Below, piece after piece: positions 1 to 32,912 of a stretch of 32,912 nt of DNA (position 1 is the first letter of the stretch; each line of letters starts with the position of its first letter). Origin of the DNA: an uncultured Clostridia bacterium (GTDB lineage: Bacteria; Bacillota; Clostridia; UMGS1883); assembly GCA_947624455.1 (NCBI GenBank), contig CANQKL010000003.1:1-32912 (forward strand). The letters run 5' to 3'. Below the pieces are notes generated by a model. The model did not search any database. It worked only from the letters and a program-made list of their open reading frames with translations, and had not been told where the DNA came from. The position numbers and the translations under genes were made by a program.

Positions 1-1
1 A

Positions 2-2323
2 ACTCAGCCTCACATTTCCACCGAGCGGGCCTACTGGTTCACTCAGGCTTATAAAAAATACGAGGGCAGCGTTGATATCCCCGTTCTGCGGGCGCTGGCC
101 TTTAAAACCTATATGGAAAACCGCAGCCTTTGCATAAACGACGGCGAGCTTATAGTAGGGGAGAAGGGTACCGGCCCCCAGTGCGCACCTACCTTCCCCG
201 AGCTTTGCTGCCACACCCTCGAGGATCTTCAGGTCATGAACGACCGGGAGCTTATAAACTTTACGGTTGACGAGGAGACTCGGCGCGTACACGCCCAGGA
301 GATAATCCCCTATTGGGAGCATCGGAGCATCCGCGAAAAGATAATGAGGTCTACCGACCAACAGTGGAAGGATTGCTACGCTGCGGGTATGTTCACTGAA
401 TTTATGGAGCAGCGAGGCCCCGGCCATACCGGCGGCGGCAACGGGTTCTACCACAAGGGATTCAGCGACTACAAAAAGGATATCGCCAGAAAAATGGCGG
501 AATTGGACTTTACCAATGACCTCAGAGCCTATGACAAGAAGGCGGAGCTGGAGGCTATGGACATAGCCTGCGACGCCATCATAATCTATGGCCGCCGTTA
601 CAGCGCCTATGCCGCCGAGTTGGCTGCAAAGGAGACAGATCCCCAGAAAAAGGCCGATCTGACCCTCATTAGCGAAAACTGCGCCGTTGTGCCTGAGTTC
701 GCTCCCAGAACTTTCCATCAGGCCTTACAGATGTACTGGTTCGTGCATATCGGCGTTACCAGCGAAGTCAATCCGTGGGACGCTTTCACGCCCGGGCGTC
801 TTGACCAGCATACCTATCCTTTCTATAAAAAGGATGTGGAGGACGGCGTCATGAACTATGACAAGGCCCGTGAACTCATGGAGTGCCTGTGGATAAAGTT
901 CAACAATCAGCCCGCGCCTCCCAAGGTGGGAATAACGCTTAAGGAGAGCGGCACCTATACGGATTTCGCAAACCTTAACACCGGCGGCATCACTCCCGAC
1001 GGCAAGGACGGCGTGAACCCCGTGAGCTATATCATTCTTGACACCATGGATGAAATGAAGCTCCTCCAGCCCTCCAGCAACGTGCAGATATCTAAAAAGA
1101 CCCCCAAGGAATTTCTCCTCCGCGCCTGTGAGATTAGCCGTAAGGGCTGGGGCCAGCCCGCCTTTTATAACACCGAGGCGATTATTCAGGAGCTGCTCAA
1201 TGCCGGAAAGTCCATTGAGGACGCCCGCTGCGGCAGCGCAACCGGCTGTGTTGAGACTGGCTGTCTGGGCAAGGAGAGCTACGTACTCACCGGCTACTTC
1301 AACACTCCAAAGGTGCTGGAGATAACCCTTAACAACGGCTATGACAAATACACCGGCAAGCAGATCGGACTGGCCACTGGCTATGCCGGGGACTATAAGA
1401 GCTATGATGAGCTTTGGGCTGCCTTTGAAAAGCAGATGAACTATTTCATCGACATCAAGATCAGGGGCAACAATATAATTGAAAAGATCTATTCCGAGTA
1501 TATGCCCGTGCCTTTCCTCAGCGTAATTATGGATGACTGCATCGAAAAGGCCACCGACTACAACTGCGGCGGCGCCAGATATAACACCAACTACATTCAA
1601 GGCGTTGGCATAGGCACCATAACCGACAGCCTCAGCGCGATAAAGTACAACGTTTTTGATAATCATAACTTTACCATGGATCAGCTTAAGGCGGCTATTG
1701 ACGCCAACTTTGAAGGCTATGAGGATATTTATAACAAGGTGGCCAATCATTCTCCCAAGTACGGTAATGACGACGATTACGCCGACGCCATCATGCAGGA
1801 CGTGTTTAATGCCTATTACGCCGCCGTCACCGGCCGTCCCACTGTAAAGGGAGGCGTCTACCGTATAGATATGCTGCCCACGACCTGCCACGTATATTTT
1901 GGCGAGGTTTGCGGCGCTCTGCCCAACGGCCGTCTGGCTGGCAAGCCTGTATCTGAGGGCATTTCTCCCGAAAAGGGAGCCGACAGAAAGGGTCCCACAG
2001 CCGTTATCAACTCCTGCGCTAAGATGGATCATCTCAAGACCGGCGGCACCCTTCTCAACCAGAAGTTCACCCCCAAGGTCGTTGAGGGCCAGGAGGGCCT
2101 GGAAAATATGGCGGCTCTGATCCGTTCCTACTTTGCAATGGACGGCCATCACATCCAGTTCAACGTTATCGACCGGGCAACTCTGCTCGACGCTCAGGCT
2201 CATCCCGAGGAGTACAAGGATCTTATCGTTCGGGTCGCGGGCTACAGCGATCATTTCCGTAACCTGAGCAAGGCCCTTCAGGACGAAATAATCAACCGCA
2301 CCGAGCAGAGCTTCAGCTGCTAA
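2..2323 (+). CDS. Glycyl radical enzyme of the PFL2/dehydratase/decarboxylase group (5' truncated by window edge); possibly trans-4-hydroxy-L-proline dehydratase-like
   Basis: Frame is open from nt 2 (TQPHISTERAYWFTQAYKKYEG...), upstream of the ORF-track ATG at 113. Active-site motif GSATGCVETGCLGKESY (CxE type) and C-terminal glycyl-radical motif VRVAGYSDHFRNLSKALQDEIINRTEQ. The HypD sub-assignment is recollection-based and uncertain. Confidence 0.9.
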   Translation, partial: TQPHISTERAYWFTQAYKKYEGSVDIPVLRALAFKTYMENRSLCINDGELIVGEKGTGPQCAPTFPELCCHTLEDLQVMNDRELINFTVDEETRRVHAQEIIPYWEHRSIREKIMRSTDQQWKDCYAAGMFTEFMEQRGPGHTGGGNGFYHKGFSDYKKDIARKMAELDFTNDLRAYDKKAELEAMDIACDAIIIYGRRYSAYAAELAAKETDPQKKADLTLISENCAVVPEFAPRTFHQALQMYWFVHIGVTSEVNPWDAFTPGRLDQHTYPFYKKDVEDGVMNYDKARELMECLWIKFNNQPAPPKVGITLKESGTYTDFANLNTGGITPDGKDGVNPVSYIILDTMDEMKLLQPSSNVQISKKTPKEFLLRACEISRKGWGQPAFYNTEAIIQELLNAGKSIEDARCGSATGCVETGCLGKESYVLTGYFNTPKVLEITLNNGYDKYTGKQIGLATGYAGDYKSYDELWAAFEKQMNYFIDIKIRGNNIIEKIYSEYMPVPFLSVIMDDCIEKATDYNCGGARYNTNYIQGVGIGTITDSLSAIKYNVFDNHNFTMDQLKAAIDANFEGYEDIYNKVANHSPKYGNDDDYADAIMQDVFNAYYAAVTGRPTVKGGVYRIDMLPTTCHVYFGEVCGALPNGRLAGKPVSEGISPEKGADRKGPTAVINSCAKMDHLKTGGTLLNQKFTPKVVEGQEGLENMAALIRSYFAMDGHHIQFNVIDRATLLDAQAHPEEYKDLIVRVAGYSDHFRNLSKALQDEIINRTEQSFSC

Positions 2324-2398
2324 GTTAAAATTTGGCAAAGTCCGTCAAATTCAGATTTTTTCCTACATTATAATTTTATAACAATACTGTAACAAGGC

Positions 2399-2427
2399 TT
2401 GACTTTTTTACAATTTTAGTGTAAGAT
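2399..2427 (+). promoter_or_regulatory. Putative sigma-A promoter for the 83-aa ORF (TTGACT-17-TAAGAT)
   Basis: TTGACT at 2399-2404, 17-nt spacer, TAAGAT at 2422-2427, in the AT-rich gap before the GTG start at 2476. Confidence 0.6.
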
Positions 2428-2475
2428 AAAGTGTAGGCAGAACGATGCCTAAATAAAGACGAGGAGGTTTTCAAA

Positions 2476-2727
2476 GTGGCAAAATTTGAAATCCACGATC
2501 TTGACGTGGCAGCTTTTGTGAAGGAGCTCAACAACTGCAAGGGCGAGGTCATAATGACCACTCCCGAGGGAGATTCCATCAATCTCCAGTCCGCTTTCTG
2601 CCGTGTGATCGGTATAATGAAGATCGTTGAGGGCGGTAAGCTCAGCAAGGCCACTATCGAGTGCAAGGATCCCGAGGATGAAAGCCGTATGTTTAAGCTC
2701 AATCTTTACGGCCACGCCGCCGAATGA
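2476..2727 (+). CDS. Small conserved protein (83 aa); weak resemblance to HPr-like fold proteins without the phospho-His site
   Basis: GTG start preceded by GAGGAGG; promoter upstream and strong hairpin downstream. HPr-like resemblance is by eye only. Confidence 0.7.
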   Translation: MAKFEIHDLDVAAFVKELNNCKGEVIMTTPEGDSINLQSAFCRVIGIMKIVEGGKLSKATIECKDPEDESRMFKLNLYGHAAE

Positions 2728-2746
2728 TCCGATACTTAAATCAGGT

Positions 2747-2776
2747 AAGCGCCTGTGTCATTTGACACAGGCGCTT
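2747..2776 (+). terminator. Perfect 14-bp hairpin (AAGCGCCTGTGTCA-TT-TGACACAGGCGCTT), no T-tract
   Basis: Exact inverted repeat immediately downstream of the 83-aa ORF. Confidence 0.6.
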
Positions 2777-2814
2777 CAGTCTGCCAATAAATTCGCTATG
2801 TAACCTGGAGGCAC

Positions 2815-3295
2815 GGGGGCTGTCCAAAAAATCGTGCAGAACGGCATCGAAACAAGCGTTGCATCGCTTGTTCTGATTTCTTCAAAATCAGAACAATGGC
2901 TCGCGCCGCTGTTCCTCCTTTTCCCCACAAACAACTTCGTTGTTTGTGGGGCGTTGGCACATAAAACTCGCAAAAGGTTGTTAGTGAGCCAAAGCCGCAG
3001 CGAGGGCCGTTTTAGGCCCGAAGCAGGCGACGCGAACGTGACCTTTTGCGAAAAGGAGGAGCAAGCCTTCGCGCGACGACATTTTTTCGAAAGAAAAAAG
3101 CGTCGGAGCAAAGACAGGCTTTGCTCCGACGCCGCCGAGCGGTGATTTTCGTTCGTAGTCCAAGGGCATAAAATGAGAAAATTCGCTCGTAAGGGCGAAT
3201 TTTCTACATTAATACGTTATTTAATTGACTGCTTACATAATGCTATAATTTACCTTAAACGCCCTTGGACGATCTGCGCCATTTTTTACAGCCCC
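2815..3295. repeat. Hairpin-rich non-coding element with imperfect inverted ends (GGGGGCTGTCCAAAAAATCGTGCAGA ... TCTGCGCCATTTTTTACAGCCCC)
   Basis: Left end 2815-2840 resembles the reverse complement of 3273-3295. The interior holds many perfect stem-loops: AACAAGCG/CGCTTGTT, GTTCTGATTT/AAATCAGAAC, CCCCACAAACAAC/GTTGTTTGTGGGG, GCGTCGGAGCAAAG/CTTTGCTCCGACGC (3100-3132), AGAAAATTCGC/GCGAATTTTCT. A related module lies near 23970-24102 on the other strand. Confidence 0.7.
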
Positions 3296-3322
3296 TCACA
3301 CAGGTAGTCTTGCTTTTGTCCC

Positions 3323-3352
3323 GTATAAAGCCGCTTCCCGCTGTGCATAATA
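3323..3352 (+). promoter_or_regulatory. Putative sigma-G/sigma-F-type promoter of sigG (GTATA-18-CATAATA)
   Basis: GTATA 3323-3327, 18-nt spacer, CATAATA 3346-3352. Resembles the sigma-G consensus; sits just upstream of the RBS AAGGGGG (3361-3367) and ATG 3379. Confidence 0.5.
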
Positions 3353-3378
3353 ATGTCAGCAAGGGGGTATATGTTTTG

Positions 3379-4149
3379 ATGACAAGCAAGGTTGAGATAT
3401 GCGGAGTCAATACATCAAAGCTGCCGACGCTGACAGCGGAAGAAAAAAAGGAGCTTTTTCCCAAAATAAAGGCTGGCGATCGGACGGCCCGTGACAAGTT
3501 CATTAAGGGAAATCTGCGGCTGGTGCTTAGCATTATCGGTCGCTTCAATAACCGCGGCGAATATGTGGACGATTTGTTTCAGGTGGGCTGCGTGGGACTT
3601 ATCAAGGCTATCGACAATTTTGACCTGAGCCAGAACGTACAGTTTTCCACCTACGCCGTGCCTATGATAATCGGCGAGATACGCCGTTATCTGAGGGACA
3701 ACAATTCCGTACGGGTCAGCCGCTCGCTCCGGGATATAGCCTATAAAGCCCTGTGCGTCAAGGAAAAACTCATAAACCGTACCCAGCGGGAGCCGACCAT
3801 AGATGAAATAGCCAAAGAGCTGGATCTGCCAAAAACCGATGTTGTGATGGCTTTGGACGCGGTACAGGAGCCTATATCTCTGTTTGAGCCGGTTTATCAC
3901 GATGGGGGAGACACGGTTTTTGTCATGGATCAGGTCAGCGACGATAAAAACCTGGACGAAGTGTGGATAGAGCAGATATCGCTGAGAGAGGCGCTGAATA
4001 AGCTGCCAAAGAAGGAGCATACAATCATTGATCTAAGGTTTTTCAAGGGTAGGACTCAGACCGAGGTGGCGGGCGAGATAGGAATAAGCCAGGCCCAGGT
4101 CAGCCGCATTGAAAAGAGCGCAATAGAGCATCTGAGAAAAAGCCTGTAA
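3379..4149 (+). CDS. sigG: RNA polymerase sporulation sigma factor SigG
   Basis: MTSKVEICGVNTSKLPTL...GNLRLVLSIIGRFNNRGEYVDDLFQVGCVGLIKAIDNFDLSQNVQFSTYAVPMIIGEIRRYLRDNNSVRVSRSLRDIAYKAL; the KVEICGV-TSKLP N-terminus is characteristic of SigG. The true start is the internal Met at 3379, not 3265. Confidence 0.93.
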   Translation: MTSKVEICGVNTSKLPTLTAEEKKELFPKIKAGDRTARDKFIKGNLRLVLSIIGRFNNRGEYVDDLFQVGCVGLIKAIDNFDLSQNVQFSTYAVPMIIGEIRRYLRDNNSVRVSRSLRDIAYKALCVKEKLINRTQREPTIDEIAKELDLPKTDVVMALDAVQEPISLFEPVYHDGGDTVFVMDQVSDDKNLDEVWIEQISLREALNKLPKKEHTIIDLRFFKGRTQTEVAGEIGISQAQVSRIEKSAIEHLRKSL

Positions 4150-4164
4150 GAGGTCCTCATAAAA

Positions 4165-4291
4165 GGAATAACCGTGGCTTCCACGGTTATTCCAGAGCGC
4201 TGACCTTTATCAACGCTCTTCAAAGGGGAACCCGAACGGTTCCCCTTTGAGAAAACCTCTCCGCATCGGGCGCTTTCGCTTACGAAATATC
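4165..4291. repeat. Left part of a contiguous hairpin array (H1 4165-4193, H2 4194-4219, H3 4220-4250, left part of H4 4265-4291)
   Basis: H1 GGAATAACCGTGG-CTT-CCACGGTTATTCC (13 bp perfect). H2 AGAGCG..TGA/TCA..CGCTCT (imperfect). H3 TCAAAGGGGAACC-CGAAC-GGTTCCCCTTTGA (13 bp perfect). H4 is interrupted by the IS. Confidence 0.75.
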
Positions 4292-4338
4292 GGCTCTATG
4301 TCAAGAATAGTGGTGTAAAATCCTGCAAAGAATTTACG

Positions 4339-4372
4339 AAACAGGTTTCGGCTCAAGCCGAGGCCTGTTTTT
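4339..4372 (+). terminator. Hairpin with T-tract inside the IS left end
   Basis: AAACAGG..CGGCT..AGCCG..CCTGTTTTT; could block read-through entering the IS from the sigG side. Confidence 0.5.
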
Positions 4373-4380
4373 CATATGGA

Positions 4381-5595
4381 TTATGCCACGCCTTGTTTGC
4401 TATCTTGCCAATAAAACATAAATAATATTCGATTTCGAAATCTCTTGAAGTTCCTGTAGCCATAAGCATTGCGTTTCAAGACCTTGATTTTGTTGTTGCA
4501 CCCTTCCGTAAAGCCGTTTGTGTACCCATATTTAAAGGAATTCAGTATACCTTTTCCCCAAGCGATAAACGTGTTTCCACAGTTTTCGTACTCAATTAGC
4601 CCACTGTTTTGCGCCTCAAGTATCCAAGCGCCCATGAGTTTGGCTGAACTTTCCGGCTCTTTTGCATCCAGAACTTCATAAAACCGCTCCTTTAGATGAT
4701 ACGCCTGACGAAGCTCGTGGGAGAGATACAGCATTGCCTCCACAAGTTCCCGCTCGTATTTCGTAAGTTTCCTCCCTCGCTTTGTGAGCAGCCTCTTAGA
4801 GTGTTTTAACAGCTTCCTGTACTTTCCCCCCAGCCGCTTTTGCTCCCTCTTCCTAACCGCCTCAAATGCCCATACGCACTGTCGGACAAAGTGATATTTG
4901 TCCACAATCTGTGCGGCGTTTTTGAAATAAGTATCAGCCAAATCGGCATAAGGTCTCCACATATCTGACACAAAAAACTTTACCTTATCCCGTTTTTCCT
5001 TGCCATATCCTCTCAAATACTCGATTAGGTGGCTGTTATTTCTGTCCGGCAGAATATCCAATACCCGTCCATGCGCCGGATCGGTAAGTATGCACTGGTA
5101 CTTATGAGTGCCGGTATTGCCTTTGAATTCATCTATGGCGAAAACCTCCGGAAGTCCGGTGGGATGGGGCATTTCCACCGCGTCGAATATCCTGATAACA
5201 GAGGAAATTGAAATACTATTATCCCTTGCCACGGAGGAGAAGGAACGTTCGTTGCTCAAAGCCTCAATAATCTTAGAGATAAAGCGCAGCGTCATTTGTC
5301 GGCGGCGGGCGACAAAGGTGTTTTTCTCGGGGAAGCACTTGCCGCAGCCGGTGCAGCGATATCTGCGGCGACGATAGGCCAGAGTGAGGCTGCGTCCGGC
5401 GACTGACAGATCCTTTATGTGACGGACGCGGTAGTCGTGGACACGGGAAGTCTTGCAGCCGCAGGCCGGGCAGATGTGTTCTGTTACGGGCATTTCTATA
5501 TGAACCGTCAACCTGTTTTCGGCGGTTTCAATATTTCTTACTATTACCCCTTGAAAATCGAGAATTTGTGTTGTATAATTATTGTTAGAGAGCAT
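4381..5595 (-). CDS. ISL3-family transposase
   Basis: CxxC zinc-binding N-terminus (HICPACGCKTSRVHDYRVRHIKDLSVAGR; YRCTGCGKCFPE), then FAIDEFKGNTGTHKYQCILTDPAHGRVLDILPDRN, FFVSDMWRPYADLADTYFKNAAQIVDKYHFVRQ, YTNGFTEGCNNKIKVLKRNAYGYRNFKRFRNRI. Start likely the Met at 5595; the ORF track extends to 5772, beyond the IS end. Confidence 0.9.
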   Translation of the reverse strand: MLSNNNYTTQILDFQGVIVRNIETAENRLTVHIEMPVTEHICPACGCKTSRVHDYRVRHIKDLSVAGRSLTLAYRRRRYRCTGCGKCFPEKNTFVARRRQMTLRFISKIIEALSNERSFSSVARDNSISISSVIRIFDAVEMPHPTGLPEVFAIDEFKGNTGTHKYQCILTDPAHGRVLDILPDRNNSHLIEYLRGYGKEKRDKVKFFVSDMWRPYADLADTYFKNAAQIVDKYHFVRQCVWAFEAVRKREQKRLGGKYRKLLKHSKRLLTKRGRKLTKYERELVEAMLYLSHELRQAYHLKERFYEVLDAKEPESSAKLMGAWILEAQNSGLIEYENCGNTFIAWGKGILNSFKYGYTNGFTEGCNNKIKVLKRNAYGYRNFKRFRNRILFMFYWQDSKQGVA

Positions 5596-5728
5596 ATTTG
5601 TTTCCTCCTGTCTGGATTTAGGGGTAAATTCATTATACAGGATTTTTTCCAAATATGCTCTCTCTTTTTTGCTTTTTTGAGAGACGGTTTTTGGGACACC
5701 ACTATTTATAGTATAGAACCGAAATATC

Positions 5729-5801
5729 CCGATTAAAGTATGAAATCCCGGGTACACGCCCCGGGATTTCATACTTTATATCGAAAGGGAACTCCCTTTC
5801 G
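5729..5801. repeat. Right part of the hairpin array (rest of H4, H5 5735-5777, H6 5782-5801)
   Basis: H5 AAAGTATGAAATCCCGGG-TACACGC-CCCGGGATTTCATACTTT (18 bp perfect). H6 CGAAAGGGA-AC-TCCCTTTCG (9 bp perfect). Confidence 0.8.
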
Positions 5802-5832
5802 AGCTATTCCCCTGATTTAGAGGGTTATAATT

Positions 5833-5854
5833 ATGATGCCTGTATGATGCCTGT
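5833..5854 (+). repeat. Perfect 11-bp tandem duplication (ATGATGCCTGT x2)
   Basis: ATGATGCCTGTATGATGCCTGT read directly. Confidence 0.85.
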
Positions 5855-5870
5855 TCTATTTTACCGTCCG

Positions 5871-7625
5871 TCAGGAGAGGTCGATAACTCCGACAGGCAC
5901 ATCTTCTTTGCCGACGGCGGGAGTATCGTTCCAAACAGTGGTTTCGGTTCCGTCTACCTCGGGGAAGTCAGCGTCGGAAAAGTCGGGAGAATCGTTCTCG
6001 TTGAGCTGAGAGGTCATGCCGTTTATTCCGGTAGGCTCCACGCTGTCATTGAGGGGCTTTACGTCCTCTCCGTAGCCGCCCAGTACTATGACGCCGTCGC
6101 CGTTGCCCTTGACGGTCACATTATGCACCAGTATATCGCTGTCGTCATAACCGTCCTTTACCGCCACGGCCCGAAGGATGCAGCTGTATTCTACCTGAAT
6201 GGAGGAACGGTATACCGTGCCGTAGGTTCTGGGATCGGAGCCGTCCAGCGTGTAGAAGATCGTTGCGCCGCTGGTGCTGGTGCGGAGAGTGACGCGGGTG
6301 TAGTCGGTGTATTTAGTGTCGCTGGCGGTGGGAGTAGCGACCTTGCTGTTGTAACTGAGGGTGTAGGTCTCGACCTCGCTGGGAGCATAGCCCTTCTTAG
6401 CGGCCATGATCTTAAGCACGCAGTTGTTGGGAATGGTTATAGAACTGCCGGAGCTGACCTTTTTGTCTTTAGTTGTGGGATCGTCGCCATCGGTAGTATA
6501 GTAAATGTAAGAGCCGGAGGTGCCGGTGAGCTTTACCTTTTTATTGGTGGTACTGTTATAAGACGTCACCAGAGTCATGGTAATGGGGAACCGGGCCGGT
6601 TCGCTATCCTCATAGCCGCTCTTAACAGCGATAGCGCGGATGTAGGTGGTGCCGGGCTGATCTATGATTATGCCGCTGCTGGTATACTTGTAGTCGTCGA
6701 TCGTGGGAGTGCCGCCGTCAATGGTATAGTAGATCGTTGCTCCGCTGGTGGCAGACCGGAGAGTGACCTTTATACCGCCGTCAACAGCGGTCTGGGTGGC
6801 GGTGACCTCGGCGCAGGTGGGGCCGTTGATCTCGGCGGTGTAGACCCTGCTGGGAGCGTAGCCGGGCTTGCAAACTATGAGCTTAAGGGTGCAGGCCTTA
6901 GTTATCCTGATGCCGCTGGAAGTGTACTTCTTACAGCTGCCGGAGGCCTTGGCCACAGGATCGGAGCCGTCGGTGGTGTAATAGTAGGTGCAGTTACTGG
7001 AAGGCCCGCTGAGCTTCACGGTTGTGGTGCTGCCTGAAACGGTAGTGCGGGCGTCGGGCTTGCCGGTAAACTGGGGAATGTCCACATAGGCCACGGCCAC
7101 AGGGCTGTTCTGGTAGCTGCTGCGAACGGCTATGGCTTTTATGTAGCAGCTCTCACTTACCACGATGCCGCTGCTGGAGTATCTCTTGTCCGAGGTGGTG
7201 GGAGTGGAGCCGTCTGTCGTGTAATATATGGTGGAGCCGGAGGAGGTGATAGTCACCTTTTTGCCCCCGTCAACGTTGGTGGACTTAAAGGTGGGCGTGG
7301 CGGCCCGGGCCTTAGTCACGGTAACGGTGTAGTAGCCGACGGGACTGTATTCCCCGCCGTCGTAAGCCACGGCTCTTACCTCACAGGAGGAGGTGACCTT
7401 CACCGAGCTGGAATATTTCTTGCTGGAGGTGGTGGGGTCGCTGCCGTTGGTAGTGTAGTAAATTTTTGCGCCCTTAGAATCGCTTCTGAGGGTAAAGGTG
7501 GCGCTGCCGGTAGTGGTAGTCACAGAGATGTTGGGGGTTGAAACCGAGCTGTCTTCTGCCAAGGCGCAGACTGGCAATGCCAGTACCGTGACGGCAAAAA
7601 CAGCGGCGATCAGCTTTTTGATCAT
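5871..7625 (-). CDS. Secreted protein with about six chitobiase/beta-hexosaminidase C-terminal-like (CHB_HEX_C-type) repeats
   Basis: Signal peptide MIKKLIAAVFAVTVLALPVCALAED; repeated cores YYTTNGSDPTTSSKKYSS, YYTTDGSTPTTSDKRYSS, YYTTDGSDPVAKASGSCKKYTS, YYTIDGGTPTIDDYKYTS, YYTTDGDDPTTKDKKVSS, FYTLDGSDPRTYGTVYRS. RBS AAGGAGAGAAGG. Confidence 0.88.
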   Translation of the reverse strand: MIKKLIAAVFAVTVLALPVCALAEDSSVSTPNISVTTTTGSATFTLRSDSKGAKIYYTTNGSDPTTSSKKYSSSVKVTSSCEVRAVAYDGGEYSPVGYYTVTVTKARAATPTFKSTNVDGGKKVTITSSGSTIYYTTDGSTPTTSDKRYSSSGIVVSESCYIKAIAVRSSYQNSPVAVAYVDIPQFTGKPDARTTVSGSTTTVKLSGPSSNCTYYYTTDGSDPVAKASGSCKKYTSSGIRITKACTLKLIVCKPGYAPSRVYTAEINGPTCAEVTATQTAVDGGIKVTLRSATSGATIYYTIDGGTPTIDDYKYTSSGIIIDQPGTTYIRAIAVKSGYEDSEPARFPITMTLVTSYNSTTNKKVKLTGTSGSYIYYTTDGDDPTTKDKKVSSGSSITIPNNCVLKIMAAKKGYAPSEVETYTLSYNSKVATPTASDTKYTDYTRVTLRTSTSGATIFYTLDGSDPRTYGTVYRSSIQVEYSCILRAVAVKDGYDDSDILVHNVTVKGNGDGVIVLGGYGEDVKPLNDSVEPTGINGMTSQLNENDSPDFSDADFPEVDGTETTVWNDTPAVGKEDVPVGVIDLS

Positions 7626-7758
7626 ATTCCTTCTCTCCTTAAAACAAAGTTATTTCAGGCTGCAACTACAACCTGTAGTATTATATATGTTAAGTATAAC
7701 ACAATTTGTTGGAAAATGGAAGAGCTTTTTTTAATTGTAACTGTATTTTAAACTATAA

Positions 7759-7775
7759 TTTACAATTTGGTAACA
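7759..7775 (-). promoter_or_regulatory. Putative WalR binding site (TGTTAC-CAAAT-TGTAAA on the minus strand)
   Basis: Exact match to TGTWAH-N5-TGTWAH, about 135 bp upstream of the 584-aa secreted-protein gene. Confidence 0.45.
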
Positions 7776-7809
7776 AATCCTGGGACAAAAATAAAGTTGA
7801 CATTTTCCA

Positions 7810-7838
7810 TTGACTAAACTCGAAAATTGTGATATAAT
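7810..7838 (+). promoter_or_regulatory. Putative sigma-A promoter (TTGACT-17-TATAAT) for the activase gene
   Basis: TTGACT 7810-7815, 17-nt spacer, TATAAT 7833-7838, upstream of ATG 7934. Confidence 0.75.
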
Positions 7839-7933
7839 GCAAAGTGATATATAATGTTTCAGGGTGATATAAGTCAGGAAAAGAACAGTGTTTTTATGGC
7901 TTTTATTCCCAATAAAAGGCATAAGGTGATAAG

Positions 7934-10831
7934 ATGCTTAAAATCGGCGTTGACGTCGGCAGCACAACTCTCAAGTGCGTTGTGCTGGACGAGAGCGACA
8001 GAATAGTTTACAAGGAGTATAACCGCCACTACAGCATGATAGTTGAAAAGACCGCAGAGCTGTTGGAGCGGGTGCGCGATATGTTCCCGGGAGACAGGGA
8101 AATGGGGCTGGCTGTTTCGGGCAGCGCGGGCATGGGAATGGCCGAGCGCGTCGGCCTCTCCTTCGTGCAGGAGGTCTATGCCACCCGCATTGCGGTAAAG
8201 AGGGCTGTGCCGGAGGCCGACGCCGTCATCGAGCTTGGGGGCGAGGACGCCAAGATCCTTTTCCTCAAGGGCGGGCTGGAGGTTCGCATGAACGGCAGCT
8301 GCGCCGGGGGAACAGGGGCCTTTATAGACCAGATGGCCACCCTTCTCGCCCTAAGTCCCTCAGACATGAACGAATACGCCAAAAAATACGAAAAAATATA
8401 CACTATTGCCTCTCGCTGCGGAGTTTTCGCCAAGAGCGACGTTCAGCCTCTGCTTAACCAGGGGGCAAAAAAGGAGGATATCTCCGCCAGTATTTTTGCC
8501 GCCGTGGTCAATCAGACCATCGCCGGTCTGGCCCAAGGGCGGGAAATCGGAGGCACGGTGGTATATCTGGGCGGGCCGCTGACCTTCATGGATCAGCTGA
8601 GAGCCGCCTTTGACAGGCAGCTTGGGCTTGAGGGGATCTGCCCCGAGAACTCCCTGTATTTTGTGGCGATGGGCGCGGCCCTGTCGCCTACGGTCAAGGC
8701 CGTCGATCTGGCCGCGACCGTAGAAAACGTGAAAAAACACTCCTCCACCGGAGAATATCGCAGCTGTCCGCCGCTGTTTAGGGACGAGGCTGAGTACGAG
8801 GTCTTTCGCGCCCGCCATGGCGCGGCGGCAATTCCGATGACCGACAATCCCGACCCCAAGGAGGCGTACCTTGGTGTGGACGCGGGCAGCACCACGCTCA
8901 AGGCCGTGGTGCTGGACGAAAACGGGGACATAATCCACGCCGACTATATGCCAAACAGCGGAAACCCCATTCCGCTGCTCAGGGACTTTCTGATGAAATT
9001 TCACGAGAAATACCCGAGGGTAAAGATAAGGGCCTCCGCCTCCACCGGTTATGGTGAGGAGATAACCAAAAACGCCTTTGGCTTTGACATGGGGCTTGTG
9101 GAGACTATGGCTCATTTTACCGCCGCGAAAAAGTTTGACCCCGATGTGGACTTCATCATCGACATCGGCGGCCAGGACATAAAATGCTTTAAGATACGGG
9201 GCGGAGCCATCGACAATATCTTCCTCAACGAAGCCTGCTCCTCGGGCTGCGGCTCATTTTTGCAGACCTTTGCGGGAGCTTTGGGCTACAGCATAAGCGA
9301 ATTTGCCCAAAAGGGGATCATGGCGGATAAGCCGGTGGACTTGGGTTCCCGCTGTACGGTGTTTATGAATTCCTCGGTCAAGCAGGCTCAAAAGGATGGG
9401 GCCGGCATAGAGAATATCTCCGCCGGACTCAGCATCAGCGTGGTCAAAAACGCCATATACAAGGTCATACGCGCCGTCAACGCGGACAGCCTTGGCAAAA
9501 ACATCGTGGTTCAGGGAGGCACCTTCCTGAACGACGCTGTGCTGCGGGCCTTTGAAATGGAGCTGGGCAGAGAGGTTGTCCGGCCAAACATCGCCGGTCT
9601 TATGGGCGCTTACGGGGCGGCCCTTTACGCGAAGGCCAACGCGCCCGAGACTTCGACGACCATCACTCCCGAGGGCCTCTGGGACTTTAAGCACGAGATC
9701 AGTTCGGTTACCTGCAACGGCTGTACGAACCACTGCCGTCTGACCGTAAACAGCTTTGGCGGCGGACGGCGGTTCATCGCCGGCAACCGCTGCGAAAAGC
9801 CCTTGAAAACTAAGAACAGTGGGGAAAAGCTTGATCTCTTTGAGTACAACCGCTCGCTCCTCGCGGCCTATGGGCCGAAGGACGGATCAAGGGGAACTAT
9901 AGGCATACCCATGGGTCTCAATATGTGGGAGCTGTACCCATTTTGGCACACATTTTTCACCAATCTGGGCTTTAAGGTCGTCCCGTCGCCCTCCAGCGAC
10001 AGGAGCCTGTACCTGTCCGGTCAGCACACTATCCCCTCGGATACGGTGTGCTTCCCGGCAAAGCTGGTACACGGCCACATCGACGCTCTTTTGAATATGG
10101 GAGTGGACGCTATATTTTACCCCTGTATGTCATATAATTTTGATGAGGGACTGTCCAGCAATCACTACAACTGTCCCGTGGTGGCCTACTATCCCGAGGT
10201 CATTCGGGCCAACGTCACCAATATGGGCAAAACCAGGTTCATCTATGACTATGTCGGCCTTCACCGGCCCAGAGATTTCGTAAAGTCCGTACATAAGATA
10301 CTTCTCCGGGAGTTCGGGGACTTTAGCCTTAAAGAGGTGCGCCGGGCTGCGGACGCGGCCTACGCCGAGTACCGCGCCCACATGGGCCGCATCGCCGCCA
10401 AGGGGCAAGAGTTTTTGAAACTGGCACGGGAGCGGAAGATGCCCGTAATAGTTCTCTGCGGCCGACCCTATCACCTTGACCCGGAGGTCAGTCACGGCAT
10501 CGACAAGCTTATATGCGACCTTGGGGCCGCCGTCATAACCGAGGACAGCGTCAGCCCCCTTGTGGAACCCTTTGAAACTCACGTCCTTAACCAGTGGACC
10601 TACCACGCCAGGCTTTACGCCGCCGCCAAGTGGGCGGCGGAGCAGGGCAACGATGTGAACGTGGTACAGCTTGTGTCCTTTGGCTGCGGAGTTGACGCCA
10701 TAACCGGCGACGAGGTTCGCCGCATCACCGAGGAAAAAGGCAAGATATACACCCAGATAAAGATCGACGAGATAACCAACCTCGGCACGGTCAAGATACG
10801 GCTGAGGAGCCTGTTCGCCGCCCTGCGGTGA
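7934..10831 (+). CDS. Acyl-CoA dehydratase activase (two BadF/BadG/BcrA/BcrD ATPase domains plus DUF2229-like region)
   Basis: MLKIGVDVGSTTLKCVVLDE...NGSCAGGTGAFIDQMATLL; second ATPase AYLGVDAGSTTLKAVVLDE...NEACSSGCGSFLQTFA; then VTCNGCTNHCRLTVNSFGGGRRFIAGNRCEKP. RBS AAGGTGAT. Confidence 0.9.
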   Translation: MLKIGVDVGSTTLKCVVLDESDRIVYKEYNRHYSMIVEKTAELLERVRDMFPGDREMGLAVSGSAGMGMAERVGLSFVQEVYATRIAVKRAVPEADAVIELGGEDAKILFLKGGLEVRMNGSCAGGTGAFIDQMATLLALSPSDMNEYAKKYEKIYTIASRCGVFAKSDVQPLLNQGAKKEDISASIFAAVVNQTIAGLAQGREIGGTVVYLGGPLTFMDQLRAAFDRQLGLEGICPENSLYFVAMGAALSPTVKAVDLAATVENVKKHSSTGEYRSCPPLFRDEAEYEVFRARHGAAAIPMTDNPDPKEAYLGVDAGSTTLKAVVLDENGDIIHADYMPNSGNPIPLLRDFLMKFHEKYPRVKIRASASTGYGEEITKNAFGFDMGLVETMAHFTAAKKFDPDVDFIIDIGGQDIKCFKIRGGAIDNIFLNEACSSGCGSFLQTFAGALGYSISEFAQKGIMADKPVDLGSRCTVFMNSSVKQAQKDGAGIENISAGLSISVVKNAIYKVIRAVNADSLGKNIVVQGGTFLNDAVLRAFEMELGREVVRPNIAGLMGAYGAALYAKANAPETSTTITPEGLWDFKHEISSVTCNGCTNHCRLTVNSFGGGRRFIAGNRCEKPLKTKNSGEKLDLFEYNRSLLAAYGPKDGSRGTIGIPMGLNMWELYPFWHTFFTNLGFKVVPSPSSDRSLYLSGQHTIPSDTVCFPAKLVHGHIDALLNMGVDAIFYPCMSYNFDEGLSSNHYNCPVVAYYPEVIRANVTNMGKTRFIYDYVGLHRPRDFVKSVHKILLREFGDFSLKEVRRAADAAYAEYRAHMGRIAAKGQEFLKLARERKMPVIVLCGRPYHLDPEVSHGIDKLICDLGAAVITEDSVSPLVEPFETHVLNQWTYHARLYAAAKWAAEQGNDVNVVQLVSFGCGVDAITGDEVRRITEEKGKIYTQIKIDEITNLGTVKIRLRSLFAALR

Positions 10832-10967
10832 CAGGGGCAACGGGAAATGCGGCGGCTTTGAGACGGGCCGCCCTGAGCCGGATAGTGACTTGGCTTGAAA
10901 ATATTTTCCAGTACTTCATTTCCCGTCCCAATTTCCAACTCTCGAAAGTTCCTTACAGGAGGCGCCT

Positions 10968-12287
10968 ATGGAAAGAACCCTGTTCACGAAAGAAATGAAG
11001 GATGCGGGCTACACCATCCTCATTCCCGATATGTGTCACATACACTTTAAGATAATAAAAGAGATAATGCACAACTACGGCTATAACGCCGAAATACTGT
11101 ATAACACAGGCCAGGGCGTGGTGGACGAGGGATTGAAGCACGTCCACAACGACACCTGTTATCCGGCGCTTCTGGTGATCGGTCAAATGATAGACGCTTT
11201 AAAGAGCGGCAAATACGACATTCACAAGGTGGCGCTGCTCCTGCCTCAGACCGGCGGGGGCTGCCGGGCTTCCAACTACATATCTCTGCTGCGTAAGGCT
11301 CTCACGGCCATGGATTGGGGCTTCATTCCCATTATATCCCTTAATTTCAGCGGACTGGAAAAGTCGCCGGGCTTTAAGCTCACCGTCCCCTTTATCCGCC
11401 AGCTTCTGGCGGCGGTGGTCTACGGCGATCTGCTGATGCTGCTGGACAATCAGGTCAAGCCTTATGAAATAAACCGGGGCGACAGCGCCGCCTGCGTGGA
11501 AATGTGGGTGGAAAGGCTGGGCCGCACCTTCCGGGAAAATAAGGGCTTGTCCGCCAGGGAACGCCGGGCCGCCCTCAAGGCCATCGTGGACAGCTTCGCC
11601 CGTATACCCATGAAGAAAGAAAAGAAAATTAAGGTCGGCATAGTGGGAGAAATATACGTAAAATACGCGCCTCTTGGAAATAATAATCTGGAAGACTTCC
11701 TTTATGAGCAGGGCTGCGAGGTAATGCTGGGCGGGCTTATCGACTTTGCCCTCTATTGTACGGACACGCCCATCGACACAATAAATATTTACGGCGGCAA
11801 CGCCCTTCTCAAGGACGGCTACCGTCTGGCGGAAAGCTATCTTTCGTCTTTGAAGGACGAGATGATAGAGGCGGTGAAGCAAAACAGCGATTTTACCCCG
11901 CCTTCCTCCTTCAAACACCTTAAGAGCAAGGCCGACGGCGTGATAGGCACCGGCTGCAAAATGGGGGAGGGCTGGCTCCTGACGGCGGAAATAATGGAGC
12001 TGGTGGAGCTGGGCTATTCTAACGTCATCTGCGCCCAGCCCTTCGGCTGCCTGCCCAATCACATTGTGGGCAAGGGCATGATCCACAAGATAAAGGGCAT
12101 CGCTCCCAGCGCCAACATCGTACCCATAGACTATGACCCAGGCGCCACAAGGGTAAATCAGGAAAACCGCATTAAGCTGATGCTGGCCGTTGCCCAGGAG
12201 GAGCTGGACGGCGACGGCGGCGACAAAATTTATGATGAAAGCAAATCGGGGATCGGCAGCGAGAAGTTAGTAATGAGTAACGAGTAA
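10968..12287 (+). CDS. 2-hydroxyacyl-CoA dehydratase-like protein (C-terminal partner of the activase-related protein)
   Basis: AGGAGG RBS. HVHNDTCYPALLVIGQMIDALKSGKYD...LLPQTGGGCRASNY...KVGIVGEIYVKYAPLGNNNLEDFLYEQGCEV...GTGCKMGEGWLLTAEIMELVELGYSNVICAQPFGCLPNHIVGKGMI. Confidence 0.85.
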   Translation: MERTLFTKEMKDAGYTILIPDMCHIHFKIIKEIMHNYGYNAEILYNTGQGVVDEGLKHVHNDTCYPALLVIGQMIDALKSGKYDIHKVALLLPQTGGGCRASNYISLLRKALTAMDWGFIPIISLNFSGLEKSPGFKLTVPFIRQLLAAVVYGDLLMLLDNQVKPYEINRGDSAACVEMWVERLGRTFRENKGLSARERRAALKAIVDSFARIPMKKEKKIKVGIVGEIYVKYAPLGNNNLEDFLYEQGCEVMLGGLIDFALYCTDTPIDTINIYGGNALLKDGYRLAESYLSSLKDEMIEAVKQNSDFTPPSSFKHLKSKADGVIGTGCKMGEGWLLTAEIMELVELGYSNVICAQPFGCLPNHIVGKGMIHKIKGIAPSANIVPIDYDPGATRVNQENRIKLMLAVAQEELDGDGGDKIYDESKSGIGSEKLVMSNE

Positions 12288-12289
12288 TA
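12269..12289 (+). repeat. Three heptanucleotide tandem units (AGTAATG/AGTAACG/AGTAATA) across the stop codon
   Basis: Read directly at the 3' end of the dehydratase-like ORF. Confidence 0.6.
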
Positions 12290-12459
12290 AATTTCAGCGC
12301 GGACTTGTTCTTGTTACGACGCCCTTGGATTTGATGGGGCCGTTTCGGCGTCAAAACGGTACTCTTTTAAAGAAAATTATCGCGCCAATAACGCCGCAAG
12401 GGCGTTTATACAGTTCTGGAGCTGTGAAAAAAGCTTCAGCGACAGGGAGGAATACGAAA

Positions 12460-13143
12460 ATGGAAAAAACGATACTCATTGTTGACGACGAGGCTCCTAT
12501 CGTGGATATGCTAAAGTTCAATCTGGCCAAGGCGGGCTACAAGACTATGGCCGCCTATGACGGACGGACGGGGCTTGAACTGGCCACAACGAAGAAGCCG
12601 GATCTGATATTGCTTGACGTTATGCTGCCCAAGATGGACGGCTTTGAGGTCTGCCGCAAAATTAGAGAGGCGGACAGGGACGTACCCATTCTCATGCTCA
12701 CCGCCAGGGAGGAGGAGATAGATAAGGTCTTTGGCCTGGAATCCGGAGCCGACGACTATATCACAAAGCCCTTCTCCATACGCGAATTGATGGCCCGGGT
12801 AAAGGCCAACCTCCGCCGCGGGGCCGAACCCTCCGACGCGAGGATAATAAGCATAGATTCCCTTGAAATAAACACCGGACTGTACGAGGTGAAAAAGAAC
12901 GGCGTTCCTGTGGAACTCACGCTTCGTGAATTTGAGCTGCTCAAATTCCTGGCCAGTCAGCCGGGACGCATTTTTTCCCGCGAAATGCTGCTGGAAAAGG
13001 TCTGGGGATACGAGTATTTTGGAGATGTGCGGACAGTGGACGTGACTGTGCGCCGTCTCCGCGAAAAGGTGGAGGACAATCCCGCCGCGCCTGAGCGCAT
13101 AATGACCAAGCGCGGAGTGGGGTACTACTATAACAAGGATTAA
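12460..13143 (+). CDS. walR: OmpR/PhoB-type response regulator, WalR (YycF)-like
   Basis: MEKTILIVDDEAPIVDMLKFNLAKAGY...LDVMLPKMDGFEVC...VWGYEYFGDVRTVDVTVRRLREKVEDNP...TKRGVGYYY; followed by a WalK-like kinase and YycH/YycI-like proteins. Start at 12460 with upstream GGGAGG. Confidence 0.85.
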   Translation: MEKTILIVDDEAPIVDMLKFNLAKAGYKTMAAYDGRTGLELATTKKPDLILLDVMLPKMDGFEVCRKIREADRDVPILMLTAREEEIDKVFGLESGADDYITKPFSIRELMARVKANLRRGAEPSDARIISIDSLEINTGLYEVKKNGVPVELTLREFELLKFLASQPGRIFSREMLLEKVWGYEYFGDVRTVDVTVRRLREKVEDNPAAPERIMTKRGVGYYYNKD

Positions 13144-13177
13144 ATAGCAAAGATTAAAGCACAGGGCGGCGCGGAAG

Positions 13178-14956
13178 ATGTTCAAAAGTATCCAATGGAA
13201 AATAATAGCGATATTTCTCCTGCTTACCATTTCGGTCATGATAGTGGTAGGCACATTTCTCCTGCAAAATATTTCCACCTATTATTTGGAGGACTTTCGC
13301 ACTACCATGTCCGAGCAGGTGTTCAGCAGCCGTATGATAAACGACCTTACCGTGGCCGCCGGCAGGGAGGAGCCGGTGGCTGAGATGAAGTCGATTTTGG
13401 ACGTGTTCTCCCTGAGAATGGGGATCGACTCCTACCGTAACTACTACATTCTGGACGGCAAAAACTGCCGCGTCCTTGACCGCAGCGACCCCCAGGGAGG
13501 GGCCTTCTCCACCACGCCCAATATCGTCACCGCCATGGCGGGCATGACCGGCGACAATATCGACCGAGATACGGAATATATGGACTACGCGGTACCCATC
13601 ATGCCCGACGGACAGGTGGAGTACATAATCAGCGTTCGGGACACTAAGGAGGAGGTCTACGAGGTCACACGCAATATCTTTGTCAACATTCTCTGGGCCA
13701 TACTGTTCGGCCTGCTCATCAGCCTTGTGCTAGGCTTTGTGCTTTCTCGGACCATAATTGCACCTATCCTGACCCTTCAGTATAGGGCCGAGGCCATGGC
13801 CGAGGGCGATTTCAACCACAGGATAGAGGTTCAGTCCAGGGACGAGATAGGCCGCCTGACGATGGCGTTCAACACTATGGCCGCCCAGATCGAAACCAAT
13901 ATGGAGGACATAGCCGCCGAAAAAAATAAGGTGGAGACCGTGCTGCTGCACATGACCGACGCTATAATCGCCTTTGAGAGCAGCACTGGCAGGGTAATTC
14001 ACGAAAATCCCGCCTGCGTCAACGTTTTGGGCGACTGTGCCGACAGAACCTTTGACGAAATATTTGACGGCCAGCTGCGGCTTGACGTAAACATGAGCCG
14101 GGTCCTCAACCTGGAGGAGGGCCAGTCTATGGAGTTCGACGCGGAGATAGAGGGCAAAAACTACCGAGTTTGTTTTGTACCCTTTAACGCTGAGAATGTG
14201 TTCTCCTCGGGAGTGGTCGTGGTGTTCAGGGACGTGACCCGACAGTTGAAGCTGGAACGGTCCCGACGGGAATTTGTCGCCAACGTGTCCCACGAGCTGC
14301 GCACGCCCCTTACCACTGTTAAGGGCTATGCCGAGACTATAATTGATATGGAGGAGGACGAGGGCCGCGGCGACGGCCCTACGGCTGGCTTTGCCAAGGT
14401 CATCGACAACGAGGCGGATCGCATGACGCGCCTGGTCAAGGACCTTTTAACACTGTCCCAGCTGGACAGCGAAAAGCAGCAGCTCAACTGCACCTCCTTC
14501 GACCTTATGGAGCTGACCGAAAGCGTCACCCAAAAGTTGACGATGAACGCCCGATCTCACGGCCATACCCTCAGCTTTATCCCTCGTAGCGCCCCCTTCT
14601 CCTTCTTCGGGGACAGGGACAGGATAGAGCAGGTCATCACCAACATCGTTTCAAACGCCGTCAAGTACACTCCCGACGGCGGCAAGATAGATGTGGAATG
14701 TGGCAACGACGGACAAAACGCGCTCATACCCCGGGAGGATCTGCCCCACATTTTCGAGCGTTTTTATCGGGTGGACAAGGCCCGCAGCCGTCAGAGCGGC
14801 GGTACAGGGCTGGGGTTAGCCATTGCCCGGGAGATAGCTCAGCGTCACGGGGGCGACATATCCATAGAAAGCCATATGCCCGAGGGAACTCAGGTGTCCA
14901 TAGTCCTGCCCATGTACCGGGAAAACCCCGAGGCGGAGAGGCCGATAGTGGTCTGA
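13178..14956 (+). CDS. walK: WalK (YycG)-like sensor histidine kinase (HAMP, PAS, HisKA, HATPase); G1 box appears absent
   Basis: N-terminal TM, HAMP-like TIIAPILTLQYRAEAMAEGDFNHRI, PAS region, H-box FVANVSHELRTPLTTVKGYAE, N-box NIVSNAVKYTPDGG, F-box IFERFYRVDKARSR, G2 GGTGLGLAIA. Between N- and F-boxes only KIDVECGNDGQNALIPREDLPH. Confidence 0.85.
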   Translation: MFKSIQWKIIAIFLLLTISVMIVVGTFLLQNISTYYLEDFRTTMSEQVFSSRMINDLTVAAGREEPVAEMKSILDVFSLRMGIDSYRNYYILDGKNCRVLDRSDPQGGAFSTTPNIVTAMAGMTGDNIDRDTEYMDYAVPIMPDGQVEYIISVRDTKEEVYEVTRNIFVNILWAILFGLLISLVLGFVLSRTIIAPILTLQYRAEAMAEGDFNHRIEVQSRDEIGRLTMAFNTMAAQIETNMEDIAAEKNKVETVLLHMTDAIIAFESSTGRVIHENPACVNVLGDCADRTFDEIFDGQLRLDVNMSRVLNLEEGQSMEFDAEIEGKNYRVCFVPFNAENVFSSGVVVVFRDVTRQLKLERSRREFVANVSHELRTPLTTVKGYAETIIDMEEDEGRGDGPTAGFAKVIDNEADRMTRLVKDLLTLSQLDSEKQQLNCTSFDLMELTESVTQKLTMNARSHGHTLSFIPRSAPFSFFGDRDRIEQVITNIVSNAVKYTPDGGKIDVECGNDGQNALIPREDLPHIFERFYRVDKARSRQSGGTGLGLAIAREIAQRHGGDISIESHMPEGTQVSIVLPMYRENPEAERPIVV

Positions 14957-15085
14957 TAGCGGCTGGGATGGGCAGAGGTGGCCAGAAACTCCCAATTTGC
15001 GGTAAAAATCCCCTCCCAGGCAGGAACCCCTCGCATGGTAAAATATGGTAAAAGTCCGACGACTGTAAACAACAATTAACGTGGA

Positions 15086-15118
15086 TGTAATTGTTTTGTA
15101 ACATAACTGGTGTATAAT
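15086..15118 (+). promoter_or_regulatory. Putative WalR box (TGTAAT-TGTTT-TGTAAC, 15086-15102) overlapping a promoter (TTGTTT-16-TATAAT)
   Basis: Exact match to TGTWAH-N5-TGTWAH; TATAAT at 15113-15118; precedes the 159-aa secreted-protein ORF. Confidence 0.55.
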
Positions 15119-15147
15119 TAGCATAGGTAAAAAAGATTAGAACGGAT

Positions 15148-15627
15148 GTGTGTGACATGAAGTATATAGGGGCGACCTTAGCCGCTATACTGGTCATGCT
15201 TTCCGGGCTGAACGTTTATGCGGCCCACCCGAACTCCATCGGGGCAGCGGAAAGCAGCACCGCTTCAGATTTAATAGTGGTCAAAAAACCGGAGACTAAC
15301 AATTCCGCTACGACTAAAACCACCTACGGCATTACCGGTACGGGTAAGAACGGCGTGAGCGTTGCCTATTACAAGTACGACGGGAGCGGTTACAGCGCTA
15401 TACTGAACAGCGATGGGGCCGCGTCTCAGACCAAAATAGGCGCGGCGGGGGTTTTTTATAAGCAGATGAGCCTCTCCGAGGGACACAATAAATTTGCGGT
15501 GAGAGCTGAGTATAAAGGCCTCAGTCAGGTGATATACCTGGATATAAACCTCCTTAAACGGGAGGTTCTGGACAACGTGAACAGCTTTACCTATGATGTG
15601 CAGTCTATCTTTACCGGATGGATTTAA
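15148..15627 (+). CDS. Small secreted protein of unknown function, possible single Ig-like beta-sandwich
   Basis: Signal peptide MKYIGATLAAILVMLSGLNVYAAHP (internal Met at 15157 is an alternative start); GITGTGKNGVSVAYYKY...AAGVFYKQMSLSEGHNKFAVRAEYKGLSQVIYLDINLL has an Ig-like pattern. Located between walK and yycH. Confidence 0.75.
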   Translation: MCDMKYIGATLAAILVMLSGLNVYAAHPNSIGAAESSTASDLIVVKKPETNNSATTKTTYGITGTGKNGVSVAYYKYDGSGYSAILNSDGAASQTKIGAAGVFYKQMSLSEGHNKFAVRAEYKGLSQVIYLDINLLKREVLDNVNSFTYDVQSIFTGWI

Positions 15628-15665
15628 CGGTCAGCGTACATATTTAAATTAACAGGCACAAAGAC

Positions 15666-15694
15666 GGGGGCGGGTTACTTCGCCCCCAAATTTT
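15666..15694 (+). terminator. Possible terminator hairpin (GGGGGCG-GGTTACTT-CGCCCCC-AAATTTT)
   Basis: 7-bp GC stem after the 159-aa ORF; weak T-tract. Confidence 0.4.
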
Positions 15695-15814
15695 ATAACA
15701 ACAGGCGGTCGGTAATGAGAATTAGTATAAAGGCGGAGTTTTCCTCTTGCCGCCCGATTGACGCTATTATTTGCAAATTTGAGGGCGCAATTTGCCAGAA
15801 AGGACGGTGAGACT

Positions 15815-17257
15815 GTGTTCAAGGAACGGATAAAGACCTCGATAATCATACTCCTTTTCATCAATTTAATAGCTCTCACCTGTCAGCTCTGGTTTGGGGG
15901 CGGTTTGCTCAAGGAGGAGATATCGGACTTCGCGAGGGGGCTGCCCTTGGTGGAAAAGCTCTTTCCAAAGGACGAAATATCCATTCCCAGAGATATGCTG
16001 AGCCGTCCCAGGCGAATCCTTATCAACGACGGTTCCTTGTGGATAGCCTATTACAACACGGACGTGGCCTTTTCACCCATTGAAAACCGCACCAGCCAGA
16101 TCATTCAGGCCTTTTTGCGCGGCGAGACGGCGGACAGTAAGCCGGTCTCCTTTAGGGAGTGGCAGGCCGCGCTGGAAAACGTGAGCATCTATGTTGAGCT
16201 GCCCATAGCTTACGCTACGGAAATGCTCTGCTCGGTCATGGGCGTCGACGCTCAGGCCGCGCCAGGGGATATTTCAACGATAAGGGATTTTATTATCCTG
16301 CCCTCCACCGAGGAAACGGGGGTATTTCTCCTGGTTCGGGACGCCTATGACAACGACAACGCCCGAATATACCAGTTCCCCCTGGGCAGCTTCAGCCTTC
16401 CGGCCAGCGACCTTTCCATCTACACCGAGAACAACGCCGACTACTACGAGCCAGCATTTAGCACTGGGGTGGAGCCGGAAGGGGTATCCCTGGATCCTAT
16501 GGTCTTGTTCTTTGACAGCCGGCCCTCCACCGCCGACCTCATCCCCGGCAATCCCATTGCCGACCCTGAGGCGGCGCAGAAGGTGCTGAGCGGGTTTTTC
16601 ACCAATGTGGACACCGCCGGAAGGTACGACGACGGCGGGGTGAGCGTGTTTGTCGAAAATTACGGCGACGCCCGCGTTTACCCGGGCGGACTCTTTGAAT
16701 ACAGAGCCGTGGAGGAGGACAAGGGCGTTAAAATAACCGAGAGCTATTCTTCCTACTACGAAACGGTCAACTCCGCCATCAGCTTTGCCGAGGAGCTGTG
16801 GAGCCAGGTCGGCAACGGGCCGCTCTCGGTTCTGGTCAGCAGCGACCTGACCCAGGAGAGCGGCAGGATACATCTGACCATGGACTATTATCAGGACGGA
16901 CGCCCTGTGGCTGTGGAACTGACCGGCAGAGGATTTGAACGCCTGGGCCATGGCATAGAAATGGATATAGTCGAAGGCCGCATAGTCTCCTACCGCCAGT
17001 TGTTCCGCAGTTACCAAACGGGCGGGACCTCGGTCCTCAACGGAGATTTTGTGGGGGCGCTGGATCATTTTGCCAACGATTTCTCCGCCAGGCCCCAGCC
17101 CGTGATAACCGATATATACATAGGTTATATTGATCGGGGCGGGACGGACAGTCTAAAGGCCTGCTGGCTGGCGGAGCTGTCCGGGGAGGATCGGGTATAC
17201 GACTATACCGGCGAGACTCAGGAACCCGCCGCCGAGGCTGGGGAGGTGAGCCAATGA
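15815..17257 (+). CDS. yycH: YycH-like regulator of the WalRK system
   Basis: Single N-terminal TM (FKERIKTSIIILLFINLIALTCQLWF), size and position downstream of walRK, overlaps a YycI-like ORF. GTG start at 15815 with upstream AAAGGA. Confidence 0.65.
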   Translation: MFKERIKTSIIILLFINLIALTCQLWFGGGLLKEEISDFARGLPLVEKLFPKDEISIPRDMLSRPRRILINDGSLWIAYYNTDVAFSPIENRTSQIIQAFLRGETADSKPVSFREWQAALENVSIYVELPIAYATEMLCSVMGVDAQAAPGDISTIRDFIILPSTEETGVFLLVRDAYDNDNARIYQFPLGSFSLPASDLSIYTENNADYYEPAFSTGVEPEGVSLDPMVLFFDSRPSTADLIPGNPIADPEAAQKVLSGFFTNVDTAGRYDDGGVSVFVENYGDARVYPGGLFEYRAVEEDKGVKITESYSSYYETVNSAISFAEELWSQVGNGPLSVLVSSDLTQESGRIHLTMDYYQDGRPVAVELTGRGFERLGHGIEMDIVEGRIVSYRQLFRSYQTGGTSVLNGDFVGALDHFANDFSARPQPVITDIYIGYIDRGGTDSLKACWLAELSGEDRVYDYTGETQEPAAEAGEVSQ

Positions 17258-18009
17258 GGTGGTCTTTGGTAAAAAATCTTTTGCTGGGGCTTTTGCTGGT
17301 GATGAACCTGTATATGCTGGGCGTGTCGTTCGCCAAGCGGCTGAGCAGCGAAAAAATACCTCCGCTGGTGGCCGCCTCCGCGGTGGAGGCTCTGGAAAAC
17401 AGCGGCATAAGCTGCGATCCCGGTCTGTTCCCGGACAGGTATCTGACGGTCAGAACCTTTAATGTCAGCTTCCCCACGCCGATGGAGCTGTCGCGTATGT
17501 TCTTCGGCGAACAGTTGGCCTTTCAAACCGAGGAGCGGACTCTTATCGCCCGCCAAGACGGGGCCGAACTGAGGGTCGAGGACGAAGGTTTCAGCTATAG
17601 CAGCGGTGAGGCGGCTTCGTCCGCCAACGAAAAGCAGCTGCGCCGGGCCCTTAAGGAGCTGGGATTGGATATGAGCCGGGCCAGATATGCGCGGGACGGG
17701 TCGTTTGCCTGCTATTTTGACGGGCGGCCGGTTTTTGGTATGTATATCCGGGCCTCGCTGGACGCCGACGGCCAACTGGCGCGGGTGGAGGCCCGGTGGC
17801 CCCTAAAGGGCTACACCGGAGACCGCAGGAGCGGGGTGAGCATAATCGACTTTATCCCCGATATCCTCAGCCGTTTTCCCGAGGGAGGGACAGTGACCGG
17901 CCTTGAGGCGGGCTATTTGGCTGTCCGCAACGAAAACACTGACATTTACTCCTTTGTACCCGCTTGGCGCATCACAATGGAGGACGGAAAAACGGAAGTG
18001 TTCAGCTAA
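17254..18009 (+). CDS. yycI: YycI-like regulator of the WalRK system
   Basis: N-terminal TM anchor MRWSLVKNLLLGLLLVMNLYMLGVSF; ATGA overlap with the upstream ORF; synteny. Confidence 0.65.
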   Translation: MRWSLVKNLLLGLLLVMNLYMLGVSFAKRLSSEKIPPLVAASAVEALENSGISCDPGLFPDRYLTVRTFNVSFPTPMELSRMFFGEQLAFQTEERTLIARQDGAELRVEDEGFSYSSGEAASSANEKQLRRALKELGLDMSRARYARDGSFACYFDGRPVFGMYIRASLDADGQLARVEARWPLKGYTGDRRSGVSIIDFIPDILSRFPEGGTVTGLEAGYLAVRNENTDIYSFVPAWRITMEDGKTEVFS

Positions 18010-18108
18010 CGGGTCGTTATGACAGGGTCAATTCGCGGGGCGCGGCGATCCGGTTCGCCTTAAAATATGACTTCCAGGCGTTTATTCGTTGGCCCCTCGG
18101 CCGACTCC

Positions 18109-18531
18109 TCACTCCACGCTGACCTTTTCCCCTCCGCAGCGGCGCAGGCGTCGGACAGTGGCGCCGGTCAGATCCTCGTCCATGCTGACAGTGAACAGCC
18201 AGCGGCGGTCAGGCTCCCGGTTGGAGGACTCAAAGTCTATAAAGCCGCCGACTATGGCCCCTACTACCGTTCCGCTCACCAGCCCCGCTACCGGCCCTAT
18301 GCCTGTGGCAAAGCCGATGTTGTCGAGCATGGCGGCCCCAAGCCCTAAAAGCGTGCCAGCCGCCGCGCCTACGGCCATGCCCGAGAGGGTGTTTTTCCCC
18401 GCGAAGGAGGAGGGTACCTCGGCGCGGCAGACCCTGATCTTGTCGGCTTGGGCTCCGTTTTCCCGGGCCGCCTCCGAAGCGGCCTCAAGCTCCTCGGCTG
18501 TGTCGAAGAGGGCGGTTATGGTTTTTTCCAC
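18109..18531 (-). CDS. Small protein with a glycine-zipper-like hydrophobic segment
   Basis: GTG start with upstream AGGAGCTG; GMAVGAAAGTLLGLGAAMLDNIGFATGIGPVAGLVSGTVVGAIVGGFIDFE. Confidence 0.75.
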   Translation of the reverse strand: MEKTITALFDTAEELEAASEAARENGAQADKIRVCRAEVPSSFAGKNTLSGMAVGAAAGTLLGLGAAMLDNIGFATGIGPVAGLVSGTVVGAIVGGFIDFESSNREPDRRWLFTVSMDEDLTGATVRRLRRCGGEKVSVE

Positions 18532-18607
18532 GGTTTTTCAGCTCCTTTCATTTATGTCTGCAAATAGTATTTTTCAAGACGCGAAAAAATATTCTCGAGG
18601 TGGTAAC

Positions 18608-19198
18608 GTGAACAAAAAATTTATCCTTATATTGACGGCGGCTTTGATGGCATCCATGCTTGGCGGCTGCGGCGGTGAAGATAAAAAAACCGAAGAAATG
18701 CCCGAAAACATAATCTCATACAAGGAGAAGGACGGCAAAGACCTAGTGCCGGTCGCCGAGACCGAGGTGGTTGGGGAGGAAGCCGTCGTTGATCCCAACG
18801 CCATGGAGCTGCCCGGAGAGGATGAGCTTGGAGAATATGAGGAGATCTTCATGGAGGGCGACATAATAAACGAAACCACCGTGGGCGGCTGGGTAGTGGC
18901 GGTCAGCCAAAAGGATATCACGGTAAACACATACAATGAGCTTACCACTTATGTCTACGAGGAGAACGCCCGCAACACGGGTATCCGCCTAAAGCCCGGC
19001 GACGCGGTCGTCGTGAGCTTCCGCGAGGGAGAGGACGGCGTTATGTACGCCAACAATATCGGCCGCGTCCGCACGGAGGACGAACCCCTCACAAGGGATG
19101 AGATCGAGTCCATGTACAAGCAGGCGAACGGCGATGAAGGCGGCGCCGCTGTTGACGCCGCCGCGGAAACGGAGGACGGTAATGGCAGAGAGGAATGA
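18608..19198 (+). CDS. Putative lipoprotein
   Basis: GTG start after GAGGTGG; lipobox in MNKKFILILTAALMASMLGGCGGEDKK; highly acidic mature region. The N-terminal extension in the ORF track (18089) overlaps the minus-strand gene. Confidence 0.75.
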   Translation: MNKKFILILTAALMASMLGGCGGEDKKTEEMPENIISYKEKDGKDLVPVAETEVVGEEAVVDPNAMELPGEDELGEYEEIFMEGDIINETTVGGWVVAVSQKDITVNTYNELTTYVYEENARNTGIRLKPGDAVVVSFREGEDGVMYANNIGRVRTEDEPLTRDEIESMYKQANGDEGGAAVDAAAETEDGNGREE

Positions 19199-20498
19199 GC
19201 GGGTAAATGTCATAGGCGGCGGCTTGGCGGGCTGCGAGGCAGCTTGGCAGCTGGCCAGGCGGGGAGTGGGAGTGCGGCTCTTCGATATGAAGCCCCATCG
19301 CTTTTCGCCCGCCCATTCCGACCCCAACCTCTGTGAGCTGGTCTGCTCAAATTCCCTCAAGGGCGCGGGCCTTGACAATGCCTGCGGCCTGCTCAAGGAG
19401 GAAATGCGCCGGCTTGACAGCCTGGTTATATCCTGCGCCGACCGGACAAGAGTGCCAGCCGGCGGAGCCTTGGCTGTGGACAGGGAAGCCTTTGCCGCCC
19501 TGGTCACCCAAAGTCTCAGGGAGCTTCCCCAGGTGGAGATTGTTTCCGAAACCGTTGAGGAGCTGCCCGAGGGAATAAGTATTATCGCCACCGGGCCGCT
19601 GACCTCCGGAGGCATGAACGGCGTCATCGCCGGTCTTACCGGCGGCGGGGGCCTGCACTTTTACGACGCCGCGGCTCCGGTCATAACCGCCGACAGCATC
19701 AACATGGAAAAAACATACCTTGCCGCCCGTTACGGTAAAGGTACGCCGGATTATATAAACTGCCCCATGGAAAGGGACGAGTATGACGCTTTCTGGGAGG
19801 CTTTGGTAACGGCGGAGAAGGCTCCCCTCCACGAAAATGTGGAAAAGCCCAATGTCTTTGAGGGCTGTATGCCCGTGGAGATTATGGCCGCCAGGGGACG
19901 GGACACCTTGCGCTTCGGCCCGCTGAAGCCCAAGGGCCTGCGAGACCCCAGGACCGGGCTTACGCCCTGGGCCGTCCTTCAGCTGCGGCGGGACAACGCT
20001 CAGGGAACCCTTTATAACATGGTGGGCTTTCAGACCAATTTGAAATTTGGGGAACAAAAGAGAGTATTCTCCATGATACCCGGCTTGGAAAACGCGGAGT
20101 TTGTCCGTTACGGTGTCATGCACCGCAATACCTACATCGACTCGCCCCGGCTGCTGAACCGGGATTACAGCCTTCGCTCGCGGCCCGAGATCTTTTTTGC
20201 CGGGCAGATCACCGGCGTGGAGGGCTATGTGGAATCCGCCGCGTCGGGCCTGCTGGCTGGGGTGAACGCCGCCGCCCGGCTGAGGGGAGAACCGCCCCTG
20301 ATACTGCCGCCGTCCACTTGCGCCGGAGCCTTGACCGCCTATATTACGGATGAGGAAGTGAAAAACTTTCAGCCCATGAACGCCAACTTCGGCATAATCC
20401 AGTGGGAACATATCAAAATTAAGAATAAAAAGGAAAGATATGAACATATTTCCGCACACGCTTTGGAGGATTTGGCAAATTGCACAAAAAAATCATAA
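19182..20498 (+). CDS. trmFO: Methylenetetrahydrofolate--tRNA-(uracil-5-)-methyltransferase TrmFO
   Basis: VNVIGGGLAGCEAAWQLARRGVGVRLFDMKPHRFSPAHSDPNLCELVCSNSLKGAGLDNACGLLKEEMRRLDSL...FAGQITGVEGYVESAASGLLAGVNAA. Start at 19182, overlapping the lipoprotein end. Confidence 0.93.
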   Translation: MAERNERVNVIGGGLAGCEAAWQLARRGVGVRLFDMKPHRFSPAHSDPNLCELVCSNSLKGAGLDNACGLLKEEMRRLDSLVISCADRTRVPAGGALAVDREAFAALVTQSLRELPQVEIVSETVEELPEGISIIATGPLTSGGMNGVIAGLTGGGGLHFYDAAAPVITADSINMEKTYLAARYGKGTPDYINCPMERDEYDAFWEALVTAEKAPLHENVEKPNVFEGCMPVEIMAARGRDTLRFGPLKPKGLRDPRTGLTPWAVLQLRRDNAQGTLYNMVGFQTNLKFGEQKRVFSMIPGLENAEFVRYGVMHRNTYIDSPRLLNRDYSLRSRPEIFFAGQITGVEGYVESAASGLLAGVNAAARLRGEPPLILPPSTCAGALTAYITDEEVKNFQPMNANFGIIQWEHIKIKNKKERYEHISAHALEDLANCTKKS

Positions 20499-20604
20499 AA
20501 AATTAAGCATTTCGGCGAAAAGAAATTTTGATTTTGTTATTGATTATTTTTAAATAAAATGTTAAAATATATTTAACGATTAAAATTCAAGGAGGACAAC
20601 GAAC

Positions 20605-23600
20605 ATGAAAAAGTTAAACCTTCGTGCGTTGGCCGCCGGGCTTGCCACTTCGGTGGCTATGACATGCCTGAGCGGCGTTCCCGCGTTTGCGGCGGCGCAG
20701 AAAGTTGGCGATGCGGCGCAGGCCGTTATGCCCACCCGTGCCCAGGCTGTCGAGGCGCTGGAGCGGGCCAATGATAAGTGGATAACCAGCAATGGTCACG
20801 GCCGTTCTTTCTGGGATAACGCGGCTTACCATGTTGGTAATATGGAAGCTTATTTTACCACAGGTATCGAGCTTTACCGTAACTATTCCGAGGCTTGGGC
20901 GATCCAGAATAACTGGAAGGGCGCTACAAGCAATAACAAGAACGCCTGGAAGGGCAACGCCTCCAACGGCGGCTATGGCGAGGGACAGGACTGGGTTCTG
21001 TTCGGCGACTGGCAGATCTGCTTCCAGACCTATATCGACCTTTACAATGACGAAGTGATGGCTTCTAAGAACACCATCAAGGACGAGGGTAAGGTCGCCC
21101 GCGCTATTGAGGTCATGAGCTATCAGGCTTCTCGTTCCGAGACTGACTGGTGGTGGTGGGCCGACTCCCTGTTCATGGCAATGCCCATCATGAGCAAGCT
21201 CTATGTTCTCACCGGCGACTATAAGTACCTTGACAAGCAGTACGAATGGTTCAAGTGGGCTGCCGAGGACGTTGAAGGCGGCACCAAGGACGGTATGTGG
21301 GATGCGGAGGAACAGTTGTTCCACCGTGACGGCAAGTACATATATCCCGACCACAAGACGGACAGCGGCAAGAAGGATTTCTGGGCACGCGGTTCCGGCT
21401 GGGTATTCGCAGGTCTTGCCCGCGTTCTCTCTGATATGCCTACCGACTATCAGCACAGAGATTACTTCCTTGATAAGTATACTCAGATGGCTCAGGGCGT
21501 GGCCCGTAACCAGCAGAAGGAGGGCTTCTGGTCCCGTTCTATAATCGACCGCGCTTATGCCGACGGTTTTGAGTCCAGCGGTACGTCCTTCTTCACCTAT
21601 GGCCTTGCTTGGGGCATCAACAGCGGCTATCTTGACCGCAATACCTATCTCGACACCGCTCTCAAGGGCTGGTACTTCCTGTACAACACCGCCCTTCAGG
21701 CCGACGGCACCGTAGGCTATGTTCAGCCCATCGGCGAGAACCCCCGTCAGTCCCTTAATATCGGCGGCGGCAACACCGCTAACTTCGGCGTGGGCGCTTT
21801 CCTGCTTGCGGCCTGCGAAATTTCCAAGCTGGCTGGCGGCGTTTACGGCGACCAGACCAATAACAACGACATTTATCCCTACATAATGAGAAAACTCGTT
21901 GGCAAGTATGTTATCGAGGTAAATACCGCTCACTTCTATCACGATGGCGTCATCAATCACCACGATGAAAGCAACCACAATATGCAGACATACGTTAAGG
22001 ATGGCACTACCATGCTTCCCGTTATCGCCATCAAGAACTATATGACTGACTGCGACGTTACCGAGGATGGCGACACCGTTTACGTAACCCGCGACATCAA
22101 GAACGGCAGCAACACCACCAGAAAGACGGTTGTCTTTAATATGGGAAGCGCCAACTACACTGTTGACGGAGCAGCCGGAGTTCTGCCCACCGCCGCCGAG
22201 CGTAAAGACGGCTATGCCTGCGTTCCTGTTCGTCAGGTAATGGAGGGTCTTGGCTACAAGATCTGGTACAGCGCTTACAGCGGTACCAGCAATTATGTCG
22301 CCAACAACCCCATGGACGCTCTTATAGTAATTTCCGAGAAGGCCGATCCCTTCTTTGACTGTGATTCCAACGCTGTTGAGATGCTGCGCTGGATGCTTGA
22401 GGTAAATCACCACTATCCCGAACGTGTTCAGAGTCCTAAGCCCTATACGGTTGAGAAGCCTATGCAGGCCGCTACCGAGGCTTACGGCACTCAGATACCC
22501 CTGACTACTTCCATGCTTTCCGCCAGCGCTACTCCCGAGGCGGCTAACCATGTTGGTCAGACCATCGACAACAATGTTGAGACTCGCTGGGCCGCTCAGG
22601 GCAAGCAGTACATGACTATAGACCTTGGCGTTCCCATGCAGATCTCCTGCGTAGGCGTGCGCATGATGCGCTACACCGACAGCCGCGTTATCAACTACGG
22701 CGTGTCCATTTCCTCTGACAACACCAACTGGACCAGCGTGTTCAACGGCACCAGCGTTCCTAACGGCGCCACCTGGGAGTTCCCCAAGGTTGACGGCAAG
22801 GTTGCCCGTTATGTCCGCATCAACGTAAACGGTTCCTCCACTAATGATTGGGCCAGCGTGGCCGATGTGGCCGTATTCCAGGGCGACGCCAACTCCCCCA
22901 AGGCTTCCGGCGTTTCCGGCAGCTCCGCTGGCGGAGTTGTCACCCAGGGCGTAACCAATAGCGCTTCCGGCACCAAGGTAACTCTTAACTCCGGTATGCT
23001 CAGGGCCAGCGCCGAGCCTCAGAGTGAGAATCCCGCTTCCGCCATTGTTGACGGCAATCCCAATACTTACTGGGCCGTTGAGGGCAGCGCTAACATCGTT
23101 ATCGACCTTGGCAGCGCTCAGACGATTGGCACGGTAGGCGTACAGATGAGAAACTACAGCAGCGAGGCTCCCAACAGAACTCTGCCTTACACAGTTTCCG
23201 TATCTGCCGACGGCTCCAGCTATACCTCTGTCGCTTCCAAGACCAGCCCCGCTGGCGGCGGAGTGATGGAATCCATTACGGTTGGTCAGAACGCAAGATA
23301 TGTAAAGATCGATGTAAACGGCTCTAATGAGGGCCAGTGGGCTAGTGTGGCCGAGGTCGAGGTATACGGTGGCACAGTTTCCGGCGGCAGCGCCGGCGGA
23401 GCCTTTGTGTCCGGTCTTTCCTCCACATCCACTAAGCCTGTTGGCAATCGGATAAATTCCAAGTCCGCTGCGGCTCTCATCATCGCCGACACTAAGTTCC
23501 CCGCCTCCGCCGCTATTGACGGCGATAAAAATACTGCCTGGAAGGGTCTTGCTAACCAGAGCATCGTTGTAGAGGCCGCCGCTGAAAAGACCATTACAAG

Positions 23601-23805
23601 TATTGGTATTCGCGGTCAGGAGAACGATATCACCTATTCTGTATCCGTATCTTCCGATGGCAGCGCCTGGACTGCTGTTTACAGCGGCAGCGCGGCCGCC
23701 GGAGCTACAACTTATCATCCCTGCCAGGTAAAGGGCAAGTATGTCATGGTTACCCTTCTTACCGAGGGCAAGGTAGCCGAGGTAGAAATTTACGGCGCTG
23801 AATAA
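20605..23805 (+). CDS. Secreted modular GH105-like (unsaturated rhamnogalacturonyl hydrolase-type) enzyme with CuAO-N-like and three F5/8C (CBM32)-like domains
   Basis: Signal peptide; WWWWADSLFMAMPIMSKLYVLTGDYKYLD, DFWARGSGWVFAGLARVLSDMP; VVFNMGSANYTVDGAAGVLPTAAERKDGYACVPVRQVMEGLGYKIWY (CuAO-N-like); repeated NNVETRWAAQG...DLGVPMQISCVGVRM, GNPNTYWAVEG...DLGSAQTIGTVGVQM, GDKNTAWKGLAN...TITSIGIRG. Confidence 0.85.
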   Translation: MKKLNLRALAAGLATSVAMTCLSGVPAFAAAQKVGDAAQAVMPTRAQAVEALERANDKWITSNGHGRSFWDNAAYHVGNMEAYFTTGIELYRNYSEAWAIQNNWKGATSNNKNAWKGNASNGGYGEGQDWVLFGDWQICFQTYIDLYNDEVMASKNTIKDEGKVARAIEVMSYQASRSETDWWWWADSLFMAMPIMSKLYVLTGDYKYLDKQYEWFKWAAEDVEGGTKDGMWDAEEQLFHRDGKYIYPDHKTDSGKKDFWARGSGWVFAGLARVLSDMPTDYQHRDYFLDKYTQMAQGVARNQQKEGFWSRSIIDRAYADGFESSGTSFFTYGLAWGINSGYLDRNTYLDTALKGWYFLYNTALQADGTVGYVQPIGENPRQSLNIGGGNTANFGVGAFLLAACEISKLAGGVYGDQTNNNDIYPYIMRKLVGKYVIEVNTAHFYHDGVINHHDESNHNMQTYVKDGTTMLPVIAIKNYMTDCDVTEDGDTVYVTRDIKNGSNTTRKTVVFNMGSANYTVDGAAGVLPTAAERKDGYACVPVRQVMEGLGYKIWYSAYSGTSNYVANNPMDALIVISEKADPFFDCDSNAVEMLRWMLEVNHHYPERVQSPKPYTVEKPMQAATEAYGTQIPLTTSMLSASATPEAANHVGQTIDNNVETRWAAQGKQYMTIDLGVPMQISCVGVRMMRYTDSRVINYGVSISSDNTNWTSVFNGTSVPNGATWEFPKVDGKVARYVRINVNGSSTNDWASVADVAVFQGDANSPKASGVSGSSAGGVVTQGVTNSASGTKVTLNSGMLRASAEPQSENPASAIVDGNPNTYWAVEGSANIVIDLGSAQTIGTVGVQMRNYSSEAPNRTLPYTVSVSADGSSYTSVASKTSPAGGGVMESITVGQNARYVKIDVNGSNEGQWASVAEVEVYGGTVSGGSAGGAFVSGLSSTSTKPVGNRINSKSAAALIIADTKFPASAAIDGDKNTAWKGLANQSIVVEAAAEKTITSIGIRGQENDITYSVSVSSDGSAWTAVYSGSAAAGATTYHPCQVKGKYVMVTLLTEGKVAEVEIYGAE

Positions 23806-23833
23806 GCGGCTTAAAGCTGAATAAGCAAAGGTC

Positions 23834-23862
23834 ACGGCCTCCGCTTTGCGGAGGCCGTTTTG
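23834..23862 (+). terminator. Rho-independent terminator (ACGGCCTCCG-CTTTG-CGGAGGCCGTTTT)
   Basis: 10-bp GC-rich stem plus T-run downstream of the GH105-like gene. Confidence 0.85.
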
Positions 23863-23969
23863 CTGCCGATAAAGCTGTCGAATTGCTAAACTCAAAAATT
23901 TGATTTTATCGACGGGTTTAACAACACATAAATTTGGCTTAAATAAAGGATTTCAGTAAAAACGGGGTC

Positions 23970-24102
23970 CCCGCAAAACGGCGAAGCCGATTTTGTGGGG
24001 AAAAGGAGTCGCAGCGAGGTGAGCTGTGTTTCGATTTTTCAAATCGAAACAAGCGATGCCGAGCTTGCGACGACGCAGATCTGCGCCATTTTTTTACAGC
24101 CC
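23970..24102 (-). repeat. Second copy of the hairpin-rich non-coding module, minus-strand orientation
   Basis: Reverse complement GGGCTGTAAAAAAATGGCGCAGAT...GGCATCGCTTGTTTCGATTTGAAAAATCGAAACA..GCTCACCTCGCTGCGACTCCTTTTCCCCACAAAATCGGCTTCGCCGTTTTGCGGGG aligns with plus-strand 2816-2960. Confidence 0.75.
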
Positions 24103-24131
24103 TGTTCACAATTATTTCAGAATTATACCGA

Positions 24132-24160
24132 TTGACATTTGCGAAAATATGTGTTATTAT
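24132..24160 (+). promoter_or_regulatory. Putative sigma-A promoter (TTGACA-17-TATTAT) for the SLH-domain gene
   Basis: TTGACA 24132-24137, TATTAT 24155-24160; ATG at 24201. Confidence 0.65.
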
Positions 24161-24200
24161 AATATCGTGACTGAACATTTTTTAGGAAGGAAGATAACCG

Positions 24201-25610
24201 ATGAAAAAGAAGATACTGGCCCTTGTATTGGCCCTTACTTTGGCCCTGTGTGCCATACCCTCGGCCTACGCCTACTCTGTCCGGGAGGCGTATATGGATT
24301 TTGCCGCTCAGTACCCCGGCTTTATCAACGATGTTGTGGATCAGGGCGTGAGCGAGAGCGTAATACTTGAATTCCTGCGCGATGTACAGAATTACCTTTA
24401 TCAGGTGAATCGCATCGAAAAAATCAACGACGGCAATTTCGACGACATACTTATCGAGGCCATCAAAACGGTCAGCAATTCTAGCAAGTTTGCCGACCTC
24501 CAAAATGCCTTGTACAACGCCTATCCCGACGCGGCCTATGAGGCGGTGATCCACGGTAGGATACACGAGGATTTCATACCCATATATAACTCGATCAAAT
24601 CAATGATCTTTGAACACGATATGCTGGCCGAAATGGATACCGGAAAAGACGACCCCGTTGATGTTGCCATAACTGAAATAGGCGAGCCGAAGGATGTTGA
24701 AGTCGAGCGGGGCGGCAGCTACACCCTTGACGGTTCTGTCAGCGCTGAAACCGAAACCGGCGTTTCCATAAAACTGGAAGTGGAGTGGACAAATGAGCCT
24801 TCTACATCCAAGGTGGGCGTATTTACCGCGGAAGGTCAGGTCAAAATACCCTCTGGCTACGTGCTGGCGGACGGCCTCGACGCCAATGTGTCCGCTATGG
24901 TTACGGTCGTTGAGTCTGAAAACAACGACAATGACGACAAAAAGCCCAATACCGGCAATGAAAATACCGGAACCAGCGGCAACGACGTACAGACGCCAGG
25001 CGAAAACGAAACCGTAAAGCACATTTACAGCTTCTCTGACGTGGACGAAAAGACGGAGCTTGGCAAGGCTGTTTACGCTCTTTCCGACATCGGCATCATT
25101 AACGGTTATGTGGACGGCACCTTTAAGGCTGAAAACAAGATCCGCCGCGACGAGTTCGCGAAGATCATGGTCACCGCTATGGATAATCTGGACATAAACG
25201 CCGTGGCAAGCTTTACCGACGTTCCCAACACTCCCGACAACTGGGCGTATATCTTCATCGCCTCCGCCGAAAAGGCCGGCCTTATTAACGGCAAGGGCGA
25301 CGGAACCTTTGGCCCTGGGCTGAATATCCGCCGGGACGAGGTGATGGCGATAATCTACCGTGCCATTGAGGGCAAGAAAGCCTTTGCCCAGAATGAGGTT
25401 CTCGTTCCCAAATTCAGCGATGACGCCGCCGTTGCCGATTGGGCGCGGATGCCTGTATATATGCTGGCCCAGAACGGCATTGTTTCAGGTGTGAAAACTG
25501 TGGTGAACGGAGCCGAGATCAATAATATAGATCCTCTCAGCGACGCCACCCGTGGTCAGTGTGTCATAATGGTTTACAATGCCTTGAAGATGATGGGTAA
25601 GATAAAGTGA
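24201..25610 (+). CDS. S-layer homology (SLH) domain surface protein
   Basis: Signal peptide MKKKILALVLALTLALCAIPSAYA; three SLH repeats: YSFSDVDEKTELGKAVYALSDIGIINGYVDGTFKAENKIRRDEFAKIM, SFTDVPNTPDNWAYIFIASAEKAGLINGKGDGTFGPGLNIRRDEVMAII, KFSDDAAVADWARMPVYMLAQNGIVSG...DATRGQCVIMVYNAL; Ig-like middle region. Confidence 0.92.
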   Translation: MKKKILALVLALTLALCAIPSAYAYSVREAYMDFAAQYPGFINDVVDQGVSESVILEFLRDVQNYLYQVNRIEKINDGNFDDILIEAIKTVSNSSKFADLQNALYNAYPDAAYEAVIHGRIHEDFIPIYNSIKSMIFEHDMLAEMDTGKDDPVDVAITEIGEPKDVEVERGGSYTLDGSVSAETETGVSIKLEVEWTNEPSTSKVGVFTAEGQVKIPSGYVLADGLDANVSAMVTVVESENNDNDDKKPNTGNENTGTSGNDVQTPGENETVKHIYSFSDVDEKTELGKAVYALSDIGIINGYVDGTFKAENKIRRDEFAKIMVTAMDNLDINAVASFTDVPNTPDNWAYIFIASAEKAGLINGKGDGTFGPGLNIRRDEVMAIIYRAIEGKKAFAQNEVLVPKFSDDAAVADWARMPVYMLAQNGIVSGVKTVVNGAEINNIDPLSDATRGQCVIMVYNALKMMGKIK

Positions 25611-25650
25611 ACCCTGTGTTCAATCAAATTATGCGGTTATAGCAAAACGA

Positions 25651-25674
25651 AAAAGAGCCAGTTGGCTCTTTTTT
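25651..25674 (+). terminator. Rho-independent terminator (AAAAGAGCCA-GT-TGGCTCTTTTTT)
   Basis: Stem followed by T-run after the SLH gene. Confidence 0.85.
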
Positions 25675-25776
25675 GTTTATTTTTATTGATAAATTTATTA
25701 AAAAACTATTTACAAATCAAAAAACTTGGTGTACAATGTTATTAGGTATAATTATGCGTGAAAGGATTTGTAGCCA

Positions 25777-27168
25777 ATGAGAAATGAAGATAAGACAATG
25801 GATAAAATCGTCGCCCTGTGCAAGGGCAGGGGCTATGTATACCCCGGCAGCGAGATTTACGGCGGCCTGTCCAACAGTTGGGATTACGGCCCCTTGGGCG
25901 TCGAATTTAAAAATAATGTAAAGCGCGCCTGGTGGAAAAAATTTGTCCAGGAAAGCCCCTACAATGTTGGGCTGGACAGCGCTATCCTGATGAATCCCGA
26001 GGTCTGGGTGGCCAGCGGTCATGTGGGCGGCTTCAGCGATCCGCTGATGGATTGTAAGGATTGCAAGACCCGCCACCGGGCCGATAAGCTCATCGAGGAT
26101 TTTTGCCATGAGAGAGGCGAAAATATCGTTGTTGACGGCTGGGACGACCGGAAAATGATGGACTTTATAAAGGAAAACAACATTCCCTGCCCCGACTGCG
26201 GCAGCCATAACTTTACCGACATCCGCAAGTTCAACCTGATGTTCAAGACCTTCCAGGGCGTGACCGAGGACGCTAAAAATGAACTCTACCTCCGTCCCGA
26301 GACCGCTCAGGGTATTTTTGTGAATTTCAAGAACATCGCCCGTACCACTCGCAAAAAAATTCCCTTCGGAGTGGGCCAGGTGGGCAAAAGCTTCCGCAAT
26401 GAGATAACGCCCGGCAACTTCATTTTCCGTATTCGTGAATTTGAGCAGATGGAGCTGGAATTTTTCTGTAAGCCCGGCACTGACATGGAATGGTTCGAGT
26501 TCTGGAGAGGTTACTGCCGCGACTTCCTGCTTTCTCTTGGAATGAAGGAGGAGAATATGCGCCTGCGCGACCACAGTCCCGAGGAGCTGTCCTTCTATTC
26601 CAAGGGTACCACGGATATTGAGTTCATGTTCCCCTTCGGCTGGGGCGAGCTTTGGGGCATCGCCGACCGCACCGACTACGACCTGACCCAGCATCAAAAT
26701 CACAGCGGCGAGTCTATGGAGTACATAGACCCCGTCACAAACGAGCGCTATGTGCCGTATGTCATCGAGCCTTCTTTGGGCGCGGACCGAGTAGCGCTGG
26801 CCTTCCTCTGCGACGCCTATGACGAGGAGGTCGTGGACGAAAAGGATACCCGTGTGGTACTTCGCCTTCACCCCGCTCTGGCTCCGGTCAAGGCGGCCGT
26901 GCTGCCCCTTAGCAAAAAGCTGGCCGAACCCGCTACCGAGCTGTTCCAGAAGCTTATCAAGAAATACCCCTGCGAATATGACGAGGCAGGCTCGATAGGC
27001 AAGCGCTACCGCCGTCAGGACGAGATAGGGACTCCGGTGTGCATAACCGTGGATTTCGATACCCTGGAGGACGGCTGCGTTACCGTCCGCGACCGTGACA
27101 CCATGGAGCAAAAACGCATCCGCATGGACGAGATCGAAACGCACTTGGATAAACTGCTTGAGTTTTGA
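25777..27168 (+). CDS. glyS: Glycine--tRNA ligase (class II, single-chain)
   Basis: [46 protein letters not shown]...[36 protein letters not shown]...[14 protein letters not shown]...[21 protein letters not shown]. Confidence 0.96.
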
Positions 27169-27213
27169 TTTTAACAATATAAGAAATAACAATGGAAGAA
27201 ATGGGGAAAGGAA

Positions 27214-27960
27214 ATGAAGTGTATCGTTCTTGCGGCAGGCTATGCTACGCGCCTGTACCCGCTGACGGAAAATTATCCTAAGCCTCTCTTAGAGGTCAAC
27301 GGGATGAGCATATTGGATCATCTGTTGAGGGATATCGACAAGCTGGAAGAAGTGGACGGCCACGTTATAGTTTCAAATCACCGATACTATCAGCGGTTTG
27401 TGGAGTGGAAGGATAAGAATACGGCGATCAAAAAACCCATTGAAATACTGGACGACGGCAGTATGTCCAACGAGACTCGGTTAGGCGCGGTAAAGGATAT
27501 CCAGTTCGCCATAGAAAGCCTGAACATCGACGAGGATGTTCTGATTATTGCCGGTGATAACCTTATTGATTTTTCCTTTAGGCAATTTGTTGACTTTGCC
27601 GAGTCTCACAATGCTTCGGCTGTCATGGTCAACTATGAGGAGAGCTTGGAGGAGCTTCGCCGCTGCGGAGTCATGATACCCGATGAAAACATGAAGATAG
27701 TTTCCATGGAGGAAAAGCCTCGAGAGCCAAAGAGCAACTGGTGCGTGGGTCCCTTCTACTTTTACAGGAGGGAGGATCTGCACTATGTGGCGAAGGGCAT
27801 AGCGGAGGGCTGCGGCACCGACGCGCCCGGCAGCTTTGTCTGCTACCTCTGTGAGCATACTCCAGTTTACGCCTATGAGATGCCCGGCCAACGCTATGAT
27901 ATTGGGGATCTGGAGAGCTATAAAAAGGTGCAGAAAATATATAAGTATAAGCCGGAATGA
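27214..27960 (+). CDS. Sugar-phosphate/phosphocholine-type nucleotidyltransferase
   Basis: MKCIVLAAGYATRLYPLTENYPKPLLEVNGMSILDHLL; VLIIAGDNLIDFSF; SMEEKPREPKSNWCVGPFYF; PGQRYDIGDLESY. Confidence 0.88.
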   Translation: MKCIVLAAGYATRLYPLTENYPKPLLEVNGMSILDHLLRDIDKLEEVDGHVIVSNHRYYQRFVEWKDKNTAIKKPIEILDDGSMSNETRLGAVKDIQFAIESLNIDEDVLIIAGDNLIDFSFRQFVDFAESHNASAVMVNYEESLEELRRCGVMIPDENMKIVSMEEKPREPKSNWCVGPFYFYRREDLHYVAKGIAEGCGTDAPGSFVCYLCEHTPVYAYEMPGQRYDIGDLESYKKVQKIYKYKPE

Positions 27961-28032
27961 GGCGCGGCCCGTTACCCCTCAAACGCACGTAATTTAGATT
28001 TTAATAAAACCACTAAACAGGAGGAATGAAAA

Positions 28033-31000
28033 ATGGGACTTTCACGAGTACTGGCAATGGTTGTAACGCTGACGATGGTATTCACCGTGCTGGCGGTTTT
28101 CCCTATGGGAGCCAGCGCCACGAGCATGACCGACGCCGCGTTTTTTGCCAAGCTTAATTACGACGCTTACCCTGAACTCGGCTTGGTAAAGGCGGCCGTG
28201 GACAGGAAGGATTACGACAAGGCAAAGGCAGAACTGCTCAAATACCTCAAGGCCCGCCACGCCGATGGAAAAATCACCGGCAACGGCGTTACCGAGGCTG
28301 ACGAGAACTACGGCATGGCCGTGCTGCCCATGAGGAATATCCTCACCGGCCCCTATGAGTTCGATATGTGGCAGGCGGAGTTCACCGTAACAGACAAAAA
28401 CTTTAAAGATTACAGCATTGACGTTACCGACCGTGTGCGGCACGAGCTTGCCAACGGCGCGGTGAGCTTTATGCTCATGGCCGGTAACAAGCAGCGTTAT
28501 CCCGTTATCGTCAAGTCCAAGGAGGCTGGCGACGCCGGCCCCAGGCTGGTAGTCAAGCTTAGCGATGGAACTGATGAGACGATAGGCGCGGATCAGGATA
28601 CATATATCAGCTCCAAGGACACTAAGACCGATTACGGCGCGGCCGCCGAGCTGTACGTCAAGGAGGACGCCGACAACGGCAATAACTCCACCGGCGAAAA
28701 CACCCGCCGCGCCTACATGAACTTTTCCCTGGGCAAGGTTGCCAACAAGGAAATAACCAGCGCCGCCCTTGTTGTCAACGCCGCCTATGCCAACGACTGC
28801 GCCACCGGCCCCAAGGACGTGCTTGTTATAAACATAGGCGACACCACCTGGAACGAGTCTAAGCATACCTGGGACGCCATAAAGGGAAACATATACTCCT
28901 ATGAAAACCTGGACGAACCCATTTGGAACGCCAACGCTCCCAATGCCGACAGCGAGTATCACAACGTTACAAGCCGCTTCTGGTTCGGCAAGCCAATGGC
29001 CTATGAGTACCTGTCTTACCTTAAGATGGGGGAGAAGGCATATAACGACTCTCACCCCTATCATGAGCAGTACCCCGGCGATGAGTTTGGCCCCAAGCTG
29101 GTTGACCTGATGAACGCATTCGCCACCCAGATGAATTACGGCTGGACCCGTACTCTTGAGACTGGCGAGCGTCTGAACCGCTGGGTTGACATAGTTGACG
29201 CCTTTTTGGGTACCAATGTGTTCGACGATAAGCTGGACGAGTTAGTGAACATACTCTCCTTTATGTGGGGCGACTGCAACTACCTGAACGGCCTCGACAT
29301 AACCAGCGACGGCCCGTGGTGGAGCAACTGGAAGCTTGTGGCCAACGCCGGTTTCTTCAAGGCTGTGGAGTTCCTGCCAGAGCTGAAGGATCACGACGCC
29401 TTCCGCGAAAGGGTGGAGGGGAACGTTGAATACACCATGGACTTCCTCTTTAACGACGACATGAGCTTTAAGGAGGCGGGTCCCTCCTACGGCGAATGGT
29501 GCATGAAGCTCTATGGCGACTGCCTCATCGCCGCTGAAAAGTCCGACAATCCCGTGAGCGCATCCTTCAAAACAAAGCTCATTTACGCCGCCCGCAACGC
29601 CGCTCAGAGCTTTTTCCCCGACGGCTGGGATTCCAACGTTGGCGACTCCAACTACCGGGATAAGATGTCCGAGTTCAAGCTGATAGCCGAATATCTTGAT
29701 GACCCCATGCTTGACGCTTACGTAAATGGCGACGGCGCTTATGAGGGCGAAAAGTCCGTCCTTTACAACGACGTCAACTCCGTATATATGCGCACCAGTT
29801 GGGATCCCAAAGAGACTACATACGTGTCCTTCTCGAACAACCCCAACGACGGTCACGCCCATCCCGACTCCAATCAGGTGCTGATGTACGCCTACGGCAA
29901 GCCCCTGCTTGTGGACAGCGGACGCTATGGCTACGCCAACCCCAACAACTCCATTTATACCGAGCTGCGCTATGCCAGCGCCCACAACACCGTCGAGGCC
30001 GAGGGCGTGAGCATGGGCGGCAACAACAACTATCATTCCAGTTCCGCCGAAAAGATAAGTTCCTACGCGGACAACGACCTGTTCACCTTTGCCGCCAGCA
30101 CTCAGCACGGCTATCCCAACACCAAGCACACCCGCAACGTTCTGTTCCTTAAGCGCTTGGGCGGCGGAGTTACTTTTGTGACCGACTATGTGGACGGCAA
30201 TAAGGCCGATCAGGTTTATCGTCAGAACTGGCACTTCATGCCCTCCAGCAACGCCGCAGTTGGCACGGACGGACACAGCGTTTCCACCAACTTTGCGGGC
30301 GAGGCCAACGTTGACCTTTACAACGCCGACGCCGACGCGTCGACCGAGATAAAGGACGGATATTTCAGCGCGGACTACGGCCTTGTGGCTAACAGTAAGT
30401 ACGGCTCCTTTAAAAAGACCGGCGAGGACGTGAAGTTCGGCACCGTTATCGTTCCTCGCAGGGCTGGCGAGGCGGCAAAAAATATTACTGTAACCGATAA
30501 GGCCAAGGATAACAACAGCTCCGCCGTTTCCATGACAACTCCGCTTCGCGGTAGCGACAGCAGGAAATTTGATTATACCGTATATGTAAAGAACAATGCC
30601 AACGCCGACGGCGCTTTCGGCGAGTACAAGACAGACGCCAAGGCGGCCATTGTGATGGACGGCATAAACGGCGAGGAAGGTACTCAAGCTGGCCCCGTTC
30701 AATACGGCATTGTAAATGGCAAGACCCTTACAAAGAACGGTCAGGTCATTATAGAATCCTCTGCGGAGCTGAACTCCATAGGCGTTGAGCAGACCGGCCC
30801 TACCAGTCCGGGCTTAGACATAACCGGTGAAAACCTCGCCCCTAATACGGATAAGACTAAGGCCATTAAAATTTACGCTGGCGGCGCTGTCGAATCCGTC
30901 ACTCTCAACGGCGAGAACATAAAATTTGAACAGGACGGGGACTATGTTTACGCCGTTGGCGTGGGCAGCGTCACCACCGTTGATGAGACCGTTATTTCCG

Positions 31001-32912
31001 CTGATAAGGACGGCTTTGTGGCCTACAAGGACAATAAAGAGACAAATGAAGGCAAAACAGACAGGGGTATTATCCAAGCCGCGATTTCCGACTGGGCGGC
31101 AAGAAATGCCTATGCGGCTTTTGATTTGGAAAAATACTCAGTCGATGATTTTGACAAGGCAGTTCTCCGCATGGTAGTAACAGAGGCCGCGAGCGGAGGA
31201 AATATACATTTCTACTGGATGGATTATGGCACATGGACAAGGGACAACTTGCAATTCGTTGTTAACACTGGCAAAATGCCAACATTTAAAAATAGCGGAG
31301 AGATAAAGGACGGAGAAGCATCGTTTAAAGGATATCCGTATCGTTTGCAAGCTAATGTCGGTGGTCTTAAAGTGGGTGATACACTTGAAGTGGATATCAC
31401 AGATTCTCTTAAGGGATATCTTACCAATGGTAATAACGTAAATCCCAGCCTTAGCAAAAAATTTACTTTGGCAATGTTAAGTCAGACCGGCAGCACGAAG
31501 TTCGCCTCCCTTGAGAACGGCACATATCCCGGCCCCGCCATCGTTCTCTCCACCTCCACGACCGAGGGCGAGAAGAGGGAAACAAAGGTCACGGTTAAAT
31601 TCCTTGACGACAAGAATAACGAGATCAAGAACGCCGAAACCGTTACCTCCGGCCTACAAAACGGCAAGCTCTACACCTACGACGCCCCCGAGACGGTAGT
31701 TTACAACGGTGTTACCTACTACCTTGACAAGGCCGATTCAAGCCTGAGCGTGATGATAACCGAGGGCGAAGCCTACGACCTCACCGCCAAGTATGTGCCT
31801 GCCGCCGAGGTCAAGGTGCGGTTCACCCACAACGGCGAACCCGTTGCCGATGACGACAGCGTATACGTGATGCCCGGCTCGACCTACACCTTCGCGCCCG
31901 AGACGGTCTATACCTTTGACGGACAGACGTATTTGACTGATACGGAGCGTTCAACTCTCGCCGTCAAGGCCGCTTCCGATACCGAAAACGCAATAGTTGT
32001 CGCTCTTGCCGAAATCCAGCTTGGTGAAAACATAATTAAAAACGGCAGCTTTGAAACTGATACCGACGGCTGGACTTCCTACAATAACGGGATAAAGGCC
32101 CTCGGCTCCAACTGGGCGCGGTCAAAGGATTACGCCAAGGACGGCAGTTATTCGCTGCACGTAAATCAGAGCCAGGAGAATACATGGACGGGTTCTAACG
32201 ACGACAACAACCTCCAGACATACTTTAAGCTCGAGCCTAACAAGAAGTATCTGCTCACCTTCAGTGAGTATTGGACGCAGGCTGTGAGCAGCTCAAATTC
32301 CGGACACATGAACGCCGCAACGGTATCGGCGGGCTACGGAACATCCAACCACAAGCCCGCGGCCGGAGGCTGGTCCTCCTGGGACACTGGCGGAGTGAAC
32401 AGAACCTTAGCCCGCGAGGCCAATAAGTGGCTGACCTACGCGTATCTGCTTGACACTTCCAACGCGGATGTTGTCAACGCGGCGGAAATTTATGCCACAA
32501 TAGCTTACTCCATGAACCAATGCACGTCTCTCTACATTGACGACTTCTCGCTGTGCGAGATCGTCGATTCCGAGATAAAGACTGCCCAGATCACCGTCCG
32601 CTATGTGGATGAAAAGGGCGAGGAGCTGGCCGCCGCTGAGAGCTTCACCGCCAGAGTGGGCGACAGCTATGACGCTGAGCCGTATGTTATTGACGCGCTC
32701 CACCGGAACAAGACTGTCTACGCCTTTGACTCCGGCGCCACCGGCGAAATTACCGGCGAAGTTACCGGCGATAAGCAGATCGACATGGTCTACTCATCAG
32801 CGGCATATGACGGCGTTCTTCTGGATCTGAGCTTTGACGGCGCCGACAGCGGCTTTGCCGGAGGCGAGGGTACAGCCCGTTACCGCGGCAAGTCGCCCGT
32901 CTTCGCTGCGGG
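28033..32912 (+). CDS. Very large secreted modular heparinase II/III-like protein (3' truncated by window end)
   Basis: AGGAGG RBS; signal peptide MGLSRVLAMVVTLTMVFTVLAVFPMGASA; frame open to the window end (not in the ORF track because no stop). Heparinase II/III-like core VYMRTSWDPKETTYVSFSNNPNDGHAHPDSNQVLMYAYGKPLLVDSGRYGYANPNNSIYTELRYASAHNTVEAEG; DNRLRE-like TYISSKDTKTDYGAAAELYVKED...RRAYMNFSLG; CBM-like IIKNGSFETDTDGWTSYNNG; MucBP-like segments (VTVKFLDDKNNEI, ITVRYVDEKGEEL). Confidence 0.85.
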   Translation, partial: MGLSRVLAMVVTLTMVFTVLAVFPMGASATSMTDAAFFAKLNYDAYPELGLVKAAVDRKDYDKAKAELLKYLKARHADGKITGNGVTEADENYGMAVLPMRNILTGPYEFDMWQAEFTVTDKNFKDYSIDVTDRVRHELANGAVSFMLMAGNKQRYPVIVKSKEAGDAGPRLVVKLSDGTDETIGADQDTYISSKDTKTDYGAAAELYVKEDADNGNNSTGENTRRAYMNFSLGKVANKEITSAALVVNAAYANDCATGPKDVLVINIGDTTWNESKHTWDAIKGNIYSYENLDEPIWNANAPNADSEYHNVTSRFWFGKPMAYEYLSYLKMGEKAYNDSHPYHEQYPGDEFGPKLVDLMNAFATQMNYGWTRTLETGERLNRWVDIVDAFLGTNVFDDKLDELVNILSFMWGDCNYLNGLDITSDGPWWSNWKLVANAGFFKAVEFLPELKDHDAFRERVEGNVEYTMDFLFNDDMSFKEAGPSYGEWCMKLYGDCLIAAEKSDNPVSASFKTKLIYAARNAAQSFFPDGWDSNVGDSNYRDKMSEFKLIAEYLDDPMLDAYVNGDGAYEGEKSVLYNDVNSVYMRTSWDPKETTYVSFSNNPNDGHAHPDSNQVLMYAYGKPLLVDSGRYGYANPNNSIYTELRYASAHNTVEAEGVSMGGNNNYHSSSAEKISSYADNDLFTFAASTQHGYPNTKHTRNVLFLKRLGGGVTFVTDYVDGNKADQVYRQNWHFMPSSNAAVGTDGHSVSTNFAGEANVDLYNADADASTEIKDGYFSADYGLVANSKYGSFKKTGEDVKFGTVIVPRRAGEAAKNITVTDKAKDNNSSAVSMTTPLRGSDSRKFDYTVYVKNNANADGAFGEYKTDAKAAIVMDGINGEEGTQAGPVQYGIVNGKTLTKNGQVIIESSAELNSIGVEQTGPTSPGLDITGENLAPNTDKTKAIKIYAGGAVESVTLNGENIKFEQDGDYVYAVGVGSVTTVDETVISADKDGFVAYKDNKETNEGKTDRGIIQAAISDWAARNAYAAFDLEKYSVDDFDKAVLRMVVTEAASGGNIHFYWMDYGTWTRDNLQFVVNTGKMPTFKNSGEIKDGEASFKGYPYRLQANVGGLKVGDTLEVDITDSLKGYLTNGNNVNPSLSKKFTLAMLSQTGSTKFASLENGTYPGPAIVLSTSTTEGEKRETKVTVKFLDDKNNEIKNAETVTSGLQNGKLYTYDAPETVVYNGVTYYLDKADSSLSVMITEGEAYDLTAKYVPAAEVKVRFTHNGEPVADDDSVYVMPGSTYTFAPETVYTFDGQTYLTDTERSTLAVKAASDTENAIVVALAEIQLGENIIKNGSFETDTDGWTSYNNGIKALGSNWARSKDYAKDGSYSLHVNQSQENTWTGSNDDNNLQTYFKLEPNKKYLLTFSEYWTQAVSSSNSGHMNAATVSAGYGTSNHKPAAGGWSSWDTGGVNRTLAREANKWLTYAYLLDTSNADVVNAAEIYATIAYSMNQCTSLYIDDFSLCEIVDSEIKTAQITVRYVDEKGEELAAAESFTARVGDSYDAEPYVIDALHRNKTVYAFDSGATGEITGEVTGDKQIDMVYSSAAYDGVLLDLSFDGADSGFAGGEGTARYRGKSPVFAA

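Follow-up and report, generated by a model that had tools for sequence, protein, structure and literature searches.

A probable MITE-like repeat with a conserved multi-hairpin fold behind genes of uncultured Clostridia

BOX elements of Streptococcus pneumoniae are MITE-like, modular (boxA-boxB-boxC) and 67-637 bp long, and both the BOX and the SPRITE repeats of the pneumococcus are over-represented between convergent genes (PMC3049150). For REP/BIME sequences, roles in termination and mRNA stability have been put forward as hypotheses (PMC3733652). Ordinary intrinsic terminators also show compensatory evolution (PMC5381666); therefore, covariation by itself is no proof of an RNA function beyond termination. 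The repeat described here, from uncultured Clostridia, is probably a non-autonomous MITE-like element whose single strand folds into conserved multi-hairpins. It appears to insert, or to be kept, behind stop codons at or beside intrinsic terminators, often between convergent genes, with ends and sub-hairpins that are shared and a core that is exchanged.

The window, the whole stretch of DNA that was analysed, comprises 32,912 nucleotides of contig CANQKL010000003.1. All positions are on the + strand unless stated otherwise. The repeat lies between an 83-aa ORF, whose stop codon is at 2725-2727, and sigG. The initial annotation had described an element of 2815-3295 with inverted ends in this interval, and both ends were found, GGGGCTGTCCAAAAAATCGTGCAGA at 2816-2840 and TCTGCGCCATTTTTTACAGCCCC at 3273-3295. 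The start at 2815 had to be moved: the real left end lies about 23 bp further left, at about 2792, and the segment TTCGCTATGTAACCTGGAGGCAC at 2792-2814, conserved in copies from all eight species of the genus, is part of the element. The whole element is thus about 504 bp long (2792-3295), as delimited by the multicopy alignment of long copies (A2) and by the empty site in three species. The 481-bp interval folds to -225.3 kcal/mol on the + strand, compared with -140.6 +/- 6.4 for shuffles (z = -13.3), and on the - strand the fold reaches z = -10.0 against shuffles. The density of perfect stems noted at first is real, although the exact set is slightly different from the 8, 10, 13, 14 and 11 bp that had been listed, the perfect stems being 14, 13, 12, 11, 11, and 10 bp.

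The layout consists of the left segment, a terminal stem, a core, and hairpin B. The left segment (2792-2814) is specific to the genus and unpaired in the consensus fold. The inner-left arm of the terminal stem (2816-2843) pairs with 3270-3295. The core of the long form (2844-3129), to which the window copy belongs, is a set of nested hairpins including CCCCACAAACAAC/GTTGTTTGTGGGG, TCGCAAAAGGT/ACCTTTTGCGA, and GCGTCGGAGCAAAG/CTTTGCTCCGACGC. It is followed at 3130-3159 by the 3' relic (CGCCGCCGAGCGGTGATTTTCGTTCGTAGT) of a widespread hairpin, hairpin A, whose 5' arm has been supplanted by the long core; this module is common to the A1 and A2 alignments. In the window copy the reduced hairpin A is weakly matched, at 3080-3167 (E = 0.0018), by R2, the retrained version of a covariance model (R1) of the short-form hairpin A. 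Hairpin B (3158-3270) is formed by GTCCAAGGGC/GCCCTTGGAC around a terminator-like hairpin AGAAAATTCGC/GCGAATTTTCT (3176-3205). Protein-coding content was ruled out for the element; the frames are not conserved, and the 103-aa frame halts after 15-94 codons in the other long copies.

The interval is multicopy. A BLASTN search of its own genome, which had been proposed as a check, returned 78 matches; some are full-length copies, 86-89% identical, and many others are cut by contig ends. The repeat family is present in 8 of 8 genomes of the genus. The left segment occurs 5-59 times per genome in these eight genomes; with the pattern CTCRCTMTGTAAYNTGGAGGCAC there were 34 occurrences in the own genome, which has about 34 left ends, 50 in the sister genome G002 and 59 in G007, and the reversed control pattern gave 0. 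Exact matches to the left segment among 85,462 species were confined to MAGs of uncultured Clostridia from the 'Lapin' rabbit series, and in a plain sequence search the rest of the family gave no more than traces. The carrier genomes studied are drafts, a good many of them MAGs. With a size of 216-841 bp, no conserved ORF, and dispersed copies that number in the tens in most of the eight genomes, the repeat is short and non-coding in the way of a MITE. The window scan also found a second, partial copy upstream of another gene, at 23970-24103 (start approximate); it combines a right end (24083-24103) with part of the long core in inverted orientation. One copy of the family (L080, 862-1347) is interrupted by a palindromic repeat of another kind (TAAACACTGATTAAA...TTTAATCAGTGTTTA), which seems to be flanked by TTGA on either side, and a repeat similar to this palindrome is found upstream of sigG in G008 (L191).

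The element is mobile at the sigG site. The order 83-aa ORF, terminator, sigG exists without it in three sister species (G002, G006, and G007), and both flanks of the window copy abut in the alignment with these empty sites. Therefore, the empty alleles that the initial annotation suggested looking for do exist, and the element inserted in the lineage of the window. The intrinsic terminator of the 83-aa ORF (2747-2776), conserved at the three empty sites, lies outside the element and was not damaged by the insertion; the element is situated about 15 bp past this intact terminator and not inside it. On the other side, the promoter-like motif of sigG, GTATA...CATAATAATG (3323-3355), is likewise outside the element and intact. 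The motif begins 27 bp past the right end of the element, close to the 28 bp initially estimated, and is kept in an alignment of four species; it resembles a sporulation promoter of sigG. In G002 a copy lies instead on the far side of sigG, where a convergent gene is its other neighbour, and copies are gained or lost between sister species. In G003 (L079) and G002 (L127), elements of opposite orientation stand behind the same stop codon, which amounts to repeated insertion or inversion at a single spot. In the genome G078, many contigs end inside near-identical copies, and recent spread is therefore indicated.

Copies of the family are placed behind genes. By our own codon-based gene calls, the neighbours of 60 copies were convergent in 30 cases, tandem in 30, and divergent in none, compared with 28 divergent ones among 155 comparable intergenic gaps (60 bp or longer) of the retrieved DNA. 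The tandem copies were oriented 17 versus 13 relative to the genes. Of 47 right ends that face a convergent gene, 39 lie at a distance of -1 to 17 nt from its stop codon. The left host flanks are rich in A and the right ones in T; the two flanks were also considered as the halves of a split terminator, an idea that was rejected on account of weak complementarity (-8.0 versus -7.4 +/- 0.32). Sister empty sites carry an intrinsic terminator at three further loci, namely the his locus of G006 (filled as L093 in G002), L150 in G002 (filled as L135 in G007), and L133 in G002 (filled as L070 in G003). As a sequence pattern, terminator-like hairpins, i.e. a hairpin followed by a T-tract, were present on the two strands in 62 and 61 of 62 elements, respectively, compared with 11 and 12 for mononucleotide shuffles. 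The preference for 3' ends could reflect tolerance instead of targeting.

The family comprises two main forms, a short form of about 300 bp, which is the commoner, and a long form of about 510 bp. At one orthologous locus, a copy of 309 bp in G003 corresponds to a copy of 523 bp in G007; therefore, cores are swapped while the ends are retained. The structure is kept by compensatory change, and the check for covariation across copies, proposed at the outset, gave a strong result. The inner-left and right ends are complementary, covarying terminal inverted repeats, as expected of a MITE: they pair as CTG/CAG in 33 copies and as CCG/CGG in 25, with 2 mismatched (Fisher p = 1.3e-14, a value that counts copies as independent although they are related; both end types coexist within one species). 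The terminal-stem arms covary even though they are about 250-450 nt apart. In the alignment of the long form (11 copies), 21 of 136 pairs are compensated over the whole length. The stems of hairpin B undergo wholesale turnover among several unrelated stem sequences. An outer-left repeat, GGGGCTGTAAAAAAA, present in many copies and similar to the 5' arm of a terminator hairpin in other families, was tried as the partner of the right end and discarded, as the p-value for covariation (p = 0.35) indicated none. Overall, the two initial proposals of a non-autonomous mobile element and of a structured element are both correct and describe one and the same thing, which is multicopy, has empty alleles, and covaries; what had not been foreseen is that copies sit behind genes at terminators, that the core is swapped as a module, and that the fold is spread across the class.

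A covariance model was used for distant copies because MAFFT misaligned them. Within the order, R1 matched in 25 of the 28 genomes, with as many as 45 copies in a genome, and R2 in 55 of 391 genomes and 32 of 223 genera sampled from the class, where copy numbers are lower bounds since nine candidates were scored per genome. The relatives retain GTGCAGAACGGACAAACTGA...CCCGAAGGCGTACATAGGTACGYCGAGAGG...GTTCGTAGCAAAAAGGC and a second hairpin, and differ in stem sequences. Among 49 distinct sequences of hairpin A, standard pairs occupied 93.1% of pair cells, compared with 74.6% in shuffled and 32-43% in slid controls, and 26 of 35 pairs had changed on both sides, with similar results in other alignments; fitting these alignments to the model favours structure, and the controls are nonetheless far lower. 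Across families, hairpin A keeps its loop and junction sequences. Closely spaced tandem copies of hairpin A that share end sequences were seen at L226 and L250, which come from other genera of the order.

Distant copies are likewise found behind genes, the calls of the right-hand gene being unreliable owing to flank cutting. In distant families, a terminator-like hairpin occurs just 5' of the copy in 23 of 47 cases, compared with 26 of 184 control windows. A common stem, GGGGCTGTAA...TTACAGCCCC with a T-tract after it, recurs in several of these upstream hairpins and precedes the copies L269, L270, L272, and L277-L280 from unrelated families; this terminator hairpin may belong to the element and not to the host. 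A known structured RNA of Rfam was ruled out, as no curated model matched the window, the short forms, or the relatives: there was no match at the gathering score in the window, and the short forms and relatives gave chance-level matches only.

In the best-supported reading, the element would dock at intrinsic terminators and could itself act as a two-way terminator, as the sequence patterns suggest. A trans-acting enzyme would recognise the folded ends or the terminal stem. The A-tract/T-tract hairpins on both strands would then stop transcription from either side, so that the element may substitute for a displaced terminator and would, as we propose, be tolerated for this reason; such tolerance would account for the persistence at gene ends as well as for the class-wide spread. 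A stronger version is less likely than not: an uncatalogued, class-wide folded mobile family in Clostridia might find terminators by their structure, insert there, and take over two-way termination, perhaps via an intermediate of RNA or single-stranded DNA that is recognised through its conserved hairpin A.

Three other explanations bear on the same evidence. The deep conservation of structure, with invariant or constrained stretches (CCCGA...GTACANAGGTAC..CGAG.GG) across many families and the compensated pairs of hairpin A (26 of 35), would suit a structured RNA under selection, either trans-acting or in a 3'-UTR with a regulatory or protein-binding role, whose dispersal is a by-product of duplication. 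However, the presence of as many as 45 copies per genome, their occurrence in both orientations (17 versus 13 in tandem settings), copies that appear and vanish between sister species, a long form in the window without the 5' arm of hairpin A, and the lack of an Rfam family make this explanation unlikely. The compensatory changes could also stem from replication, if template switching corrected quasi-palindromes in the absence of selection on the fold. Abundant perfect hairpins and the wholesale turnover of the hairpin B stems are in line with such a process, whereas it fits poorly with the conserved loops and junctions of hairpin A and with covariation in a stem whose arms are so far apart, and we give it little probability.

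An equally slim chance is assigned to a relative of retro-elements, whose RNA form would insert behind terminator hairpins in the manner of group IIC introns, which have been reported short distances past intrinsic terminators (PMC3240598). The terminator hairpin and T-tract in front of distant-family copies, the RNA-like fold, and the fact that no target-site duplication stands out (flank pairs did not clearly exceed shuffled ones, z at most 2.4 across the registers tried) are all points in its favour. On the other hand, the Rfam scans gave no group II intron match, and the element has terminal inverted repeats, a typical feature of DNA transposons.

Some points tell against the MITE-like reading as well: the search for a target-site duplication gave no convincing one in any register tried, the window copy stands past an intact terminator, and the candidate partner enzymes that were sought did not match. 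No transposase with element ends was found among PF00872, PF05598, and PF01797 or at 20 right-end loci in four genomes; Transposase_mut (PF00872) and PF05598 were rejected as partners because the ends did not match or the gene was absent. A Y1 transposase was not found in two of the eight species (G003 and G006), and none was flanked by element ends. The window itself contains an ISL3-family transposase ORF (PF01610, PF14690, and PF13542; 4381-5772, - strand) between sigG and the next gene, which was also set aside, the window scan having shown no element ends nearby. A search for carriage of the element by phages or plasmids gave no match. An integron attC site was dropped as a candidate, since the copies stand between host core genes in convergent pairs and not in cassette arrays.

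Many uncultured gut Clostridia have several to dozens of copies of this element where the 3' ends of genes are set. No RNA family library describes it, and the literature covered consists of open-access papers. If terminators are replaced by the element, read-through, antisense transcription, and gene neighbourhoods would be shaped by it. The conserved fold offers a sharp test of how a tiny element can target structure and not sequence, and the copies explain the fragmentation of short-read genomes at such sites.

Among the described systems, BOX is similar in being modular and MITE-like, with terminal repeats paired in the predicted fold, an excess between convergent genes, a position that is sometimes at the extreme 3' end of genes, and size variation at orthologous sites. 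It differs from the window element, whose core family spans many families of Clostridia, is never divergent in 60 cases, and lies very near stop codons and terminators. We know of no sequence relation between the two, and none was found in the Rfam scans. SPRITE repeats are terminator-like, strongly enriched between convergent genes, and near 3' ends (PMC3049150), but each is a single simple hairpin of 18 bp with a U-rich tract, whereas the window family has multiple hairpins in 216-841 bp. REP/BIME sequences with their RAYT (Y1) transposases are palindromic, extragenic, and multicopy as well; membership was rejected, since REPs measure 20-40 bp and the genus studied here has no consistent Y1 transposase. 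Group IIC introns are similarly positioned just past intrinsic terminators (PMC3240598), but the window element has inverted ends, no group II model match, and no intron ORF, and it is too short for an RT ORF, with longest frames that are not conserved, so that this membership was rejected too. Overall, the element may resemble BOX and SPRITE in the way it works and group IIC introns in the way it docks, and by the tests made it is a member of none of these families.

Follow-up and report, generated by a model that had tools for sequence, protein, structure and literature searches.

The window analysed here, a stretch of 32,912 nucleotides, comes from a metagenome-assembled genome (MAG) of an uncultured Clostridia bacterium (1.83 Mb in 251 contigs) and contains two copies of a dispersed repeat, whose parts are listed with the surrounding genes in Table 1. 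The first copy sits between a gene that ends near position 2727 and sigG, and the second between a GH88 hydrolase gene and the SLH-domain gene that comes after it. At both places the flanking genes are co-directional rather than convergent, which makes the two window copies exceptions to the placement of the family described below. The ISL3-family transposase gene of the window is adjoined by imperfect inverted arms (4284-4316 and 5696-5728) whose ends are unlike those of the repeat.

Table 1. Genes, repeat copies and structural parts of the repeat in the window (positions count from its first letter).
Feature	Position	Strand	Remarks
trans-4-Hydroxy-L-proline dehydratase, glycyl radical enzyme	113-2323		NF043068
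First element	2786-3295	+	mosaic; both terminal repeats present; left end also matched by model R1
Inner left terminal repeat	2816-2840	+	
P0 basal helix	2834-3279	+	GTGCAGA 2834-2840 with TCTGCGC 3273-3279
Hairpin alpha, type B	2868-2896	+	
Hairpin beta	2923-2951	+	
Orphan 3' half of class-wide P1 domain	3138-3157	+	TGATTTTCGTTCGTAG
P2 helix	3158-3270	+	GTCCAAGGGC 3158-3167 with GCCCTTGGAC 3261-3270
Central hairpin	3176-3205		AGAAAATTCGC...GCGAATTTTCT; terminator-like on minus strand
Right terminal repeat	3271-3295	+	earlier taken for a third end motif
ISL3-family transposase gene	4381-5772	-	PF01610
GH88 hydrolase with three F5/8 type C domains	20605-23805		
Truncated right half of element	23884-24103	-	from best-matching family in own genome and reading of flanks; one-ended; left limit approximate
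Hairpin beta	23969-24000	-	
Outer helix of alpha module	24008-24071	-	GTCGCAGC 24008-24015 with GCTTGCGAC 24063-24071, one bulged base
Hairpin alpha	24028-24050	-	
Right terminal inverted repeat	24079-24103	-	GATCTGCGCCATTTTTTTACAGCCCT read on plus strand
Promoter-like site of SLH-domain gene	24132-24160	+	TTGACA-17-TATTAT, 11/12; just outside element
SLH-domain protein	24201-25610		

The second copy had been described in the first-pass annotation as an inverted occurrence of a module of two hairpins, alpha and beta, and this occurrence is indeed present, positions 23964-24104 on the minus strand aligning to 2816-2952 on the plus strand. Both modules fold about 6 standard deviations better than dinucleotide shuffles (z of -6.1 and -5.9), and further copies abound, with 58 module matches in the same genome, for which chance is ruled out. 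The proposal that the stems change in a compensatory manner under selection for structure is borne out by 60 module copies, among which 34 distinct arm pairs of alpha and 19 of beta are almost all paired, and in which arms pair better with their own partners than with swapped ones (23.5 vs 19.1 for alpha). The modules also contain a third, outer helix that had been missed (GTCGCA.GC/GCTGCGAC, GTCACA.GC/GCTGTGAC and GGAACA.GC/GCTGTTCC). Since the stems vary in length and register, RNAalifold returned no useful consensus from a plain MAFFT alignment of 59 modules, and the analysis relied instead on pairing arms copy by copy and on anchored alignments; because these register shifts broke the unconstrained fold, the evidence for alpha and beta is weaker than that for the helices P1 and P2 and the central hairpin introduced below. 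No left end of the second copy was found before the terminator-like hairpin of the GH88 gene. Both modules are decayed, mosaic copies, and the one at 23970-24102 is a genuine, truncated member of a class-wide structured repeat that is absent from Rfam.

The unit of this family is not the alpha-beta module, as had been supposed, but an element bounded by terminal inverted repeats with a core conserved across the class. The end motif is the terminal inverted repeat GGGGCYGTNNAAAAAATNGNGCAGA, which complete elements carry at either end, the two copies inverted relative to each other, and which in this genus is doubled at the left end (GGGGCTGTAAAAAAACTCACTATGTAATCTGGAGGCAC then GGGGCYGKYCNAAAAAATCGTGCAGAA). 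What had been read as a third copy of the end motif at 3271-3295 thus marks the right-hand end of the element beginning near 2786. The 90 distinct elements with two ends that we collected measure 89-857 bp, with the majority at 297-335 bp and the minimal ones at 89-107 bp; complete copies usually have 300-330 bp. Nearly all copies of modal length have a central hairpin, about 180 bases in from the left end and 107 in from the right. The whole modal element folds (z of -9.2) so that its ends pair (P0), with a three-way junction (P1) and, around the central hairpin, a long-range helix (P2, mostly spanning 81-133 bases). P1 has a conserved CCCGA...CGAGNGG around a GUACN4GUAC hairpin, and its conserved unpaired positions read CCCGA, CGAGNGG and GUAG. 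The alpha-beta modules are accessory hairpins of this larger element rather than a stand-alone RNA: they replace or flank the conserved core, and in this genus they are optional, occur near either end and may be inverted. The family is a dispersed, non-coding, strongly structured repeat of about 200-320 bases with many copies per genome. At four further loci (L010, L013, L014 and L016), alpha-beta modules without terminal repeats lie inside a different composite repeat that has a long AAGGGGAACCGCAGTTCCCCTT palindrome.

Neither window copy has an intact conserved core of P0, P1, P2 and central hairpin, the core being absent or disrupted, and R2, the structure model built on P1 of this class-wide core, matches the window at chance level only (E of 0.78). 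In the first element the outermost left repeat is decayed, the 5' half of P1 has been replaced by the alpha-beta module and those that follow it, and P2 is a double change relative to the GTTCAAGGGC/GCCCTTGAAC of most genus copies. Positions 2960-3133 hold another module, CGAGGGCCG...GACCTTTTGCGAAAAGGAGGAGCAAGCC and then a 15-pair hairpin (3099-3133), which is common to several long elements (L005, L025, L039 and L042) and whose AAAAGGAGGAGC stretch resembles the alpha-beta linker on the opposite strand.

Covariation is strong in P1, P2 and the central hairpin. Across 45 distinct sequences of the central hairpin, 98.5% of cells are paired and double changes occur in 9 of the 12 pairs, giving a covariation score of 0.434 compared to 0.191 when shuffled and at most 0.098 with slid partners. 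For P1, 26 sequences from several families are 93.1% paired, with 50 double-change cells against 12.3 in shuffled alignments and a score of 0.297 against at most 0.079 when slid; central hairpin and P1 therefore both exceed their shuffled and slid controls, as a structured RNA family should. P2 occurs outside the genus with at least 8 different arm sequences, nearly all of which pair, and its own arms score 15.8 compared to 7.9 for swapped arms. Functionless palindromes of the REP/BIME type, whose stems are equalised by template switching between arms during replication or repair, would fit the wholesale replacement of alpha stems and the mosaic copies. Such an origin is nonetheless highly improbable given the conserved unpaired positions, a long-range P2 whose arms lie about 80-130 bases apart, the retention of wobble pairs on one strand and the conserved place beside stop codons.

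The genome of the window and all seven other genomes of the genus carry many copies, with no fewer than 26-28 left ends per genome as detected with model R1; by sequence searches the module was found in 7 of 8 and the end motif in 8 of 8. An exact pattern recovered 37 stretches, all from MAGs of uncultured Clostridia in a series called 'Lapin', a sample name that suggests rabbit gut. BLAST-like and pattern searches gave no convincing match outside the genus, and a sequence model of the left end gave hints of distant relatives, in one of which the repeats are spaced by about 240 bp. A genus-only distribution was overturned by R2, which at E<=1e-5 detects the family in 57 of the 392 class genomes searched and in 33 of 223 genera, usually in several copies each. 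In a phylum-wide sample of 399 genomes searched at E<=1e-6, the sole match was the window's own genome, a result that doubles as a control for the model. The family spans part of the class Clostridia, of gut type. In one genome from another family of the order (G023; locus L237 on G023:C23 and other places), elements about 240 bp apart stand in head-to-tail rows. No Rfam family accounts for the repeat: the window and 8 related loci gave 0 matches at the Rfam 15 gathering threshold and chance matches only at E<=1, phages and plasmids gave no match, and a literature search by consensus strings returned only unrelated papers and no description of the repeat.

If the fold acts as RNA, the transcribed strand should tolerate G-U pairs but not A-C pairs. 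G-U pairs outnumber A-C pairs on the plus strand in P0 (108 vs 10), P1 (35 vs 13) and, under symmetric scoring, the central hairpin (64 vs 6), counts that include inherited, non-independent cases. Outside the genus, 34 of 36 copies fold better on the plus strand, with a mean gain in stability of 8.8 kcal/mol, which points to RNA, and within the genus 46 of 63 do. The copies being related, neither the wobble nor the stability counts are independent, but several families agree in direction. Action as RNA on the plus strand is supported by this strand bias. The bias, the class-wide covariation and the conserved unpaired CCCGA/CGAGNGG/GUAG would also suit a free-standing regulatory or trans-acting RNA, multicopy and with its own promoter, as would the 16 of 42 copies outside the genus into which no upstream gene reads. 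We consider this improbable, however, since genus copies show no excess of promoters inside elements, 55 of 69 of them have an upstream gene directed into the element, and genomes hold more than 25 copies along with decayed ones such as those in the window. Similarly improbable in our estimate is a class-wide mobile RNA element in which the folded plus-strand P0-P1-P2 RNA would itself be what acts or is mobilised, with a dedicated protein binding it, for example, or an RNA intermediate mediating its spread; its placement at gene ends would then reflect the need for a transcript end.

Placement is the other distinctive property of the family. In the genus, by simple ORF calls, 38 of 55 gaps with an element lie between convergent genes compared to 41 of 268 gaps without one (odds ratio 12, p=5.6e-15), and outside the genus the corresponding numbers are 21 of 42 and 5 of 56 (p=6.5e-6), with the right end of the element facing the 3' end of a gene in 37 of 42 copies. 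Copies between convergent genes lie only a few bases from both stop codons: convergent gaps with an element contain a median of 37 bp outside it, whereas gaps without an element have a median of 147 bp in all. Because so little other DNA is left between the stop codons, any intrinsic terminator of the one gene or the other would need to be part of the element. Of the 90 elements, 79 have terminator-like hairpins, GC-rich and followed by a T-run, on both strands, and the share with at least one per strand is 0.89 and 0.96 compared to 0.30 and 0.40 for shuffled sequences. From this place and these hairpins, we infer as the best-supported reading a non-autonomous, dispersed, RNA-coding repeat that acts as a bidirectional terminator and 3' UTR module, and to this we give a probability of roughly 0.55; the element probably stops transcription from both sides between gene ends. 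Against this reading, both window copies lie between co-directional genes, plus-strand U-runs are short in many copies, the three-way junction exceeds what a terminator needs structurally, and insertion between convergent genes may simply be least harmful. Bidirectional intrinsic terminators of Bacillus cereus evolve by compensatory change, with covarying stems and GU intermediates between convergent genes (PMC5381666). The repeat shares these stems, intermediates and gene arrangement, but the Bacillus terminators are single-locus hairpins and it is a dispersed family of about 300 bases with homologous ends. DNA-uptake-sequence terminators (mentioned in PMC2267715) likewise are repeated sequences that double as terminator hairpins, although they are much shorter and are tied to competence.

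Comparison of related genomes indicates dispersal through empty sites. The gap between sigG and its upstream gene contains the element in the window's genome and is empty in two relatives, one of which (G002) carries a different element close to the opposite end of sigG; the gap before a gene that we take, from the start of its protein, to be hisA-like contains an element in one species and none in another. The junctions of these empty sites are placed approximately, not to the base. Around 37 copies no target-site duplication was evident (adjacent direct repeats of 1.05 vs 1.01 shuffled), and no ORF-bearing version of the element was found in the fetched loci. Two transposase families were searched for genome-wide: IS1182, a candidate source of the GGGGCTGT ends, is absent, and IS200-type Y1 genes occur in the genus, none of the seven inspected loci carrying the ends of the repeat, by which Y1 was rejected as a partner for those loci. 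One intact Y1 transposase gene of the window's own genome (L216, G000:C112) is likewise not bounded by them. With neither a target duplication nor an autonomous partner found in these searches, mobility rests on empty sites and copy number.

A miniature inverted-repeat transposable element (MITE) whose folds serve mobility only, with terminal repeats and subterminal hairpins on which a transposase provided in trans would act and with gene ends as its least harmful sites, is a rather unlikely reading. The repeat is MITE-like in being short, non-coding and present in many copies with terminal inverted repeats and empty sites in relatives, and its 89-107 bp minimal copies, inverted modules near both ends and genus-level bursts agree with this; the missing target duplication, the lack of a partner in the two transposase families searched for, the lack of an ORF-bearing version in the fetched loci, with P2 spanning mostly 81-133 bases, and wobble pairs that fit RNA better than double-stranded ends do not. 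The ERIC and NEMIS/Correia elements, structured MITEs of enterobacteria and Neisseria, are short and non-coding, lie between genes, are bounded by terminal inverted repeats and fold once they are part of 3' or intergenic mRNA. They are cited as families (PMC2267715) and resemble the repeat in these respects, but the repeat differs in a three-way junction and a long-range helix that are shared by several families of a class, in lacking a detected target duplication and in its strong convergent-gene placement. REP/BIME elements share with it the form of intergenic palindromes at gene ends. REPs are hairpins of about 20-40 nt with a RAYT transposase. They have been treated as IS targets, with mention of convergent genes (PMC1525189), and the repeat departs from a 20-40 nt palindrome with RAYT-type Y1 both in size, mostly 297-335 bp, and in the inspected Y1 loci, which lack its ends.

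Under the terminator and 3' UTR reading, the element would work as plus-strand RNA at the 3' ends of genes, and between convergent genes it would serve both as a bidirectional intrinsic terminator and as a 3' UTR structure; it would have spread as a non-autonomous mobile repeat, with the genes' own terminators lost afterwards. Strand-biased wobble pairs offer a direct way to separate RNA-level from DNA-level selection on such repeats. A strongly covarying structure of about 300 bases, with tens of copies per genus genome and present in 57 of 392 sampled Clostridia genomes, is without an Rfam entry, and if it terminates transcription at convergent pairs, a single repeat family would supply the 3' ends of many unrelated genes.
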